Below are positions 1 to 64,000 of a stretch of 64,000 bases of DNA, piece by piece. Source of the stretch: Pseudooceanicola marinus (GTDB lineage Bacteria; Pseudomonadota; Alphaproteobacteria; Rhodobacterales; Rhodobacteraceae). Position numbers and translations under genes: made by a program. The notes under the pieces are model-generated. The model was not told the origin of the DNA. It saw nothing but the letters and a program-made list of their open reading frames with translations, and searched no databases. How positions within the stretch are numbered: position 1 is the stretch's first letter; each line of letters opens with the position of its first letter. The DNA lies in contig NZ_PGTC01000010.1 in assembly GCF_002786295.1 (NCBI RefSeq), positions 62,001-126,000 of the forward strand, read 5' to 3'.

Positions 1-2329
1 GCACATCCGCATAGGAATTGGTCCAGAAACCGGGAATGTCGCGGGTGACCTGCACCGGGCGGCCCGCAGGAGACAGCAGGGTGACCACCAGCGGGCGGCC
101 CGCGACGGTGGGGTGGCGGGTCTGGCCGAACATCTCCTGCAGGCGCAGGGAAATGCCCGGGTCCTCGCCGGAGTAGTCGATGGCGATCTCGCGCCCGAGC
201 GGCGTGGTGAATCGCGCCGGCGCCTCGCGGTCCAGCCGTTGCTGCTCGTCCCAGCTGAGCCGGGCGCGCAGGGCGGGCAGCAGGTCGAATCGCTTCCAGT
301 CGTCGAGACTGCGCACGCCGATCAGATGTGGCAGCAGCCAGTCCTCCGCCGTGTCCATCAGCGCTGCGTCCGAGAAATCGGGAAAGTCGTTCCCCATGAG
401 GCGCGCGCGCGCCAGGAAGAGGCGCGCGGGTTCGGAGGGGAAGAAGCCCAGGTCTCGCACGCCGTCGAGCATGGCTCGCGCCACGTCCTGCGGGTCGGCC
501 TCCTTCCAGGCGCGATCCGAAAGCGCGATGGCGCCCAGCCGGTCCTGCACCCGCGCTTCGACCCGGCGGTGGCGGCGCGACCAGCGGCAGAGGTGCACCT
601 CCTCGATCTGGTCCGGGAAAAGCGCGCGCAGTTCGGCCTCGCCGATCTGCACCGCCTGGCGGATGCGGGCCTCGCGCGGGTCGCCGTCTGTGTCGGTGAC
701 GACGATCAGCCGGGCGCCGGCCAGCGGGTCCTCGGGCGGCAGGGCCGCGCCCTTGCCGCCGGACAGGAGGTAGCGGGGTGCCTCGCCGGTGCGGCGCAAC
801 CCGATGCGGTCGGGATAGGCGAGCGCGGCCATCTCTTCGGGCGCCAGTCCGGCCTCGGGGCCCGCGCCGCGCGACAGCCGCTTGGCTTCCTGCCGGATGC
901 GGGAAAGGGCGACCGTATCGGCGCGGGCCTCACGCTCGCCCTTCAGTGCCTTCAGCCGCAGGTGCAGATCCACCGGCGCGCCGCGGGCCATCGGGTCGCG
1001 GTCGGCCAGCAGCGCGGCCAGGGGCGCCGCCGAAGGCCCGGCGAGCGCCAGCATATGGGCCAGCCGGGGGTGCAGGGGCAGCCCGGCCAGGGTGCGTCCG
1101 TGTTCGGTGATGCCGTGGGTGTCCAGCGCGCCCAGCATCGTCAGTAGCGCCTGCGCCTCGGCATAGGTGCCTTCGGGCGGGGGCGTCAGGAAGGCCAGTT
1201 GCTCCGGCCCCGCGCCCCAGAGCGCCAGTTCCAGTGCCAGGCCCGAAAGGTCCGCAGCCTCGATCTCCGCCGGGGGATAGGCGGGCAGGGCCCCTTCCTC
1301 GCCCTTCGTCCAGGCGCGGTAGCAGCGGCCCGGGGCGACCCGCCCCGCGCGGCCCGCGCGCTGGTCGGCCTCGGCGCGGCTGACCTTCTCGGTCACCAGT
1401 CGCGACATGCCCGAGCCGGGATCGAAACGCGCCCGGCGTGACAGGCCCGCATCCACCACCGCACGCACGTCGGGGATGGTCAGCGAGGTTTCCGCGATCG
1501 AGGTCGCCAAGACCACGTTGCGCCCCTCGCGGGCGGACTCCAACGCCGCGCGCTGGTCGGCGAATTTCATCGCGCCATAGAGGGGGCGGATGTGGCAGCC
1601 GACGGGCAGGCGGCCGGTCAGCGCCTGCTCGACCCGGGCGATTTCCCCGGCGCCGGGCAGGAAGACCAGCACGCCCGCATCGGTGTCCGCCACGGCGCGT
1701 TCCACCAGGGCGGCCACGTCGGCCCAGGTCTCGCGGCCCTTGCGCAGGGGACGGTCGGCATGGACCAGATCCACCGGGAAGGCGCGCCCTTCGGAGGTCA
1801 CGACCGGCGCGTCCTCCATCAGCGCCGCCACTGGTCCTGCGTCCAGCGTCGCCGACATAGCCACCAGGATCAGGTCATCGCGCAGGGCGCCCGCGATTTC
1901 CAGGCAGAGCGCCAGGCCGAGATCCGCGTTGAGCGAGCGTTCGTGAAATTCGTCGAAGATCACCGCGCCGATGCCGGTCAGTTCCGGGTCGGACTGGATC
2001 ATGCGGGTCAGGATGCCTTCTGTGACTACCTCGATCCGGGTGCCTCGGCCCACCTTGGCCTCGCCGCGCACGCGGTAGCCCACGGTCTCGCCCGCTCGTT
2101 CGCCCAGGGTCTGGGCCATGCGTTCGGCGGCTGCGCGGGCGGCCAGGCGGCGGGGTTCCAGCATCAGGATGCGCCCCGGGATCAGCCCGGCCTCCAACAT
2201 GGCCAGCGGCACCCGGGTGGTCTTGCCCGCGCCCGGCGGCGCCTGCAGCACGGCACGGCCGCGCGCGCGCAGGGCGGCGATGAGGTCTGGCAGGGCGGCG
2301 TCGATGGGCAGGGCGGTATTGGGCGTCAT
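1..2329 (-). CDS. hrpB: ATP-dependent RNA helicase HrpB, 3' end cut by window edge
   Basis: DExH-box helicase of the HrpB family, a cytoplasmic RNA helicase-like ATPase of poorly defined bacterial role. The frame is open from the ATG at 2329 to the left edge, about 776 codons; family members are near 820 residues, so only a short C-terminal piece is missing. Seen in the translation: Walker A APPGAGKTT near residues 30-38, the DEFH box near 126-129, the SAT motif near 159-161, and QRAGRAGR of motif VI about residue 330, followed by the long HrpB-specific C-terminal region. It is divergent from meaB; the two starts are 131 bp apart. Family assignment is secure. Confidence 0.93.
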   Translation of the reverse strand, partial: MTPNTALPIDAALPDLIAALRARGRAVLQAPPGAGKTTRVPLAMLEAGLIPGRILMLEPRRLAARAAAERMAQTLGERAGETVGYRVRGEAKVGRGTRIEVVTEGILTRMIQSDPELTGIGAVIFDEFHERSLNADLGLALCLEIAGALRDDLILVAMSATLDAGPVAALMEDAPVVTSEGRAFPVDLVHADRPLRKGRETWADVAALVERAVADTDAGVLVFLPGAGEIARVEQALTGRLPVGCHIRPLYGAMKFADQRAALESAREGRNVVLATSIAETSLTIPDVRAVVDAGLSRRARFDPGSGMSRLVTEKVSRAEADQRAGRAGRVAPGRCYRAWTKGEEGALPAYPPAEIEAADLSGLALELALWGAGPEQLAFLTPPPEGTYAEAQALLTMLGALDTHGITEHGRTLAGLPLHPRLAHMLALAGPSAAPLAALLADRDPMARGAPVDLHLRLKALKGEREARADTVALSRIRQEAKRLSRGAGPEAGLAPEEMAALAYPDRIGLRRTGEAPRYLLSGGKGAALPPEDPLAGARLIVVTDTDGDPREARIRQAVQIGEAELRALFPDQIEEVHLCRWSRRHRRVEARVQDRLGAIALSDRAWKEADPQDVARAMLDGVRDLGFFPSEPARLFLARARLMGNDFPDFSDAALMDTAEDWLLPHLIGVRSLDDWKRFDLLPALRARLSWDEQQRLDREAPARFTTPLGREIAIDYSGEDPGISLRLQEMFGQTRHPTVAGRPLVVTLLSPAGRPVQVTRDIPGFWTNSYADV

Positions 2330-2460
2330 GGCGTCCTTATGCGATGCGCGCGCGGGGGCCGTCCACTCCCTGCGGTGCGCGTGCGCGCGCCCCGTGTCGC
2401 ACTGGACGGCGCGCGGTGCGAGGCGCTACACCCGGTGGGAACCAGATCCGGGGGAGCCTG

Positions 2461-3438
2461 ATGGACATCGACACGTTGGCCGAGAAGATCCTGGCGGGGG
2501 ACCGGCGCGCCCTGTCGCGGGCGATCACCCTGGTGGAAAGTGCGCGCGAAGACCACCGCGCCCAGGCCGCGCAACTGTTGCAGCGGCTGGCGGGATCAGG
2601 GCGCCAGGCTCTGCGCATCGGGCTGTCGGGCACGCCCGGCGTCGGCAAGTCGACCTTCATCGAGAGCTTCGGCATGATGCTGACCCGGCAGGGCCTGCGC
2701 GTGGCGGTGCTGGCCGTCGATCCCTCTTCGGCGCGGACCGGCGGGTCGATCCTGGGCGACAAGACGCGGATGCCCGAACTGGCGCGCGCGCCCCAGGCCT
2801 ATATCCGCCCCTCGCCCAGCCAGACCCACCTGGGCGGCATCGCGCGCCGATCGCGCGAGGCGGTCGCGCTTTGCGAGGCGGCGGGGTTCGACGTGGTGCT
2901 GGTGGAGACCGTGGGCGTGGGCCAGTCGGAAACCGTGGTGGCCGAGATCTCGGACCTTTTCCTGCTGCTTCTGGCGCCGGCGGGCGGCGACGAGTTGCAG
3001 GGGGTGAAGCGCGGCATTATGGAGATGGCCGACATGATCCTGGTGAACAAGGCCGATGGCGATCTGAAACCTACGGCCACCCGCACCTGCGCTGACTACG
3101 CCGGTGCCCTGCGGCTGCTGCGCAAGCGGCCACAGGACCCGGAGGGCTTCCCCAAGGCGATGACCGTTTCGGCGCTGGAAAAGGACGGGCTGGAAAAAGC
3201 CTGGGAGGAGATGACCACCCTGGCTGACTGGCGCCGCGCCGAGGGGCATTTTGACCGCGCCCGCGCCGCCCAAGCGCGGTTCTGGTTCCGCGAGGACGTG
3301 AAACAGGCTCTTCTGGCGGAGCTGGAGCGTGGCCCGGTGAAGGCGAAGATGGCCGAGTTGAGCGATGCGGTGGCAGCCGGAGAGACCACCCCGACGCTTG
3401 CGGCCGAGCAGATGCTGGCGGCGCTGCGGACCGGGTGA
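2461..3438 (+). CDS. meaB: MeaB/ArgK-type G3E GTPase, methylmalonyl-CoA mutase chaperone
   Basis: P-loop GTPase of 325 residues that protects and reactivates adenosylcobalamin-dependent methylmalonyl-CoA mutase in the cytoplasm (family knowledge). Visible motifs are Walker A GTPGVGKST at residues 57-65, the family signature DPSSARTGGSILGDKTRM, DVVLVETVGVGQSE, and NKADGD for guanine recognition. The ATG at 2461 follows a GGGGGAG ribosome site; a longer in-frame extension upstream lacks family similarity. The mutase itself is not in the window, so the partner must be encoded elsewhere. The older label LAO/AO transport ATPase refers to the same family. Confidence 0.93.
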   Translation: MDIDTLAEKILAGDRRALSRAITLVESAREDHRAQAAQLLQRLAGSGRQALRIGLSGTPGVGKSTFIESFGMMLTRQGLRVAVLAVDPSSARTGGSILGDKTRMPELARAPQAYIRPSPSQTHLGGIARRSREAVALCEAAGFDVVLVETVGVGQSETVVAEISDLFLLLLAPAGGDELQGVKRGIMEMADMILVNKADGDLKPTATRTCADYAGALRLLRKRPQDPEGFPKAMTVSALEKDGLEKAWEEMTTLADWRRAEGHFDRARAAQARFWFREDVKQALLAELERGPVKAKMAELSDAVAAGETTPTLAAEQMLAALRTG

Positions 3439-3497
3439 ACCGACAGGCTGGAGGAAGCGGGTCGCCGTCGCCCTCGACGGTCTCGGAAGGCTGAGGG

Positions 3498-3570
3498 CAG
3501 CGGGGGGGCTGCCCCGCCGCGTCTGCAAAGCGACACCCCCCGGGATATTTTGGGCACAGAGACACCTGAA
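3498..3570 (+). repeat. Dispersed two-hairpin intergenic repeat, copy A
   Basis: Member of a repeat family seen five times in the window. It has a G/C hairpin (GGGG-loop-GCCCC), a second short imperfect hairpin GTCTGC-AAA-GCGAC, then the core CCCCCCGGGATATTTTGGGC followed by AGAGACACCTGAA. It lies 60 bp after the meaB stop and before the convergent cobB stop. No coding potential is apparent. Function is unknown. Confidence 0.7.
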
Positions 3571-3631
3571 GGGGCGCCTTGGACGGCGTGCTGTCTGAGG
3601 GCGGTGATGTGCTGCGGTTTGCGGGGCAGGC

Positions 3632-4327
3632 TCAGTGCCCGGACAGCAGCTCTGCCACCCAGAGCGGGACGACCTCGGTCGCGCGGCCCAGCCGGGCCTC
3701 GGCGAAATTGCTGTGCACGGAGGAGGCCTCCAGGTTCAGTTCGACCGAATGCGCTCCGGCGATGTCGGCGATCTGCACGAAGCCGGCGGCGGGGTAGACC
3801 TCACCGGAGGTGCCAATGGCGGCGAAGAGGGTGCAGTCCTTGAGGTGCGCCATGATCTCGTCCATGTGGTAGGGCACCTCGCCGAACCAGACGATGTCGG
3901 GACGCCCGGCGGGGCGGTCGCAGGCGGGGCAGGGTTCCTTCACCTGCATCTCCATCGGGGCCGGCCAGCGGTGTCCGCAGGCGGCGCAGAGGGCCGAGGC
4001 CAGCTCTCCATGCATGTGCAACACGTCCCGTGCTCCGCCGGCCTCGTGCAGGGCGTCGACGTTCTGGGTGACCAGTACGACCTCTCCGGGATAGTCCCGT
4101 TGTAGACGGCCCAGGGCCTCATGCGCGGCGTTGGGGCGGGCTTCGGCGGCGGCGGCGCGGCGGGCATTGTAGAACCGCTGCACCAGGGCGGGGTCGCGGG
4201 CGAACCCTTCCGGCGTGGCCACATCCTCGATCCGGTGCTGTTCCCACAGGCCGCCCGCGTCGCGGAACGTGCCCAGGCCGCTCTCGGCGGAGATGCCGGC
4301 GCCGGTCAGGATCACGATTTTCTCCAT
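3632..4327 (-). CDS. cobB: Sir2-family NAD-dependent protein deacylase (sirtuin)
   Basis: Sirtuin of 231 residues that removes acyl groups from lysines using NAD+. The translation shows GAGISAESG at residues 9-17, TQNVD at 87-91, the catalytic His in HMHGEL (His106), and a zinc site of two CxxC pairs at Cys114/117 and Cys133/136. The ATG at 4327 gives a start exactly like other short bacterial CobB proteins; the longer upstream extension overlaps the divergent gene and is rejected. It diverges from the phosphatase gene with 64 bp between starts, so a shared promoter region is likely. Confidence 0.93.
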   Translation of the reverse strand: MEKIVILTGAGISAESGLGTFRDAGGLWEQHRIEDVATPEGFARDPALVQRFYNARRAAAAEARPNAAHEALGRLQRDYPGEVVLVTQNVDALHEAGGARDVLHMHGELASALCAACGHRWPAPMEMQVKEPCPACDRPAGRPDIVWFGEVPYHMDEIMAHLKDCTLFAAIGTSGEVYPAAGFVQIADIAGAHSVELNLEASSVHSNFAEARLGRATEVVPLWVAELLSGH

Positions 4328-4391
4328 TCCGCCTTTTCCTTCGCTTTTCCGGGTTCTAGCTTCATCCGGGAAGATAGCAGGGAGCGCCCCC

Positions 4392-4853
4392 GTGACCACC
4401 ACCTCGATCCTTTTCGTCTGTCTCGGCAATATCTGCCGTTCCCCCTCGGCCGAGGCCGTGATGCGGGATCGCGCCCCAGCGTTGGAACTGGACAGCGCCG
4501 GCACCGGCGGCTGGCACGCGGGGGAGCCGCCCTACGGCCCCATGCAGGCCGCGGCGCGGGCGCGGGGCTACGACATGTCCGCGCTGCGCGCGCGGCAGTT
4601 CCGGGTGGAGGATTTCGATGCCTTCGACCTGATCCTAGCGATGGATGGGCAGAACCTGGCGGACATTGAACGGCAAAGACCGGCGGGCAATGCCACGCCG
4701 GTCCGCCTGTTTACCGATTACCTGCCCGCAGGCAGCGCCTTTGCCGGCGCCGATGAGGTGCCCGACCCCTATTATACCCGCGATTTCGACGGGGCGCTGG
4801 CTCTGATCGAGGACTGCGCCGACGGTGTGTTGAGAGAGGTGGCCGGGGGCTGA
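4392..4853 (+). CDS. Low-molecular-weight protein-tyrosine-phosphatase
   Basis: Cytoplasmic LMW-PTP/ArsC-fold phosphatase of 153 residues. The P-loop CLGNICRS places the nucleophile Cys10 and Arg16 in the CX5R motif, and the general acid Asp125 sits in PDPYY. The start is a GTG at 4392, chosen because it places the P-loop at the N-terminus as in the family; an ATG further upstream overlaps cobB. The substrate is not predictable: no exopolysaccharide tyrosine kinase lies next to it, as it would in a Wzb-type system. The stop codon lies inside a strong hairpin. Confidence 0.9.
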   Translation: MTTTSILFVCLGNICRSPSAEAVMRDRAPALELDSAGTGGWHAGEPPYGPMQAAARARGYDMSALRARQFRVEDFDAFDLILAMDGQNLADIERQRPAGNATPVRLFTDYLPAGSAFAGADEVPDPYYTRDFDGALALIEDCADGVLREVAGG

Positions 4854-4869
4854 TCCGGCCACCTCTCTC
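4832..4869 (+). terminator. 15-bp hairpin overlapping the phosphatase stop codon
   Basis: Perfect inverted repeat: arm 4832-4846 pairs with 4855-4869 around an 8-nt loop that contains the TGA stop (4851-4853). There is no T tract after it, so it may be a Rho-type or 3'-protecting structure rather than a classic intrinsic terminator. Confidence 0.5.
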
Positions 4870-4989
4870 CAGGCTGTGCGTCGCCTCGGTGACCTGCGGG
4901 TCCGGGTGACCCCCGGCCAGACCTGGCGGTCGGTCCGCGAAGCGCCGACGCGCTGGCCGACCGGGAGCCCCCACCCCGGTCATCCCGTA

Positions 4990-5346
4990 TCAGCGGGCCA
5001 GGTGCCAGGTGCCGCCCACGCCGTCGCCCTTGGTGTCGCCGGCTTTGGAATCGCCGGCCCAGTAGTAGAGGGGCTGACCGTCCAGCGCCCATTGCAGGGT
5101 GCCGTCACGGCGGGTGACGAGGGTGAAATCCCCCTCGGCGGAGGCATTGCCGGAGGCCATCAGCGGCGGCCAGGACTTGGCGCAGCCGCCGTAGCAGTTG
5201 GAGGTGCCGGGGCGGTCCTTGTCGAAGTCATAGAGGGACATGCCGTCCTGATCGGCCAGGTAGCCCGCCGTGGTCATTTGCAGGCCCGCGGGGCCGGATG
5301 CGACGAGGCTCAGGGCCGCTGCCGCGGCAGTCATTGCGAAATTCAT
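4990..5346 (-). CDS. Exported COG4315-type small protein with YxxD repeat signature
   Basis: Protein of 118 residues with a short N-terminal signal sequence (hydrophobic AMTAAAAALSLVASGPAG) and then the features of the secreted-repeat family COG4315: YLADQDGMSLYDFDKD, NCYGGCAKSWPPL, and a Trp-rich C-terminus (QWALDGQPLYYWAGD, GGTWHLAR). The paired Cys residues in NCYGGC suggest a periplasmic disulfide. Function of the family is unknown. No lipobox Cys is seen, so it is probably periplasmic and soluble. It stands alone, with more than 370 bp of gene-free DNA upstream. Confidence 0.75.
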   Translation of the reverse strand: MNFAMTAAAAALSLVASGPAGLQMTTAGYLADQDGMSLYDFDKDRPGTSNCYGGCAKSWPPLMASGNASAEGDFTLVTRRDGTLQWALDGQPLYYWAGDSKAGDTKGDGVGGTWHLAR

Positions 5347-5724
5347 GGTTCACGCTCCGTAAGAGTTTGTCGGAATAGGTTGTCCGGCGGGGCCGGGAAA
5401 ATGCTCTTTGCCACGTCCGGCTGGGGCGCCGGTCGCGATGCGGGCTGTGTGAGGCGCAACCGTTGTGGCCAGCGTTGTCATCAGCGAGGAATTGGCCGGG
5501 GTGAAGCGTTGAATTCGGGGCGTTGCGCCCTTTGCCGCGGCGGCTTGTCGTCGGGGGCGGCTGAGGCTATCCTTGAAGGCGGTCGGCAGTTCCCAAGGCC
5601 CGCTGCGCCCTTCGGGGCATGCTAAACCTGCCTCGACAGTTTCGATTTCCCGACATCACGCTCGACGCGTGCCTGTCGTGACCCGGCGGCCCGCGACGAT
5701 TTCGGCACGCGATCAGGAGCCATC
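5347..5724. other. Gene-free stretch between COG4315 protein and DUF2087 gene
   Basis: This 378-bp region separates two divergent genes and should hold both promoters. No convincing coding frame, RNA gene or named operator was recognised. A GATCAGGAGCC ribosome site for the DUF2087 gene lies at its right end. Confidence 0.5.
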
Positions 5725-6285
5725 ATGTCGAGACCCCATATCCCCCTGTCGATCCAGGACCTGTCCACCTTTTCCCGCGCGTTGGCGCGTCAGCTGTCGG
5801 CCGGTGCAGATGCCGGTCAGGTGCCGTCGCACCTGGCGCTGATGAACATGCTGGCCCGCGCCGGCGGCTATCGCAATTTCCAGCACCTGCGCGCCGTGCA
5901 GGCCGCCGAAGGCCGGCTGGCCCGCCCGCCGGAGCCCGAGGCGCCGGTCGATCTGCGCCTGGTGGAGAAGGCCCTGCCGCATTTCGACGACCAGGGGCGT
6001 CTGCTGCGCTGGCCCGGGCGGCGTCAGGTGCGCAGCCTCTGCCTGCAGGTGCTCTGGGCGCGACTGCCCGCCGGTCAGGCAATGACCGAGGCCGAGGTCA
6101 ACGCCCTGCTGGGACCGGCCCATGCCTTCGGTGACGTGGCGCAGCTGCGCCGTTCGCTGGTGGAGGACGGGCGGCTGACCCGCCGCCGTGACGGGTCGGA
6201 CTATCGCCGCGCGGGCGGGGCGCCCAGCCCGGAGGGCCGCGCGCTGATCCGGCTGGTGGAGGCGCGCCGCAGGACCGACGCCTGA
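5725..6285 (+). CDS. DUF2087-domain protein
   Basis: Basic cytoplasmic protein of 186 residues. The central part (from LPHFDDQGRLLRWPGRRQ through LVEDGRLTRRRDGSDYRR, roughly residues 89-165) fits DUF2087, a small domain often found in or near transcriptional regulators. The N-terminal part, with a HLALMNMLARAGGYRNFQHL segment, may be a helical DNA- or RNA-contact region, but this is inference. The ATG at 5725 is preceded by AGGAGCC. A monocistronic unit; the gene downstream is convergent. Confidence 0.75.
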   Translation: MSRPHIPLSIQDLSTFSRALARQLSAGADAGQVPSHLALMNMLARAGGYRNFQHLRAVQAAEGRLARPPEPEAPVDLRLVEKALPHFDDQGRLLRWPGRRQVRSLCLQVLWARLPAGQAMTEAEVNALLGPAHAFGDVAQLRRSLVEDGRLTRRRDGSDYRRAGGAPSPEGRALIRLVEARRRTDA

Positions 6286-6305
6286 GGCCGCCCGAGGTGG
6301 ACAGC

Positions 6306-6334
6306 AAAAAGGCGCGGCCCGGGGGGCTGCGCCT
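6306..6334 (-). terminator. Rho-independent terminator of the small exported protein gene
   Basis: On the minus strand a GC hairpin (AGGCGCAGCC pairing with GGCCGCGCCT, one G-U pair) is followed by five T residues. It sits just after the stop of the gene at 6367-6690. Confidence 0.7.
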
Positions 6335-6366
6335 GATGCTGTTGTCGTGCTGTGGCCTGGGCGCCC

Positions 6367-6690
6367 TCAGGAGGCGGCGCATTGCTCCTGCGCGACGGCG
6401 CCGAAGTAGGAGTATTTCTCCCAGAACTGCTCATCCGAGCGCGAGCTGGACATCTTCACCTCCTGGGCCATGTCCGGTTTCTTGAAGAAACGGGCCGCCT
6501 GGCGCTGATCGCGGTTGCTGAGGACCATATCGGCGACCTGCTGGATGCAGCCGCAGAGCGCGGGGCTGGCGGCGCGGCTGTCGGAGGCCAGACAGGCGCG
6601 GGTGATCGGCCCGGCCTGGGCCGTGCTGCCCAGCATCATCATGGTGGTCACTGCGGTTGCGGCCAGGGCCGCCCGGTAAGAACATTTCAT
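6367..6690 (-). CDS. Small exported protein of unknown function
   Basis: Protein of 107 residues with a clear Sec signal peptide (MKCSYRAALAATAVTTMMML then GSTAQA-G). The mature part has four Cys (ACLAS, LCGC, EQCAAS) that could form two disulfides, and a C-terminal EKYSYFGAVAQEQC segment. I recognise it only as a Rhodobacteraceae-type hypothetical. The ATG at 6690 was chosen because it begins the signal peptide; the longer frame upstream reads through non-coding DNA. It has its own terminator at 6306-6334. Confidence 0.7.
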   Translation of the reverse strand: MKCSYRAALAATAVTTMMMLGSTAQAGPITRACLASDSRAASPALCGCIQQVADMVLSNRDQRQAARFFKKPDMAQEVKMSSSRSDEQFWEKYSYFGAVAQEQCAAS

Positions 6691-7080
6691 ATCGTTACTG
6701 CCTTCGCTGTCCCCCGGCCCGGGGGTTCGTCCGCCCGTGGTCCGGTGTTCCGTCACTGCCTTGCGACCCCACGGCGCTTCGCCTGTCCGGAGAGTCGGTT
6801 CCGAGACCTTGGCAAAAATCGCCTTGATCGACAACAGAGTCGCGGTGGCCCGCTGAGAGGGGGAGAGAACCTCGGCGGAAATCCGCACCGCTTTGACCAG
6901 GTAAACAAGGGAAATCACTTGCCTCTCTGTCCGGTCGTGACCTGACCGGGGGCGAAGGCACAGGGGCGGACCTGCTTGGGGCGCGAGGCGCAGTGACGGA
7001 CAGGGGCAGGGGCACGGGTCCTGAGCGAAGGCGGCCCCGAAGACACCCGGCCCGCCTCGGCGGCGGACCGGGGCAGGCGA
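6691..7080. other. 390-bp gene-free stretch
   Basis: It holds the promoter region of the small exported protein (minus strand) and the 3' side of the metallo-beta-lactamase-fold gene. A CCCCCGGCCCGGGGG palindrome lies near 6715. No gene or recognised regulatory motif found. Confidence 0.45.
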
Positions 7081-7869
7081 TCAGCTTTCGCTCTGGCTGT
7101 ACCAGCCGCCCATGACCACGTCGGTCTCGGCGCCGGCCTCGGACAGGAGCGAGGTGAACAGCTCCGGGTCGGAGCCGCGGAAGTGATAGGGGTAGACCAC
7201 CTTGGGCGCCATTTCGGCAACGCCGCTTGCGGCCTGATCCTCGGTCATCGTGTAGGGCAGGTTGAAGGGCACGAAGGCGATGTCGATGTCTTCCTGCGCA
7301 CGGAACTCCGGCGTGTCCTCGGTGTCGCCGGCGATGTAGATCCGCAGCCCGTCGACCGACAGGACGTAGCCGTTGTCGCGGCCCTCGGGGTGGTACTGCA
7401 GGCGATCCTCGGTGGTGTTGTAGGCCGGCACCGCATCGACCGCATAGCCCAGGATCTCGCCGCTTCCACCATTGGCCAGGGGCGCGTTGCCCTCGGCCAG
7501 TTCGGGCGCCAGCATCTCGGCCACGGCGGGGTTGGTGATCATCTGCAGGCTGCCGCCCGCACGGTCGGCCAGGGCCGACAGGGTGTCGGGGTCGTAGTGA
7601 TCGCCGTGTTCATGGGTGATCAGCACCGCATCGGGATCGGGCAGCGCGTCGTAGGCGGCGGCCCCGCCCACCGGGTCGACGTAGATCACGCCGACCGGCG
7701 TCACCAGGACGAAGCTGGCATGGGCAACCGGGTGGATTGAGATCTGGCCGCCGTCGGTGTCGTAGACATCGCCGGTCAAGTCCTGGGCCATGGCGGCGAA
7801 GGGGCGGATCAGGGTGACGCCGGCCGTCGCGGCCAGGGCGGTGGTCATCAGGTGTCTGCGGGTCAGCAT
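7081..7869 (-). CDS. Tat-exported metallo-beta-lactamase-fold hydrolase
   Basis: Protein of 262 residues. The N-terminus MLTRRHLMTTALAATAGV is a twin-arginine-type signal, so the folded metalloprotein is probably exported to the periplasm. The metal site motif HEHGDHYD is present, with further His/Asp ligands in YIAGDTEDT and YPYHFRG, as in UlaG-like MBL hydrolases. The ATG at 7869 has a GGGAGAG ribosome site; the earlier Met, 12 codons upstream, has none. Substrate unknown. It is followed on the same strand by the region downstream of the cytochrome c peroxidase but separated from it by 225 bp. Confidence 0.85.
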   Translation of the reverse strand: MLTRRHLMTTALAATAGVTLIRPFAAMAQDLTGDVYDTDGGQISIHPVAHASFVLVTPVGVIYVDPVGGAAAYDALPDPDAVLITHEHGDHYDPDTLSALADRAGGSLQMITNPAVAEMLAPELAEGNAPLANGGSGEILGYAVDAVPAYNTTEDRLQYHPEGRDNGYVLSVDGLRIYIAGDTEDTPEFRAQEDIDIAFVPFNLPYTMTEDQAASGVAEMAPKVVYPYHFRGSDPELFTSLLSEAGAETDVVMGGWYSQSES

Positions 7870-8010
7870 GGGTCTCTCTCCCTTGGATGGCCAACGGGAC
7901 CTCATGGCCCCTTGGCTGGGAGACTAGGCCGAAAGCCCCGCGCGTCACGTCACGATGCCGTCAAGGGAGGTCCCGCCCGGGGACGCGGGGAGCAGACGGG
8001 GCAGATGCGG

Positions 8011-8038
8011 GGAGGCCGGCCCTCGCGGACCGGCCTCC
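8011..8038 (-). terminator. 9-bp GC hairpin downstream of cytochrome c peroxidase
   Basis: Inverted repeat GGAGGCCGG/CCGGCCTCC at 8011-8019 and 8030-8038, about 57 bp after the peroxidase stop on the minus strand. No T run, so termination is only likely, not certain. Confidence 0.45.
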
Positions 8039-8094
8039 TCCTTCCGGCTGGACTGACTGTCGCAACGCCCTGCCGGATCTCGATGGATGTCGCC

Positions 8095-9138
8095 TTACGG
8101 CAGCGCGTCCTGTTTCGGGCGCGGGGTATCGGCGGTTTCCGCCGGCAGCACCGGCAGGGTGATCTCCGGCATCTCGCCGGTCAGGCTGTCGAGGAAGGCC
8201 ACGATCGAGGTCGCATCCTCGTCCGACAGCTCCTCGCCCAGCTGGCTTTCGGCCATGATCTGCACCGCCACCTTCAGGTCCCAGACCTTACCGGAGTGGA
8301 AGTAGGGCGCGGTCAACGACACGTTGCGCAGGGGCGCGGCGCGGAAGACATATTCGTCGTCCACCGTCTCGGTCACGGCGAAGCGGCCCTTGTCGCCTTC
8401 GGGCAGCACGTCGGCACCGGGTTTCTCGATCAGGCCGAAGGGATAGTACCCGTGCCCGCCCACGTTCACGCCCGAGTGGCAGGAGACGCAGCCCAGGTCG
8501 AGGAACAGCCCCAGCCCTTCCCTGGCCTTTGCCGTCAGCGCGGTGTCATCGCCGTTCAACCAGCTGTCGAAGGGCGCCGGTGTCAGCAGCGTGGCCTCGA
8601 AGGCCTCGATGGCCTTGGCCATGTTGTCGAAGTTGGTGGGGGCGTCCTCGCCCGGGAAGGCCGTTTCGAAGAGCGACACGTACTGCGGCATCGAGTTCAA
8701 CATGACCTCGACGTTTTCCGGCGTGTTGGCCATCTCGACGCCCGCCTGCACCGGGCCCTTGGCCTGGGCCTTCAGGTCCTCGGCGCGCCCGTCCCAGAAC
8801 TGCGCCTCGTTCAGCACGGCGTTCAGCACCGTGGGCGCATTGCGCGGGCCCTTCTGCCAGCCGTGGCCGACGGAGGTTTCCAGGTTGTCGTCCCCGCCGG
8901 TGGTCAGGTTGTGACAGGAATAGCAGGAAAAGACGCCCGACAGCGAAACGCGCGGGTCGAAGAAAAGCATCTTGCCCAGTTCGATCTTCTCATCCGTCAC
9001 GGGGTTGTCGGCGACGGCCGGGATGGTCGAGGGCAGGGGTTGGAACATGTCCGTCGCATAGTCGCGCAGATCATCGGCTGCGGCGCTCGTGGCGAGGGCC
9101 GTACTGGCTAAGAGAAGAATGGTCAGGCTACGCATCAT
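8095..9138 (-). CDS. Di-heme cytochrome c peroxidase (CcpA/MauG family)
   Basis: Periplasmic enzyme reducing hydrogen peroxide with electrons from cytochrome c. The 347-residue protein has a Sec signal peptide (MRSLTILLLASTALATSAAA) and two c-type heme sites, CYSCH at residues 72-76 and CVSCH at 217-221, with the spacing of this family. Conserved FDPRVSLSGVFSC and NAPTVLNAV..QFWDGRA segments agree. Two adjacent ATGs (9138 and 9135) are possible; GGAG lies 3 or 6 nt before them. A candidate FNR-type box at 9201-9214 suggests induction under low oxygen. Confidence 0.9.
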   Translation of the reverse strand: MMRSLTILLLASTALATSAAADDLRDYATDMFQPLPSTIPAVADNPVTDEKIELGKMLFFDPRVSLSGVFSCYSCHNLTTGGDDNLETSVGHGWQKGPRNAPTVLNAVLNEAQFWDGRAEDLKAQAKGPVQAGVEMANTPENVEVMLNSMPQYVSLFETAFPGEDAPTNFDNMAKAIEAFEATLLTPAPFDSWLNGDDTALTAKAREGLGLFLDLGCVSCHSGVNVGGHGYYPFGLIEKPGADVLPEGDKGRFAVTETVDDEYVFRAAPLRNVSLTAPYFHSGKVWDLKVAVQIMAESQLGEELSDEDATSIVAFLDSLTGEMPEITLPVLPAETADTPRPKQDALP

Positions 9139-9200
9139 CGTCTCCGTTTCTCTGGGAAGTTCGCGCTGACCCAAGCTGTCGGAGAATCGTCATCGGGGGT

Positions 9201-9214
9201 TTGATCTCGGTCAA
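9201..9214 (-). promoter_or_regulatory. FNR/FnrL-type box upstream of cytochrome c peroxidase
   Basis: TTGATCTCGGTCAA matches TTGAT-N4-ATCAA in 9 of 10 fixed positions. It is centred about 70 bp upstream of the peroxidase start, so a start of transcription near 9166 would put the box at about -41.5, the usual activating position. FNR control of bacterial cytochrome c peroxidases is known in Paracoccus and Rhodobacter; here it is inferred from the match. Confidence 0.6.
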
Positions 9215-9336
9215 ACTCGGGGCGATTCTTTTGAATTATTCTAAATTGAAGTGTTTCAGATATCTCTTTGCAGATCTGGCGGTTACGGGTCTGCGCTTTG
9301 CAACCGGGGCGCGGCCTGGCGCCCCGGTGCGCGGGA

Positions 9337-10254
9337 TCAGACCTGCGCCGCCCCCGATTGTGGCGCCGCGCTGTCGCGGCGTTCGCGGTCCAGCAGGTAG
9401 AAGGAGGCGGCGACGATCAGCGCCGACCCGGTCCACATGCTGCCTGGCGGCACGAAGCCGAAGATCAGCACGCCCAAGGCCACGTTCAGCGGCAGTTTCA
9501 CGTGGTCGAAGGGCTGCAGGAAGCCCGCGTCGGCCAGGGAGTAGGCGCGCGCGATCGCATACTGTGCCGCCGCCGTCAGCAACCCGGCCAGCACCAACAG
9601 CGAAAGCGCCCCCGCAGGCGGCAGCAGCGCGCCCAGCCCGGCGCCCGAGGGCAGCGCCAGCACGGCCAGCACCGCGTTGGCCGGGGTCAGCAGCATCAGC
9701 AGATGCAGGGTCAGGCTCTCGGGGGCCTCGGTCGCCGTCATCCGCTTGGTCAGCAGGGAGGTCCCGGCCCAGAGAGCGGCGGCCCCCACGGGCATCAGGG
9801 CGGCCCAGCTGAAGGCCTCCGACCAGGGCGCCAGCAGGATCATCCCGCCGGCCAGCCCGCCCAGCACCGCCAGCCAGCGGCGCGGTGGGGTTTCCTCATG
9901 CAGCAGCAGCGCGGCGCCCAGGGTGACGAAGAAGGGCGACAGCAGGATCAGCGCCGAGGCCTGCCAGATCGGCACGAAAGCCAGCGACGCCACCCAGAGC
10001 TGCACGCCCGCCACGGCGCAGCCAGCGCGCGCCAGGTGCAGCCAGGGCTGCCGCATCGCCCAGGCGGCGCGGTCGCGCGACAGGGCCCAGGGCAGGGCCA
10101 GCAGGGTGGCCGTCAGGTATTGCCAAAAGGCGATGGTGGGCCCGGCGAGGCCCAGCCCCATGGCGATATGCTGGGTGAGGGTGTTGTAGAGGGCGAAGAT
10201 CGCGCCGGCGGCGATCATCATCACGGCGCCGCGCGCCGGGTGGTGGTGAGTCAT
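9337..10254 (-). CDS. ribN: EamA/DMT-family riboflavin transporter, RibN type
   Basis: Inner-membrane protein of 305 residues with about ten hydrophobic segments arranged as two EamA halves (first half GAVMMIAAGAIFALYNT..., second half MPVGAAALWAGTSLL...). The drug/metabolite transporter family alone would not give a substrate, but an FMN riboswitch lies directly upstream in the leader, and RibN riboflavin importers of alphaproteobacteria are EamA proteins under FMN riboswitches. Riboflavin uptake is therefore the likely job. The ATG at 10254 follows GGAAAGGA. Monocistronic. Confidence 0.85.
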   Translation of the reverse strand: MTHHHPARGAVMMIAAGAIFALYNTLTQHIAMGLGLAGPTIAFWQYLTATLLALPWALSRDRAAWAMRQPWLHLARAGCAVAGVQLWVASLAFVPIWQASALILLSPFFVTLGAALLLHEETPPRRWLAVLGGLAGGMILLAPWSEAFSWAALMPVGAAALWAGTSLLTKRMTATEAPESLTLHLLMLLTPANAVLAVLALPSGAGLGALLPPAGALSLLVLAGLLTAAAQYAIARAYSLADAGFLQPFDHVKLPLNVALGVLIFGFVPPGSMWTGSALIVAASFYLLDRERRDSAAPQSGAAQV

Positions 10255-10342
10255 GCGGTGTCCTTTCCAAACGCATAACCCAAGGCAGTCGGGGACAGCG
10301 CCCGCTGCCACGCCCCTCTGGGCGCGGTGCGGGAGATATCCC

Positions 10343-10467
10343 GTTCTCTTCCATCCGGACTTTAACCGTCGGCCCCGGAGTTCCACCGGATCTGCTGTCC
10401 CTTCCGATTGCGAAAGGCGCTCGCGGGCTGTCACCGCCGGTGGGGAATTGCACCCCGCCCTGAGAAC
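10343..10467 (-). promoter_or_regulatory. FMN riboswitch (RFN element)
   Basis: On the minus strand all hallmark blocks occur in order: GTTCTC (P1), AGGGCGGGGTGCAATTCCCC, ACCGGCGGT, AGCCCGCGAGCG, GATCCGGTGGAACTCCGG, GGCCGACGGTTAAAGTCCGG, then GAGAAC closing P1 (10343-10348 pairs with 10462-10467). The ribN start is 88 nt downstream; that spacer contains a small CGCCC/GGGCG hairpin that may act as the expression platform. FMN binding should lower expression of the transporter. Confidence 0.93.
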
Positions 10468-10870
10468 AAGCGACCTTGCTGGCCGCCGGGGGAAATTATG
10501 AGGGGCCGTGGGGGAGTGCAAGGGGTGGTGGTGCGGGGAAGGCTGTGCAGGGATGCGGGGGAGGGGGCGCCGGAGGAGGGGGCTCTGCCCCCGTCGCCCG
10601 GCGGGCGACTCCCCCGGGATACTTCGGGCCAATAAATGGGGTGGGGAAGGGGACAGGTGGCTCTAGGGGGTGTGAGAGGTGTGAGGGGGGATGTATCTTT
10701 TCGTTCTACTGTCTCGCCCGGCGGCACGCCGGGCCGCGCCCGACCCTCCCCCCGGGAGGGCGCATTGGAGATGTTTTGATTAGCTTGCGCGACGAGGCTG
10801 CTTTCGGGCGCCGCGTTTGGCGTTGGCGTGTCAAAGCGCCCACCCAAGGTCGGGCGCTGCCCTTCGCGCC
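10468..10870. other. Gene-free region with repeat copy B and a second GC hairpin
   Basis: This 403-bp stretch holds the ribN promoter, repeat copy B (10572-10636), and near 10715-10735 a perfect CCCGGCG-GCA-CGCCGGG hairpin, then CCCTCCCCCCGGGAGGG. No coding frame is supported. The next gene ends at 10871 on the minus strand. Confidence 0.5.
10572..10636 (+). repeat. Dispersed two-hairpin intergenic repeat, copy B
   Basis: Best-formed copy: hairpin 1 GGGGGC-TCT-GCCCCC (10578-10592), hairpin 2 GTCGCCC-GGC-GGGCGAC (10593-10609), core CCCCCGGGATACTTCGGGCC (10611-10630). Same order as copies A, C and D, with a different but fully paired hairpin 2. Confidence 0.75.
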
Positions 10871-12433
10871 TCAGAGTACGCCGAAGAGTTTGAGGCCGAT
10901 TTCGACGAGCCTGGTGACGATCTGCGGGCCTCCGAGAATAGTGAAGAGGGCGCAGCCCTCGAGGGCGAGCCGGATCGTCTTGTTGGTCTTGCTGTCGAAA
11001 AGCGAGGCGCCCTTGTCCGGCAGCTTGTCCATAATGACTTTCATCCACGACACGCGGTGGAAGACCCGCATCGATTCATCCACGCCCGGCAGGGGTGGCG
11101 CGCCTGTGGGCAGGGGCGTGGTCGCGTCGTTGATCAGTTGCGGGATGTCGCGGGCGAAATCCTCCGCCATTTCGCCTTCGCTCAGCGCCAACAGCACCGG
11201 CTCGGCTGACTCGAGAACCTCCAGATCCGCCCGGTCCATCTCACGCAGCCTTTGCTGCGCAATACGTTGGCGGTTCTCGGCGATCTCGGGATGCTGCGCA
11301 CGGATCGCCAGGGCGCCTTCTTCGACCGCCTCCAGCAGGGCGAGGTTGTCTTCGGTCTCGGCCAACTCCTGCGTTTCGCGGATCTCGCGCCGCAGGCTGA
11401 TGGCGACCGAGGTGTAATCCAGCTCGATCCGCTGCGGATCGTTGCCATAGCGTTGGTGGGTGCGCCGCAGGGTCCGCACCGCCCGCATGTCCTCGCGCAG
11501 TCCGTTCTGGCCCTGAAGGGCATCCTCCAGCGCATCCTCGGTCTGGGCCAGCAGGGCGGAGATCAGGGGCGCGTTTTCCAGCGGGCGCGGGGTGACGGAG
11601 AAGGTGCCGGTTTCGGGGTCGAGCGTGACCTCTTCGGCCAGATGGGTGGTGCGGGCGAGATAGGCGGCCTCGATCTTGGCGATCTGCTCGGCCACGGCTT
11701 CGGGGCCCTGCTGCCAGATTGCGTCGGGGATCAGGGCGACCTCGCGCTGGAGGTCCCAGGGCAGGGGATCGCCTGCCATGGCGCGTTCGTACCAGCGGGA
11801 CCAGAAGGACCAGGGGCCGCCGGCGGTAGGGAGCCAGCTAGATCCAGGCATGTCGCGAATTGATGCAAATGTCTGTTCCAGAATTTTGGGAATAGCAATC
11901 GGAGTAACTGTGCCGAAACGGCCATCTTGAAGCGAAGTGATGTCCTTTGTGATCTCTTGGAATAGTTCTTGTGCTGAAGCTTCTGGGAGTTCTTGCGAAA
12001 GATCTCCATGGACCGATCGGTAGTCAATTGCGACTATGCGAGCGGATTTGATGGCGAGCTGTATGCCTTCCATAGTCTCGAGTGCAAAGGACGAATTTAC
12101 GAGAGTTCTAGTTGTGCAAAGAGCGGTGTTTGCTGCGGTTTCAACAGCTAGTCGGGCTGGCTCACCTACTGCTTGTTGTATGTCACTAGCCGTGAAGATG
12201 TTATTTTGAGCGGGCCTCGGGGCCTGAGCCTCTGTGTTCGGCGAAGATGAAATCATCGCGCGAAGCGCGAGCAAGGTGATACGCTGTTCTTCATCTACAT
12301 TGCTTGCTCTAGGGCTAACGGCGAAGACTAGCGGCAGCACCCGCATAGCGGCTCTATGGGCAATCGCCGCGCAAACCTCCCGCGACTGCCCCGCCAGCCA
12401 CGCACTGAACTGCTCTTCGTTCTCTACCGCCAT
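10871..12433 (-). CDS. Unknown 520-residue protein with composition break
   Basis: Mostly polar, helix-rich protein with no family I recognise. The C-terminal half is strongly acidic and heptad-like in places (QELAETEDNLALLEAVEEGALAIRAQ, then QRIAQQRLREMDRADLEVLE), suggesting coiled coil. The last 30 residues (LALEGCALFTILGGPQIV...GLKLFGVL) are hydrophobic and could contact a membrane. By hand count the 60 bases 11461-11520 are 73% GC, but 11881-11940 are 47% and 12061-12120 are 43%, so the N-terminal half is unlike its surroundings. Start at 12433 is the first Met; no strong ribosome site is evident. Confidence 0.6.
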   Translation of the reverse strand: MAVENEEQFSAWLAGQSREVCAAIAHRAAMRVLPLVFAVSPRASNVDEEQRITLLALRAMISSSPNTEAQAPRPAQNNIFTASDIQQAVGEPARLAVETAANTALCTTRTLVNSSFALETMEGIQLAIKSARIVAIDYRSVHGDLSQELPEASAQELFQEITKDITSLQDGRFGTVTPIAIPKILEQTFASIRDMPGSSWLPTAGGPWSFWSRWYERAMAGDPLPWDLQREVALIPDAIWQQGPEAVAEQIAKIEAAYLARTTHLAEEVTLDPETGTFSVTPRPLENAPLISALLAQTEDALEDALQGQNGLREDMRAVRTLRRTHQRYGNDPQRIELDYTSVAISLRREIRETQELAETEDNLALLEAVEEGALAIRAQHPEIAENRQRIAQQRLREMDRADLEVLESAEPVLLALSEGEMAEDFARDIPQLINDATTPLPTGAPPLPGVDESMRVFHRVSWMKVIMDKLPDKGASLFDSKTNKTIRLALEGCALFTILGGPQIVTRLVEIGLKLFGVL

Positions 12434-12539
12434 AGTCTGACTGTCTCCGCCTCTGCACGCACCCTAGCGAAACCGCCCGCTCGCTCAACCCTGCCTGCAC
12501 CCCGCGCCTCCGCCCACCCACGCCCCGCTCAATCCCCCG

Positions 12540-12716
12540 GACCAACCGCCGAGCACGTCGGACCGGCGCGCGCGCCCGGCGCTCCGCCTGTTCGCGCCTC
12601 GATGGATCCACTGGATCCATCGCCAGCTGCGCTGGACCGGCGCAACCCATGGGCTCCGCCCGCGCGCGCCTCGATTGATCCCCCCGATCAATCGCCAGCT
12701 TCGCTGGACCGGCGCG
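12540..12716. repeat. 72-bp tandem repeat with paired palindromes
   Basis: The block GGACCGGCGC recurs at 12560, 12634 and 12706, and CGCGCCTCGAT at 12593 and 12665, giving a period of 72-74 bp. Each unit has a small CCAGC-NNN-GCTGG hairpin (CCGA..TCGG in the first) and, between units, a palindrome: GATGGATCC..GGATCCATC, then GATTGATC..GATCAATC. Stem bases change between units but remain complementary. It lies between the 520-residue unknown gene and lepA. In one minus-strand frame the period equals 24 codons, but no protein is claimed. Confidence 0.75.
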
Positions 12717-12761
12717 CGCCCCCTTGCCAACTGCCCCTTTCCCCCTCATATGCTGCCGATC

Positions 12762-14561
<1,800 letters not shown>

Positions 14562-14567
14562 GGAAAG

Positions 14568-14594
14568 CCCGGGCCAGCGCCCGGGTTTTTCTTT
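14568..14594 (+). terminator. Rho-independent terminator of lepA
   Basis: CCCGGGC (14568-14574), loop CAGC, GCCCGGG (14579-14585), then TTTTTCTTT. It begins six bases after the lepA stop. Confidence 0.88.
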
Positions 14595-14607
14595 GGGTCG
14601 GTTGCCG

Positions 14608-15252
14608 TCACGGCCCGCCGCCCGGCGGCCCAGCCTGGCCGCAGGAGGGGGGGCGGGCCGATGCCGGGAGGGCCCGCGTATCGGCCGGGCCTGAGCCGGC
14701 CTGAGCCATCAAGCTCCCCGGCCCCTCCTGTTCCCCATACATTCCCTCTGGGACCTGGCCGGCCCAGTCCGCCTCGACCCATCCCTGTCGCACTTCGCGG
14801 TGGAAGGATGAGAATTCCCAATCCGCCGCCCGGGCGCAGAGGCCGTGCTGCACCGGATCCGCCCAACAGTAGTGCAGATGGGCGCGATAATCGCGGGCGT
14901 CGCGGATGGGATGCTGCCAGTAGCCGCGTTTCCAGATGCCCAACTGCCCCCGGCGGCGTTTGCCGGGGCTTCGCGGCACGCGGGCCGCGACACGGCGGCT
15001 GAACTCGGCCTTGATGGCCTGCCAGCGGACGGCGCAGTCGGAATCATCCGGCGGCAGGGTCCAGAGGCAGTGCAGGTGGTCGGGCAGGACGACGAAGGCG
15101 TCAATGTGGAAGGGGCGGCGCAGGCGTTCGACCATCACCGCTTCGCGCAGGGCGGCCACCTCGCGCCGCAGCAGGTCGGAGGTGGTGTCGCGCAGGCGGA
15201 CGGTGAAGAAGATGGGGGCGCCGGGCGCGCGGGGGCGAAGGTAGCGGGACAT
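14608..15252 (-). CDS. REP-associated tyrosine transposase (RAYT, Y1/HUH family)
   Basis: Single-strand DNA transposase-like protein of 214 residues. The HUH-type metal motif is HLH (residues 59-61) in IDAFVVLPDHLHCLW, and the conserved Y1 region HYCWADPVQHGL contains a candidate nucleophile Tyr128. RAYTs act on REP hairpins and are domesticated rather than self-mobile; no IS ends flank this gene. The C-terminal 40 residues are Gly/Pro-rich and may be non-conserved. A search of the flanks showed no clear classic REP pair, but hairpin repeats occur elsewhere in the window. Confidence 0.85.
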   Translation of the reverse strand: MSRYLRPRAPGAPIFFTVRLRDTTSDLLRREVAALREAVMVERLRRPFHIDAFVVLPDHLHCLWTLPPDDSDCAVRWQAIKAEFSRRVAARVPRSPGKRRRGQLGIWKRGYWQHPIRDARDYRAHLHYCWADPVQHGLCARAADWEFSSFHREVRQGWVEADWAGQVPEGMYGEQEGPGSLMAQAGSGPADTRALPASARPPSCGQAGPPGGGP

Positions 15253-15366
15253 CCCCGGATCCTTGCGCAGGCTTGGTTAAGGAACGGTGGAGGCGTCAGA
15301 AGGGCGGGACTGGTGGGACGTCACCTTTTCTCGCTCAGGACGGGCCGCGTCCGGAGACCCGTCACG

Positions 15367-15396
15367 AAAAAAGGCCGATCCCGAGGGGCCGGCCTT
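15367..15396 (-). terminator. Rho-independent terminator of first entericidin gene
   Basis: Minus-strand hairpin AAGGCCG/CGGCCTT (15371-15377 with 15390-15396) followed by a run of six T (A bases 15367-15372 on the plus strand). Confidence 0.75.
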
Positions 15397-15436
15397 CGCG
15401 TTTCCTGCTCCGCAGCTGCGGCGGTGGTCAGGTCCC

Positions 15437-15574
15437 TTACATCCCGGTCTGGCTCCGGTTCGCCTCGCCTTCGATCGCGGCGCCTGCGGTTTGCAGGTCA
15501 CGGCCCGCACCCTTGACGGTTTCGCAGGCGGTCAGGGCCGTCAGCGCGGCCAGGCAGAATGCAAGTCTGATCAT
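15437..15574 (-). CDS. Entericidin-like small lipoprotein, first copy
   Basis: A 45-residue lipoprotein too short for ordinary gene callers to find easily. Translation begins MIRLAFCLAALTALTAC: signal peptide with lipobox LTAC, modified at Cys17. The mature part ETVKGAGRDLQTAGAAIEGE matches entericidin A/B proteins, small envelope lipoproteins of antidote/toxin type in enterobacteria; the role in alphaproteobacteria is unclear. Ribosome site GAGGAA lies just before the ATG. It is followed by a terminator and is paralogous to the next gene. Confidence 0.8.
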   Translation of the reverse strand: MIRLAFCLAALTALTACETVKGAGRDLQTAGAAIEGEANRSQTGM

Positions 15575-15697
15575 GATGTTCCTCGGCATGATATGGATCC
15601 CGTCGGGATCCTAGGCGGAGCGTCGGGGCGCGTCCAGCGTCATGCACGAGACAGGCCGGCCGGAGCGATATACCCCGCCCGGCCTGCGCGCAGAGGC

Positions 15698-15850
15698 TTA
15701 CATCTGCGACTGGGTTTCCCGGGCTTCACCCTCGATCGCCTGGCCGGCATTCTCGATATCCTGGCCGGCGCCCTCGACGGTTTCACAGGCGGCAAGGGCC
15801 AGCAGGGCAGCAAAGACGGTGGCGGTGCGGGTCGCGATACGCGTGGTCAT
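15698..15850 (-). CDS. Entericidin-like small lipoprotein, second copy
   Basis: A 50-residue lipoprotein, MTTRIATRTATVFAALLALAAC with lipobox LAAC (Cys22), then ETVEGAGQDIENAGQAIEGEA. It shares the ET-V-GAG-D-AG-AIEGEA pattern with the copy 123 bp downstream on the same strand, so the two are a tandem duplication that has diverged. The ATG at 15850 is preceded by GGAGACAG. Entericidins are processed by Lgt, whose gene is also in this window but not linked. Confidence 0.85.
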   Translation of the reverse strand: MTTRIATRTATVFAALLALAACETVEGAGQDIENAGQAIEGEARETQSQM

Positions 15851-16051
15851 GATCTGTCTCCTTTTCTCGTTCCTGCCAATCAACGCGGTCACCGGGGGGC
15901 AAGGTTCCAGCGCCGCGCAAAAAGGTGCAGGCCGCAGCGCGCTCAGGCGGGGGGCCAGGGAGATGTTGACGAGGATCAAGGCGGGCATCTTGCCTGCGGG
16001 CATGATCCGGGGCGGCCCCGGGCGGGGCTGTCATCGAAAGGGACATGGCCC

Positions 16052-16237
16052 ATGCGCCGCCTTGCCGCGATCCTCTATTCCCTGATCTCCACCATGCTTG
16101 CCAGCAGCTTCGTGGTCCTCGTGCTGGTCAATGGCGGGCAGAGCCTCTGGCCGCTGCTGCTGGCGGCCGGGGCGGGGTTCGTGCTGGCCGCGCCGCTGGC
16201 CTGGGGGATCGCCCGGCGGATCGCCGGGGACGACTGA
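16052..16237 (+). CDS. Small two-helix membrane protein
   Basis: A 61-residue inner-membrane protein with two hydrophobic stretches (about residues 5-27 and 32-54) and a basic C-terminal ARRIAG end. From memory, similar Rhodobacteraceae proteins are sometimes labelled CTP synthetase in databases; nothing in the sequence supports that enzyme. The ATG at 16052 follows GAAAGGGAC. It is divergent from the entericidins and convergent with the esterase gene. Confidence 0.62.
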   Translation: MRRLAAILYSLISTMLASSFVVLVLVNGGQSLWPLLLAAGAGFVLAAPLAWGIARRIAGDD

Positions 16238-16267
16238 GGTGGTTTCCGAAGGCCGCCCCCCGGCCCG

Positions 16268-17032
16268 TCAGCCGGTGGCGAGGAAGGCGGAGACCGCAGC
16301 CTCGAACTCGCGCGGCTTCTCGGCATGCAGCCAGTGGCCCGCGCCGGGGATCTTGGCGAAATGCGATTGCGGGAAAAGCGCGCGGATCCGTTCGCGATAC
16401 TCCGGTTTCACGTAGTCGCTTTCGGCCCCCGACAGGAACAGAGTCTCGCCCTCGAAGGGTGTGGTCAGATCCTCGGGGAAGGACATGATCTTCGGCATCT
16501 CCGCCTCCAGCACATCGAGGTTCAGCCGCCAGCGTTTCTCCGGCGCGTCCAGGCTCTGGGTGAAGAAGCTTTGCAGAGAGCGGCCCACGCCGGCCTCGGC
16601 CAGCTGCGCCTCGGCGTCCGAGCGCCGGGTGACGGTCGACAGGTCGACCGATTTCATCGCGTCGATGAACTCCTGCTGGCTGTGGCTGTAGGTGACGGGG
16701 GCGATATCCGCGATGACCAGCCGGTCCACCAGGTCGGGCCGGGTCAGCGCCAGGGCCATCGAGGCCTTGCCACCCATGGAATGGCCCAGGACGTGACAGG
16801 GGCGGCCCTCGGCCTCGATCACCTCGGCCAGGTCGGCGGCCATGGCCGGGTAGCCGTGATCCTCGCTCCAGTCGGAGAAGCCGTGGTTACGCATGTCCAC
16901 GGCGATGACCGTGCGGTCCGCCGACAGGCGTTTGGAGATCACGCCCCAGTTCCGCCCGGAGCCGAAAAGGCCATGGGCGATGACGAGAGGGGTGGCGTCG
17001 GCGGGGCCGTCCTGGCGGATCCTGTTCAGCAT
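16268..17032 (-). CDS. Alpha/beta-hydrolase, YbfF-like esterase
   Basis: Protein of 254 residues with the alpha/beta-hydrolase elements in order: HGLFGSGRNW (oxyanion region), nucleophile Ser in GHSMGG, catalytic Asp in FLSGAESDYV, and His in GAGHWLH. The pattern HGLFGS..NW and DMRNHGFS is typical of the YbfF esterase group, with broad acyl-ester activity. The ATG at 17032 was taken as the first start compatible with the family N-terminus; the upstream frame has no similarity. No obvious operon partner. Confidence 0.87.
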   Translation of the reverse strand: MLNRIRQDGPADATPLVIAHGLFGSGRNWGVISKRLSADRTVIAVDMRNHGFSDWSEDHGYPAMAADLAEVIEAEGRPCHVLGHSMGGKASMALALTRPDLVDRLVIADIAPVTYSHSQQEFIDAMKSVDLSTVTRRSDAEAQLAEAGVGRSLQSFFTQSLDAPEKRWRLNLDVLEAEMPKIMSFPEDLTTPFEGETLFLSGAESDYVKPEYRERIRALFPQSHFAKIPGAGHWLHAEKPREFEAAVSAFLATG

Positions 17033-17222
17033 GGGCGATGCATAGCGCGGTCCCGCGCGCCACGCCAGATCCCGCGCGGGCGCGATCCTGCAGGATGCAC
17101 AGCGATCCCTCGCGCGCCGGGCACCGGGCAGGCGCATCGGCTTGTCGCGAAGCGTCGGCGCAGCTATCCTGTGGCGCGCCGCAACGCCCCCTTTCGGGAC
17201 GGCGGCAGGACCGGAGAGAGCC

Positions 17223-17615
17223 ATGGCCGACACGCTCAATTCCCTCGACAGCCGCATGGGCCGCAGTGCCCGCCGGTTGCGCCGCAAACTGGGCGGCAAG
17301 CGCGGGCACCTGCACTTGCGCGATGCCGATCTCGACCGGCTGACCCGACGAGCGGGGCGCGACCTGCCGGCGCCCGCGCGCCGTGAGGCGAAGAAGATCC
17401 TGGCGACCCGCGCCCAGATGCAGGACCCGCGCCTGGCCGCGCGGATGGACCCGGCACGGCTGACCTCCTCCTTCCGCCGGTTCGATGCGGCCCTCGGCCA
17501 ATGGAACCCGGCCCGCCGGCGGCGCAACATGTGGCTGAACGCCCTGGCGGGCTATGCCTTCAACCTGATCGTTTTTGGCGTGCTGGTCTGGGCCTTCCTG
17601 CAGTGGCAGGGCTGA
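17223..17615 (+). CDS. Basic protein with C-terminal membrane helix, unknown function
   Basis: A 130-residue protein, very Arg-rich in residues 10-100 (RRLRRKLGGKRGHLHLRDADLDRLTRRAGRD and later blocks), ending in a single hydrophobic segment (LAGYAFNLIVFGVLVWAFLQW). It would be a tail-anchored protein with a basic cytoplasmic head. No family recognised. The ATG at 17223 has a good GGAGAGA ribosome site, and the codon use looks normal, which supports a real gene. Confidence 0.62.
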   Translation: MADTLNSLDSRMGRSARRLRRKLGGKRGHLHLRDADLDRLTRRAGRDLPAPARREAKKILATRAQMQDPRLAARMDPARLTSSFRRFDAALGQWNPARRRRNMWLNALAGYAFNLIVFGVLVWAFLQWQG

Positions 17616-17619
17616 CAGA

Positions 17620-18465
17620 CTAGGCGCCCTCCCCGGGGCGGAAGGCATCGCGGCGCAACTGGCCGCGCATCACAAGGGTGACGGTGGTGAAGCTGACGAA
17701 GAACAGCAGATACCACGACCCCATCTTCGACAGGGAGACCAGTTCGAAGGCCGCCTGCCGGTGGTAGATCCAGGTGCCCGACAGGGTGCCGATGTTCTCG
17801 GCGATCCACAGGGCAAAGGCGATTCCCAGGGCGGCCAGAGGAAAGGGGATCCAGTGCCAGGCGCGCAGGCGGAACCACATCCGCGTGCGAGCAAACAGCA
17901 GCAGGGTGGCCGCGAACAGCGCCAGCCGGATGTCGGGCAGCCAGTGGTGCGCAAAGAAGTTGACGTAGATTGCCACCGCCAGCAGGACGGAGGCCCAGAA
18001 GGGCGGGTAGGGGGCGAAGACGGCCCCGAACAGGCGGAAGGCCCTGGCGATATAGCTGCCGACGCTGGCATACATGAACCCGGTGAACAGCGGCACCTCG
18101 AAGAGTTTCAGGACCCCCGGTTCGGGATAGGCCCAGGATCCGGCGGAGACCTTGAACCACTCCATCACCGTCCCCGTCAGATGGAAGAGCGCGATCACCT
18201 TGGCTTCCTCCCAGGTCTCCAGCCGGAAGGCCAGCAACAGGACCTGGGTCAGCACCGCCAGTCCCACCAGGAAATCATAGCGCGCCAGCGCCCATTCCTC
18301 CTGCCAGAGGACCGAGGTCACGATCAGCGAGATCAGGATGATCCCGGCGAACAATCCCGCCCAGAGCTGGCGCCAGAGAAACAGCAGCAGGGATTGCGCC
18401 CAGCCGGGCAGGAAGCTGCGTGCCAGCAGCGTGGCGTCACGGGGCAGGGAAAGGGGCTCGCTCAT
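17620..18465 (-). CDS. DUF817 integral membrane protein
   Basis: Polytopic inner-membrane protein of 281 residues with about eight hydrophobic segments. Conserved DUF817 features visible: AFRLETWEEAKVIALFHLTGTVMEWFKV, GSWAYPEP, VPLFTGFMYASVGSY, and the ANFFAHHWLPD-like segment. The family (YoaT-like) has no known function. The start at 18465 gives the usual short cytoplasmic N-terminus. Its 3' end nearly touches the preceding plus-strand gene (4 bp). Confidence 0.82.
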   Translation of the reverse strand: MSEPLSLPRDATLLARSFLPGWAQSLLLFLWRQLWAGLFAGIILISLIVTSVLWQEEWALARYDFLVGLAVLTQVLLLAFRLETWEEAKVIALFHLTGTVMEWFKVSAGSWAYPEPGVLKLFEVPLFTGFMYASVGSYIARAFRLFGAVFAPYPPFWASVLLAVAIYVNFFAHHWLPDIRLALFAATLLLFARTRMWFRLRAWHWIPFPLAALGIAFALWIAENIGTLSGTWIYHRQAAFELVSLSKMGSWYLLFFVSFTTVTLVMRGQLRRDAFRPGEGA

Positions 18466-18660
18466 GGCGCCATGTTGCGCGTCCCGCGCCCCCTGTCCAG
18501 CAGCCGGGCAAGATCTCGGCGGGTTTACGGCCTGGGCCGGACGACCTGCGCGACAAGGTGAAAGGGCGAAACCGCGCTCCGGCTTGGCGGACTTTCGAAG
18601 ACAGGCGCGTGTCAGGCTTTCAATCCCGTCGGGCGGACGCCCGTCTGGGCGCCGTCCCCC

Positions 18661-18725
18661 TCCCTTCACGTCGTCCAAAATACTCCGGGGGAGTCTCCGG
18701 CACGGAGACGGGGGCAGAGCCCCCT
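18661..18725 (-). repeat. Dispersed two-hairpin intergenic repeat, copy C (inverted)
   Basis: On the minus strand: GGGGCTCTGCCCCC, hairpin 2 GTCTCC-GTGCC-GGAGAC (18693-18709), core CTCCCCCGGAGTATTTTGG (18674-18692), and GACGTGAAGG. Lies between the DUF817 start and the MaoC stop. Confidence 0.75.
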
Positions 18726-18731
18726 GCGCGT

Positions 18732-19175
18732 TCAGTCGAACTTGCGCGACGGCGCTAGCACCGTGGCCTCACCGATCATCACCTTCTTGCCGGCCACCAT
18801 GCAGCGGCAATCCAGCTTCACCCGCCGCTTGCCATGATCGATGTCGATCACCTCGACCTCCGCCGTCACCACGTCGCCGGGGCGCACGGGGGCCAGGAAC
18901 TTCAGGGTCTGGCCCATGTAGACCGTCCCATGACCGGGCAGCTGTTCGCCGATCACGGCAGAGACCAGCCCGGCGGTCAGCATGCCATGGGCGATGCGCC
19001 CCTCGAAGATCGTGTCCTGGGCATAGGCATCGTCCAGGTGCACCGGGTTCCGGTCGGTGGAGACCTGGGCGAACATCTCGATGTCCTCATCCGTCACCTC
19101 CTTCCGCAGGTGACGGGTCATGCCCATCTCGATGTCCTCGATGCAGATCGTGCCGCGCGGGAAATTGTCCAACAT
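18732..19175 (-). CDS. MaoC-family (R)-specific enoyl-CoA hydratase-like protein
   Basis: Hot-dog-fold protein of 147 residues. The hydratase-2 signature is clear: STDRNPVHLDDAYAQ followed by FEGRIAHGMLTAGL, giving the Asp/His dyad, and FLAPVRPGDVVTAEVEV. Such PhaJ-like enzymes hydrate trans-2-enoyl-CoA to (R)-3-hydroxyacyl-CoA, supplying polyhydroxyalkanoate synthesis or other CoA routes. A GGAGGGG ribosome site supports the ATG at 19175; an ATG four codons earlier is less likely. Substrate length cannot be told from sequence. Confidence 0.88.
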   Translation of the reverse strand: MLDNFPRGTICIEDIEMGMTRHLRKEVTDEDIEMFAQVSTDRNPVHLDDAYAQDTIFEGRIAHGMLTAGLVSAVIGEQLPGHGTVYMGQTLKFLAPVRPGDVVTAEVEVIDIDHGKRRVKLDCRCMVAGKKVMIGEATVLAPSRKFD

Positions 19176-19333
19176 CCACCCCTCCATCCGGGTCTTCCGC
19201 CCCGCCTATGGTGAGGTGCGAATCCGGTGCGTAATTATGTGAAGAGCCGAGAGGCTCTTGCGAAACAATATTACGCTGCGGATGCGAGATCAAGCCTTTT
19301 GGCCAGCTGCGCCGGGGCCGACCGCCGGTGGCC

Positions 19334-20206
19334 TCAGCGCAGGAAGCCGATGGCGTAGGTGGGGGTCATGCGGTTGGCCTCGATATAGGCCTCCAGCGCG
19401 GCGGGGTCGGGCTGATCGGTGGTCTTGGTTTCCTCGGCCGCCAGACCACCGGTGATGAAGAGCGTGTCGATCCCCTCTCCCAGGCCGCCCTGCACGTCGG
19501 TGTGGATGCCGTCGCCGATCGCCAGGATACGGCTTTCGGAGGGCACCGGGCCCAGCTGTTGCAGGCGCATCCGGGCCAGGTCGTAGATCGGCGGATGCGG
19601 CTTGCCGAAGTAGAGGCTCTCGCCGCCCATCTCGGTATAGAGCTTCGCCACGGCGCCGGCGCACCATTCGCGGGTCTCGCCCCGGTCCACCACGATGTCG
19701 GGGTTGGCGCAGAGCAGTTTCAGGCCCTTCGTCTTGGCCAGCAGCAGTTCCGGCCGCAGATCCTCCGGCGGGGCCATGGTGTCGAAGGGGCCGGTGCAGA
19801 CGATGCCCTCGGCCTCGTCCAGGGGCACGCGGGTGATCTCGATCGGGTTCTCCTGGATCTCCAGCGGGTGGAAGAAGGGATCGTCGCCCGGTTCGCCGAT
19901 GTGGAACACCTTGTGGCCGACGATGCCGTTGTACATGGCGGCCCGGGCGCTGTCGCCGGAGGTGGCGATGGTGTCCCAGGCATCCTCGGGCACGCCGAAG
20001 TCGGCGATCTGCGCCTGCACACCGGCGCGCGGGCGGGGGGAGTTCGTCACCAGCACCACGTGCTTGCCCGCCTTGCGCACTTCTTGCAGGGCGGCGACCG
20101 CATCGGGAAGGGCCTTCACCCCGTCATGGACGCAGCCCCAGAGGTCGACGAAGAAGGCGTCGTAATCGGCGGCGATGTCGGCGAGGGTCGGGACGATGCG
20201 GGTCAT
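19334..20206 (-). CDS. HAD-superfamily class IIA hydrolase (TIGR01459-like)
   Basis: Cytoplasmic phosphatase-like protein of 290 residues. HAD motif I appears as FFVDLWGCVHDG (the Asp nucleophile with D-x-W instead of the more usual DxD), motif II as LVTNSPRP, and motif IV as LAIGDGIHTDVQGG. A C-terminal FGKPHPPIYDLA segment is the class IIA marker. Family members act on sugar or nucleotide phosphates, but this subgroup is uncharacterised. Replacement of the second Asp in motif I by Trp is notable and could affect phosphatase activity. Confidence 0.87.
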   Translation of the reverse strand: MTRIVPTLADIAADYDAFFVDLWGCVHDGVKALPDAVAALQEVRKAGKHVVLVTNSPRPRAGVQAQIADFGVPEDAWDTIATSGDSARAAMYNGIVGHKVFHIGEPGDDPFFHPLEIQENPIEITRVPLDEAEGIVCTGPFDTMAPPEDLRPELLLAKTKGLKLLCANPDIVVDRGETREWCAGAVAKLYTEMGGESLYFGKPHPPIYDLARMRLQQLGPVPSESRILAIGDGIHTDVQGGLGEGIDTLFITGGLAAEETKTTDQPDPAALEAYIEANRMTPTYAIGFLR

Positions 20207-20277
20207 GGCGGCTCCGGTCAGGCAGGGGCGTTTAGCCTTCATATGGCGCAAAGGGGGGCGCGCGGCCAGTGGGCAAT

Positions 20278-20326
20278 GCGCCCTCTGGCGCGCTGTCATC
20301 AATATGTCATGCGCGCCAGAGGGTGC
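20278..20326. repeat. Long inverted repeat (13-16 bp stem, 17-nt loop)
   Basis: CCCTCTGGCGCGC (20281-20293) is an exact reverse complement of 20311-20323, extended by three further pairs (one G-U). The loop contains TGTCAT twice. It sits between the HAD start and the metY terminator. Confidence 0.7.
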
Positions 20327-20341
20327 GGCGGGCAAGGAAAC

Positions 20342-20369
20342 GGCGCGGGCCGCCAGGGCCGCCCGCGCC
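20342..20369 (-). terminator. Hairpin downstream of metY
   Basis: GGCGCGGG (20342-20349) pairs with CCCGCGCC (20362-20369), 30 bp after the metY stop on the minus strand. No T tract. Confidence 0.5.
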
Positions 20370-20399
20370 CATTCATGGCTCAAATGTCCCGAGCCCGGT

Positions 20400-21680
20400 T
20401 CAGGCCGTGGCTGCCGTCAGCGCCTGGTCCAGGTCGGCGATCAGGTCCGCCGGATCCTCGGTGCCGATGGACAGGCGCACCACCTCCGGCGCGGCCCCCG
20501 CAGCGCGCTGCTGGTCCTCGGTCAGCTGCCGGTGCGTGGTCGAGGCCGAATGGATGATCAGCGAGCGGGTGTCGCCGAGGTTCGCCACGTGGGAGAAGAG
20601 CTTCAGGCTGTCCACCAGCTTCACGCAGGCGTCGTAGCCGCCCTTAACGGAGACGGTGAACAGTGCGCCCGCGCCCTTGGGCACGATCTGCTGGCCGCGT
20701 TTGTAGTAGGGGCTGCTTTCCAGGCCCGGCCAGGTGACGGCGTCGATGCGCGGATCGGCCTCCAGCCACTGGGCCACCGCGCGGGCGTTCTCGACATGCT
20801 TGGCCATGCGCAGCGACAGCGTCTCGATCCCCATCAGGGTGTAATGCGCCGCCTGCGGGTTCAGGGTCATCCCTAGGTCGCGCAGCCCGATGGCGATGGA
20901 ATGGAAGGTGAAGGCCAGCTCGCCGAAGGTCTCGTGGAATTTCAGCCCGTGGTAGGCGGGTTCCGGGGCCGAGAGCGAGGGGAACTTGTCCGAGGCGGAC
21001 CAGTCGAACTTGCCCGAATCCACCACGCAGCCGCCGGTGACGGTGCCGTTGCCGGTCAGGTACTTGGTCATCGAATGCACCACCAGCGTCGCGCCCATAT
21101 CGATGGGCCGCGCCAGGGCCGGGGTGGCCGAGGTGTTGTCGACGATCAGCGGGATGCCGGCGGCGTCGGCGATCTTCGCCATGGCGGGCACGTCGGTGAC
21201 ATAGCCGCCGGGGTTGGCGATGGTCTCGCAGAAGATCGCGCGGGTGTTCTCGTCGATGGTGGCCTTCACGGCCGCCTCGTCATCCAGGTCGACGAAGGTG
21301 CAGGACCAGCCGAAGCGTTTGAAGGTCTGGCTGAACTGAGTGATCGTGCCGCCGTAGAGCCGGTTCGAGGCGACGATGTTCATCCCCGGCGCCATCAGCG
21401 GGAACAGCGCCATGATCTGCGCCGCGTGACCCGACGAACAGCAGACCGCCCCCGCGCCGCCTTCGAGCGCTGCCATGCGGTTCTGCAGCGCCGCCACGGT
21501 CGGGTTGGTCAGGCGCGAATAGATATAGCCCACTTCCTGCAGGTTGAAGAGAGCCGCCGCATGGTCCGCGTCGCGGAAGGCATAGGCAGTGGTCTGGTAG
21601 ATCGGCACCTGGCGGGCGCCGGTTGCCGGATCCGGTTCGGCGCCGGCGTGGATCTGCAGCGTGTCGAAGCCCTGGGTCAT
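20400..21680 (-). CDS. metY: O-acetylhomoserine aminocarboxypropyltransferase (sulfhydrylase)
   Basis: PLP enzyme of 426 residues converting O-acetylhomoserine and sulfide to homocysteine. The Cys/Met-metabolism PLP fold is shown by YSRLTNPT, the phosphate-contact SSGHAA, VDNTSATP, and the Schiff-base Lys in VHSMTKYLTGNG. The long insert FDWSASDKFPSL and SLKLFSHVANLGD are typical of the MetY branch rather than MetB/MetC. The ATG at 21680 has a perfect AGGAGG site. I looked for a SAM riboswitch in the leader and did not find a convincing one. Confidence 0.93.
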   Translation of the reverse strand: MTQGFDTLQIHAGAEPDPATGARQVPIYQTTAYAFRDADHAAALFNLQEVGYIYSRLTNPTVAALQNRMAALEGGAGAVCCSSGHAAQIMALFPLMAPGMNIVASNRLYGGTITQFSQTFKRFGWSCTFVDLDDEAAVKATIDENTRAIFCETIANPGGYVTDVPAMAKIADAAGIPLIVDNTSATPALARPIDMGATLVVHSMTKYLTGNGTVTGGCVVDSGKFDWSASDKFPSLSAPEPAYHGLKFHETFGELAFTFHSIAIGLRDLGMTLNPQAAHYTLMGIETLSLRMAKHVENARAVAQWLEADPRIDAVTWPGLESSPYYKRGQQIVPKGAGALFTVSVKGGYDACVKLVDSLKLFSHVANLGDTRSLIIHSASTTHRQLTEDQQRAAGAAPEVVRLSIGTEDPADLIADLDQALTAATA

Positions 21681-21878
21681 GATGGTATCCTCCTTTTCCC
21701 GTTGGAGGCAGATTAAGCAGGTTCCGGGTTGACTTGAAAGCCTTGTGCCCACGGCGCCCCGCTTGGATCCGGCGCCTGTCCTTTGTCCCGCCTGCGGCGG
21801 TGCAAGCCTCCGGGCGGGAGACTTGCGGGCCGGAAAATCACTGCAGACGCGCCCCCGTGAAGCCGCGTCGGTCCAAGC

Positions 21879-21903
21879 AAAAAGGGCGCCCCGCGGGCGC
21901 CCT
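21879..21903 (-). terminator. Rho-independent terminator of ppaC
   Basis: Minus strand AGGGCGCC/GGCGCCCT hairpin (arms 21883-21890 and 21896-21903) followed by TTTTT. Confidence 0.88.
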
Positions 21904-21927
21904 CTCCGGTTCTTCCTGCCGAAGGCC

Positions 21928-22848
21928 TCAGACCTTGAGGTTCGGGATGATCTGCTTCTTGCGGCTCATCACGCCGGGCAGGACGACCTTGTCGCCCTCG
22001 ACCGTGGCGCCAAAGCTTTTCTCGGCCACGCCCTTCACCAGGTCGTTGGGCACGAAGAGGGTCGCTTCCTCATTCAGGATGTCCACGACGAAGAGCAGCA
22101 CCTGGTCGACGCCATCCTCGGCCTCGACCGCCTTGAAGCTGTCCATGATCGAGGCCTGGCGATCCAGCACCAGTTTCGGCGCGGTGGTCTCAAGCACGGA
22201 CACGCGGAACTTGGTGCCGTCGACGGCATATTCCTTGCTGTCCATGCGGATCAGCTCGGCGTCCGAGAAGGCGGAGATGTCGGACTTGGCCTCGAACATC
22301 TCGCTGGCATAGGCGCCGAGGTCCAGGTTCAGCTCCGCCGCCAGTTTCTCGGCCAGGGCCTTGTCCTGTTCGGTCGTGGTCGGCGAGCGGAATTCCAGCG
22401 TGTCGGAGAGGATGCAGGACAGCATCGCGCCCTTGATGTTGTCGGGCATCTTGTCGGCATCGGCGCCCATCATCTCGTGCATGATGGTGGCGGTGCAGGC
22501 CAGGGGCTTGATGGTGATGTCGATCGGGCCCTTGGTTTCCAGGCCGCCGGTCAGCTTGTGGTGGTCGATGATCTGGATGACGTTGGCGTCGTTGATCGCC
22601 TCGGGCAGTTCGGCGGGGTTGTTGGTGTCGACGATGACCACGTCATCCTTCGCCGACACGGCGGAGATGATCTCGGGCGTCTCGAACCCCCATTTCTCGA
22701 CCACGAAGGCGGCCTCGGTGTTGGGCTGGCCCAGCAGTTTCGCCTCGGCCGGGGTGCCCTTGATCTCGGACAGGTACCAGGCCCAGATCAGCGGGGAGCC
22801 GGTGGAATCGGTGTCTGGGGATTTGTGGCCGAAAACCTTGATCGTCAT
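21928..22848 (-). CDS. ppaC: Manganese-dependent (family II) inorganic pyrophosphatase
   Basis: DHH-family enzyme of 306 residues that hydrolyses pyrophosphate. Family II markers: FGHKSPDTDS at the N-terminus, the metal motif DHHK in IIDHHKLTGG, and the substrate-binding C-terminal SRKKQIIPNL. The ATG at 22848 is preceded by AAGGAAG; an earlier in-frame ATG has no ribosome site. The gene is monocistronic, with its own terminator. Presence of a family II enzyme is common in Rhodobacteraceae. Confidence 0.93.
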   Translation of the reverse strand: MTIKVFGHKSPDTDSTGSPLIWAWYLSEIKGTPAEAKLLGQPNTEAAFVVEKWGFETPEIISAVSAKDDVVIVDTNNPAELPEAINDANVIQIIDHHKLTGGLETKGPIDITIKPLACTATIMHEMMGADADKMPDNIKGAMLSCILSDTLEFRSPTTTEQDKALAEKLAAELNLDLGAYASEMFEAKSDISAFSDAELIRMDSKEYAVDGTKFRVSVLETTAPKLVLDRQASIMDSFKAVEAEDGVDQVLLFVVDILNEEATLFVPNDLVKGVAEKSFGATVEGDKVVLPGVMSRKKQIIPNLKV

Positions 22849-22989
22849 GGCGGGATCTTCCTTGGTCATCAGGGGAAATGCACGAATTCGGCTGTTTTAT
22901 AGTGGTGCGCCGCGGCGCTGTCACCCGCCGCATTGCAGCACGCGGGCGGTGGCTTGCCGCAGGGCCGCGGGGCGGGCTATCTCTCGCCC

Positions 22990-23634
22990 ATGACGCAGCC
23001 CCTCGAAACCGATCTCTATCCGCCCGTGAAGGCCTTTCTGGAAGGGCAGGGGTATGAGGTGAAATCCGAGGTGGCCGGGGCCGACGTGGTGGGATTGCGC
23101 GCAGGCGACACCGATCCGGTCATCGTCGAGCTGAAGCTGGCCATGTCGCTGCAGCTGCTGCACCAGGCGCTGGAGCGGCTGAAGATCTCCGACGCGGTCT
23201 ACCTGGCCATTCCGCAGGTGAAGGGGCGCAAGACCCTGGCGCGGCACGTGGCGCTGTGCCGCCGCCTGGGGCTGGGCCTGCTGACGGTGCGGCTGTCGGA
23301 CGGCTTCGTCGAGGCGCAGTGCGATCCGGGGCCCTATGCGCCGCGCAAGGTGAAGGCCCGTCAGTCCCGGCTGCTGCGCGAGTTCCAGCGCCGCGACGGC
23401 GACCCGAACCGCGGCGGTGCCGCGGGCAAGATCGTCACTGCCTACCGCCAGGATGCGCTGCGCTGCGCGGCGCATCTGGCCGAACACGGACCCTGCCGAG
23501 GCGCGGCGGTCAAGGCCGCCACCGGCGTCGCCCGCGCCACCACGCTGATGCGCGACAACCATTATGGCTGGTTCGAGAAGGTGGAAAAGGGGATCTACCA
23601 GATCACCGAGAAGGGGCGGGCGGAGACGTCCTAG
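22990..23634 (+). CDS. DUF2161 putative PD-(D/E)XK phosphodiesterase-like protein
   Basis: Protein of 214 residues. The N-terminal half has a nuclease-like core: LYPPVKAFLEGQGYEVKSEV, then ADVVGLR...PVIVELKL, which is the D-X(n)-E-X-K arrangement, and later KTLARHVALCRRLGLGLLTV. The C-terminal part (HLAEHGPCRGAAVKAATGVARATTLMRDNHYGWFEKVEKGIYQIT) looks like a winged-helix module. DUF2161 is of unknown function. The ATG at 22990 is chosen for fit with the family start. Adjacent but divergent from ppaC. Confidence 0.82.
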   Translation: MTQPLETDLYPPVKAFLEGQGYEVKSEVAGADVVGLRAGDTDPVIVELKLAMSLQLLHQALERLKISDAVYLAIPQVKGRKTLARHVALCRRLGLGLLTVRLSDGFVEAQCDPGPYAPRKVKARQSRLLREFQRRDGDPNRGGAAGKIVTAYRQDALRCAAHLAEHGPCRGAAVKAATGVARATTLMRDNHYGWFEKVEKGIYQITEKGRAETS

Positions 23635-23731
23635 GGCGGGCCGGTCGGGCTTCGCTACTGGTCGTTCTATCTGTCCCGGCCGCCTCTCCCGCGCTTTGCG
23701 GGTGCGGCGAAAATTTTCGCGCGCGCGCTTA

Positions 23732-23760
23732 TTGACACACTCGCGGGGCTTGCCTATCTC
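23732..23760 (+). promoter_or_regulatory. Sigma70-type promoter of groESL
   Basis: TTGACA (23732-23737), 17-bp spacer, TATCTC (23755-23760). The CIRCE operator begins 7 bp after the -10 box, so it would overlap the transcription start. Confidence 0.75.
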
Positions 23761-23767
23761 CGTTCCG

Positions 23768-23794
23768 TTAGCACTCGGGGGAGCTGAGTGATAA
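23768..23794. promoter_or_regulatory. CIRCE element (HrcA operator)
   Basis: TTAGCACTC-N9-GAGTGATAA. The left arm is perfect and the right arm has one change (A for C in GAGTGCTAA). HrcA repressor binding here would control groESL by heat shock. Confidence 0.9.
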
Positions 23795-23849
23795 CGACCC
23801 GCCGCTTACGGCGGAACAGGGATAAACTTTGAGCCAAGGAGCCTCGAAG

Positions 23850-24137
23850 ATGGCATTCAAACCGCTGCATGACCGCGTGCTCGTCGAGCGCGTCGAGAGC
23901 GAAGAAAAGACCTCCGGTGGTCTGATCATCCCCGACAGCGCCAAGGAAAAGCCCGCCGAGGGCGTGATCAAGGCCGTGGGCGAAGGCGCCCGCAAGGACA
24001 ACGGTGAACTGGTTGCCATGTCCGTCAAGGAAGGCGATCGCGTTCTGTTCGGCAAGTGGTCCGGCACCGAGATCACCCTTGATGGCAAGGAAATGCTGAT
24101 CATGAAGGAAAGCGACATCATGGGCATCCTCTCCTGA
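23850..24137 (+). CDS. groES: Co-chaperonin GroES
   Basis: Cytoplasmic 95-residue co-chaperonin forming the seven-fold lid on GroEL. The sequence begins [24 protein letters not shown] and contains the mobile-loop [13 protein letters not shown] and the [11 protein letters not shown] strand typical of the family. Ribosome site AAGGAG precedes the ATG at 23850. First gene of the groESL operon, under the promoter and CIRCE described here; groEL starts 57 bp later. Confidence 0.97.
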
Positions 24138-24176
24138 TCCCCGGATCGGAGACCCCACGCTTTTCCCCGCAACTGA

Positions 24177-25838
<1,662 letters not shown>

Positions 25839-25850
25839 TCAGCCGACCCC

Positions 25851-25916
25851 GCGGCGGGATCATCCCGCCGCACGTCGTGATCTTTGGAAAAGGGGACCTT
25901 CGGGCCCCCTTTTTCG
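25851..25916 (+). terminator. Double hairpin and T tract after groEL
   Basis: First a perfect GCGGCGGGA-TCA-TCCCGCCGC hairpin (25851-25871), then AAAAGGGG..CCCCTTTT (about 25888-25914) leading into a T-rich tail. Together they form a good intrinsic terminator. Confidence 0.85.
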
Positions 25917-26153
25917 TCTCTGTCCGCAGCCTCAGGGCGGCTGGTGCCGAGCGGTACGCACGTCTTACGCGACCGGCGGCTTTTTGCTCTCCTTTTGCGG
26001 TCTTTGTCACTTATTTCAGCGCCTTGTCGCGTGCGGGTCGCTTTCTGGGCTGCGCCTCGATTTGGGGGGCTGACCCGTGGGGCCCTTCATCGTTAGGCTC
26101 CTCCCAAGGGGCCCAGTCGGCCCGACCCGAAACCGTCCCCTGGGAGAGCCAGC

Positions 26154-26672
26154 ATGGCGCGCAAGCCCGACATCCTGCACAAGCTCTACGCCTCCGAACA
26201 TGAAATCGGGGTCTACAACCTGCTGACGCAGGCCTACGAGGGCCCCTCGCAGGCGCATCTTGTCTCGGAGCTGCGCAAGGCCGGTGACATGGCGGTGGAA
26301 CTCCTGGGTCTGCACGATGGGCATGTGGTGGGCTATATCGGCTTCTCGCATCATCCGTCGCCGGACGGCTGGGTGGCGCTGTCGCCACTTGGAGTGCTGC
26401 CGCAGTGGCGCAGCCGGGGCATCGGCAGCGAGCTGGTCCGCTACGGGCTGGACGCCGCGCGCCGGTCCGGCGCCAAGGCGATCACCGTGCTGGGCGACGG
26501 GCGATATTACCAGCGGTTCGGTTTCACCTACAAGTCGGCCGAGAACCTTACCTCGCCCTATTGCGCGGATCAGACCCTGCTTTATCCGATCGCGGCCGGA
26601 ACGGCCTTTGCCGAGGCGCGGCTGGTCTACCCGGCGGCCTTCCACGAGCTGGGCCTGCAGCCAACGAACTGA
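26154..26672 (+). CDS. GNAT-family N-acetyltransferase
   Basis: Protein of 172 residues with the GNAT acetyl-CoA motif A as LSPLGVLPQWRSRGIGSELVRYGLDAAR, preceded by GHVVGYIGFSHH, and motif B region ITVLGDGRYYQRFGF, which is the YhbS-like subgroup. It should transfer an acetyl group to an amine, substrate unknown. ATG at 26154 is preceded by GGGAGAG. Alone between groEL and phnM. Confidence 0.88.
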   Translation: MARKPDILHKLYASEHEIGVYNLLTQAYEGPSQAHLVSELRKAGDMAVELLGLHDGHVVGYIGFSHHPSPDGWVALSPLGVLPQWRSRGIGSELVRYGLDAARRSGAKAITVLGDGRYYQRFGFTYKSAENLTSPYCADQTLLYPIAAGTAFAEARLVYPAAFHELGLQPTN

Positions 26673-26807
26673 CCCCGGCGGCGATGGCGCATCGGCCCGG
26701 GTCAGCTCCGGCGCCCGGGCCCTTCCCCGTGGCGCGACCGGGTGCTATCGAGGCGCCATGTTCCACGCACCCCGCCCTGCGCGCGGCCCGGCTGACCGGC
26801 GCGCGCC

Positions 26808-27953
26808 ATGACCTTGCCCCTGCTGCCCGACCTTCACCTCACCGGCGCCCGCGTTCTGCGCCCGGGCGGCCTGACCGACGCGCCCCTGGGGCTGGCTGAC
26901 GGGCGGTTGGTCGGGGGCTGCCCCGGCCGCGCGGTGGACCTGTCCGGCTGGTGGGTCCTGCCGGGCATCGTCGACGCCCATGGCGACGGGTTCGAGCGTC
27001 ACCTGGCGCCCCGGCGCGGCGCCTTGCGCGACCTGGGCGACGGGCTGGCGATGGCGGCGGCCGAACTGGCGGTGAACGGGATCACCACGGCGATGCTGGC
27101 GCAGTTCTTCTCCTGGGAAGGCGGCATGCGCAGCCCTGATTTCGCCGAGGCCATGGCCGAGGCCCACGCCACACTTGCGCCGTCCCAGGCGGTGGACCTG
27201 CGCCTGCAGCTGCGGCTGGAGGTGTCTCTGATCGACGCCTTCCCTTGTGCGGCGGCCCTGATCGACCGGCATGACATCCGCTATCTGGTGCTGAACGACC
27301 ATCTGCCCCATGCCGCCCTCGCAGCAGGGAAGAAGCCCCTGCGGTTGACCGGCCAGGCGCTGAAATCCGGGCGCAGCCCGGAGGCGCACTTGGCGATGAT
27401 GCAGGCGCTGCACGACCGCATGGCGGAGGTGCCTGCCGCGCTCGCCGCCCTCATGGCCGCCCGACCGGGGCTATTAATCGGGAGCCACGACGATGCCACG
27501 CCCGAGGATCGGCAGCACTGGCGCGCACTTGGCGCCCGGGTGTCCGAGTTCCCCGAAACCCGCGCGGCCGCTGCCGAGGCCCGGGCGGGCGGCGATCCGG
27601 TCGTGCTGGGTGCGCCCAACGTGGTGCGCGGCGGATCCCACGCGAAGAAGGTTTCGGCGGCAGAACTGGTGGCCGAGGGGCTCTGCTCTGCCCTGGCCTC
27701 CGACTATCACTATCCGGCGCCGCGCCAGGCGGCGCTGAAGCTTGCGTCCGAGATCGGGATCGAGGCGGCCTGGGGGCTCGTCTCCTCCGGCCCGGCGGCG
27801 ATGCTGGGGCTCGCCGATCGCGGGACGCTGGAAGCGGGCAAACGCGCCGACCTGGTGATCCTCGATCCCGACACGGGCCGCGTCGGCGCCACCATCGCGG
27901 GCGGGCGCCTGGCCTGGCTGGGCGCGGAGCTGGCAGCCCGGTTCCTGGCTTAG
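26808..27953 (+). CDS. phnM: Alpha-D-ribose 1-methylphosphonate 5-triphosphate diphosphatase
   Basis: Amidohydrolase-superfamily protein of 381 residues, PhnM of the C-P lyase route for phosphonate use. Characteristic segments: WWVLPGIVDAHGDGFERHL (metal-binding His in DAHGD), LNDHLPH, GLLIGSHDDATPE, and the PhnM-specific APNVVRGGSHAKKVSA followed by CSALASDYHYPA. No Shine-Dalgarno is obvious before the ATG at 26808. No other phn gene lies in this window, so it appears as an isolated paralog; in a full pathway it works with PhnGHIJKL. Confidence 0.88.
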   Translation: MTLPLLPDLHLTGARVLRPGGLTDAPLGLADGRLVGGCPGRAVDLSGWWVLPGIVDAHGDGFERHLAPRRGALRDLGDGLAMAAAELAVNGITTAMLAQFFSWEGGMRSPDFAEAMAEAHATLAPSQAVDLRLQLRLEVSLIDAFPCAAALIDRHDIRYLVLNDHLPHAALAAGKKPLRLTGQALKSGRSPEAHLAMMQALHDRMAEVPAALAALMAARPGLLIGSHDDATPEDRQHWRALGARVSEFPETRAAAAEARAGGDPVVLGAPNVVRGGSHAKKVSAAELVAEGLCSALASDYHYPAPRQAALKLASEIGIEAAWGLVSSGPAAMLGLADRGTLEAGKRADLVILDPDTGRVGATIAGGRLAWLGAELAARFLA

Positions 27954-27972
27954 CGCCACTCGCGGGCGGGGC

Positions 27973-28038
27973 AGGGGGCGCTGCCCCCCTTGAGCCTGCG
28001 GCTCAATTCCCCCCGGAGTATTTTCGACGAAGTGAAGA
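27973..28038 (+). repeat. Dispersed two-hairpin intergenic repeat, copy D
   Basis: Hairpin 1 AGGGGGC-GCT-GCCCCCCT (27973-27990), hairpin 2 TTGAGCC-TGC-GGCTCAA (27990-28006), core CCCCCCGGAGTATTTTCG followed by ACGAAGTGAAG. Starts 20 bp after the phnM stop. Confidence 0.75.
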
Positions 28039-28148
28039 CAGGGGCGGAGCGCTGTCGCCCGGTCGTTCGTCCTGATGTCGCCATCTTGGCTGAGAAGGCG
28101 CCGATCCGGAGCTGATCGCCTGGTCGGTACCTCCCGGGCGCAGGCGCT

Positions 28149-28184
28149 GACTTCTCTTTGCCGGAAATATCCCCGCCGCAGGCC
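28149..28184 (-). repeat. Dispersed repeat, degenerate copy E (inverted)
   Basis: On the minus strand GCC-TGC-GGC, then GGGGATATTTCCGGC and AAAGAGAAG. It keeps the core and the GAAG tail but the first hairpin is lost. It faces copy D about 110 bp away in the phnM-purE gap, which otherwise contains only the purE promoter. Confidence 0.5.
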
Positions 28185-28229
28185 TCGCCCGGTCCTGGCG
28201 ATATCGGGGCCGGGGGCGCGCCGCGCCGA

Positions 28230-28257
28230 TTGCTCCTGACGGCAAATCCACTATAAA
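28230..28257 (+). promoter_or_regulatory. Likely sigma70 promoter of purEK
   Basis: TTGCTC (28230-28235), 16-bp spacer, TATAAA (28252-28257), 32 bp before the purE ATG. The -10 box is strong and the -35 box moderate. Confidence 0.55.
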
Positions 28258-28289
28258 CGCGGCTCGGATCCCCCCGCGGAGGCAGGCAG

Positions 28290-28778
28290 ATGAGCGCAAT
28301 CAAGGTCGGAATCATCATGGGCAGCCAGTCGGACTGGCCGACGATGAAGGAGGCCGCCACCATCCTGGATGAGTTGGGCGTGCCCTACGAGGCGAAGATC
28401 GTCTCGGCGCATCGCACGCCGGATCGCCTGTGGTCCTACGGGCGCGAGGCCGCGGGCCGGGGCCTGCAGGTGATCATCGCCGGCGCCGGCGGTGCCGCGC
28501 ATCTGCCGGGCATGATGGCCTCGAAGACCCGGGTGCCGGTGATCGGCGTGCCGGTGCAGACGCGGGCGCTGTCGGGCGTCGACAGCCTCTATTCCATCGT
28601 CCAGATGCCCAAGGGCTTCCCTGTTGCGACCATGGCCATCGGCGCGGCTGGTGCGGCCAATGCGGGCCTGATGGCGGCCGGTATCCTGGCCAATGCCGAT
28701 GCCGACCTCGCCGCCCGGCTGGAGGCCTGGCGCGAGGCCCTGTCGGCCTCCATCCCCGAGGAGCCTTCCGATGACTGA
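28290..28778 (+). CDS. purE: N5-carboxyaminoimidazole ribonucleotide mutase
   Basis: Class I PurE of 162 residues; it moves the carboxyl group of N5-CAIR to make CAIR in purine synthesis. Family motifs: [22 protein letters not shown] (with the catalytic His), [12 protein letters not shown], and [14 protein letters not shown]. Its last codons overlap the purK start by 8 bp (ATG at 28771), showing translational coupling. Confidence 0.96.
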
Positions 28779-29844
28779 CATGCTTGCCCCCGGCGCGACC
28801 ATCGGCATCCTGGGCGGCGGCCAGCTGGGCCGGATGCTGGCCGTGGCGGCCTCCCGCCTCGGGCTGAAGACCCACGTCTTCGAGCCGGGCGCCAACCCGC
28901 CCGCGGGCCAGGTGGCAGACCGGCTGACCATGGCCGGCTACGACGACGCGGAGGCCCTGCGGACCTTCGCCGAGGCCGTCGACGTGGTCACCTATGAATT
29001 CGAGAATATCCCGACCTCGGCGCTGGACGTCATCGAGGCGATCCGCCCGATCCGCCCGGGGCGCGAGGCGCTGCGCGTCAGCCAGGACCGACTGAGCGAA
29101 AAGGACTACCTGTCGGAGCTGGGCCTGACCACGGCGCCCTATGCCGACATCACCGACCTTGCTTCGCTGGAGGCCGCGCTGGCCGCCTTCGGCACCCCGG
29201 CGATCCTGAAGACCCGCCGCTTCGGCTATGACGGCAAGGGGCAGGTGCGGATCACCGATGCCGCCCAGGCCGGTGACGCCCTGGGCGAGCTGCAGGGCGC
29301 GCCTGCCGTGCTGGAAGGCTTCGTCGACTTCAGCGCCGAGATCTCGATCATCGGGGCGCGCGGGCTGGACGGGGCCGTGGCCTGTTTCGATCCGGGCGAG
29401 AATATCCACCGCGAGGGCATCCTGCGCGAAACCACCGTGCCCGCCGCGATCCCCGCCAGCCTGCGTACCGATGCGGTGCTGCTGGCCGCGAAGATCCTTG
29501 GCGCGCTCGACTACGTCGGCGTCATGGGGGTGGAGCTGTTCGTGACGCCCAAGGGCCTGGTGGTGAACGAGATCGCGCCGCGGGTGCACAATTCGGGCCA
29601 CTGGACCCAGAATGGCTGCGCCGTGGACCAGTTCGAACAGCATATCCGCGCCGTGGCTGGCTGGCCCCTGGGCGACGGGCAGCGCCATTCCAACGTGGTG
29701 ATGGAGAACCTGATCGGCGACGACATGGACCGGGTGCCGGAGCTGGCCAAGCGGTCGGGGGCGGCGCTGCACCTCTACGGCAAGGCCGAGACCCGCGCAG
29801 GCCGCAAGATGGGCCACGTGAACCTGGTCACCCCGCTGAGCTGA
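28771..29844 (+). CDS. purK: N5-carboxyaminoimidazole ribonucleotide synthase
   Basis: ATP-grasp ligase of 357 residues that carboxylates AIR with ATP and bicarbonate. Visible: [20 protein letters not shown] at the N-terminus, ATP-binding [19 protein letters not shown]-type strand, and [13 protein letters not shown] near the active site. The ATG at 28771 overlaps purE. Followed by a strong terminator. PurE and PurK act one after the other, so coupling makes sense. Confidence 0.96.
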
Positions 29845-29863
29845 CGCCAGCCGATTTGACAGC

Positions 29864-29896
29864 AAAGGGCGCCGCGAATCTCCGGGGCGCCTTTTT
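29864..29896 (+). terminator. Rho-independent terminator of purEK
   Basis: AAAGGGCGCC (29864-29873) pairs with GGCGCCTTTT, giving a 10-bp stem including one G-U pair, and ends in a T run. Confidence 0.9.
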
Positions 29897-29924
29897 CGTG
29901 CCGTGCGGTCGGCCTGCGCGAGCT

Positions 29925-30149
29925 TCAGGCGATGATGTCGGGGGTCAGCCGGTCCTCGATCAGGGCGATCCGGTCCTTCAATGTCAGCTTCTTTTTCTTC
30001 AGCCGCTGGATGGTCAGCCGGTCCGAGGTGGCGCGGTCTTCCAGCGCCTTGATCGCCTCATCGAGGTCGCGGTGCTCGGCGCGGAAATGCTCCAGCTCCA
30101 CCCGCAGCACCTCGTCGGTCTTCATGGAGATGTCGGTGGGGGCATTCAT
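29925..30149 (-). CDS. DUF465/YdcH-family small coiled-coil protein
   Basis: A 74-residue, highly charged helical protein: VLRVELEHFRAEHRDLDEAIKALEDR then LTIQRLKKKKLTLKDRIALIEDRL. This is the YdcH/DUF465 pattern, a single hairpin of helices of unknown role. The ATG at 30149 is supported by fit to the family; a longer frame is not. It diverges from the hsp20 gene and shares its 160-bp upstream region. Confidence 0.85.
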   Translation of the reverse strand: MNAPTDISMKTDEVLRVELEHFRAEHRDLDEAIKALEDRATSDRLTIQRLKKKKLTLKDRIALIEDRLTPDIIA

Positions 30150-30212
30150 GGTTGATTCGCTTTGTTTGGGCCGGGCGGTCAGGATAGCGCAAACGACCGT
30201 ATTCGCAAAAAC

Positions 30213-30241
30213 CTTGCAGCCCGTCCGCCCCCTCCCCATAT
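30213..30241 (+). promoter_or_regulatory. RpoH (sigma32)-type heat-shock promoter of hsp20
   Basis: CTTGCA (30213-30218), 15-bp spacer, CCCCATAT (30234-30241), close to the sigma32 consensus CTTGAA-N13-17-CCCCATNT. Transcription would begin near 30250, leaving a leader of about 60 nt. Confidence 0.7.
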
Positions 30242-30249
30242 TGAGAGTA

Positions 30250-30310
30250 CGGACCTTGCCGCTGACGGGAGGTTCGCATCAGACGTCGCTTTACGCCAAG
30301 GACGCAAGGA
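30250..30310 (+). promoter_or_regulatory. Possible RNA-thermometer leader of hsp20
   Basis: CCTTGC at 30254-30259 can pair with GCAAGG at 30304-30309, just before the ATG, or its first five bases with CAAGG at 30297-30301, which contains the better-placed AAGGA ribosome site. Hiding the ribosome site in this way is what ROSE-type thermometers do in alphaproteobacterial small heat-shock genes. The match to ROSE is partial; this is inference. Confidence 0.4.
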
Positions 30311-30724
30311 ATGAGCAAGTTGACCCTGGGGTCGCACCCCTATCTTCTCGGGTTCGAACAATTGGAACGGCTGCTGGAACGCAGCGCGAAATCCGGAAAC
30401 GAGGGCTATCCGCCCTTCAATATCGAACAGACATCCGAGAATTCATATCGCATCACCCTCGCGGTGGCGGGCTTTGCCGAAGAGGATCTGGCGATCACGC
30501 TGGAAGACCGGCAGCTGGTCATCCGGGGCCGCCAGACCGATGACGGCGACGGGCGCGTCTTCCTGCACCGTGGGATCGCGGCGCGGCAGTTCCAGCGCAG
30601 TTTCGTCCTCGCCGAAGGGGTCGAAGTGGGCGAAGCGGTGATGGAAAACGGCCTGCTGCATGTGGATCTGAGCCGGGCCGAGCCCGAGCGGGTGATCCAG
30701 CGGATCGACATCCGCCGCGGCTGA
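30311..30724 (+). CDS. Small heat-shock protein, Hsp20/IbpA family
   Basis: A 137-residue alpha-crystallin-domain chaperone that holds unfolding proteins. Family features: YPPFNIEQTSENSYRITLAVAGFAEEDLAI (start of the domain), RQLVIRGRQ, and the GLLHVDLSR strand; the C-terminal I-x-I/V motif is present as IQRIDI. Preceded by a sigma32-type promoter. The DUF1150 gene begins 26 bp downstream, an order found widely in alphaproteobacteria. Confidence 0.93.
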   Translation: MSKLTLGSHPYLLGFEQLERLLERSAKSGNEGYPPFNIEQTSENSYRITLAVAGFAEEDLAITLEDRQLVIRGRQTDDGDGRVFLHRGIAARQFQRSFVLAEGVEVGEAVMENGLLHVDLSRAEPERVIQRIDIRRG

Positions 30725-30750
30725 CAGAGACAATCGAAAGGGGTAACGCC

Positions 30751-30990
30751 ATGACCTATGATCAAGATTACGATGAAACGGCCATCCTCAGCGAAGCCGC
30801 GAAAGTGGTTTACGTGCGTGCCGTGAAGGCCGCCGATCTGCCCGAGGATGTGCGCGAGCAGGTGCCCGGGGTGAAACAGCTTTTCGCCGTCCATGATTCG
30901 ATGGGCGAACGCCTGGCCCTCGTGCGCGACCGTGAAACCGCCTTCATCCTGGCGCGCCAGAACGACCTGGCGCCGGTGACGGTGCACTGA
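30751..30990 (+). CDS. DUF1150-family protein, heat-shock operon partner
   Basis: A 79-residue acidic protein recognisable by VVYVRAVKAADLPEDVREQVPG and LFAVHDSMGERLALVRDRETAF..ARQNDLAPVTVH, the DUF1150 pattern. Function unknown; the constant link with Hsp20 suggests a role in the stress response. Ribosome site AAAGGGG precedes the ATG. A 12-bp hairpin follows its stop. Confidence 0.88.
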   Translation: MTYDQDYDETAILSEAAKVVYVRAVKAADLPEDVREQVPGVKQLFAVHDSMGERLALVRDRETAFILARQNDLAPVTVH

Positions 30991-31024
30991 GGCGTCTTCT
31001 TGGCGCCGCATTGAGAGATGACCG

Positions 31025-31060
31025 AACGGCCCGCGTCCCACGCGGGCCGTTTCGCGTTTC
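31025..31060 (+). terminator. 12-bp hairpin after DUF1150 gene
   Basis: AACGGCCCGCGT-CCC-ACGCGGGCCGTT (31025-31051), followed by TCGCGTTTC. Strong stem, weak T tract. Confidence 0.75.
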
Positions 31061-31100
31061 AGAAGCGGTGCATCAGAAGCCGGGCAGGGACGTCCATAGC

Positions 31101-31127
31101 AAAAGGGCCGGTCCAACGGACCGGCCC
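31101..31127 (-). terminator. Rho-independent terminator of trxB
   Basis: Minus strand: 10-bp stem (31105-31114 with 31118-31127) followed by four T (A bases 31101-31104 on the plus strand), 30 bp after the trxB stop. Confidence 0.85.
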
Positions 31128-31156
31128 CTTGCCATTCTGCCATCAGGTCGCGACGA

Positions 31157-32149
31157 TCAGCTGATCTCGGCCACGTCCTCGGGGGTGTCGATGGTCGGCG
31201 CCTCGGCCATGCCTTCGGCGGCCAGGAAGTGTTCCGCATCCAGCGCCGCCATGCAGCCCATGCCGGCGGAGGTGACGGCCTGGCGATACTTGTGGTCGGT
31301 CAGATCGCCGGCGGCGAAGACACCGGGCACAGAGGTCGCGGTGGAGCCCGGGGTGACCTTCACGTAGCCGCCGTTGTGCAGCTCCAGCTGGTCCTTCACC
31401 AGCTCGTTGGCCGGAGCATGGCCGATGGCCACGAAGACGCCCTTGCAGGGGATCTCGGTCACCTCGCCGGTTTCCACGTGCTTCACCCTCACGGCCTCGA
31501 CGCCCTTCGGGTTGTCCTCGCCCACGACCTCGTCCAGCGTGTGGTGCCACAGCGGCTCGATCTTCGGGTTCTTCATCAGGCGGTCGATCAGGATCTTCTC
31601 GGCGCGCAGCTCGCCGCGGCGGTGGATCAGCGTGACCTTGGAGGCGAAGTTGGTCAGGAACAGCGCCTCTTCCACGGCGGTGTTGCCGCCGCCGATCACC
31701 ACGATTTCCTGGCCGCGATAGAAGAAGCCGTCACAGGTGGCGCAGGCCGAGACGCCGAAGCCCTTGAAGGCCTCTTCGCTGTCGAGGCCCAGCCACTTGG
31801 CGCGGGCGCCGGTGGCCAGGATCACCGCGTCGGCGATGTATTCTTTGCCGCTGTCGCCCTTGGCCACGAAGGGCCGCTTGCTGAGGTCCAGATCGGTGAT
31901 GATGTCGCCGACGATCTCGGTGCCCATGGCGCGGGCGTGGGCTTCCATGTTGACCATCAGATCGGGGCCCTGGATCTCGGTGTTGCCGGGCCAGTTCTCG
32001 ACCTCGGTGGTGGTGGTCAGCTGGCCGCCCGGTTCGATCCCCTGGACCAGGATCGGTTCCAGCATGGCGCGGCTGGCATAGACCCCTGCGGTGTAGCCCG
32101 CCGGGCCGGAGCCGATGATCAGAACCTTGGTCTTGCGCGTCTCGGTCAT
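31157..32149 (-). CDS. trxB: Thioredoxin reductase
   Basis: NADPH- and FAD-dependent reductase of 330 residues that recycles cytoplasmic thioredoxin. FAD site [10 protein letters not shown] (residues 13-22), redox disulfide CATC (Cys136/Cys139), NADPH site [13 protein letters not shown], and the C-terminal [22 protein letters not shown]. The last 15 residues, rich in Ala/Glu/Pro, extend a little beyond the usual end. The gene diverges from an Lrp-type regulator 196 bp away, which may regulate it. Confidence 0.95.
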
Positions 32150-32345
32150 CCCGGAGTCCCCTTTGAAATAAAGCTCCTGCCTACTTAAGTCGGCGCCCGC
32201 GTCCATGCAAGCGAGCGGGCCTGCGGGCTGTCCTGCCCGTGAAGAGGACGGATTTGTCGGCTCTCGCGACTTATTCTTGCGCAGTTGTGAAACTTTATTG
32301 CTCGTCCGGATGGTGATGGTATAAGAATCGCAAATTCGGGAGAAC

Positions 32346-32849
32346 ATGATGCCTGGAACCAGACTGGATCCGATCGACAGGAAAATCCTGGCCGAACTGC
32401 AGGCCGATGGTCGCATGACCAACGTCGAGCTGGCCAAGCGGGTGGGTATATCCGCGCCGCCCTGCCTGCGTCGGGTCCGCACCCTGGAAGAGCAGGGGTA
32501 TATCCGCGGCTACCACGCCGAGGTTGACAGCCGCGAGTTGGGATTCGAGGTGCAGGTCTTCGCCATGGTCGGTCTGCAGAGCCAGGCCGAGGCGGATCTG
32601 GTGGCCTTCGAGATGCGCTGCCGTGGCTGGCCGCTGGTGCGCGAATGCCACATGCTGAACGGCGAGGTGGACTTCATCCTGAAATGCGTGGCCCCCGACC
32701 TGTCGACCTTCCAGAGCTTCCTGACCAGCGAGCTGACGGCGGCGGAGAACGTCGCCAGCGTGAAGACCTCGCTGGTGATCCGCGGTGCCAAGGACGAACC
32801 CGGCGTGCCTTTCGAGGTGCTGGAGGAGCGGCTGGCGCGCGACGCCTGA
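32346..32849 (+). CDS. Lrp/AsnC-family transcriptional regulator
   Basis: Protein of 167 residues. N-terminal helix-turn-helix: [47 protein letters not shown], and the C-terminal RAM ligand-binding fold with [14 protein letters not shown] and [11 protein letters not shown]. Lrp-type regulators sense amino acids. ATGs at 32346 and 32349 are both possible after GGGAG. TATAAG at about 32319 fits a -10 box. The divergent trxB is a possible target. Confidence 0.92.
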
Positions 32850-32870
32850 GGGCAGCCGGGACCGGACATG

Positions 32871-32893
32871 AAAAAGCCCCGCTCCGGCGGGGC
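32871..32893 (-). terminator. Terminator of the 48-residue protein gene
   Basis: GCCCCGC/GCGGGGC stem (32876-32882 with 32887-32893) with five A on its left side, so a T tract on the minus strand. It may also slow transcription from the Lrp gene. Confidence 0.75.
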
Positions 32894-32924
32894 TCTGGCG
32901 TTTGGGGGCGCGGATGTGCCCAGC

Positions 32925-33071
32925 TCAGGCGACGCCGCGTGCCTTGGCCGTGTCGCTGCGCATCTCGGCGGCGCGGGCACCGCGCGTCGCGCGGTTGTAG
33001 GGCAGGGAGACCTGGGCCGTCTTGGCGGTTTCGATCACGGATTTCATCCAACGCTTGGTCTGTGCACGCAT
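32925..33071 (-). CDS. Small basic protein of 48 residues, unknown function
   Basis: A short frame that ordinary length cut-offs miss: it begins MRAQTKRWMKSVIETAKTAQ, continues with SLPYNRATRGARAAEM, and ends TAKARGVA. Strongly basic with helical potential and no membrane segment. Support: ATG at 33071 with AGGTGAG ribosome site, normal codon use, and an own terminator at 32871-32893. I believe similar proteins exist in Rhodobacterales, but no function is known to me. Confidence 0.68.
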   Translation of the reverse strand: MRAQTKRWMKSVIETAKTAQVSLPYNRATRGARAAEMRSDTAKARGVA

Positions 33072-33213
33072 AACGCTCACCTGTCTCTTCTGGCCGGCCG
33101 CCCGGCGGAGTCTCTCAATGGTTAACCATCGCCCGACAATGCGGCCAGCATGGGGTGAATTGTGACCATTTCGTGGAAATTGGGCCCGGGCGATCGCGCC
33201 GGCGTCGCGTCGC

Positions 33214-33969
33214 CTAGAGGCAGATGACCGAGATCAGGCGCCCGTAGTCCGCCTCGCCCGCATGGGTCGCCCGCCGGTAGGAGAAGAACCGTTCTGGGTC
33301 CGAGTAGGTGCAATGCCGGGTCCACTCCGCCTCGCCCACGCCCGCGCGGCGCAGCCGGTGCAGGCCGAAGGACGGCAGGTCGAAGTGCAAGCGGTCGCCT
33401 TCGCCCCCGGCGAAGAACCGGCTGTTCTCGGGGTCTTCGATGATGAAGTCCTCCAGGAAATCCGGGCCCACCTCATAGGCGCGCTGGCTGATCGTCGGGC
33501 CGATGACGGCGCGGATGCGGCCGCGCTCTGCCCCCAGTTCGACCATGCTGTCCAGCGTGGCTTCCAGCACGCCGTCCAGCGCACCGCGCCAGCCGGCGTG
33601 GGCAGCAGCGATCACCTGTGCCTCCGGGTCGGCCAGGAGTACGGGCTGGCAGTCGGCGGTCAGCACGGCCAGGGCCACGCCGGGGGTCGCGGTGACAAGG
33701 GCGTCGGCTTCGGGCGCCGGGTGGGGCGGCTCCGTCACCGACATGGCGCGGGCGGAATGCACCTGTCGGGCCAGGGCCAGGTTCCCGGGGGCCACCTCCA
33801 TCGCACTAGCGACGCGGGCACGGTTGATCGCCACGATCTCGGCCTGGTCGGAGGACCCGGTGCCACAGTTCAGCCCGGCGAAGATCCCCGAAGAGGCGCC
33901 GCCCTTGCGGGTGAAGAAGCCGTGCCGGATGGGGGCAAGAGCCGGGGAGGTGATGATTTCGAGGGTCAT
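33214..33969 (-). CDS. pgeF: YfiH/PgeF-family purine nucleoside phosphorylase / cell-wall fidelity enzyme
   Basis: DUF152 laccase-domain protein of 251 residues. Motifs: RHGFFTRKGGASSG, RQVHSARAMSV (His), LTADCQPVLL (Cys), AAAHAGWRGAL (His), and IGPTISQRAYEVG. Members hydrolyse or phosphorolyse purine nucleosides and in E. coli remove misincorporated muropeptide amino acids; the old name is polyphenol oxidase. It forms one direction with the MidA-like gene and lgt, about 77 bp after the methyltransferase stop, so co-transcription is likely. Confidence 0.93.
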   Translation of the reverse strand: MTLEIITSPALAPIRHGFFTRKGGASSGIFAGLNCGTGSSDQAEIVAINRARVASAMEVAPGNLALARQVHSARAMSVTEPPHPAPEADALVTATPGVALAVLTADCQPVLLADPEAQVIAAAHAGWRGALDGVLEATLDSMVELGAERGRIRAVIGPTISQRAYEVGPDFLEDFIIEDPENSRFFAGGEGDRLHFDLPSFGLHRLRRAGVGEAEWTRHCTYSDPERFFSYRRATHAGEADYGRLISVICL

Positions 33970-34046
33970 GGCGAGCCTTGAAGGGGACGTTTCGACGAAT
34001 GGCAGGCGGTCGGGTTGGGCGTCCGGGGCGGGCCGGGCGCTGGCGG

Positions 34047-35126
34047 TCAGGGGGTCAGGCCGGGTTGCAGCCCCGGCGGAGGGCGCTGGCCCGGGGGTGT
34101 CAGCGCCAGAATCTTGAAGAGCGTCCCCATTTCCTCGGGGTGGGTCAAGCGGCGATGTGCGGTCACGTGGGCGTCAAGCGCGGCGCCGCTCAGCCCCTTG
34201 GCCAGGGCCTGGGCCCGTGCCGTGATGCCCAGCCGTTCGAGGAAGACGCCCTGGGTTTCCAGCCGCGTGGCGGTCGCGGGCAGGGCGGCGCGGGCCAGTT
34301 CGCCGAAGTCGACGTGGGCCGTCAGGTCGGCCTGGCCCGGGGTGGCGAAAGGATCGGCGAAGCCGTGGTGGCGCAGCGCCTGGAAGGTGTCCCCGAAGGA
34401 TCGCGCATCGCCGTAGTCGACGATCAGCGCCACGCCGCCCTGGCGGGTGATGTGCTGACCGAGCCTTCCGGCCCAGGCCAGCGCCTCGGGCGACAGTTCG
34501 ACCACGTCGCCCGCCTCGGTGTCGCCCAGGCGGTAGTCCAGGGCCGCCTGCGGCGCCGGTGTCGCCCAATCGGGCGCCAACCCGGCGTCGGTGGCGGTGA
34601 CTACGCGTTCCTGCCACAGCTCGCCTGTCGCGCGGCGGAACTGGCGGATCGGCAGGGCGTCGAAGAACTCGTTGGCGACCAGGAACAGGGGCAGCGGCGG
34701 CAGGTCTGACAGATCGTCGACCCAGACCGGCGCATGGCCCGCCAGCCGGGCGCGCTGCGCCTCGCGCAGGCGCGGCGAGGCCTCGACCAGCAGGATCTGG
34801 GCGGCCTCGTGAAAGCCCGGCACGGCCCGGGTGGCGCGCAGGATGTCGGCCATCAGCGTGCCGCGCCCCGGGCCCAGCTCGGCCAGCAGGAAGGCGGCGG
34901 GGCGCCCCTGGTCCAGCCAGCTCTGCGCCAGGGCCAGGCCCAGCAGTTCGCCGAACATCTGGCTGATTTCCGGCGCGGTGGTGAAATCGCCCTCGGCCCC
35001 GATGCTGGTCTGGGTGGTGTAATAGCCATGCGCCGGGTCCAGCAGGCAGGCCCGCATGTAGGCGTCCAGCGGCAGGGGGCCCTCCGCGGCGATGCGGGCG
35101 CGCAGGATCTCGGTCAGGGCGTTCAT
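34047..35126 (-). CDS. SAM-dependent methyltransferase, MidA/NDUFAF7 family
   Basis: DUF185-family protein of 359 residues. Signatures: GYYTTQTSIGAEGDFTTAPEISQMFGELLG, FLLAELGPGRGTLMADILRA (SAM site), and NEFFDALPIRQF. The mitochondrial relative NDUFAF7 methylates an Arg of a complex I subunit; the bacterial role may be the same, but this is inferred. ATG at 35126 overlaps the lgt stop (ATGA), so translation is coupled. Confidence 0.92.
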   Translation of the reverse strand: MNALTEILRARIAAEGPLPLDAYMRACLLDPAHGYYTTQTSIGAEGDFTTAPEISQMFGELLGLALAQSWLDQGRPAAFLLAELGPGRGTLMADILRATRAVPGFHEAAQILLVEASPRLREAQRARLAGHAPVWVDDLSDLPPLPLFLVANEFFDALPIRQFRRATGELWQERVVTATDAGLAPDWATPAPQAALDYRLGDTEAGDVVELSPEALAWAGRLGQHITRQGGVALIVDYGDARSFGDTFQALRHHGFADPFATPGQADLTAHVDFGELARAALPATATRLETQGVFLERLGITARAQALAKGLSGAALDAHVTAHRRLTHPEEMGTLFKILALTPPGQRPPPGLQPGLTP

Positions 35127-36022
35127 GCGAGGGCGGGGCGCTTGCGGCAGGACCAGGCGATGACGGCCAGCCCGACGATCACCATCGGCAGCGACAGCAG
35201 CTGGCCCATGGTCAGGCCCAGCGTCTCGGTCAGGCGCAGGACATGGCCGTGCGGGTTGTCCGGCGTGATGAACTGCGCATCGGCCAGGCGGTAGAATTCG
35301 ACGACGAAGCGGGCCAGGCCATAGCCCGTCAGGAAGACGCCCGTCAGGCGCCAGGGCGCGCGCAGGGTGCGGGTGCCGAAGGCCAGCACGATCAGCAGCA
35401 GGCCCAGCACCAGCCCTTCCAGCCCGGCCTCGTAAAGCTGCGAGGGGTGGCGCGCGCAAAGCCCCTCGACCCCGGGGCAGTTCTGCGCGGCAGGGCCGGG
35501 GAAGATGACGCCCCAGGGCGCGTCGGTCGGACGGCCCCACAGCTCGGCATTCACGAAGTTGGCGATCCGGCCCAGCATCAGACCCGGCGGCGCGGCCAGG
35601 GCCAGCATGTCGGCGGTCGACCCCAGCGGGATGGCATTGCGGCGGCAGAAGATCAGGGTGGCGACACAGACCCCGAGGAAGCCGCCATGGAAGGCCATGC
35701 CGCCCTGCCAGATGCGCAGGATCTCGGCCGGGTGGGACAGGTAATAGGCGGGTTCGTAGAACAGCACGAAGCCCAGGCGCCCGCCGAGGATGATGCCGAG
35801 GATCATCCAGGTCAGCAGGTCATCCAGCTGGTCCTTGCGCATGGGCGCCTGCGTGGCGGGCCACAGCCGGTCCCGACCCAGGGCGGCGCGGCAGAGCAGG
35901 TAGCCCAGCCCGATGCCCACCAGGTAGGCCAGCGCGTACCAGCGCAGGGCGAACTCGGCGCCGAAGAGGGAGATCGAGAAAATCTCGGGCGACAGGTCGG
36001 GGAAGGGGATCACGGCTCGCAT
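35123..36022 (-). CDS. lgt: Prolipoprotein diacylglyceryl transferase
   Basis: Inner-membrane enzyme of 299 residues that attaches diacylglycerol to lipobox Cys residues, the first step of lipoprotein maturation. About seven membrane segments; the Lgt signature is APPGLMLGRIANFVNAELWGRPT, with GGMAFHGGFLG and HPSQLYEA also conserved. Start at 36022 (MRAVIPFPDLSP). Followed with 4-bp overlap by the MidA-like gene, a common order in Rhodobacteraceae. Confidence 0.95.
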   Translation of the reverse strand: MRAVIPFPDLSPEIFSISLFGAEFALRWYALAYLVGIGLGYLLCRAALGRDRLWPATQAPMRKDQLDDLLTWMILGIILGGRLGFVLFYEPAYYLSHPAEILRIWQGGMAFHGGFLGVCVATLIFCRRNAIPLGSTADMLALAAPPGLMLGRIANFVNAELWGRPTDAPWGVIFPGPAAQNCPGVEGLCARHPSQLYEAGLEGLVLGLLLIVLAFGTRTLRAPWRLTGVFLTGYGLARFVVEFYRLADAQFITPDNPHGHVLRLTETLGLTMGQLLSLPMVIVGLAVIAWSCRKRPALA

Positions 36023-36185
36023 GCCCGCTACTTGCCCGCCCCCGGCTTTGACTGTCAAGCGGACCTGGGCCGCTCGCGGCCCCCCGCTGCCCGGCAATCT
36101 GCCATGCCCCGGTTGGGACGGGTTGAGGCCGGGCGCGTTGAGGCCCATATTGCAGGGTAACGTAACCGCAGACGCGAGAGACCCC

Positions 36186-36437
36186 ATGCAGACCCGCAAC
36201 AAGTTCTTCGACGACATGTCGCAGCTGATGACCAATGCCATGGGTGTCGCCCAGGGCGCCAAGGATGAGGCGGAAACCGCCTTCAACTCGATGATCGACC
36301 GTTGGCTGGCGGACCGCGATTTCGTCACCCGAGAGGAATTCGACGCCGTGCGCACCATGGCCCAGAAGGCGCGCGAAGAGAACGCCGTGCTGAAGGCCCG
36401 CCTGGATGCGCTGGAGGCCGCGCCGAAGTCGGAGTGA
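36186..36437 (+). CDS. BMFP-domain protein (YqiC/UbiK-like accessory factor)
   Basis: An 83-residue protein: MQTRNKFFDDMSQLMTNAMGVAQGAKDEAETAFNS, then FVTREEFDAVRTMAQKAREENAVLKARLDALEA, a C-terminal coiled coil. This is the BMFP (YqiC) pattern; in E. coli UbiK/YqiC helps the ubiquinone-synthesis complex and has membrane-fusion activity in vitro. Diverges from lgt, with 160 bp between, and ends at a strong terminator. Confidence 0.82.
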   Translation: MQTRNKFFDDMSQLMTNAMGVAQGAKDEAETAFNSMIDRWLADRDFVTREEFDAVRTMAQKAREENAVLKARLDALEAAPKSE

Positions 36438-36470
36438 TCCGACCTACGGACCGTGACAAGACAAGATAGC

Positions 36471-36507
36471 AGAAGGGCCCGGCGTGATCGCGCGGGCCCT
36501 TCTTGGT
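36471..36507 (+). terminator. Rho-independent-like terminator after BMFP gene
   Basis: 11-bp stem AGAAGGGCCCG (36471-36481) with CGGGCCCTTCT (36493-36503), then TGGTT. Good stem, short T tract. Confidence 0.75.
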
Positions 36508-36562
36508 TGCGGCTACCGGCGGCAGCGGGTGCCTTTTCAGGTCCGCCCTCCGGCAGGCCCGT

Positions 36563-36594
36563 TCAGCAAGCCTTGTCTTCAGCAAGCCTTGTCT
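36563..36594. repeat. Exact 16-bp tandem duplication at a stop codon
   Basis: TCAGCAAGCCTTGTCT occurs twice in direct head-to-tail order (36563-36578 and 36579-36594). The second copy contains the last codons and stop of the lipoprotein gene, so the duplication copied the gene end without lengthening the protein. Confidence 0.9.
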
Positions 36595-37187
36595 TCGGTC
36601 TTTGTCACCCGGCCGCTCTCGGGGGCGGGGAAGCTCTTGAGCGCGGCTTCCAGCATGAGGGAGATGACCCGGCCCGCCTGGTCACAGGTGTCGCGGCTGC
36701 TCGCACTGGCTTCGAAGACAGAGCGACCGCTGCGGGCATCGCGCATGGTGATGCTGATCTGGCGCGGATAGACGGTCCGCGTCCGGTACTCGGTGCGATA
36801 GCCGACGGTGCCCCAGATCGGCACGGTCTTGAAGACGCCCTCGCGGACCTCCTCCGTTTCGTAGCCGACGATACCCTTGATCGGCACCTGAACCGAATAG
36901 CGCTCGGTTTCCGGCGCTTCGGTGCTGTAGGCGAAGCGGGCCAGCAGACGGGCCTCGCTGCGGGGGGAGGAAGTATAGCCACGCTTGGCCAGAACGCCAG
37001 CCAGGCTTTCGGCGTTGCTGCGCCATGCCAGGCTGTCGCCCCGCATGCCCGGGCCGGGGGCGATATGCACGGTCTTCGGCGCGATGTCCGCGGGAATGGT
37101 GGAATAGCTTTCGACGGTGGAGGTGACGCTGGTGCAGGCGGCAAGCAGCAGGGCCAGCACGGCGGACAGGAGCGGGATCAGGCGCAT
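36579..37187 (-). CDS. Lipoprotein of unknown function, DUF4136-like
   Basis: Lipoprotein of 202 residues: signal MRLIPLLSAVLALLLAAC with lipobox LAAC (Cys18). The mature part carries a duplicated aromatic/Gly pattern, PIKGIVGYETEEVREGVFKTVP and PIWGTVGYRTEYRTRTVYP, and YPRQISITMRDARSGRSVFEASASSRDTC. This resembles DUF4136-type envelope lipoproteins, not certain. The ATG at 37187 has GGAGGG. The C-terminus ends DKAC at a 16-bp duplication. Confidence 0.78.
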   Translation of the reverse strand: MRLIPLLSAVLALLLAACTSVTSTVESYSTIPADIAPKTVHIAPGPGMRGDSLAWRSNAESLAGVLAKRGYTSSPRSEARLLARFAYSTEAPETERYSVQVPIKGIVGYETEEVREGVFKTVPIWGTVGYRTEYRTRTVYPRQISITMRDARSGRSVFEASASSRDTCDQAGRVISLMLEAALKSFPAPESGRVTKTEDKAC

Positions 37188-37305
37188 GGGCCCTCCGGAA
37201 ATGCAGGTCGGCAAATTGGCGACAGCTTAGCGCGGCGCCGCGGACATGAAAACGCCCGCCGGTGAGAGCGGGCGTTCTGAGCGGATCACGACTTGAGGGA
37301 TGCGG

Positions 37306-38451
37306 TCAGATGCAGGCCTCGACCACCGGCTTCAGGTTCTCGGCGGTCAGCTGCACCGGGTTGCCGCCGCAGGACGGATCTTCCAGCGCCATCGCAACGA
37401 TGTCGTCGATGCGCGCCGCATCCACGCCGAGCGCCGATAGCTTGCGCGGGATGCCCAGGCGGTCGTTCAGCTTCTGCACGTAGTCGCAGAACCCGTCAAA
37501 TCCGCCCTCGATCCCCAGATAGGGCGCCGCCTCGTCGAAACGGGTGCGGATCAGGTCGGCGTTCAGGTTCAGCACGGCGGGCATGCAGACGGCGTTGGTG
37601 GTGCCGTGGTGCGTGTTGAAGATCGCGCCGACGGGGTGGGAGATCGCATGGATCGCGCCCAGGCCCTTCTGGAAGGCGGTGGCGCCCATCATGGCGGCGG
37701 ACATCATGTTGGCGCGGGCCTCGATATCGGTGCCGTCCTCATAGGCGCGTGGCAGGTAGTCGACGACCAGCCGCATGCCTTCCAGCGCGATGCCCTGGGA
37801 CATCGGGTGGTAGTGCGGGCTGCTGAAGGCCTCCACGCAGTGGGCGAAGGCATCGAGGCCGGTGCCGGCGGTGATGAACTTCGGCATGCCCACGGTCAGT
37901 TCCGGGTCGCAGATGACGACCTGCGGCAGGACCTTGGGGTGGAAGATGATCTTCTTCACGTGGGTCTCGGAGTTGGTGATGACGCTGGCGCGCCCCACCT
38001 CGGATCCGGTCCCGGCAGTGGTCGGCACGGCCACGATGGGCGCGATGCCATCCGGGTCGGCGCGGGTCCACCAGTCGCCGATATCCTCGAAGTCCCAGAC
38101 GGGGCGGGTCTGGCCGGCCATGAAGGCCACCATCTTCGCCAGGTCGAGGCCCGAGCCGCCGCCGAAGGCGATCACGCCGTCATGGCCGCCCTCGCGGTAG
38201 ACCTTCAGGCCTTCTTCCAGGTTCTTTTCGGTCGGGTTGGCATCCACGCCGGAGAACATGGCGCGGCCCAGCCCGCCCGAGACCATCAGGTCCAGCGTGT
38301 TCTGGGTGATGTCCATCTCGGCCAGGCCGCGGTCGGTGACCAGGAGCGGCTTGCGGATGTTGGCCGCGGCGCAGGCCTCGGCGATCTCGGCAATGCGACC
38401 GGCGCCGAAGCGGATCGCGGTCGGGTAGGACCAGTTTCCTGTGAGGGTCAT
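37306..38451 (-). CDS. Iron-containing alcohol dehydrogenase
   Basis: Group III Fe-ADH of 381 residues oxidising an alcohol with NAD+. Motifs: GGGSGLDLAK (NAD site), PTTAGTGSEVGRASVI, and metal ligands in AGTGLDAFAHCVEAF, GAIHAISHPVGA and NTHHGTTNAVC. Last gene of the minus-strand operon, 12 bp after the aldehyde dehydrogenase. In this setting it probably makes the aldehyde used by its neighbour, for example from a gamma-glutamyl amino-alcohol; this is inferred from order only. Confidence 0.92.
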   Translation of the reverse strand: MTLTGNWSYPTAIRFGAGRIAEIAEACAAANIRKPLLVTDRGLAEMDITQNTLDLMVSGGLGRAMFSGVDANPTEKNLEEGLKVYREGGHDGVIAFGGGSGLDLAKMVAFMAGQTRPVWDFEDIGDWWTRADPDGIAPIVAVPTTAGTGSEVGRASVITNSETHVKKIIFHPKVLPQVVICDPELTVGMPKFITAGTGLDAFAHCVEAFSSPHYHPMSQGIALEGMRLVVDYLPRAYEDGTDIEARANMMSAAMMGATAFQKGLGAIHAISHPVGAIFNTHHGTTNAVCMPAVLNLNADLIRTRFDEAAPYLGIEGGFDGFCDYVQKLNDRLGIPRKLSALGVDAARIDDIVAMALEDPSCGGNPVQLTAENLKPVVEACI

Positions 38452-38463
38452 GGCAGGGGTTCC

Positions 38464-39837
38464 TCAGGCTTTGCGGTAATGGTGCGACTTGGGACGGGTC
38501 AGGGCGTGGTAACCCAGGACCGACAGGCCCGCGCCGTGGCCGGTGTTCTTGCACCCCGTCCAGCACAGCGCGGGGTCGAGGTAGTCGCAGCGGTTCATGA
38601 AGACCGTGCCGGTCTCCAGGCGCGGTGCGATGGCGTTCATCGCCTCCACGTCCTTGGTGAAGACAGCCGCGGTCAGCCCGTACTGGCAGTCGTTCATCAG
38701 CGCGATGGCCTCTTCGTCGTCCTTCACCGGCATGATGCCGACCACGGGGCCGAAGCTTTCCTCGCGCATAATCTCCATGTCGTGGGTCACGCCGGTCAGG
38801 ATCTGCGGCGTCAGGTAGGCGGCGCCGTCATCGGCCTCCATCGTCTCGATCAGGGCGGTGGCGCCATTGGCCACGGCATCCTCGATCTGGGCCCGCACGG
38901 TGGCGGCGAAACGCACGTTGGCCATCGGGCCGACGGTGCTGTCCTCGGCCAGCGGGTTGCCGAGCTTCTGGCCCTTCACCCAGGCTACGGCCTTCTCGAC
39001 GAAGGCGTCATACAGGCTTTCGTGCACGTAGATCCGTTCGATCCCGCAGCAGCACTGGCCGGAGTTGAACATGGCGCCATCCATCAGCCCGTCGACGGCC
39101 GCGTCCAGGTCGGCGTCGGCACGGACATAGCCCGGGTCCTTGCCGCCCAGTTCGGTGGCCACCGGCGTGAAGGTGCCCGCCGCGTCGCGTTCCACCGCGC
39201 GACCACCCGCGACCGATCCGGTGAAGTTGACGAAATCGAAGGCGCGGTCGGCCAGCAGGGCCGAGCTGACCTCGTGGCTGAAGACGACGTTCTGGAACAC
39301 GTCCTCGGGCACGCCCGCGGCATGCAGCGCCTCGGCCAGGTGTTCACCCACCTTCAGGGTCTGGGCGGCGTGTTTCAGCACCACGGTGTTGCCGGCGATC
39401 AGCGCGGGGGCCACGGTGTTGATCGCGGTCATGTAGGGGTAGTTCCAGGGGGCGATTACGTAGACGACGCCCTGGGGTTCGCGGGTGATCTTGCGGGTCG
39501 CGGTGTCGCTGTCCTCGATCACCATCGGCGCCAGGGCCTCTTCGGCGATGTCGGCCATGTAGCTGGCGCGTTCGTTGAAGCCACCGAATTCACCGCCGAA
39601 GCGCACGGGGCGGCCCATCTGGTGGGCCAGTTCCTGCGCCATGCGGTCGGTCTGTTCGCCGATGATCGCCACGGCCTTGCGCACCAGCGCCACGCGGTCG
39701 GCAATCGTGCGCGCCGCCCATGCGGGCTGCGCCGCGCGGGCGCGGGCCACGACGTCGCGCGCCTCGGCCTCGGTCAGGTAGTCCCGCGACAGGTACACCG
39801 ACCCGTCGATGGGAGAGATCAGATCCACTTTGCTCAT
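38464..39837 (-). CDS. NAD-dependent aldehyde dehydrogenase
   Basis: ALDH-superfamily enzyme of 457 residues. The general base Glu lies in VATELGGKDPGYV and the nucleophile Cys in NSGQCCCGIER; the Rossmann region includes APWNYPYMTAINTVAPALIAGN and NFTGSVAGG. Three consecutive Cys at the active site are unusual but occur in this family. It starts 2 bp after the glutamine synthetase-like gene and is followed after 12 bp by the Fe-ADH gene. It should turn the aldehyde of the pathway into an acid. Confidence 0.93.
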   Translation of the reverse strand: MSKVDLISPIDGSVYLSRDYLTEAEARDVVARARAAQPAWAARTIADRVALVRKAVAIIGEQTDRMAQELAHQMGRPVRFGGEFGGFNERASYMADIAEEALAPMVIEDSDTATRKITREPQGVVYVIAPWNYPYMTAINTVAPALIAGNTVVLKHAAQTLKVGEHLAEALHAAGVPEDVFQNVVFSHEVSSALLADRAFDFVNFTGSVAGGRAVERDAAGTFTPVATELGGKDPGYVRADADLDAAVDGLMDGAMFNSGQCCCGIERIYVHESLYDAFVEKAVAWVKGQKLGNPLAEDSTVGPMANVRFAATVRAQIEDAVANGATALIETMEADDGAAYLTPQILTGVTHDMEIMREESFGPVVGIMPVKDDEEAIALMNDCQYGLTAAVFTKDVEAMNAIAPRLETGTVFMNRCDYLDPALCWTGCKNTGHGAGLSVLGYHALTRPKSHHYRKA

Positions 39838-39839
39838 AG

Positions 39840-41201
39840 TTACGCTCTTTCGAATCCGCGTTGAATTTCCCAGTCGGTCACGACCGCGTCGTAGGCCTCC
39901 TGCTCCCAGTCGGCGGCGCGGGTGTAATGGTCGATCACCTCGTCGCCGAAGGCCTCGCGCAGGAAGGCCGAATTGGCCAGGGTCTCGCGCGCCGCGCGCA
40001 GGGTCGAGGGGATCTCGGTCACGCTGCCCTGTTCGTAAACGTCGCCATCGGCGGGGGGCGACAGCTCCAGCCCCTCCTCGATGCCCTTGATGCCCGCCGC
40101 CAGCTGCACCGCCATGGCCAGGTAGGGGTTCACGTCCGAGCCGGGAATGCGGCATTCCATCCGCACCGCCTTGGACCCGGCGCCGCACAGGCGGAAGCCC
40201 GCGGTGCGGTTGTCCACCGACCACACGGCCTTGGTGGGGGCAAAGCTGCCCGCCTGGAAGCGTTTGTAGCTGTTGATGTTCTGCGCCAGGAAGAAGGTGT
40301 AGTCCGGCGCGTACTTGATGATACCGGCGCAGTAGCTCTTCATCAGGGCGGACATGCCGAGGCTGTCCTCGGGGTCGTAGAAGGCGCTGTCGTTGCCCTC
40401 CCACAGCGACTGATGCACGTGGGAGGAACTGCCGACCTTGTCGCGGTGCCACTTGGGGATGAAGCTGGCGGCGTGGCCCTTCATCAGCGCGACATCCTTC
40501 ACCACATGCTTGCCCAGCACGTGATAGTCGGCGGCCAGGATGGCCTCGTCATACTTGATGTTCAGCTCTTCTTGGCCGGTTTCTGCCTCGCCCTTGGTGC
40601 ATTCCACCGGCACGCCCATGGCGTAGAGGGCGTTGCGCACCGGGCGCAGGACGACCTCGTCGCGCAGCGACAGTTGCAGGGCGTAGTCCTCGTTGTAGGG
40701 GGTCAGCGTGTCGAGATCCTTGAAGCCCGACTTGCGGATCTCGTCGAAGCTCTTCTCGAAGAGGAAGAATTCCAGTTCCGTCGCCATCTTGGCGGTATAG
40801 CCCATGGCCTGCAGCCGCTTCACCTGGGATTGCAGCATGGCGCGGGGGCTGTGGGGGACGGGGGCGTGGTGGTGGTGATCCAGCACGTCGCACAGGACGA
40901 TCGCCGTGCCCTCCAGCCAGGGGGCGGGGCGCAGCGTCGACAGGTCGGGGCGCATCACGTAGTCGCCGTAGCCGCCGGCCCAGCTGGTCGCGGCGTAGCC
41001 TTCGACCGTGTACATCTCAAGGTCGGTGGCCAGCAGGTAGTTGCAGCAATGGCTTTCTTCCCAGGCGCTATCGACGAAATGCGCCGCGTGAAAGCGTTTG
41101 CCCATCAGGCGGCCCTGCATGTCCACGATACAGGCCAGGACCGTGTCGATCTCGCCCGCGGCCACCTGTTCCTTCAGTTTGTCGAACGTCAGCGCGCCCA
41201 T
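39840..41201 (-). CDS. Glutamine synthetase-like gamma-glutamyl ligase
   Basis: GS-fold ATP ligase of 453 residues. Catalytic features: TELEFFLFE (metal Glu), GQEELNIKYDEAI, SSSHVHQSLWEG (His of the ammonia/ATP site), NSYKRF and RMECRIPGSDVNPYLAMA. Its length and sequence are of the GS-like group that joins glutamate to amines (PuuA, GmaS, IpuC), not of housekeeping GlnA. No adenylylation Tyr motif of GlnA was noticed. The context, with ALDH, ADH and a glutamate-amide hydrolase-like gene, favours an amine or amino-alcohol substrate. Confidence 0.88.
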   Translation of the reverse strand: MGALTFDKLKEQVAAGEIDTVLACIVDMQGRLMGKRFHAAHFVDSAWEESHCCNYLLATDLEMYTVEGYAATSWAGGYGDYVMRPDLSTLRPAPWLEGTAIVLCDVLDHHHHAPVPHSPRAMLQSQVKRLQAMGYTAKMATELEFFLFEKSFDEIRKSGFKDLDTLTPYNEDYALQLSLRDEVVLRPVRNALYAMGVPVECTKGEAETGQEELNIKYDEAILAADYHVLGKHVVKDVALMKGHAASFIPKWHRDKVGSSSHVHQSLWEGNDSAFYDPEDSLGMSALMKSYCAGIIKYAPDYTFFLAQNINSYKRFQAGSFAPTKAVWSVDNRTAGFRLCGAGSKAVRMECRIPGSDVNPYLAMAVQLAAGIKGIEEGLELSPPADGDVYEQGSVTEIPSTLRAARETLANSAFLREAFGDEVIDHYTRAADWEQEAYDAVVTDWEIQRGFERA

Positions 41202-41225
41202 GTCTCATTCCTCCTGACCTGCGGA

Positions 41226-41247
41226 GGGCGGCCCCGAAAGGCCGCCC
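41226..41247 (-). terminator. 8-bp hairpin between dctP and the ligase gene
   Basis: GGGCGGCC (41226-41233) pairs with GGCCGCCC (41240-41247), loop CCGAAA. Without T tract; more likely an mRNA-protecting or partial termination element after the binding-protein gene. Confidence 0.55.
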
Positions 41248-41271
41248 CGTTGTCTTGTTCCGGTGCGGCGA

Positions 41272-42309
41272 TCAGCCGAAGGTGTACGGCGGGCCTGCCT
41301 TCGAGGTCACGTCGTTGTAGTCGCGGAAGATTTGCACCAGCTTGGCGGCCACTTCGCCCTGTTCGGCCATCTCGTCCCAGAAGGTGACGGCGGCCTCTTC
41401 GACCACTTTCCACTCTTCCTGCGGGATCGAGCGCAGCTGCAGCTTGTCGCCCTGGGCGCGCAGACGCGCCTCGCCGCCCCAGTACCACTGGTTGCGGTAG
41501 GTGTGGCTGGCCTCGATCGCCGAGGACACGATGGTCTTCAGGTGATCGGGCAGGTCGGCCCAGCGTTGCTGGTTGACGAAGAACGACCCGATCCAGGCGC
41601 CCGAGATGTTGTTGGTCAGGAAGTAGTCGGTCACGTCGGCCCAGCCCACGGTGTAGTCTTCCGTGATGCCCGACCAGGCCATGCCGTCCAGCTCGCCGGT
41701 CTGCACGGCGACCTGCGCATCCTCGTAGGGGATGTTCATCGGCACGACGCCGAACTGGCTGAGGAACTCACCCGCGGTCGGGAAGGTGTAGAGGCGCAGC
41801 CCCTCCAGGTCCGCCAGCGAGGTGATTTCCTTCTTGGTGTTGAAGTTGCACGGGTCCTGGCCCGCGGCCGACAGCCACTTCACGCCGACCTTGGCGTATT
41901 CCTCGTCCCAGATCTCGGCCAGGCCGTACTGCTGGAACAGCACGGGCACGTCCAGCGCGTGCTTGGTGGCCAGCGGGAAGTAGCCGCCGAACTGGCGCAG
42001 CGGCGTGGGGGAGGCCATGGAGTCGTCGTCCGAGTGGACGCCGTCGATGGTGCCGCGCTGCAGCGCCTGGAACAGCTCGCCCGTGGGGACGATCTGGTCG
42101 GCGTAGTAGAGTTCGATTTCCAGCTCGCCCTGGGCGGCGGCGTTGATCGCGTCGATGGCGGGTTTGGTGACTTCCTGACCCAGGGCCGAGCCAGCGTAGG
42201 TCTGGAACCGCCACTTGATGGCTTCCTGGGCACGCAGAACAGAAGGCGCGGCCAGAGCTGCGGGGGCGGCCATTGCGGCGCCGCGCAGGAAGGAACGTCT
42301 GTTGGTCAT
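41272..42309 (-). CDS. dctP: TRAP transporter substrate-binding protein, DctP family
   Basis: Periplasmic binding protein of 345 residues. The N-terminus MTNRRSFLRGAAMAAPAALAAPSV is a Tat-type signal. DctP features: YAGSALGQEVTKPAIDAINAAAQGELEIELYYADQIVPTGELFQALQRGTIDG, then the ligand-lid region PMNIPYEDAQVAVQTGELDG with MAWSGITEDY. No conserved organic-acid Arg is obvious in the usual place, so a carboxylate ligand is not assured. It lies between hairpins at 41226-41247 and 42341-42358. Partner of the DctQ/DctM genes upstream. Confidence 0.93.
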   Translation of the reverse strand: MTNRRSFLRGAAMAAPAALAAPSVLRAQEAIKWRFQTYAGSALGQEVTKPAIDAINAAAQGELEIELYYADQIVPTGELFQALQRGTIDGVHSDDDSMASPTPLRQFGGYFPLATKHALDVPVLFQQYGLAEIWDEEYAKVGVKWLSAAGQDPCNFNTKKEITSLADLEGLRLYTFPTAGEFLSQFGVVPMNIPYEDAQVAVQTGELDGMAWSGITEDYTVGWADVTDYFLTNNISGAWIGSFFVNQQRWADLPDHLKTIVSSAIEASHTYRNQWYWGGEARLRAQGDKLQLRSIPQEEWKVVEEAAVTFWDEMAEQGEVAAKLVQIFRDYNDVTSKAGPPYTFG

Positions 42310-42340
42310 TTTCGGGTACTCCCTTTGGGGTTTGCGGAAG

Positions 42341-42358
42341 CCCCGCTTGGGCGCGGGG
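42341..42358 (-). terminator. Short hairpin between dctM and dctP
   Basis: CCCCGC (42341-42346) pairs with GCGGGG (42353-42358). A 6-bp stem in the only wide gap among the transporter genes. Could set the ratio of permease to binding-protein message; weak evidence. Confidence 0.4.
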
Positions 42359-42366
42359 TCTGGTGG

Positions 42367-43692
42367 TTATTGGTAGACATAATTCGGCAGCCATGTCGCG
42401 ATCGACGGGAAGGCCATGACGATGGCCAGGGCGATTACCATCACCGTCACGAAGGGCGCGATGGAGCCGTAGATGTCCTTCAGCGTGATCTCCGGCGGCG
42501 CCATGGCACGCATCAGGAACAGGTTATAGCCGAAGGGCGGGGTCATGTAGGCGATCTGGCAGGTGATGGTGTAGAGGACACCGTACCAGACCAGGTCGAA
42601 GCCCAGCTCGCCGACCAGGGGCACGTAGAGGGGCGCCACGATGACCAGCATCGCCGTGTCATCGAGGAAGCTGCCCATCACCAGGAAGCTCAGCTGCATC
42701 AGGATGAGGATCATCCAGGGGCTCAGGCCCAGCTGTTCGGTGAAGAGGAAGCTGATCGCCTTCACCGCGCCCAGCCCATCGAAGACCGCGCCGAAGGCCA
42801 GGGCCGCCAGGATGATCCACATGAACATGCAGGAGATGCCCAGGGTGTTGCGGGTGGCGGTTTCAAAGACTTTCCAGGACATCCGGCCCTTCAGGAGGGC
42901 GGCCAGGAAGGCCGCGATGGCGCCGATGGCCGAGGCTTCGACCAGCGAGGTCCAGCCCTTCACGAAGGGCACCATCATCACCGCGAAGATGCCCACGGGC
43001 AGCAGGCCAGCGCGCAGCAGGCGCAGTTTCTCGGCCCAGGTGACCTCGGCCCGTTCCTCCGCCGACAGGGCGGGGCCAAGTGCCGGGTTCGCCCGGCAGC
43101 GCAGCACGATGTAAAGGATGAAAAGGGCGGCCATCATCAGGCCGGGCAGGATGCCCGCCAGCCACAGCTGGCCCACGGGCTGCCGTGCGATCATGGCGTA
43201 AAGCACCAGCACCACCGAGGGCGGCACCAGGATGCCCAGGGACGACCCCGCCTGGATCACCCCCGTCACCATCTTCTTGTCGTAGCCTCGTTTCAGCAGC
43301 TCCGGCAGGGCGATGGTCGAGCCGATGGCCATGCCCGCGACCGACAGACCGTTCATCGCCGAGACCAGCACCATCAGCCCGATGGTGCCGATGGCCAACC
43401 CGCCCTTCACGCCGCCCATCCAGACGTGGAACATGCGGTAGAGGTCGTCGGCGATCTTCGATTCCGACAGTACGTAGCCCATGAAGACGAACATCGGCAG
43501 CGTCAGCATCGGATACCAGTTCATCAGCTTGATGAGGGCCGAATACCCGATGTCGTAGCCGCCCCGGTCCCCCCAGAGCAGCAGTGCCGCGACCACGGCG
43601 ACGAAGCCGATGGCGCCGAAGACCCGCTGGCCGGTCAGCAGCATCAGCATCATGGTGCTGAACATCAGCAGGGCGATCAGTTCATAGGACAT
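42367..43692 (-). CDS. dctM: TRAP transporter large permease, DctM family
   Basis: Inner-membrane protein of 441 residues with about 12 membrane segments. DctM features: GQRVFGAIGFVAVVAALLLW, LTLPMFVFMGYVLSESKIADDLYR, GGLAIGTIGLMVLVSAMNGLSVAG, ITCQIAYMTPPFGYNLFLMRAMAPPEITLKDIY. It couples substrate entry to sodium. The ATG at 43692 overlaps the dctQ stop by one base (TGATG), so translation is coupled. The 5'-PFGYNLFL segment is strongly conserved in the family. Confidence 0.95.
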   Translation of the reverse strand: MSYELIALLMFSTMMLMLLTGQRVFGAIGFVAVVAALLLWGDRGGYDIGYSALIKLMNWYPMLTLPMFVFMGYVLSESKIADDLYRMFHVWMGGVKGGLAIGTIGLMVLVSAMNGLSVAGMAIGSTIALPELLKRGYDKKMVTGVIQAGSSLGILVPPSVVLVLYAMIARQPVGQLWLAGILPGLMMAALFILYIVLRCRANPALGPALSAEERAEVTWAEKLRLLRAGLLPVGIFAVMMVPFVKGWTSLVEASAIGAIAAFLAALLKGRMSWKVFETATRNTLGISCMFMWIILAALAFGAVFDGLGAVKAISFLFTEQLGLSPWMILILMQLSFLVMGSFLDDTAMLVIVAPLYVPLVGELGFDLVWYGVLYTITCQIAYMTPPFGYNLFLMRAMAPPEITLKDIYGSIAPFVTVMVIALAIVMAFPSIATWLPNYVYQ

Positions 43693-44285
43693 CAGATCTC
43701 TTCCCCGCGCAGACGCAGCAGGTCCTTGAAGAATTCGGAGAGCACCTGAAGCAGCATCAGGAACAGGCCGATGCAGGTGATCAGCTTGATGGGCCACATG
43801 ACGGGCCCCCAGGAAGACCGCGAAGTCTCGATATAGCCCATGACTTCCCCCGCAGCGGCCGGGCCGCCGGTGAAGAAGGCCCCGATCAGCCGCCCGAAGA
43901 AGGGCAGGGGGCCGCCCATGAAATTGCCCAGAGAATAGGCCAGCGAGGCCAGGCCGCCGTAGATCATCACGCCCAGGTAGAAGAGCAGGAAGAAGACGGT
44001 GAAGGCATCCAGCCAGGCCTTCTTGCGGTCGTTCAGCTCGGCATAGATCAGGTCCATGCGCACGTTCGATCCCAGCTGGATCGAGTAGGGGCCGCCGAGG
44101 ATGTAGTAAGCGACCATGACGAACTGGGCCAGTTCCAGCGTCCAGAGCGACGGCAACAGGAAGGTCTTCGAGACCGAGGACCACAGCAGGATGCCCATCA
44201 GGACGAAGAGGCCGAACATGGTGATCCGGCCGATCAGCCAGTTCATCCCGTCGATCCAGCGGATATAGCCGCGCATCAGCCTCAT
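43692..44285 (-). CDS. dctQ: TRAP transporter small permease, DctQ family
   Basis: Inner-membrane protein of 197 residues with four membrane segments. DctQ signs: WIDGMNWLIGRITMFGLFVLMGILLWSSVSKTFL, then LGSNVRMDLIYAELNDRKKAWLDAF (the typical positive loop) and MWPIKLITCIGLFLMLLQVLSEFFKDL. It is longer than the minimal DctQ because of an insert (about residues 120-155). ATG at 44285 overlaps the upstream hydrolase stop by 4 bp. It forms the complex with DctM. Confidence 0.92.
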   Translation of the reverse strand: MRLMRGYIRWIDGMNWLIGRITMFGLFVLMGILLWSSVSKTFLLPSLWTLELAQFVMVAYYILGGPYSIQLGSNVRMDLIYAELNDRKKAWLDAFTVFFLLFYLGVMIYGGLASLAYSLGNFMGGPLPFFGRLIGAFFTGGPAAAGEVMGYIETSRSSWGPVMWPIKLITCIGLFLMLLQVLSEFFKDLLRLRGEEI

Positions 44286-45097
44286 GCGCCCTCCCCCGTG
44301 GGGAGCGCGGCGGAGGCGGGCGCGCAGCCCTCCTCGCCCTCGGTCGCCAGGGCGGCCAGCGACAGGCTCAGCGCGCCGCAGAGCTGTTCGGCGGCCAACG
44401 AGACCTTCTCGGCGTCGGCCAGCAGGTCGTTGCGCACCTCGATCATCACGTTCAGCCGGCCACGCGACACGGCATGTTCGCGCAGGGTGTGGGTGACGCC
44501 GTCGGTGGCGGAATAGGGGGCGTTCAGCTCGGCCTTCAGGGGGCCGGTCCAGTTGTCCATCATCGCCAGCGCCAGCCGGTCGTCGCTGTCGTGCAGCAGG
44601 CCGATCTCGGTCGCACGCGGCTCGCCATGCCACAGGGGCGTGAAGGAATGTACCGTCACCAGGGCGCCGCCGTGGCGGTCCAGCACGCCCGACAGGGCCG
44701 CCTGGAACGGACGGTAGATCTCGCAGACGCGGGCGGCGCGCTGTTCGTCGTTCAGCCCGACGTTGCCGGGCACCTCGACCACCTCGGAGCGTTCCGGCAT
44801 CGCGCCGGGAGACGACGGCGGGCGGTTGCAGTCGTAGACCAGCCGCGACACGCGGGACGCCACCAGGGGCGCGCCCATCCGTTCGGAGATCGCCACGGCC
44901 AGGGCCAGGGCGCCGGGGTCCCAGACGGCGTGGCTCAGCCGATCGGCCTCTGCCAGGCCCAGCCCGTCAAGGGCCGCCGGGATCGCCGCGCTGGCGTGTT
45001 CGCAGGACAGCACCACAGGACCGGTGCCGCCGGGATGGATCACCTCGACGGCAGGTCGCTCGCCGGGTGCCAGAATCTGAGAGTCATTGCCCACCAT
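44282..45097 (-). CDS. N-formylglutamate amidohydrolase-family protein
   Basis: HutG/FGase-family zinc amidohydrolase of 271 residues. Visible: VVLSCEHASAAIPAALDGL (metal His), VYDCNRPPSSPGAMPERSE, VTVHSFTPLWHG, EIGLLHDSDDRLA, and LNVMIEVRNDLL. No other hut gene is near, so histidine breakdown is unlikely; first gene of an operon with a TRAP transporter, GS-like ligase, ALDH and ADH. It may cleave a glutamyl-amide bond at the end of the pathway (inference). ATG at 45097; divergent from the RpiR gene 105 bp away. Confidence 0.85.
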   Translation of the reverse strand: MVGNDSQILAPGERPAVEVIHPGGTGPVVLSCEHASAAIPAALDGLGLAEADRLSHAVWDPGALALAVAISERMGAPLVASRVSRLVYDCNRPPSSPGAMPERSEVVEVPGNVGLNDEQRAARVCEIYRPFQAALSGVLDRHGGALVTVHSFTPLWHGEPRATEIGLLHDSDDRLALAMMDNWTGPLKAELNAPYSATDGVTHTLREHAVSRGRLNVMIEVRNDLLADAEKVSLAAEQLCGALSLSLAALATEGEEGCAPASAALPTGEGA

Positions 45098-45141
45098 GGC
45101 CGCAGAGAAACCGGCCCCGGGCCCGGGTGTCAATTCATTTC

Positions 45142-45157
45142 TGTAGACATGACTACA
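45142..45157. promoter_or_regulatory. Candidate RpiR-family operator, site 1
   Basis: TGTAGACATGACTACA: TGTA-N8-TACA, with the outer CTGTAG/CTACAG arms fully palindromic. Lies between the divergent RpiR-type gene and the catabolic operon, 45 bp from each start or more. Confidence 0.6.
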
Positions 45158-45171
45158 GGTCGCCCCTAGCT

Positions 45172-45187
45172 TGTACATATTGCTACA
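45172..45187. promoter_or_regulatory. Candidate RpiR-family operator, site 2
   Basis: TGTACATATTGCTACA: same TGTA-N8-TACA layout as site 1. The two sites start 30 bp apart, close to three helical turns, a spacing that suits two dimers on one face. This site lies 15 bp before the regulator's GTG start, consistent with autoregulation. Confidence 0.58.
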
Positions 45188-45202
45188 GCGAAGGGCGGGG
45201 CA

Positions 45203-46117
45203 GTGACGAAGGCAGAGGCGGACGCAGTCGGTCAGAAACCGGAGATCACGCGGGCGGAGGACCCGGCCGGGGCCGTCCGCGCTCGGATCGAGGCCGAGGA
45301 CACCCGCCTGACCGCCGCCGAGAAACGTGTTGGCGAGGTGATCCTGAAGGACTACCCCATGGCCGGCATGCAGTCGGTGACGAAGCTCGCGGACCTTGCC
45401 TGTGTCTCCACCCCCACGGTGATCCGCATGGCGCGGAAACTGGGGTTCGAGGGCTTCCCCGAGATGCAGAACGCCCTGCGCGACGAGGTGGCGGATCGGA
45501 TCAAGGCGCCGGCGCTGAAACGCGACGCGCGTGGTGGTGATGGCCATGTGCTGCACCGTTTCGCTGATGCCGTGATCGGCAACCTGACACGCTCGCTCGA
45601 CCGGGTGGATACGGCGACCTTCGATGCGGTGGCGGCGCTCTTGGCGGACAGCAACCGCCCGGCCTACTTCCTGGGCGGACGGATCTCCGGCGCCACGGCC
45701 AGCTATTTCCACAACCACATGCAGATCATCCGGACGGGCATGACCCTGCTGGACCAGGCGCCCAACGTCTGGCCGCACTACCTTCTGGATATGGGGCCGG
45801 CCTCGGTCCTCGTGCTGTTCGACATCCGGCGCTATGAAAAGGACCTGCTGCGCCTGGCGGAACTGGCCGCCGAGCGCGGCGCGACCATTGTGCTGTTCAC
45901 CGACCAGTGGGGATCGCCCGTGGCCCGCGTGGCGCGCCACGTCTTCCACCTGGAGGTCGAGGCGCCGTCGAACTGGGACAGCACCGTTGCCATCATGGCC
46001 GTGGTCGAGGCGCTGATCGCCGAGGTCCAGGCGAAACGCTGGGACGAAAGCCGCGAACGCCTGGATGAACTGGAGGCGATGTTCTCCACCACCCGGGTCT
46101 TCCGCTCCGGGGGCTAG
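45203..46117 (+). CDS. RpiR/MurR-family transcriptional regulator
   Basis: Protein of 304 residues: N-terminal helix-turn-helix (RLTAAEKRVGEVILKDYPMAGMQSVTKLADLACVSTPTVIRMARKLGFEGFPEMQNALR, about residues 33-92) and a C-terminal SIS sugar-isomerase-type ligand domain (FLGGRISGATASYFHNHMQ, then VLFDIRRYEKDLLRLAELAAERGATIVLFTDQ). Usual ligands are phosphosugars, but some RpiR proteins of Rhodobacterales control amine or sulfonate routes. The start is GTG at 45203. Divergent from the operon; probable regulator of it. Confidence 0.92.
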   Translation: MTKAEADAVGQKPEITRAEDPAGAVRARIEAEDTRLTAAEKRVGEVILKDYPMAGMQSVTKLADLACVSTPTVIRMARKLGFEGFPEMQNALRDEVADRIKAPALKRDARGGDGHVLHRFADAVIGNLTRSLDRVDTATFDAVAALLADSNRPAYFLGGRISGATASYFHNHMQIIRTGMTLLDQAPNVWPHYLLDMGPASVLVLFDIRRYEKDLLRLAELAAERGATIVLFTDQWGSPVARVARHVFHLEVEAPSNWDSTVAIMAVVEALIAEVQAKRWDESRERLDELEAMFSTTRVFRSGG

Positions 46118-46146
46118 CGCCCGGCAGGGACGTCGATCGGGCGGGT

Positions 46147-46587
46147 TCAGCCCGTGACCAGTGTCGCAAGGCGGCGCAGTGCCAGCTGGTAGCCCTCGGT
46201 GCCGAAGCCCGCGATCACCCCGTCCGCGCGCAGCGAGACGTAGGAGTGGTGACGGAATCTCTCGCGCTTGTGCACGTTAGAGATATGACACTCGATCACA
46301 AAGCCCTCGAAGGTGTTCAGCGCATCGAGGATCGCCACCGAGGTATGGGTGTAGGCGCCGGGGTTGATGACGATGCCCGCGCAGGTATCGCGCGCGGCAT
46401 GGATGCAATCGATGATTCCGCCCTCGTGGTTGGACTGGTAGAACTGCAGATCCAGCCCCAGATCGGCGGCCAGCGCGGTGCAGTCGGCGGCCACGTCGTC
46501 CAGCGTTTCATGGCCGTAGATGTCCGGCTGTCGCTTGCCCAGCAGGTTCAGGTTAGGGCCGTTGATGATCTGGATCCTGGCTGCCAT
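46147..46587 (-). CDS. aroQ: Type II 3-dehydroquinate dehydratase
   Basis: Shikimate-pathway enzyme of 146 residues. Markers: [25 protein letters not shown] with active-site Tyr, [56 protein letters not shown], and GFGTEGY. ATG at 46587 is preceded by AGGAG. It dehydrates 3-dehydroquinate to 3-dehydroshikimate. The gene is alone, convergent with the RpiR gene and divergent from the Hint-domain gene. Confidence 0.95.
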
Positions 46588-46872
46588 GGGGCTCACTCCT
46601 CTTTGCTGAATCCTGCCTAAGCCGCCGGGCGAGGACGGGCAAGGGTGGTGGAACAGGACCGGTCGGGGCAGCGCCGTAACTTTTCGCGCGTAAAGTCCGG
46701 GTTTTCGTGGACCTGTGGCGCGCACGCCCGGATTTCGCCGTATTTGCTGGGTTTAGTCATGTCATAAGACACTCGCCCTGACTCTGTGTCACGGGGCGGG
46801 AAAGCCGCAGGACCCCGGCAAACCGGGGCCGCGCAAGAAAGGCAGAATGCCACAGAAGGGTAGAACAGGGTC

Positions 46873-47772
46873 ATGAACTGGAACGGATACGTTCGTGGAG
46901 GCACGCAGCCCTGTCTCGGATCCGCCCATGAAGGGCGGACGGGAGACGGGGCCGCGCCAGCGTCCTGGGAGTATATCAAGAAGCCGCTGCGCTTTTACAT
47001 GCAGGGGGGCGATGGCGGTGGTCTGGACCGGCGTCTGGCCCTTGGCAGCCCGGGCGGGGAGAGCGAGGGCGCCTTTGCCGGGCGCCGCATCGGCACCCTG
47101 CGCCGCGACGGCAAGCTGCGGATGTTCTCCGTCGATCACGTCACCTCCTTCCTCGCGGGCACCCGCGTGCGCACCCCCGACGGGCTGCGCCTGATCGAGA
47201 CGTTGCGCCCCGGCGACAAGGTGATGACCCTCGACAACGGCCCCTGCGAGGTGACCTGGACCGGGCGTCGCAGCCTGCGCGCCCAGGGGCGGCTCGCGCC
47301 CATCCTGGTGCGGCCCGGGGCCCTGGGCAATCGTCATCCGATCATGGTCGCGCCGTCCCAGCAACTGGTGCTGAAGGACCGCGCGCTGCGCACGCTGTTC
47401 GGACAAGACGAGGCGGTGGTGGCCGCGCGGCACCTGCTGGACGGTGAGCGGATCATCCGCAGTCCTCGGGCCGAAGCCGACTACGTGCTGTTGCAGATGG
47501 ACGGCTACCAGGTGCTGGACGAAGGCGAGCTGGGCCTGGAATGCGCCGAGCCGCAGCGGCTGTGCGAGCTGGACGAGGCGGCGCTGGAACGGTCCATGGC
47601 CGAGGCCCGGCTGAACAAGCCGCAGGTCTGTCTGAAGATGGCGCGCGGCCATCGCGTCGGGCTGACGGGCTACGAAAGTCGGCTGTTGCGGTCTATGATG
47701 GCGACGACGGCGGAGATGATGCCGGCGCTGCGCGGCAACCGGCGCGGGCCTCTGGGCATGGCAATGTCCTGA
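46873..47772 (+). CDS. Hint-domain (Hedgehog/intein-like) protein lacking Cys1
   Basis: Protein of 299 residues with a Hint-type region: SFLAGTRVRTPDGLRLIETLRPGDKVMTLDNGPCEVTWTGRR (residues 92-133), the fold common in Rhodobacteraceae secreted proteins. In those the block begins with Cys (CFxPGTxI); here Ser92 takes that place, and the C-terminal Asn/Cys pair is not apparent. Residues 140-215 (PILVRPGALGNRHPIMVAPSQQLVLKD) also match the family. There is no signal peptide in the N-terminal 90 residues, which are Gly-rich. Processing by N-S shift may be lost or run through Ser. Confidence 0.78.
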   Translation: MNWNGYVRGGTQPCLGSAHEGRTGDGAAPASWEYIKKPLRFYMQGGDGGGLDRRLALGSPGGESEGAFAGRRIGTLRRDGKLRMFSVDHVTSFLAGTRVRTPDGLRLIETLRPGDKVMTLDNGPCEVTWTGRRSLRAQGRLAPILVRPGALGNRHPIMVAPSQQLVLKDRALRTLFGQDEAVVAARHLLDGERIIRSPRAEADYVLLQMDGYQVLDEGELGLECAEPQRLCELDEAALERSMAEARLNKPQVCLKMARGHRVGLTGYESRLLRSMMATTAEMMPALRGNRRGPLGMAMS

Positions 47773-47791
47773 GCCGGGCGCTGCGGCGCGG

Positions 47792-49771
47792 TCAGGACAT
47801 GGAGCCGGGGGCGGAGCCGCGTGCCAGGGCCGTGCGGGCCCGTTCGGCCTCGAAGGGCAGCCCGGCCGCCTCGCAGACCGGCGCCAGCGCCGCGACATCG
47901 CCGCCCATCACCGCCTCGGCCTGCACCGTCAGCACCCTGACGCCGCTGTCGACCAGCCCGGCCAGGCGATCTTCATAGCAGGCGCAGAAGGGTTTCCAGA
48001 ACTCCGGGCTTGTCGAATGGCGGCGCATGAAACTGGCGCGGGCCAGCGAGGCCAGCACCGCCTCGCGCTCCCTCTCGACGATCACCCAGGTGGCACCCGG
48101 AAAGGCGCGCGCGAACAGCGGCCAGAGCAGGGCGAGCTTGGGGTCCTTGTAGCCCCAGGGGGCCTTGCCGTCGTATCCCTCCGCCCGGATCGCGCGCAGC
48201 AGGCGGCGGTTCAGGCCGGGGCAAGGCGGCAGGGCCTCGGTGCGGGGCAGGGGCGCCACCCCGCGCGGGTCGGCGCCCAGGGCCGACAGGATCGGTTTCA
48301 GGTGCTTTTCACGGATCCGGCGGTTCTCGCCATAGCCCTCTGGGTTGTCGGCATTGCCGGGGATCGTCTCGCCCAGCCACAGGCCCTGGCCCTGCAGGAT
48401 CCGCGTGACCAGCGAGGTGCCCGAGCGCGGCAGCCCGGTGATGAAGACCGGGCGCAGGGCCGGGGGCTGCCGTGGCGGGGTCGCGGGCAGGGCGGCGACA
48501 GGCCGCTCTGACCACCGCGCCAGTGCCTTTTCGATCCAGGGGGCGAGGCTGCGCGCCGACAGCTCTTCCTTCGGCAGGGTGGTGGCGCAGGCAAAGACGC
48601 TGCGTGCGTCTGCCTCCGGCCCCCAGAACCAATGCGCGGTTTTGTTCATGATCGCCAGCAGCGGCACGCCGGAAAACCCCGCCATGTGCCAGTTGGCACT
48701 GTCCACGGAGATCACCCCGGCGAGACCCCGGATCATGTCGATCGTCTCCACCGGATTGGCGGTGATGTCGGCCAGGGGCACCTGGGCGCGCGGGTCGGCC
48801 TGCAGGATCGCGCGTTCCTCCGCCGTCAGGTCGAACTGCAGGGCCAGGATTCGGCAGTCCAGCGGCAGCATGTCCAGCAGGAAGCGCAGGGGGATGTGCC
48901 GTTCCTCGCGCCGGTTCTGCCCCGATCCGCCGCGCCAGCACAGGCCGAAGACCGGCGGGTCGAAGGGATGCCGCCGGGGCTGATCCAGGGTGATCCCCGG
49001 GGCGATCGTGCCCAGGCGGCGATAGCCGCGCCCGACGAAATCGGCGGCCAGGTGGGCGCGTGGGCGGCCCAGATCCGTGGCGATCCGGTCGGCGGGGGTG
49101 AAGCTGGCCTTGGGGAAGTAGCGCCGGATCAGCGGACCATACTTGGCCAGCCCGGTGAAGGCCGATGTTTCATGCGCGCCCTCGGCCTTGATATGCGCCA
49201 GGTGAAAGAGCACGTCGCCCAGCCCCTGTTCCAGCACGATAAGCCCGGCATCCCCGGACGGGTCCGCGGGCAGGGGCGCATGAGTCACGCTGTCCGGCAG
49301 GACCTTCGGGAAATTGATCGCCTGCCAGCGCGCGGCGTAGAGCGGAAAGCCGATGCCATAGCGGTGCGCCCAGATCTCGTGCAGCCCGGCGGAGGTGCGG
49401 AAATCGGCCAGTTCGCGCGGGCCGTTCGCGGGATCCAGGCGCAGCCGTTTCGCCTGGGCCGGATCGCGCAGGCGCAGGGACAGGCGATAGCGCATCGGCG
49501 TGAAAAGATGGGTCGGCAGGTCGCGGTTCAGCTGTCGTGCCGCATCCAGGTCGCCGATGGCGTAGAGGGCGCAGCCCAGTTGCAGATAGCGCAGCGCCTG
49601 CTGTCGGCTGGGGTCCAGTCGGTCGAAGGCCGGCTGGCGCAGCAGTGGCGCGATCAGCTCCCAGCAGCGGGAAATGCGGCCCGCGGTGAAGGCTGCCTGC
49701 GCCTCCTTCAGCAGCGCCGCCAGGTCGACCTTGCGCGCCTGCGGCGCGGGCGCGGCCGGGCGGTCGCTCAT
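47792..49771 (-). CDS. Fusion protein: glycosyltransferase-like domain plus sulfotransferase
   Basis: Protein of 659 residues. Residues about 20-110 are helical and TPR-like; 130-420 resemble the ADP-heptose/GT41-type glycosyltransferase C-terminal half (GLIVLEQGLGDVLFHLAHI, FGLCWRGGSGQNRREERHIPL, GVISVDSANWHMAGFSGVPLLAI). The C-terminal 440-659 is a sulfotransferase: PAPS loop FITGLPRSGTSLVTRIL, and WGYKDPKLALLWPLFARAFPG. It may place a sulfated or glycosylated group on a surface molecule, but the acceptor is unknown. ATG at 49771 overlaps the stop of the upstream gene (ATGA). Confidence 0.8.
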   Translation of the reverse strand: MSDRPAAPAPQARKVDLAALLKEAQAAFTAGRISRCWELIAPLLRQPAFDRLDPSRQQALRYLQLGCALYAIGDLDAARQLNRDLPTHLFTPMRYRLSLRLRDPAQAKRLRLDPANGPRELADFRTSAGLHEIWAHRYGIGFPLYAARWQAINFPKVLPDSVTHAPLPADPSGDAGLIVLEQGLGDVLFHLAHIKAEGAHETSAFTGLAKYGPLIRRYFPKASFTPADRIATDLGRPRAHLAADFVGRGYRRLGTIAPGITLDQPRRHPFDPPVFGLCWRGGSGQNRREERHIPLRFLLDMLPLDCRILALQFDLTAEERAILQADPRAQVPLADITANPVETIDMIRGLAGVISVDSANWHMAGFSGVPLLAIMNKTAHWFWGPEADARSVFACATTLPKEELSARSLAPWIEKALARWSERPVAALPATPPRQPPALRPVFITGLPRSGTSLVTRILQGQGLWLGETIPGNADNPEGYGENRRIREKHLKPILSALGADPRGVAPLPRTEALPPCPGLNRRLLRAIRAEGYDGKAPWGYKDPKLALLWPLFARAFPGATWVIVEREREAVLASLARASFMRRHSTSPEFWKPFCACYEDRLAGLVDSGVRVLTVQAEAVMGGDVAALAPVCEAAGLPFEAERARTALARGSAPGSMS

Positions 49772-50538
49772 TTTTCCTTCACCTTCAGCAGGCGCTCGGG
49801 GCGCACCCGTTCGGCGGCCTCGAAGAGGGAGAAGGTCTGGTTCACGTAGTTCACCGCGCCGCCGATGTGATCCATGTAGGTCTGCAGCTCGTCCGTCATT
49901 TCCGCCTCGACCATCTGCACGGTCCGATCCGGGCCATCGGCCTCGAACTGCACGTAGAACAGCGGTTCGCCCCGGCGGATCGTGATGGGCTTCGCTGTGT
50001 CGTGCCACTCGAAGGCCCACATCAGCGGGCGCGGCCAGAGGTTGATCGGGAAACGCCCGCCGAAGATCGTGCCCGGAAGGGGCGTCTTGCGGTAGTACAT
50101 GTAGGCTTCGAGCTGGGTCATGTAGACCGGCTCATCGGTGATGAAATAGTAGGGCAGCTTCAGCTGGATGATGGGGCGGTCGGGGTAGCGCCACTCCCCC
50201 TCGTTCACCAGGGTCAGCCGCTTGCCCAGGGTCGAGCCGCGCACCGCAGATTTCTCGCCCGAGAGGTTGCGCAGCACCGGCTTGCCGTCCTTGTCGCGGG
50301 TGAAGCCGATGTTCAGGTCGAAGGGGCAGAGCACCTCGAAATAGCGGCTTTCCAGTCCCACGACGGCCGGACAGCGCGAGGCGGATTTGGCATGCTCGCG
50401 CCGGGCCTCGCGGGAATGCACTCGGCGGGGCGGTTCGTAGATCACCGGCGCGTCGGTCTTGCCCAGTAGCCAGCCGATCTTCACCGGGCCGGCGCCGGGA
50501 TCGGTCGGGCCGCGCTGGTAGGTGACGGTGATGTCCAT
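49768..50538 (-). CDS. Unknown protein coupled to the fusion sulfotransferase gene
   Basis: Protein of 256 residues with no signal peptide or membrane segment. Notable features are a VLCPFDLNIGFTRDKDGKPVL motif, YYFITDEPVYMTQLEAYMYYRKTPLPGTIFGGRFPINLWPRPLMWAFEW, and RRGEPLFYVQFEADGPDR, rich in aromatic residues. I do not recognise the family with certainty. Stop overlaps the downstream gene start, so the two proteins are probably produced together. The start at 50538 is the first in-frame ATG after an obviously non-coding upstream stretch; it follows AGGAGATCCCC. Confidence 0.6.
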   Translation of the reverse strand: MDITVTYQRGPTDPGAGPVKIGWLLGKTDAPVIYEPPRRVHSREARREHAKSASRCPAVVGLESRYFEVLCPFDLNIGFTRDKDGKPVLRNLSGEKSAVRGSTLGKRLTLVNEGEWRYPDRPIIQLKLPYYFITDEPVYMTQLEAYMYYRKTPLPGTIFGGRFPINLWPRPLMWAFEWHDTAKPITIRRGEPLFYVQFEADGPDRTVQMVEAEMTDELQTYMDHIGGAVNYVNQTFSLFEAAERVRPERLLKVKEK

Positions 50539-50651
50539 GGGGATCTCCTGCGCGCGGGGCGTACACTGCGAAAAGAGGTAGCCTGTCGCCCCGCGCCGCG
50601 CAAGAAATTCAAGGGCTTCGCCCCAGTGCGTAGGACCCGGGACCGACCGGA

Positions 50652-51584
50652 TCAGGGCAGCATCGTCAGCCAGAACCACGAGGTGAAGAGGCACACCCCG
50701 GTGGAGATCAGCAGCGCCGAGGCCGCCGAGCGTTTGGCCCGGTCGTAGAGGTTGGCGAAGACATAGGTGTTCACGCCCGGTGCCACGCAGGCGGTCAGCA
50801 CGGCAGAGCGGAAGGCCGCCTCGGACAGGGCGAAGGCGCGGCCCAGCCCCCAGGTGATCGCCGGATGCACCATCAGGGCCAGCACACAGATCATGCCGAT
50901 CAGTCGCCAGTCGCCCTCGATCTTGTATTGCACCAGCACGCCGCCCACGGCGAACAGTGCTGCCGGCAGGGCGGAGCGGGCGATGATCTGCATCGCGTCA
51001 TCCATGGGGCCGGGCACGGTCAGCCCGGAAAGGTTCACGATGAAGCCCAGCATCAGTGCGATGACCAGCGGGTTGGTGAAAATCTGCCGCAGGATGCGCT
51101 GCGCCAGCGCGGCGATGCGCAGGCCCTGGCCACCCGCCCGCGTCATCTCCATCGCGATGATGCCCAGGGTGTAGCAGAAGGGCGCGTGGATCGAGATGAT
51201 GGCGAAGTTGGAGGCCAGCGCATCCGCGCCGAAGGCCCGTTCGGTGATCGGCACGCCCAGCATCATCGAGTTGGAGAAGAGACAGCAGAACCCGATGACC
51301 ACCGCATCCTCGGGCGAACGCCCGATGGCGCGGGCGCCGAAGAGGCCGAGGAAGAAACAGGCGGTGGCCCCGGCGTAGAAGCTCAGCAGCAGCGGCGCGT
51401 GGAACTGTTCCCCGATGTCGAAGGTGCTGACCGCGAGGAACAGCAGGCAGGGAAAGGCCGCGTTCTGGGTGTAGGACATCAGCCCTTCGGCCACCGACAG
51501 CTTCAGCAGCCCGGTGCGGGTGGCGACATAGCCGGCGCCCAGCACCAGAAAGACCGGCAAGATGATGTTGAGAAGCGCGCTCAT
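50652..51584 (-). CDS. AEC-family transporter (auxin efflux carrier-like)
   Basis: Inner-membrane protein of 310 residues with about ten hydrophobic segments in two halves: ILPVFLVLGAGYVATRTGLL with NAAFPCLLFLAV, and MVHPAITWGLGRAF with VLTACVAPGVNTYVFAN. This is the AEC/BART fold. Members move organic acids such as malonate or malate outward or inward; substrate is unknown here. It lies 33 bp after the PhnP-like MBL gene on the same strand and could share its transcript. Confidence 0.9.
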   Translation of the reverse strand: MSALLNIILPVFLVLGAGYVATRTGLLKLSVAEGLMSYTQNAAFPCLLFLAVSTFDIGEQFHAPLLLSFYAGATACFFLGLFGARAIGRSPEDAVVIGFCCLFSNSMMLGVPITERAFGADALASNFAIISIHAPFCYTLGIIAMEMTRAGGQGLRIAALAQRILRQIFTNPLVIALMLGFIVNLSGLTVPGPMDDAMQIIARSALPAALFAVGGVLVQYKIEGDWRLIGMICVLALMVHPAITWGLGRAFALSEAAFRSAVLTACVAPGVNTYVFANLYDRAKRSAASALLISTGVCLFTSWFWLTMLP

Positions 51585-51617
51585 GCCGCGGCCCCCTGTG
51601 CGGGGCAGGGCCGCATG

Positions 51618-52415
51618 TCAGAGGTCATAGGTGATCTGCATCCCGTCAAAAGCCGGGGTGATGTGATCCGCCGTCTCGGCCTCCAGCGTGGCATAGTCCA
51701 GGTCGATGTGCATGTTGGTCAGCACGGCCCGATCGGGCGCGGCGCGTTCGATCCAGGCCAGCGACTGTTCCAGGTGCGAATGCGTGGGATGCGGATCGCG
51801 GCGCAGGGTGTCCAGGATCCAGCATTTCAGCCCGGCGCAGGCCTCCCAGGCCTCATCGGACATCTCGGCCACGTCGGGCAGGTAGGCCACGTCGCGTACC
51901 CGGAAGCCGAGCGCGTCGATGGAGCCGTGATTGACCTTGAACGGCATCAGCGTCACCGGCCCGCCCGCGCCGTCGATGGTAACGGCGCCCTTGATGGTGT
52001 TCAGCTCCAGGATCGGCGGGTAGGGCGAGCCCTCGGGCTGCACGAAGACATAGCCGAAGCGGCTGAGCAGCGCGTCCTGGGTGTCGCCATCGGCCCAAAC
52101 GGGCAGGCGGCGGCGCATGTTGAAGACCACCTGGCGCAGGTCGTCGATGCCGTGGACGTGATCGGCATGGGCATGGGTGAAGACCACCGCGTCCAGCTCG
52201 CCAATCCCTGCGTCCAGCAGTTGCTGGCGCATGTCGGGGGAGGTGTCGATCAGCACCCGGGTGGTACCTTCCTCGCGGATCTGCTCGACCAGGAGGGAGC
52301 AGCGGCGGCGGGCGTTCTTGGGGTTCTCGGGGTCGCAGTCGCCCCAGAGGCCGCCGAGACGCGGCACACCGCCGGAAGAGCCGCAGCCCAGAATGGTGAA
52401 ACGCAGCTGGCCCAT
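51618..52415 (-). CDS. PhnP/RNase Z-type metallo-beta-lactamase-fold phosphodiesterase
   Basis: Protein of 265 residues. Motifs: TILGCGSSGGVPRLGG, CSLLVE, LIDTSPDMRQQLLDAGI, the metal site FTHAHADHVHGIDDLR, and NHGSIDALGF. The pattern is of PhnP, which opens cyclic ribose 1,2-phosphates, but many alphaproteobacteria have such a protein next to tatD without any phosphonate genes. Its start overlaps the tatD stop by one base. It is the end of the dacC-tmk-holB-tatD string. Confidence 0.88.
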   Translation of the reverse strand: MGQLRFTILGCGSSGGVPRLGGLWGDCDPENPKNARRRCSLLVEQIREEGTTRVLIDTSPDMRQQLLDAGIGELDAVVFTHAHADHVHGIDDLRQVVFNMRRRLPVWADGDTQDALLSRFGYVFVQPEGSPYPPILELNTIKGAVTIDGAGGPVTLMPFKVNHGSIDALGFRVRDVAYLPDVAEMSDEAWEACAGLKCWILDTLRRDPHPTHSHLEQSLAWIERAAPDRAVLTNMHIDLDYATLEAETADHITPAFDGMQITYDL

Positions 52416-53224
52416 CAGGCGGCGTCCTTCTGCCAGGCGGAGACCTTGGTGAACAGCCGGTCGAAGTTCGCCTGCGTCTGGGCGGCGAAGGCGGCGTAGT
52501 CCATGCCGAAGACCTCGGCGCCGACCTGGGCGGTCAGGGCGGTAAAGGCGGGCTCGTTACGCTTACCGCGATGCGGCGGCGGGGCCAGGTAGGGGCTGTC
52601 GGTTTCCACCAGCACCCGATCGCGCGGCACCTGGGCGAAGAAATCGCGCAGTTCCTGGCTTTTCTTGAAGGTCGTGACGCCGGACATCGACAGATAGAAG
52701 CCCAGCTCCAGCGCCTTGCGGCCCAGATCGGGGCCGGAAGAGAAGCAGTGCATCACGCAGGAGTAAGGCGCGTTGCGGTATTCCTCTTCGAGGATCCGCG
52801 CCATGTCCTCATCCGCGTCGCGGGCGTGGATGACCAGCGGCAGGCCGGTCTCGGCGGCGGCGGCGCAATGCACCCGCAGGCTGTCCTTCTGCGCCTGGGC
52901 GCTCTCGGCAGTGTAGTGGTAATCGAGGCCCGTCTCGCCAATGGCGACCAGTTTCGGGTGCTTGGCCACCTCGACCAGCTCGTCGAAGGTCACCGGGGCC
53001 TCATCGGCCACCGACATCGGGTGCAGCCCGTAGGCCCAGAAGACCGACGGATAGGTTTCCGAGATGCTGCGCACCTTGTCGATGCCGCCGGGCTTGGTGC
53101 AGATCGACACCATCCGGGTCACGCCCGCCGCATGGGCCCGCTCCACCACCTGGTCCAGCTCACCGTCGAAGTCCGGGAAATCGAGGTGGCAATGGCTGTC
53201 GGTGATCTGGGCTGCGTCGGTCAT
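52415..53224 (-). CDS. TatD-family metal-dependent deoxyribonuclease
   Basis: TIM-barrel hydrolase of 269 residues. Features: ITDSHCHLDFPDFDGELDQV (His/Asp metal ligands), AIGETGLDYHY, LPLVIHARDAD, CVMHCFSSG, and VLVETDSPYLAPPPHRGKRNEP. TatD nucleases take part in DNA repair and clearance of fragmented DNA. It follows holB after 43 bp and precedes the MBL gene with a 1-bp overlap. Confidence 0.94.
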   Translation of the reverse strand: MTDAAQITDSHCHLDFPDFDGELDQVVERAHAAGVTRMVSICTKPGGIDKVRSISETYPSVFWAYGLHPMSVADEAPVTFDELVEVAKHPKLVAIGETGLDYHYTAESAQAQKDSLRVHCAAAAETGLPLVIHARDADEDMARILEEEYRNAPYSCVMHCFSSGPDLGRKALELGFYLSMSGVTTFKKSQELRDFFAQVPRDRVLVETDSPYLAPPPHRGKRNEPAFTALTAQVGAEVFGMDYAAFAAQTQANFDRLFTKVSAWQKDAA

Positions 53225-53267
53225 GTCTGTCCTGATGGGTCTTGCTTTGGCGCCTGGGCCGGGCGGC

Positions 53268-54404
53268 TTACCCCCCGGCAGCGGCTTTCTGTAGCCTGAA
53301 GATCGTATCTAGGATGAGCGCGGAAGGGTCAAGGTTGACCGCCGTGCCGTGACGCAGACGGGCGCCGATCTCCTGTGCCTCTGCTGCCCAAAGGCGTGCG
53401 GAACGGGCATCGGGGGCCAGGCGGGCAAAGGCCTTGGCCTCTCCCGGGGCGGCCTCGGGCTGCGGGGGCATGCCGCGGGCGCCGGTCAGGGCAAGACGTA
53501 CCAGCGCCTGGTCCAGCAGGGCCAGCAGCAGGGCGCGGCGTTCTTCCTGGCCCCGCGCGGCGGCGGCCTCGGCCAGGGCCTGGGCGCGGGCGCGATCGAG
53601 GCGCGGCAGGCTGTCGAGGATCGCGACCCATTCGGCATAGAGCTTCAGCCCGTCGAGATTGGCCAGCTGCACCGCCGCGCCGACCGACCCTTCTGCCAGG
53701 GCGGCCAGGCGTTCCGGCGCCTGCGTCTGGATCCCGGCCTGTTGCAGTGCTGCCTGCATCGCTGTCTCGTCCAGCGGGCGCAGGCGCAGCACGCGACAGC
53801 GCGAGCGGATGGTGGGCAGCAGGCCCGAGGGCTGGTGCGTGACCAGCAGGAGCGTCGTGCGCGCCGGTGGTTCTTCCAGCAGCTTCAGGATGGCATTGGC
53901 CGCAGAGGTGTTCAGCTCATCCGTGGCATCGACGATGACCACGCGGCGGCCCCCGTCGGCCGACGACAGCGAGAAGAAGTTCTTCAGCCGCCGCGCCTCG
54001 TCCACGGTGATCTGCGCCTTCAGCCGGCCCGTGTTCTCGTTGACGCCACGGCGCAACACGAAAAGACCCGGCTCGGCCCCGGCGGCCATGCGGCGCGCGA
54101 CAGGGTGGTCGGGCGAGATCGCCAGGCTTTCGGCCTGCGCGGGCGCCAGCGCCTCGCCGAACATGCCGCCATCGTCTTCGGCCGGATCCGGCGTGGCCAG
54201 CAGGAAGCGCGCGATGGACCAGGCCAGCGTCGCCTTGCCCGACCCGCGCGGGCCGGTGATCATCCAGCCATGGTGCAGCCGGCCCAGGTTGAAGGCCTCC
54301 AGGAACTCTGCCTCCGCGGCCTCCTGCCCGAAGAGGCGGGGCGTGTCGCGGGGATGCGGGGCGCCTTCGATGCGATCCGGTTCGGGGCGGTCCTCGTGGC
54401 TCAT
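53268..54404 (-). CDS. holB: DNA polymerase III subunit delta'
   Basis: AAA+ clamp-loader subunit of 378 residues. MITGPRGSGKATLAWSIARF is the P-loop (with K-A replacing K-T/S, usual for delta', which does not hydrolyse ATP well), then VIVDATDELNTSAANAILKLLEEPPARTTLLLVTH and SRCRVLRLRPL (SRC motif). It assembles with delta and tau on the sliding clamp. Start overlaps tmk (ATGA), so translation is coupled. Confidence 0.94.
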   Translation of the reverse strand: MSHEDRPEPDRIEGAPHPRDTPRLFGQEAAEAEFLEAFNLGRLHHGWMITGPRGSGKATLAWSIARFLLATPDPAEDDGGMFGEALAPAQAESLAISPDHPVARRMAAGAEPGLFVLRRGVNENTGRLKAQITVDEARRLKNFFSLSSADGGRRVVIVDATDELNTSAANAILKLLEEPPARTTLLLVTHQPSGLLPTIRSRCRVLRLRPLDETAMQAALQQAGIQTQAPERLAALAEGSVGAAVQLANLDGLKLYAEWVAILDSLPRLDRARAQALAEAAAARGQEERRALLLALLDQALVRLALTGARGMPPQPEAAPGEAKAFARLAPDARSARLWAAEAQEIGARLRHGTAVNLDPSALILDTIFRLQKAAAGG

Positions 54405-55054
54405 GCGGGGGCCTCGAACAGCTCGGGCAGGGTGGCTTGCACGCGGGCGTGGACGGTGCCCACGTCGCCCGCGCCATCGACGATGCGGAAGCGGTCCGCG
54501 TAGGTCTCGGCCAGGTCCAGGTAGCCCTGGCGCATGGCCAGCTGCAGCGCCAGCCCGAAGGTCTCGAACCGTTCCTCGGCGCCGGTGCGCGACAGGGCGC
54601 GGGACAGGCCGGCCTCCGGGTCCATGTCGATCAGCAGGGTGATGTCCGGCTCGCGCCCGATCATCAGCGCGTGCAGGCGGTCGACCACCTCGCGCAGGTC
54701 GCCGCGCGACAGGCCCTGGTACATGCGGGTGCTGTCGGCGAAACGGTCGCAGATCACCACGGCGCCACGCTCCAGCGCGGGCAGGATCGTGCGTTCCAGG
54801 TGGTCGCGGCGGGCGGCGGTGAACAGCAGGATCTCGGTTTCCGCCGACCAGCGGTCCGGATCGCCGTTCAGCACCAGCGCGCGGATCTCCTCCGCGCCCG
54901 GCGATCCGCCGGGTTCGCGGGTCAGAACGACTTCACGGCCCTGCTGTTGCAGAGCCGTGGCGAGGGCACGGGCCTGGGTGGATTTGCCGGACCCGTCGAT
55001 GCCTTCGAAGGAGAGGAACAGACCCCCGGTCTTGCGCGCCCCGGTCCCGGTCAA
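54401..55054 (-). CDS. tmk: Thymidylate kinase
   Basis: dTMP kinase of 217 residues making dTDP. P-loop FEGIDGSGKSTQARAL, the TREPGGSPGAEEIR segment, DRFADSTRMYQG (DR(Y/F) motif), and the LID region LSRALSRTGAEERFE. The order dacC-tmk-holB, with 4-bp ATGA overlaps, is standard in alphaproteobacteria and suggests tight coupling. Confidence 0.95.
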   Translation of the reverse strand: MTGTGARKTGGLFLSFEGIDGSGKSTQARALATALQQQGREVVLTREPGGSPGAEEIRALVLNGDPDRWSAETEILLFTAARRDHLERTILPALERGAVVICDRFADSTRMYQGLSRGDLREVVDRLHALMIGREPDITLLIDMDPEAGLSRALSRTGAEERFETFGLALQLAMRQGYLDLAETYADRFRIVDGAGDVGTVHARVQATLPELFEAPA

Positions 55055-56265
55055 GAGGCCGCCTCCGCCGGGGCCGCCTCCTCGGGGCCTTCGTTGATGC
55101 GGCGCAGCAGGTAGCGCGCGGCCGACTGCAGCTTGGCGGTGAACCCGCCGTGCGGCACGGCTTCGGCGGCGATCAGCGGGATACGCTTCTCCGGCAGGCC
55201 CTCGGGGTGGATCACCAGCTCGCCCAGCTCCTGGCCCTTCTCGATGGGGGCCTTCACCGGGCCGCGGGCCACGATTTCCGAGGCGACGCCGTCGCCGGTC
55301 AGTACGGGCACCAGGGTGGTCACGTCCTCGGCCACGGTCAGGCCCACGTCCATCGCGGCGCCCTCATGCACGGGCAGGCGGGTCGGCAGGATCTCCCCCG
55401 CTTCGACCAGGGTGCTTTCGGTGAACTGGCGGAAGGCCCAGTTGACGATCGAGCGGCCCTCTTCGGCCCGCGCCTGGGTGCTGTCCAGGCCGGCATAGAC
55501 GAAGACCACGCGGCGGTTCGACACCGGGTCGACGGCAGAGCCCACCAGGCCGTAGCCGGCTTCCTCGGTGTGGCCGGTCTTCAGGCCATCCGCCCCGATG
55601 CCCATCGACAGCAGCGGGTTGCGGTTGTGGATGTTCTGCGGCGCGCGGCCGTCGAAGGCGAACTCGCGCTCGGCGAAGTAGGTGTAGAACTCGGGGAAGT
55701 CCTCGATGATGTGGGTGGCCAGCAGGGCGAGGTCGCGCATCGACATGCGCTGCATCGGATCGGGCCAGCCGTTCGAGTTGGCGAAGGTCGAGTTGGTCAT
55801 GCCCATCTGGCGCGCGCGCTGCGTCATGTAGCTGGCAAAGCCCGCCTCGGTGCCATCGGGCGACAGGGCTTCGGCCAGGACGGCACAGGCGTCGTTGCCC
55901 GACAGCACGATGATGCCCTGGATCAGGTCCGACACCTTCACCCGGTCGGTGGTGTCCAGGAACATGGTCGACCCGCCGTAATTCATGGCGTGCTGCGACA
56001 CCGGCAGTTCCTCATCCAGCTGCAGGCGGCCGTCGTGGATCGCCTCGAAAGTTACGTAAAGCGTCATCAGCTTCGACATGGAGGCCGGGGGCAGGGGCAC
56101 GTCGGCCTCCTTGGTCAGCAGCACCGTGTCGGTGGTGATGTCGACGACGAAGGCCGCGCGGGCGCGGGTGTCGAAGGCCTGGGCCGGCAGCGCGGCGCTG
56201 AGGCTCAGCAGGGCAGTGCCGAGTACCGCGACAATGGTACGCAGCGGGCGACGGAGGATGGACAT
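55051..56265 (-). CDS. D-alanyl-D-alanine carboxypeptidase, PBP5/6 (DacA/DacC) type
   Basis: Periplasmic low-molecular-weight penicillin-binding protein of 404 residues. Signal peptide to about residue 30 (LSAALPAQA). Serine-acylase motifs: SMSK (Ser62, Lys65), SGN in VLSGNDAC, and KTG in GLKTGHTEEAGYG. C-terminal DacA/PBP5 beta domain and an amphipathic tail (ARYLLRRIN) that would anchor it to the inner membrane. It trims pentapeptides of peptidoglycan. First gene of the coupled string to tmk and holB. Confidence 0.94.
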   Translation of the reverse strand: MSILRRPLRTIVAVLGTALLSLSAALPAQAFDTRARAAFVVDITTDTVLLTKEADVPLPPASMSKLMTLYVTFEAIHDGRLQLDEELPVSQHAMNYGGSTMFLDTTDRVKVSDLIQGIIVLSGNDACAVLAEALSPDGTEAGFASYMTQRARQMGMTNSTFANSNGWPDPMQRMSMRDLALLATHIIEDFPEFYTYFAEREFAFDGRAPQNIHNRNPLLSMGIGADGLKTGHTEEAGYGLVGSAVDPVSNRRVVFVYAGLDSTQARAEEGRSIVNWAFRQFTESTLVEAGEILPTRLPVHEGAAMDVGLTVAEDVTTLVPVLTGDGVASEIVARGPVKAPIEKGQELGELVIHPEGLPEKRIPLIAAEAVPHGGFTAKLQSAARYLLRRINEGPEEAAPAEAAS

Positions 56266-56356
56266 GGGCGGATCCTTCTGCTTCGCGGACGGTCTGGGCC
56301 GGTTCCGGGGCGAAGGCCGCGCCCCGGTGGGCGCGCTCCTTCTACCACGGGTCGGA

Positions 56357-57412
56357 TCAGTTCGTAACCGGATAGGCGTCTGTAAAGCCGGCGTCCTTGA
56401 CGATCTGCAGCATGGTGGCGCGTTGCTCGGTCGATTGGGCCGGGCCGGCGATCACGCGGTAGAAGGTCTTGCCGGCGCTTTCCTGTGTCAGCACGCTGAC
56501 ATCAAGCGCCCGCTGACGCATGGCGGTGGCGGTGTTCTGGGCATTCTCCCGGATGCTGAAGATGCCAAGCTGGATATAGGGCTTGTCGAGGGACGACACG
56601 GCGGCGGCCTGCGCCACGGGCGCGGTGGCGGGGGCCGGGGCGTCCAGCGGTGTGGCGGAGACCTCGGTCGGGGCGGCGCTCGACAGGGATCCTGCGGTGC
56701 TCGCCGTGGTGCCGGCGGTCGGGGCCGGCTTGGGGGCGCGGTCCTTGCGCAGCCAGCCGAACAGCCCGCCGGACTTGCGCGGCTGTGCCTCTTCCGACGC
56801 GCCGGCCGCGTTGCCGGCGGTGGCGTTCGGCGCGGCCGTGACCTCTGCGCCCGGCGCGGGATCCAGCGCAGTGGCCTCGACCTCGGCCGCAGCAGGCATG
56901 CCGGCGGCGGCGGGCAGGGGGGCGGGCTCCACGGGATCAGGGTCAACCGTCTCGCGGCGCAAGGCGGTCACGTTCAGCTCCTCCGGGGCCCCGGCCAGCA
57001 TGTCGAGGGCGGCCGCGGCATCCGAGGACACTTGCAGCCGCGGCCCCGGACCCATCGTTTCGCGCCGGAAAAGCGCCCCGATGACGAAGCTGTCGTTGCT
57101 GGTGTTGCGGATCAGCACCCGTTCCGGTTCGGTCACGTCCGGATGCGCCACCCAGACCCCGCCTAGCGAGGGCCGCCCGTCCCATAGCCCGGCCTCGGTC
57201 ACCTGGAAGACGTCGGGCGCCTCGATGTCGCGTTCGATCAGACGGGTCGACCGGCCGTCGCCCGCGCTGGCCGGTGGGCTGTCCTGCGAGGCCTGGAACA
57301 GTTGCAGCTGTCCCCCCTCCTGGCAGGCCCCAAGCGCCAGCAGAGCCAGCGCCGCGACGGCGGTTCGGAACGGAAACGGGTGGGGCTGTGCCGTTCGGGG
57401 GCCCTGAAACAT
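56357..57412 (-). CDS. SPOR-domain lipoprotein
   Basis: Lipoprotein of 351 residues; signal to LALLALGAC (Cys at about position 29). The middle (residues 150-260) is low-complexity Ala/Pro/Glu-rich, acting as a flexible linker, and the C-terminal 75 residues are a SPOR domain (PYIQLGIFSIRENAQNTATAMRQR...KTFYRVIAGPAQSTEQRATMLQIVKDAGFTDAYPV), which binds denuded septal glycan strands. It may help cell division. Monocistronic upstream of dacC on the same strand, 91 bp away. Confidence 0.88.
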   Translation of the reverse strand: MFQGPRTAQPHPFPFRTAVAALALLALGACQEGGQLQLFQASQDSPPASAGDGRSTRLIERDIEAPDVFQVTEAGLWDGRPSLGGVWVAHPDVTEPERVLIRNTSNDSFVIGALFRRETMGPGPRLQVSSDAAAALDMLAGAPEELNVTALRRETVDPDPVEPAPLPAAAGMPAAAEVEATALDPAPGAEVTAAPNATAGNAAGASEEAQPRKSGGLFGWLRKDRAPKPAPTAGTTASTAGSLSSAAPTEVSATPLDAPAPATAPVAQAAAVSSLDKPYIQLGIFSIRENAQNTATAMRQRALDVSVLTQESAGKTFYRVIAGPAQSTEQRATMLQIVKDAGFTDAYPVTN

Positions 57413-57640
57413 GGTGTCTGCTCTCTGCCTCGGCGGCGGGGCCGCCCTGCCGCGGGGCGCGGCGATGCTCTGTCTTGCTTTGTGCCGGCCGGTCGTGGCG
57501 CCGGCCCTGTTGGCGCAGAAACTAACCCGAAGCCCCGCGCAAGGAAAGCCCGAGGAAGGGACGCCGGATCTTTTCGCCGGGCCAGCGGCGGGAATGCGCG
57601 CTTCCAGAATCATTCAAGGCCCGGTAACCCGCTGCCCACC

Positions 57641-57730
57641 GGAGGAGTGGCAGAGTGGTCGAATGCACCGGTCTTGAAAACCGGCGTGCGTGAAAGCGTA
57701 CCGTGGGTTCGAATCCCACCTCCTCCGCCA
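57641..57730 (+). tRNA. tRNA-Ser(UGA)
   Basis: 90-nt class II tRNA with the encoded CCA end. Acceptor stem GGAGGAG pairs with CTCCTCC, the D-arm is GCAGAGTGGTCGAATGC, the anticodon loop CTTGAAA has TGA, a long variable arm (GCGTGCGTGAAAGCGTACC) marks a serine tRNA, and GTTCGAATC is the T-loop. Reads UCA and, by wobble, UCG. Confidence 0.97.
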
Positions 57731-57866
57731 CCACACATGTCGAGTGGTTTTGATTGGGTCGCCTTGGGCGACATTTTTCTTTTAAAATCAGATCTTTGAT
57801 GGGGGTTTCATGTTTCTGCGGTTTCTTTCTATTTGGCCTGTTTGCTTGTGTTAGGTGGTACAAATC

Positions 57867-58054
57867 GTGGTCTGGATCAGGGCCTTGCTGAGCGGAGAGC
57901 TCACGAAGAAGCTGGTTGAGAACCTTGGCCCCGGTCGCCACGGGGATGGCAACGGTCTCTATCTCGTGGTGGACCCTTCAGGTGCCCAGCACTGGATCGT
58001 CCAGTTACGGTAAAGGGGAAGCGGACCCGCAAGGGTGCGCCGCTCAGAACCGGT
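57867..58054 (+). pseudogene. Decayed tyrosine-integrase N-terminal remnant
   Basis: The frame reading from 57867 gives LTKKLVENLGPGRHGDGNGLYLVVDPSGAQHWIVQLR and then stops (TAA at 58011); the continuation VKGKRTRKGAPLRTG appears in another frame from 58010. This is the arm-type DNA-binding (DUF4102-like) N-terminus of a tyrosine recombinase of Rhodobacteraceae elements, interrupted by a frameshift and truncated. No catalytic RHRY domain follows. Its place 140 bp downstream of a tRNA gene fits an old integration event. Confidence 0.72.
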
Positions 58055-58659
58055 CGGACCCGGGAGAGATCGAACGCCTCCAACCAAACGCCGAGCGATC
58101 TGTTTGTCATCGCCGTCACCTCCGCGAGACCGGGTATCGTTTCGGTCGTTTGCTGCAGTGCGAGCCGAGTGAGCCGAACAGGGATCTGACGCGCGCGGAT
58201 CACACCTCTATATCTCGGGATCTGAAGGCGCAGGCTGAGGCACGGCTGCAGAAGTATCCGTGGCACAAGGGGTGCCACAGGCGCGCGGCCCTGTTCCACA
58301 GTCCGAATAGCTGAAGAAAATTGGAAGCCTGGCAACGAAACGCGAGGCACTCCCACGTAAAATCTGCGCCATATCAGTATTCTAGCATACCAGCGGAAGC
58401 ACAGGCGCTCCTCCAGCAGCCCCGGGGGAAGCTGAAAATCAGGGTGAAGTGCTCCTCACCGGTGAGGGGACCTTCGCTTTCGCGCGCGGCTAACGGAGAA
58501 AAGAGCCCACTTGTCGACTGGGGGATCAAGGCTTCGCGGGGCGGTAGATCACTTTCCGAGGCTTCGGCGAGCATCTGCACGAAGCCTGAGTGGGCCAGGG
58601 CGATCGGCAGGTCTGCGTTGGCGGCGCAATGCGCGCCAACGCAGTGTCTTCTCGTCGGT
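58055..58659. other. Gene-free scar region downstream of the integrase remnant
   Basis: No credible gene in about 600 bp. It contains an 11-bp inverted repeat, CTGCGTTGGCG (58613-58623) with CGCCAACGCAG (58634-58644), and several frames with weak potential only. It lies between the integrase remnant and the bicupin gene stop. I searched for a copy of the tRNA 3' end as a second attachment site and did not see one. Confidence 0.5.
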
Positions 58660-59568
58660 TCAGCCCTGATTGGGCGTGGGGTAATCCTCGGCATTCAGGA
58701 CCCAGCCGGGCTTGGCGCTGAAATCGGCGCGGGGCGGGCAGAAGATGTCGACCAGTTGGTTCAGCCCGTCCCCCTTGGCGCGGCTGGTGTGGATCACCGG
58801 CGGCGGGATCACCAGGACCGAGGGACCGGTGACCTCGATATGGCGGTCGGGGCGCCAGTCGGCCATGTCCGTGGTCCAGGGCCAGCGCAGGTGATGGTCA
58901 TAGGCCCCCTCCAGCAGTAGCGAACATTGCTCGAAATCGTCGTGATGATGCGGCGAGACCGAGGCGGGGTCGCGCGGCCCCTCGCGCGGGTCCAGCATGT
59001 TCACCATGAAGGTGGTGCAGCGGAAGATCCGGCCAAAGCGCCCCTCGGCCTTCGGCACGTCCAGCGAATAGTGGCGCAGGCGCAGACCGTCGGGCGGGGT
59101 GGGCCAGGGCTCAAACGCGGGCACATGGCTGCGGGGCGTATCATAGGCCCGGGCATTGGGACACAGCGCCACGAGATCGGCAGAGGCCGTGGTGAACAGG
59201 CCGATCACCACGCCACCCTCGGGCAGGGTCACTTGGCTGTCGCCTGGCGGCACGAAGGCGATCTGATGGCCAGGCAGATCCGCCTGGGCTTCGCCTGCGG
59301 TGATCTGCGCGGGCGCCTCGGGCATCAGAAGGACATACTCGTCGGGCTGGTCGCCGCGCGACAGGGTGCCGCCCGGGGCCATTTCGCAATAGGCCAGGAC
59401 GAAGTTGTGGCCGCGTATGAACCAGATCCGGCCATTGTCATCCTCGATCTGCGGCGGGCTGTCGTAGAAGGTGGCCAGCTGCTCTTCGGCGATCAGCCCT
59501 GTCGGGGGCTTGCCCTTGGCGGCCGGGGCGGGGGCCAGTTGCGAGCGGGGGTCGGACTTGTCGTACAT
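58660..59568 (-). CDS. Bicupin protein of unknown function in a TRAP cluster
   Basis: Protein of 302 residues with two beta-barrel halves. The C-terminal half has a His-rich metal site (SVSPHHHDDFEQCSLLLEGAYDHHLRWPW, then VLVIPPPVIHTSRA), the N-terminal half a matching barrel without His (CEMAPGGTLSRGDQPDEYVLLMPEAPA, PGHQIAFVPPGDS). Such cupins can be dioxygenases, isomerases or sugar-binding enzymes; I cannot assign one. It ends an operon with the HpcH/HpaI aldolase, 8 bp apart, so it probably works in the same route. Confidence 0.72.
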   Translation of the reverse strand: MYDKSDPRSQLAPAPAAKGKPPTGLIAEEQLATFYDSPPQIEDDNGRIWFIRGHNFVLAYCEMAPGGTLSRGDQPDEYVLLMPEAPAQITAGEAQADLPGHQIAFVPPGDSQVTLPEGGVVIGLFTTASADLVALCPNARAYDTPRSHVPAFEPWPTPPDGLRLRHYSLDVPKAEGRFGRIFRCTTFMVNMLDPREGPRDPASVSPHHHDDFEQCSLLLEGAYDHHLRWPWTTDMADWRPDRHIEVTGPSVLVIPPPVIHTSRAKGDGLNQLVDIFCPPRADFSAKPGWVLNAEDYPTPNQG

Positions 59569-59576
59569 GGAGAACC

Positions 59577-60362
59577 TCAGCGTGTCGTCTGCAGGGCAGT
59601 GCGGGTTTCGGTCAAGGTCGCGGCGGCGGCCTTGCGCAGGAAGGTCTGGTCGGAGGAGACGATGAAGGCCGTGGCGCCCTGTGCGGCCAGCGCGGCGGCA
59701 TCTTCCGGGCCCGAGGCCATGACGCAGATCGGCTTGCCCGCAGCGCGGGCGGCGGCGGTGATCGCCTCGGTTGCGGCCTTGACCGGGGCCGATCCGCCCT
59801 TGACCTCGCCATAGGCTACCGTCAGGTCGCCGCGTCCGATGAAGACGCCGTCCAGTCCTTCGACCGCCAGGATCTCGTCGAGGGCGTCCAGCGCGTGGGG
59901 ATCCTCGATCATCGCGATGACGGTGGCGCGGGTGTCCTGCTCGTCCAGGTGCTGGGCGATGCTGCGTCCGCCGAAATCGCCCGCCCGGGTGGTCGAGGAA
60001 TAGCCCCGCATGCCGCCGCGATAGCGGGCTGCGGCGACGATGGCGCGGGCCTTCTCGGCGCTGTCCACATGGGGCACCAGCACGCCGTCGCCGCCGCAGT
60101 CCAGCACCGACTGGATGCCGGCGGGATCGGCGGAGGGCACGCGCACCAGGCCGCCGATGCCATGCGCGCGGCAGGCCAGCAGGATGTGATCGGTGCTCTC
60201 GCGGTTCAGTGCGCCATGCTCTTCATCCACCACGACGAAGTCATAGCCCAATGTGCCGAGTATCTCGGCCGGCATGGTCTGGGCGATTTTCAGAAAGCTG
60301 CCGATCAGGATCTGCCCCTCCTGGAAACGCTGGCGAAAGCCGCTGTGCTCTGATGGCATCAT
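59577..60362 (-). CDS. HpcH/HpaI-type class II aldolase
   Basis: Metal-dependent aldolase of 261 residues, cleaving a hydroxy-oxo-acid to pyruvate plus an aldehyde. Family motifs: GTLGYDFVVVDEEHGALN (metal Glu and the active-site His), LVRVPSADPAGIQSVLDCGGDGVLVPHVDSAEKA, and EGLDGVFIGRGDLTVAYG. Two ATGs (60362, 60359) follow GAGGAG at 3 and 6 nt. First gene of the two-gene unit with the bicupin protein; divergent from the TAXI receptor with 259 bp between. Confidence 0.9.
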   Translation of the reverse strand: MMPSEHSGFRQRFQEGQILIGSFLKIAQTMPAEILGTLGYDFVVVDEEHGALNRESTDHILLACRAHGIGGLVRVPSADPAGIQSVLDCGGDGVLVPHVDSAEKARAIVAAARYRGGMRGYSSTTRAGDFGGRSIAQHLDEQDTRATVIAMIEDPHALDALDEILAVEGLDGVFIGRGDLTVAYGEVKGGSAPVKAATEAITAAARAAGKPICVMASGPEDAAALAAQGATAFIVSSDQTFLRKAAAATLTETRTALQTTR

Positions 60363-60621
60363 CTTCTCCTCGGGTCCTGTGCCTTTGGCCTGAACATCGG
60401 CAGCAGGCCGGGGCGCAGCAACGCAGGAGCAGCACCGTTTCGCAGAGCGGAACGGTCGCGGGTTCGCGTTGAGGGAAGGACCTCCGGGGAGGAATGTGGT
60501 AGCGCATTCTCCGTGACCGGGAGGAGGGGGCCGCCCCAGGGGGGACGGCACGCTGGCCGAGGTCACGAGAGAGGCGGGCCGTGCCCAGGGGCATGGCCGG
60601 ACCCAAAGAAGGAGGAAGGTC

Positions 60622-61746
60622 ATGAACTTCAACGTCAAGCTCGCCCGTGCGGCCCTGTTTGCCGGTACGGCCCTGGTGGCCCTGCCGGTCCTGGCGCAGG
60701 AGGCACAGCTGCCGCCGCGCCTGGCGATGACGACTTACGACGTGGGCTCGTCCGGCTATGCCCAGGCCGTGGCCCTGGGCAAGGCGATCAGCGATGGCTA
60801 CGGCATCAGCCTGCGTGTGCTGCCGGCAACTTCCGACGTGGCGCGGCTGCTGCCGGTGAAACAGGGGCGCGTCGACCTGGCCCTGATCGGGTCCGAGGCC
60901 TACAACGCCTACGAGGGGACCGAGGCCTTTACCTCGCCCGAGCTGGGCCCGCAGCGGATTGAACTGCTGGCCGGTGCCAATTCGTCCAATTGTTTCACCC
61001 TGGCGCTGCAGGGCGACGGCGATGTTCAGAGCGTCGAGGACCTGCGCGGCAAGCGTGTGGGCTGGGTGGTCAGCTCGCCCGCCCTTCAGGCCAATGTCGA
61101 GGCCTTCCTGGCCTTCGGCGGTCTGACCTGGGACGACGTGGAGAAGGTCGAGGTGGCCAGCTTCGGCGCCTCCTGGGAGGCCTTCCTGAATGGCCAGGTG
61201 GATGCGATCACCTCGCTGTCGACGACCACCTTCGCCACTCAGGCCGCGGCCTCGCCCAGCGGTCTGAAATGGCTGGAGCTGCCGGAAGAAAATACCGAGG
61301 GCTGGGCCCGCCTGCAGGAGATCAAGCCGCAATTCGCCCCGCGCACCGCGACCGTAGGCCCGAACATGTCCGAGGACGCGCCGGTGGAATGCGCGGGCTT
61401 CCCCTATCCGGTGGTCGTGACCTATGCCGACAAGGATCCGGATGTCGTCTACAATACGACCAAGGCCCTTCAGGAACAGTTCGATGCATATTCCCAGGCT
61501 GAAAGCGGCCTGGCCGGGTTCGCTGGCGATCGCCAGAACTTCCAGTGGGTCGTGCCCTACCACCCGGGCGCCGTGCGCTACTGGAAAGAGGCGGGCCTGT
61601 GGTCTGACGCGGACGAGGCGCATAACCAGGCGCTGATCGAACGCCAGGACGTGCTGAGCGCCGCATGGGAGGCCCTGGCTGAGGAGGAGCGCGCCGCGAT
61701 GTGGCCCGAAGCGCGGGCCAAGGCCCTGGCCGACGCCGGCCTCTGA
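60622..61746 (+). CDS. TAXI-family TRAP transporter solute receptor
   Basis: Periplasmic binding protein of 374 residues with a Sec signal (FAGTALVALPVLAQ). The fold shows YDVGSSGYAQAVALGKAISDGYGISLRVLPATSDVARLLPVKQGRVDLALIGSEAYNAYEGTEAF, then EDLRGKRVGWVVSSPALQANVEAFLAFGGLTWDDVEKVEVASFGASWEAFLNGQVDAI. It serves the fused TRAP permease found on the opposite strand at 62863, from which it is separated by the quinone oxidoreductase gene. ATG at 60622 follows AAGGAGG. A perfect terminator follows the stop. Confidence 0.9.
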   Translation: MNFNVKLARAALFAGTALVALPVLAQEAQLPPRLAMTTYDVGSSGYAQAVALGKAISDGYGISLRVLPATSDVARLLPVKQGRVDLALIGSEAYNAYEGTEAFTSPELGPQRIELLAGANSSNCFTLALQGDGDVQSVEDLRGKRVGWVVSSPALQANVEAFLAFGGLTWDDVEKVEVASFGASWEAFLNGQVDAITSLSTTTFATQAAASPSGLKWLELPEENTEGWARLQEIKPQFAPRTATVGPNMSEDAPVECAGFPYPVVVTYADKDPDVVYNTTKALQEQFDAYSQAESGLAGFAGDRQNFQWVVPYHPGAVRYWKEAGLWSDADEAHNQALIERQDVLSAAWEALAEEERAAMWPEARAKALADAGL

Positions 61747-61770
61747 CATCGGTCCTCGTCTGAAACGTGA

Positions 61771-61806
61771 ACCCCCGCCTGTCGCGCGACAGGCGGGGGT
61801 TTTTCT
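61771..61806 (+). terminator. Rho-independent terminator of TAXI receptor gene
   Basis: 14-bp perfect stem ACCCCCGCCTGTCG/CGACAGGCGGGGGT (61771-61784 with 61787-61800), then TTTTTCTTT. One of the strongest terminators in the window. Confidence 0.92.
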
Positions 61807-61841
61807 TTGGGGGCAAGGGGCGGCGTTCGAGCCACCTAGGC

Positions 61842-62849
61842 TCAGGCGGCGACGCGACCGGCCTCTTCGGCGTCGACGGCCAGAACCACCTTGCCGATCT
61901 GGGCGTTGGCATCCAGGATCCGGTGCGCCTCGGCGACCTCTTCGAAGGGCAGGACCGCGTGCAGGCGGGTAACGATCCGCCCGCTTTCCAGCAGCGGCCA
62001 GACCTGCGCCACAAGGTCCCGGGCGATGGCGCCCTTGTAGGCGGCAGATCGCGGACGCAGGGTCGAGCCGCACAATGTCTGGCGCCGTCGCACCAGCTGG
62101 CGGAAGTTCACGTCGCCCTCGGCGCCCAGGTGGCTGGCGATCAGGACCACCCGCCCGTCGAAGGCCAGCAGGTCCAGCTGCTTCTGCACGTAGGGGCCGG
62201 CCTGACCATCGAGGATGACGTCCATCCCCTCTCCTTCGGTCAGGGCCATCAGCTCGGCCCCCCAGTCGCCGCGGTAGTCCACCGCCGCGGCGCAGCCCAG
62301 GTCGAGGCAGACCTGGCGCTTTTCGGCGCTGCCGGCGGTGGCATAGACCGTGGCGTCGCGCAGGCTGCGGGCCATTTGCATCGCCGCCAGGCCAACACCA
62401 CTGGTGCCCCCCTGTATCAGCAGCCGTTCGCCCCGGGCGAGGCGGCCCAGCAGGAAGACATTGTTCCAGGCGGTAAAGAACACCTCCGGCAGGGAGGCGC
62501 CCTGGGCAAAGGTGAAGCCAGCCGGGATCGGCATGCATTGCTCGGCCGGGACGGTGCAGTATTCGGCGTAACCGCCGCCGTTGGCCAGGGCGCAGACGGC
62601 CGCGCCCAAGGCGAAGCCGGTGACGCCTTCGCCTGTTGCCTCGATCCGGCCGGCCACATCCAGCCCGGGCAGGTCCGAGGCGCCCGGCGGCGGCGGATAG
62701 AGGCCCCGCCGCTGCTGGATGTCGGGCCGGTTCACCCCGGCGGCGATGGTGCGGATCAGCACTTCGCCGGGGCCGGGGGCGGGCCGGGGCCGCTCGGCCA
62801 GCTGCAGGACCTCGGGGCCGCCGGGTTCGCGGATCTCGATGACTTTCAT
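61842..62849 (-). CDS. NADPH:quinone oxidoreductase / medium-chain dehydrogenase (QOR-like)
   Basis: MDR-superfamily protein of 335 residues. MKVIEIREPGGPEVLQLAERPRPAPGPGEVLIRTIAAGVNRPDIQQRRGLYPPPP is the QOR start, LPGLDVAGRIEATGEGV follows, and the NADPH site is LLIQGGTSGVGLAAMQMARSL. No zinc site of alcohol dehydrogenases (Cys/His) is seen, as usual for QOR. ATG at 62849 or a GTG one codon earlier. It is 13 bp after the TRAP permease on the same strand and presumably co-transcribed. Confidence 0.9.
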   Translation of the reverse strand: MKVIEIREPGGPEVLQLAERPRPAPGPGEVLIRTIAAGVNRPDIQQRRGLYPPPPGASDLPGLDVAGRIEATGEGVTGFALGAAVCALANGGGYAEYCTVPAEQCMPIPAGFTFAQGASLPEVFFTAWNNVFLLGRLARGERLLIQGGTSGVGLAAMQMARSLRDATVYATAGSAEKRQVCLDLGCAAAVDYRGDWGAELMALTEGEGMDVILDGQAGPYVQKQLDLLAFDGRVVLIASHLGAEGDVNFRQLVRRRQTLCGSTLRPRSAAYKGAIARDLVAQVWPLLESGRIVTRLHAVLPFEEVAEAHRILDANAQIGKVVLAVDAEEAGRVAA

Positions 62850-62862
62850 CACGACGTGCTCC

Positions 62863-64000
62863 TCAGTGGCTTCCGGCCTGAGCCGGCTGGCGGTTCTGCC
62901 AGGTGGCCAGCGCCAGGATCGGCAGAGCCACGAAAGCCGCCGCCAGCACCAGGTCGAAGTCGCTCCAGCCCGGGATGATGGTGGCGGGCAGGGCGATGGC
63001 CACCGCCGAGAGGAACAGCAACAGCCGTAGCGGGAAGGCATAGACCCGCCCGGAGAACAGCCGCCCGACAAATGGCACGTAGCCCTGCACTGAACAGGCG
63101 AAGAGCGCGATGCCCGCCACCGCCAGCGAGGTCGAGATCACCACCTGCATCGCCGTCCCCTGCAGCACCAGCGCGGGCTGGAAGGCGAAGAAGAAGGGGA
63201 TGAAGTAGATCACTGAGCCGATCCGCATCGCCTCGAACCCCGTCTGCATCGGCGGTGTCTTGGCAATCGAGGCAGCGGCGAATGCGCCAAGGGCCACGGG
63301 GGGCGTGATGAAGGACAGCATCCCCCAGTAGAAGATGAACATATGCACCGCCATCGGGTTCAGCCCAACCTGCACCAACGCCGGCGCCAGCAGGATTGCC
63401 AGGAAGATGTAGGCCGCGGTGGAGGTCATGCCGACGCCGAGGATCAGCCCGGTCAGCGCGCCCATGACCAGCAGGAACAGCGCCGAACCATCGGCGAGGC
63501 GCAGCAGGTCGTTGACCAGCGTCGCCGCCACACCCGTCATCGACAGGGCGCCGACGATCATGCCCACGGCGGCCAGGATCGCCACCAGGTTGGCAAAGAG
63601 CATCCCCAGGCTGTCGATGAAGCCGCCCAGCTCCTTCCAGCCCCAGCGGTGCTTCTTCGACAGCAGCTGGTTCAGCACGATCAGCAGCGGCGTGGCGTAG
63701 TAGGGCGCCAGCGCCTCGCGGCGCATCACCAGCAGCATGTAGATCAGCAGGGCGAAGACGAAGATGTAGTACCAGCCGTCCTTCAGGGTCTGGCGGATCG
63801 AGGGCAGCTCCTCTGCCGGCAGGCCCTTGATGTCCTCCTTGCCGGCCATGGCGTCGATCTGCACGAAGAGGCCGAAGAAGTAGAGGGCAGAGGGGATGAT
63901 CGCGGCCAGGGCGACCGTGCCATAGGGCACGTTCATGAAGCTGGCCATGACGAAGGCCGTGGCCCCCATCACCGGCGGCATCAGGGTGCCCCCGGTGGAG
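62863..64000 (-). CDS. TRAP transporter fused permease (TAXI type), 5' end beyond window
   Basis: The frame runs off the right edge; its 372 C-terminal codons from the Met at 63981 read MPPVMGATAFVMASFMNVPYG, preceded by codons STGGTL, which matches the conserved GSTGGxLMPPVMG motif of fused DctQM permeases. Membrane segments include LLLVMGALTGLILGVGMTSTAAYIF and MFIFYWGMLSFITPPVALGAFAAASIAKT. It transports the TAXI receptor's solute with sodium. The missing N-terminal part should hold the DctQ half and several more helices. Confidence 0.93.
   Translation of the reverse strand, partial: STGGTLMPPVMGATAFVMASFMNVPYGTVALAAIIPSALYFFGLFVQIDAMAGKEDIKGLPAEELPSIRQTLKDGWYYIFVFALLIYMLLVMRREALAPYYATPLLIVLNQLLSKKHRWGWKELGGFIDSLGMLFANLVAILAAVGMIVGALSMTGVAATLVNDLLRLADGSALFLLVMGALTGLILGVGMTSTAAYIFLAILLAPALVQVGLNPMAVHMFIFYWGMLSFITPPVALGAFAAASIAKTPPMQTGFEAMRIGSVIYFIPFFFAFQPALVLQGTAMQVVISTSLAVAGIALFACSVQGYVPFVGRLFSGRVYAFPLRLLLFLSAVAIALPATIIPGWSDFDLVLAAAFVALPILALATWQNRQPAQAGSH

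Follow-up and report, generated by a model that had tools for sequence, protein, structure and literature searches.

Positions 37306 to 46117 of the window, the 64,000-nucleotide stretch of Pseudooceanicola marinus DNA analysed here, hold eight genes whose open reading frames are all intact and whose Pfam families all score over cut-off. Seven of them lie on the minus strand, in the order FGase family hydrolase (44282..45097; PF05013, 126 bits), TRAP small permease DctQ (43692..44285; PF04290, 56 bits), TRAP large permease DctM (42367..43692; PF06808, 223 bits), binding protein DctP (41272..42309; PF03480), glutamine synthetase (GS)-like ligase (39840..41201; PF00120), aldehyde dehydrogenase (ALDH; 38464..39837; PF00171, 410 bits) and iron-containing alcohol dehydrogenase (Fe-ADH; 37306..38451; PF00465 and PF25137 over cut-off), while an RpiR-family regulator with HTH_6 and SIS domains (45203..46117; PF01418 and PF01380) diverges from them on the plus strand. 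The earlier note had described a seven-gene minus-strand operon divergent from an RpiR gene, and the reading frames and Pfam matches confirm that arrangement at these coordinates. Going by the coordinates, the FGase and DctQ genes overlap by 4 nt and DctQ and DctM by 1 nt, and the remaining gaps measure 57 nt (DctM to DctP), 70 nt (DctP to ligase), 2 nt (ligase to ALDH) and 12 nt (ALDH to Fe-ADH); judging by this spacing, the seven genes are likely to be co-transcribed. The start of the FGase gene is uncertain, 45097 having been chosen (271 aa) with an alternative in-frame ATG at 45178. A pattern scan predicts a GC-rich hairpin of 8 G-C pairs between the DctP and ligase genes (41226..41247); terminator-like sites number 6 versus 3.7 in shuffles, little above that level, and a sigma-70 scan gave no match.

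A pointer to the substrate comes from DctP, whose best PDB match is 4uab, the ethanolamine-binding protein Csal_0678 (482 bits, E 1e-143), with the next structure at only 66.1 bits (3e-17). A platform residue, Glu220, is reported for Csal_0678, which was solved with ethanolamine (PMC12410723), and its likely counterpart in DctP is E217, no other Glu lying within 10 residues of that position; a numbering offset of three residues is assumed. E217 is kept in 115 of 115 loci and found in none of the 21 other DctPs of the genome (residue counts for DctP and FGase carry no identity threshold), and many aromatic residues of DctP are likewise invariant across the 115 loci. The Arg by which TRAP binding proteins select carboxylates, described as lacking in Csal_0678 (PMC4646407), is replaced in all 115 loci, by Tyr in 87 and Phe in 28, whereas 20 of the 21 other DctPs of the genome retain it. 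DctP thereby combines the marks of an EtoX-type protein: nearness to Csal_0678, an acidic residue at the probable platform position and no TRAP Arg.

The enzymes point the same way. What computation shows for the operon is which genes it holds, their order and families, their key residues and how far they are conserved. The ligase is closest to PDB entries 5dm3 (E 1e-201), presumably the Chromohalobacter salexigens ligase, and 11zs (5e-172), followed at a distance by a glutamine synthetase (1e-51). Its F320 occupies the place of Glu327 of glutamine synthetase, as does a Phe in the ethanolamine ligase GlnA4; the ligase thus lacks Glu327, and Phe stands there in 84 of 86 matches, the other two of which do not cover the site (counts for ligase, ALDH and Fe-ADH refer to matches at >=40% identity). 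The residue at the Asp50 place varies among the relatives (E 36, D 36, other 14) and is uninformative. In the Fe-ADH, D200, H204, H268 and H282, which we take to be the metal-ligand positions of the iron-dependent family, are invariant in 78 aligned relatives, and in the ALDH so are C263, C264, E229 and K155, presumably of catalytic role, in 80. The sole PDB match of the FGase is 2odf (Atu2144; E 7e-65).

The closest published counterpart of this locus is the operon MED193_10021-10056 of Phaeobacter sp. MED193, which the Fig. 5 legend and Table 2 of PMC10132767 give as RpiR, GGAH, EtoVWX, ETAGA, GAADDH and GETADH; compared by gene role and order, the two share all eight roles in identical order from regulator to alcohol dehydrogenase, and the gene set found here is RpiR, GGAH, EtoV, EtoW, EtoX, ligase, ALDH and Fe-ADH. 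According to the same paper, five proteins of the MED193 operon are up in cells grown on phosphorylethanolamine, and its EtoX binds ethanolamine with a Kd of 7.9 uM and does not bind phosphorylethanolamine, phosphocholine or glycerol phosphates; since lack of phosphate also raises EtoX (fold change 2.14), ethanolamine is not its only inducer. The pathway is termed "predicted" in the figure legend, and the assays given there are those of the binding protein and of a phosphatase (PMC10132767). The ligase step has been reported in vitro in Streptomyces (PMC6529630), and the parts of the ethanolamine-pathway literature available to us yielded no published enzyme assay of such an Fe-ADH, ALDH or FGase. 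The pathway of C. salexigens, a gammaproteobacterium (Csal_0678; PMC10132767, PMC6529630, PMC9397018, PMC4646407), resembles this one in its ethanolamine-binding DctP and in families PF00120, PF00465, PF00171 and PF05013, all listed for it in a review (PMC9397018). GlnA4 of Streptomyces coelicolor is a gamma-glutamylethanolamide synthetase for which the same intermediates are proposed (PMC6529630); its cluster differs in having a permease rather than a TRAP transporter, a dehydrogenase called short-chain in the figure legend (PMC6529630), though the same gene is tabulated beside the iron-dependent family elsewhere (PMC9397018), and EpuRI as regulator (PMC9397018).

Our preferred reading, to which we assign a probability of about 0.92, is that the operon serves ethanolamine uptake and gamma-glutamylation of the Phaeobacter MED193 and C. 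salexigens kind. With substrate, reactions and regulation modelled on these published relatives, ethanolamine would be imported by DctQ, DctM and DctP acting as EtoV, EtoW and EtoX, and the ligase, a putative ethanolamine gamma-glutamylase (ETAGA), would convert ethanolamine, glutamate and ATP into gamma-glutamylethanolamide. The alcohol would then be oxidized to the aldehyde by the Fe-ADH as gamma-glutamylethanolamide dehydrogenase (GETADH), and the aldehyde to gamma-glutamylglycine by the ALDH as gamma-glutamylacetaldehyde dehydrogenase (GAADDH), whereupon the FGase-type hydrolase, the presumptive gamma-glutamylglycine amidohydrolase (GGAH), would release glycine and recycle glutamate. The succession foreseen in the earlier note, namely TRAP import, glutamylation, oxidation by Fe-ADH and ALDH and release by a HutG-like protein, fits both the published ethanolamine pathway and the sequence tests, and the substrate it had left open is most likely ethanolamine; its claim that the pathway is new finds no support, MED193 being already on record with all eight of these roles, arranged alike (PMC10132767). 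The pathway is most likely a copy of one described in related marine bacteria, which makes the locus ordinary rather than new.

Among 80 named loci, 62 keep all eight genes with order and orientation unchanged, a figure skewed to close kin because these loci are the best 80 of at least 573 confirmed relatives; RpiR is present in 72 of the same best 80, on the opposite strand every time. Order and orientation being so kept, the eight-gene arrangement is not due to chance. A class-wide sample of 289 genomes contained DctP in 36, our own included, and of the other 35 loci, read for up to 9 kb on each flank and less where a contig ends, five carried the eight genes in order, one more (L037) carried all eight rearranged, and 16 had the TRAP genes alone. 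DctP and the ligase (scored at E 1e-110) occur together in 18 of the 289 genomes, our own included, versus 3.9 expected (p 4e-11, with related genomes treated as independent). At the same threshold the ligase is missing from 18 of the 36 DctP-bearing genomes, which speaks against a strict module, and coordinates place it far from DctP in 7 of the 18 genomes with both, so that the two are not obligate neighbours. The EutBC ammonia lyase, which needs vitamin B12, shares the substrate and differs in chemistry; considered as the route of the ligase-less relatives, it holds for only 5 of 18, in which EutB was found, no route having been found in the other 13. EutB shows no significant association with DctP overall (p 0.14 across the 289 class genomes, again treated as independent) and is present neither in our genome nor in any of the 18 sampled ones that carry DctP together with the ligase; genome G040 has ligase and EutB without DctP. 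Three sampled genomes, G041, G168 and G001, have an RpiR-FGase-TRAP cluster that lacks a neighbouring ligase; the idea that they carry the ligase elsewhere was not borne out, the top-scoring matches having 33, 32 and 31% identity and short partial ones at most 37%.

Taken by family names alone (PF00120, PF05013), the locus might pass for routine nitrogen metabolism, with a glutamine synthetase and the N-formylglutamate deformylase that acts in histidine breakdown, next to a TRAP transporter that has nothing to do with them. We reject this reading, which is scarcely tenable, at the level of family cut-offs: the FGase scores 23.2 bits against the HutG model TIGR02017 (cut-off 278.75), and the ligase, which matches four NCBIfam GS-type models and clears the cut-off of none, reaches 238 bits against GlnA (TIGR00653; cut-off 429.15), with Phe instead of an acidic residue at the Glu327 place, and 227 bits against type III glutamate-ammonia ligase (TIGR03105; cut-off 469.6). 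Other genes of the genome pass these cut-offs, namely L002 and L003 for HutG, L151 for GlnA and L155, with 514 bits, for TIGR03105, and the eight-gene order, retained in 62 of the best 80 loci, also argues against this reading. Gamma-glutamylation of a polyamine or another amine is a very improbable account, even though a GS-like ligase, an ALDH and a glutamyl-amide hydrolase make up the layout of PuuA/IpuC/GmaS-like routes. We reject it because the ligase attains 206 bits against the gamma-glutamylputrescine synthetase model NF045547 (cut-off 650); in addition, its affinity to 5dm3 and 11zs far exceeds that to the glutamate-methylamine ligase 9qur (3e-38), no PuuB-type oxidase is found among the eight genes, and the operon includes an alcohol dehydrogenase, which implies a substrate with a hydroxyl group.

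A further alternative is that the main substrate is a substituted amino-alcohol such as isopropanolamine, alaninol, serinol or 3-aminopropanol, handled by the same enzymes with ethanolamine as a secondary substrate. The ethanolamine specificity of DctP is deduced from sequence likeness, and the Vibrio receptor CqsR, with an ethanolamine site said to be remarkably like the one in Csal_0678, has also been solved with serinol and L-alaninol (PMC12410723). We nonetheless consider this alternative improbable, given that DctP is near a protein solved with ethanolamine, that E217 does not vary and neither do many aromatic residues, and that a homologue studied in the same group of bacteria has ethanolamine as its ligand (PMC10132767).

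Under the ethanolamine reading, the operon would be controlled by the divergent RpiR, probably via the palindrome CTGTAGACATGACTACAG (45141..45158), a candidate operator followed by an imperfect second copy (TTGTACATATTGCTACAG; 45171..45188). Its core, TGTAG-N6-CTACA, has a single site in the 4.5 Mb genome, that at 45141..45158. Among 82 homologous intergenic regions, those of the 115 loci with RpiR and FGase matched within 1500 bases, the core is perfect in only 14, so that the palindrome is at best a clade-level form; 9 or 10 of the 10 core bases occur in 23 of the 82, whereas 20 rounds of mononucleotide shuffling gave about 0.2, a comparison from which relatedness and dinucleotide bias are not removed. 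More speculatively, RpiR might be dedicated to this pathway alone, bind CTGTAG-N6-CTACAG, with its core once in the genome, and sense through its SIS domain a gamma-glutamyl intermediate instead of ethanolamine, a possibility we hold as tentative; if true, it would give an operator and a signal to a regulator that the roseobacter pathway literature, in the parts available to us, merely names.

What this locus adds is new at a small scale, and consists of the candidate operator palindrome, the ligase-less relatives and the tallies of how frequently the operon is kept intact. The locus further shows that the label "HutG-like" can hide a probable gamma-glutamylglycine hydrolase. The window most likely holds one further copy of a pathway whose transporter gene is reported in roughly 5 to 10% of bacteria in the ocean (PMC10132767), and which would yield glycine from ethanolamine, a membrane-lipid headgroup, with no need of the EutBC ammonia lyase.

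The operon read on the minus strand from 45097 down to 37306 (FGase, DctQ, DctM, DctP, GS-like ligase, ALDH and Fe-ADH), together with the RpiR gene diverging from it on the plus strand (45203-46117), is an ordinary member of a known pathway and not a discovery. The earlier note had called these genes correctly, Pfam confirming the family of each of the eight, and the chemistry it proposed, whereby an imported amino-alcohol is glutamylated, oxidised to an acid and hydrolysed, proves nearly right when judged against the published ethanolamine pathway; its claim of novelty does not stand, since gene roles and order had already been published for Phaeobacter MED193 (PMC10132767). The decisive lead to that operon was the PDB match of DctP to 4uab/4xf5 at 482 bits (all other listed chains at most 66.1 bits), 4UAB being Csal_0678 with ethanolamine bound (PMC12410723). 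According to Westermann et al. 2023 (PMC10132767), the MED193 run starts with RpiR, GGAH, EtoV, EtoW and EtoX and continues with ethanolamine gamma-glutamylase, gamma-glutamylacetaldehyde-amide dehydrogenase and gamma-glutamylethanolamide dehydrogenase, identical in genes and roles to the operon here; growth on phosphorylethanolamine raised five of the operon's proteins, and EtoX, raised by phosphate absence too, bound ethanolamine with a Kd of 7.9 uM. A review (PMC9397018) tabulates for C. salexigens the enzyme families PF00120, PF00465, PF00171 and PF05013, all four of which occur in the present operon; citing papers name Vetting et al. 2015 as the source for C. salexigens and Agrobacterium, and searches of the accessible literature turned up no further experimental work on an operon of this TRAP type.

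Ethanolamine has been deemed a surprising TRAP ligand for its positive charge (PMC5812351), and Csal_0678 lacks the carboxylate-pairing Arg that 96.8% of the TRAP binding proteins in a Pfam set possess (PMC4646407). In this column the operon's DctP carries Tyr174 and 20 of the 21 other DctPs of the genome carry Arg; across 115 relatives the residue is Tyr in 87 and Phe in 28. The reported platform Glu220 corresponds, in our reading, to E217 here, a residue kept in 115/115 relatives and absent from all 21 other DctPs when these distant paralogues are aligned. Ligase Phe320 occupies the position of GlnA Glu327, as in GlnA4, the Streptomyces ligase with reported in vitro activity (PMC6529630); of 86 ligase matches with at least 40% identity, 84 share this Phe and two do not cover the site, and the column aligned with GS Asp50 is variable among relatives and uninformative. 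GlnA is encoded separately in the genome (L151), where two adjoining further GS-like ligases (L152 and L154, G000:C9:597127-600553) have catalytic stretches under the cut-offs of every NCBIfam GS model matched. The HutG model has a cut-off of 279 bits; the operon FGase reaches 23, and of the genome's four other FGase matches two lie above the cut-off. Another paralogue (L004, G000:C11:85458-86072), 33% identical to the operon FGase, gave no match in an NCBIfam search at E 1e-10. The Fe-ADH and ALDH positions that we take to be catalytic are invariant in the aligned relatives.

Two overlapping gene pairs and two further pairs 2 and 12 nt apart make co-transcription of the operon likely. Inside the 70 nt DctP-ligase gap lies a GC-rich hairpin (41226-41247), which would perhaps separate the mRNA of the binding protein from that of the enzymes. 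Between RpiR and FGase, the palindrome CTGTAGACATGACTACAG (45141-45158) is a fair candidate for the operator, and a second, imperfect copy follows at 45171-45188. The core of the palindrome, TGTAG-N6-CTACA, occurs nowhere else in the 4.5 Mb genome, as compared with five occurrences per strand of the backwards control pattern. Among 82 homologous intergenic regions, 23 match the core at 9 bases or all 10 (about 0.2 in shuffles), 14 of them perfectly, and the remaining 59 match it at 8 or fewer.

Order and orientation of all eight genes are kept in 62 of 80 named relatives, the best 80 of at least 573, with matches to RpiR in 72, FGase in 73, the ligase in 76 and ALDH and Fe-ADH in 70 each; some of the missing matches are due to contig ends. 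At a Pseudooceanicola marinus locus (L071) all eight proteins are 98 to 99% identical to those of the operon and its regulator, which points to that genus, and 17 plasmid records carry DctP homologues at E 1e-60. Two operon copies (L114, L147) have ligase and Fe-ADH with no ALDH match found. Five loci (L043, L045, L061, L118, L121) keep RpiR-FGase-TRAP, the ligase, ALDH and Fe-ADH not being found in the locus DNA examined, and in three sampled genomes with such loci (G041, G168, G001) the best-scoring ligase matches are only 31 to 33% identical.

Across 289 genomes of the class, our own included, 36 carry DctP, 31 carry the ligase and 18 carry both, against 3.9 expected if relatedness is ignored; the two are neighbouring genes in 11 of these 18, and the remaining 7 have them widely separated or on different contigs. 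EutB, marking the alternative ethanolamine route, is present in 23 of the 289 and absent from our own genome and from all 18 that combine DctP and ligase. Of the 18 genomes that have DctP but no close ligase, 5 carry EutB (p 0.009, relatedness ignored) and the rest lack it, so that the transporter may in some cases feed the EutB route and in others one that this analysis did not find; the overall association of EutB with DctP is not significant (p 0.14 over the 289 genomes, relatedness ignored), and a single genome has ligase and EutB, DctP being absent. A second locus in our genome (L179:5599-13734; G000:C10:537000-556000) comprises an IclR regulator on the minus strand, DctP, DctQ and DctM (the latter two named by sequence reading alone), a GS-like ligase and a CHMI-family protein, followed on the opposite strand by Rieske-type oxygenase genes; its DctP (L164) retains the TRAP Arg, and the locus could glutamylate a different amine.

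As for the ethanolamine operon itself, the enzyme steps downstream of the ligase are, in the literature as accessible, still only predicted, and the biochemistry of the pathway is therefore still worth doing.
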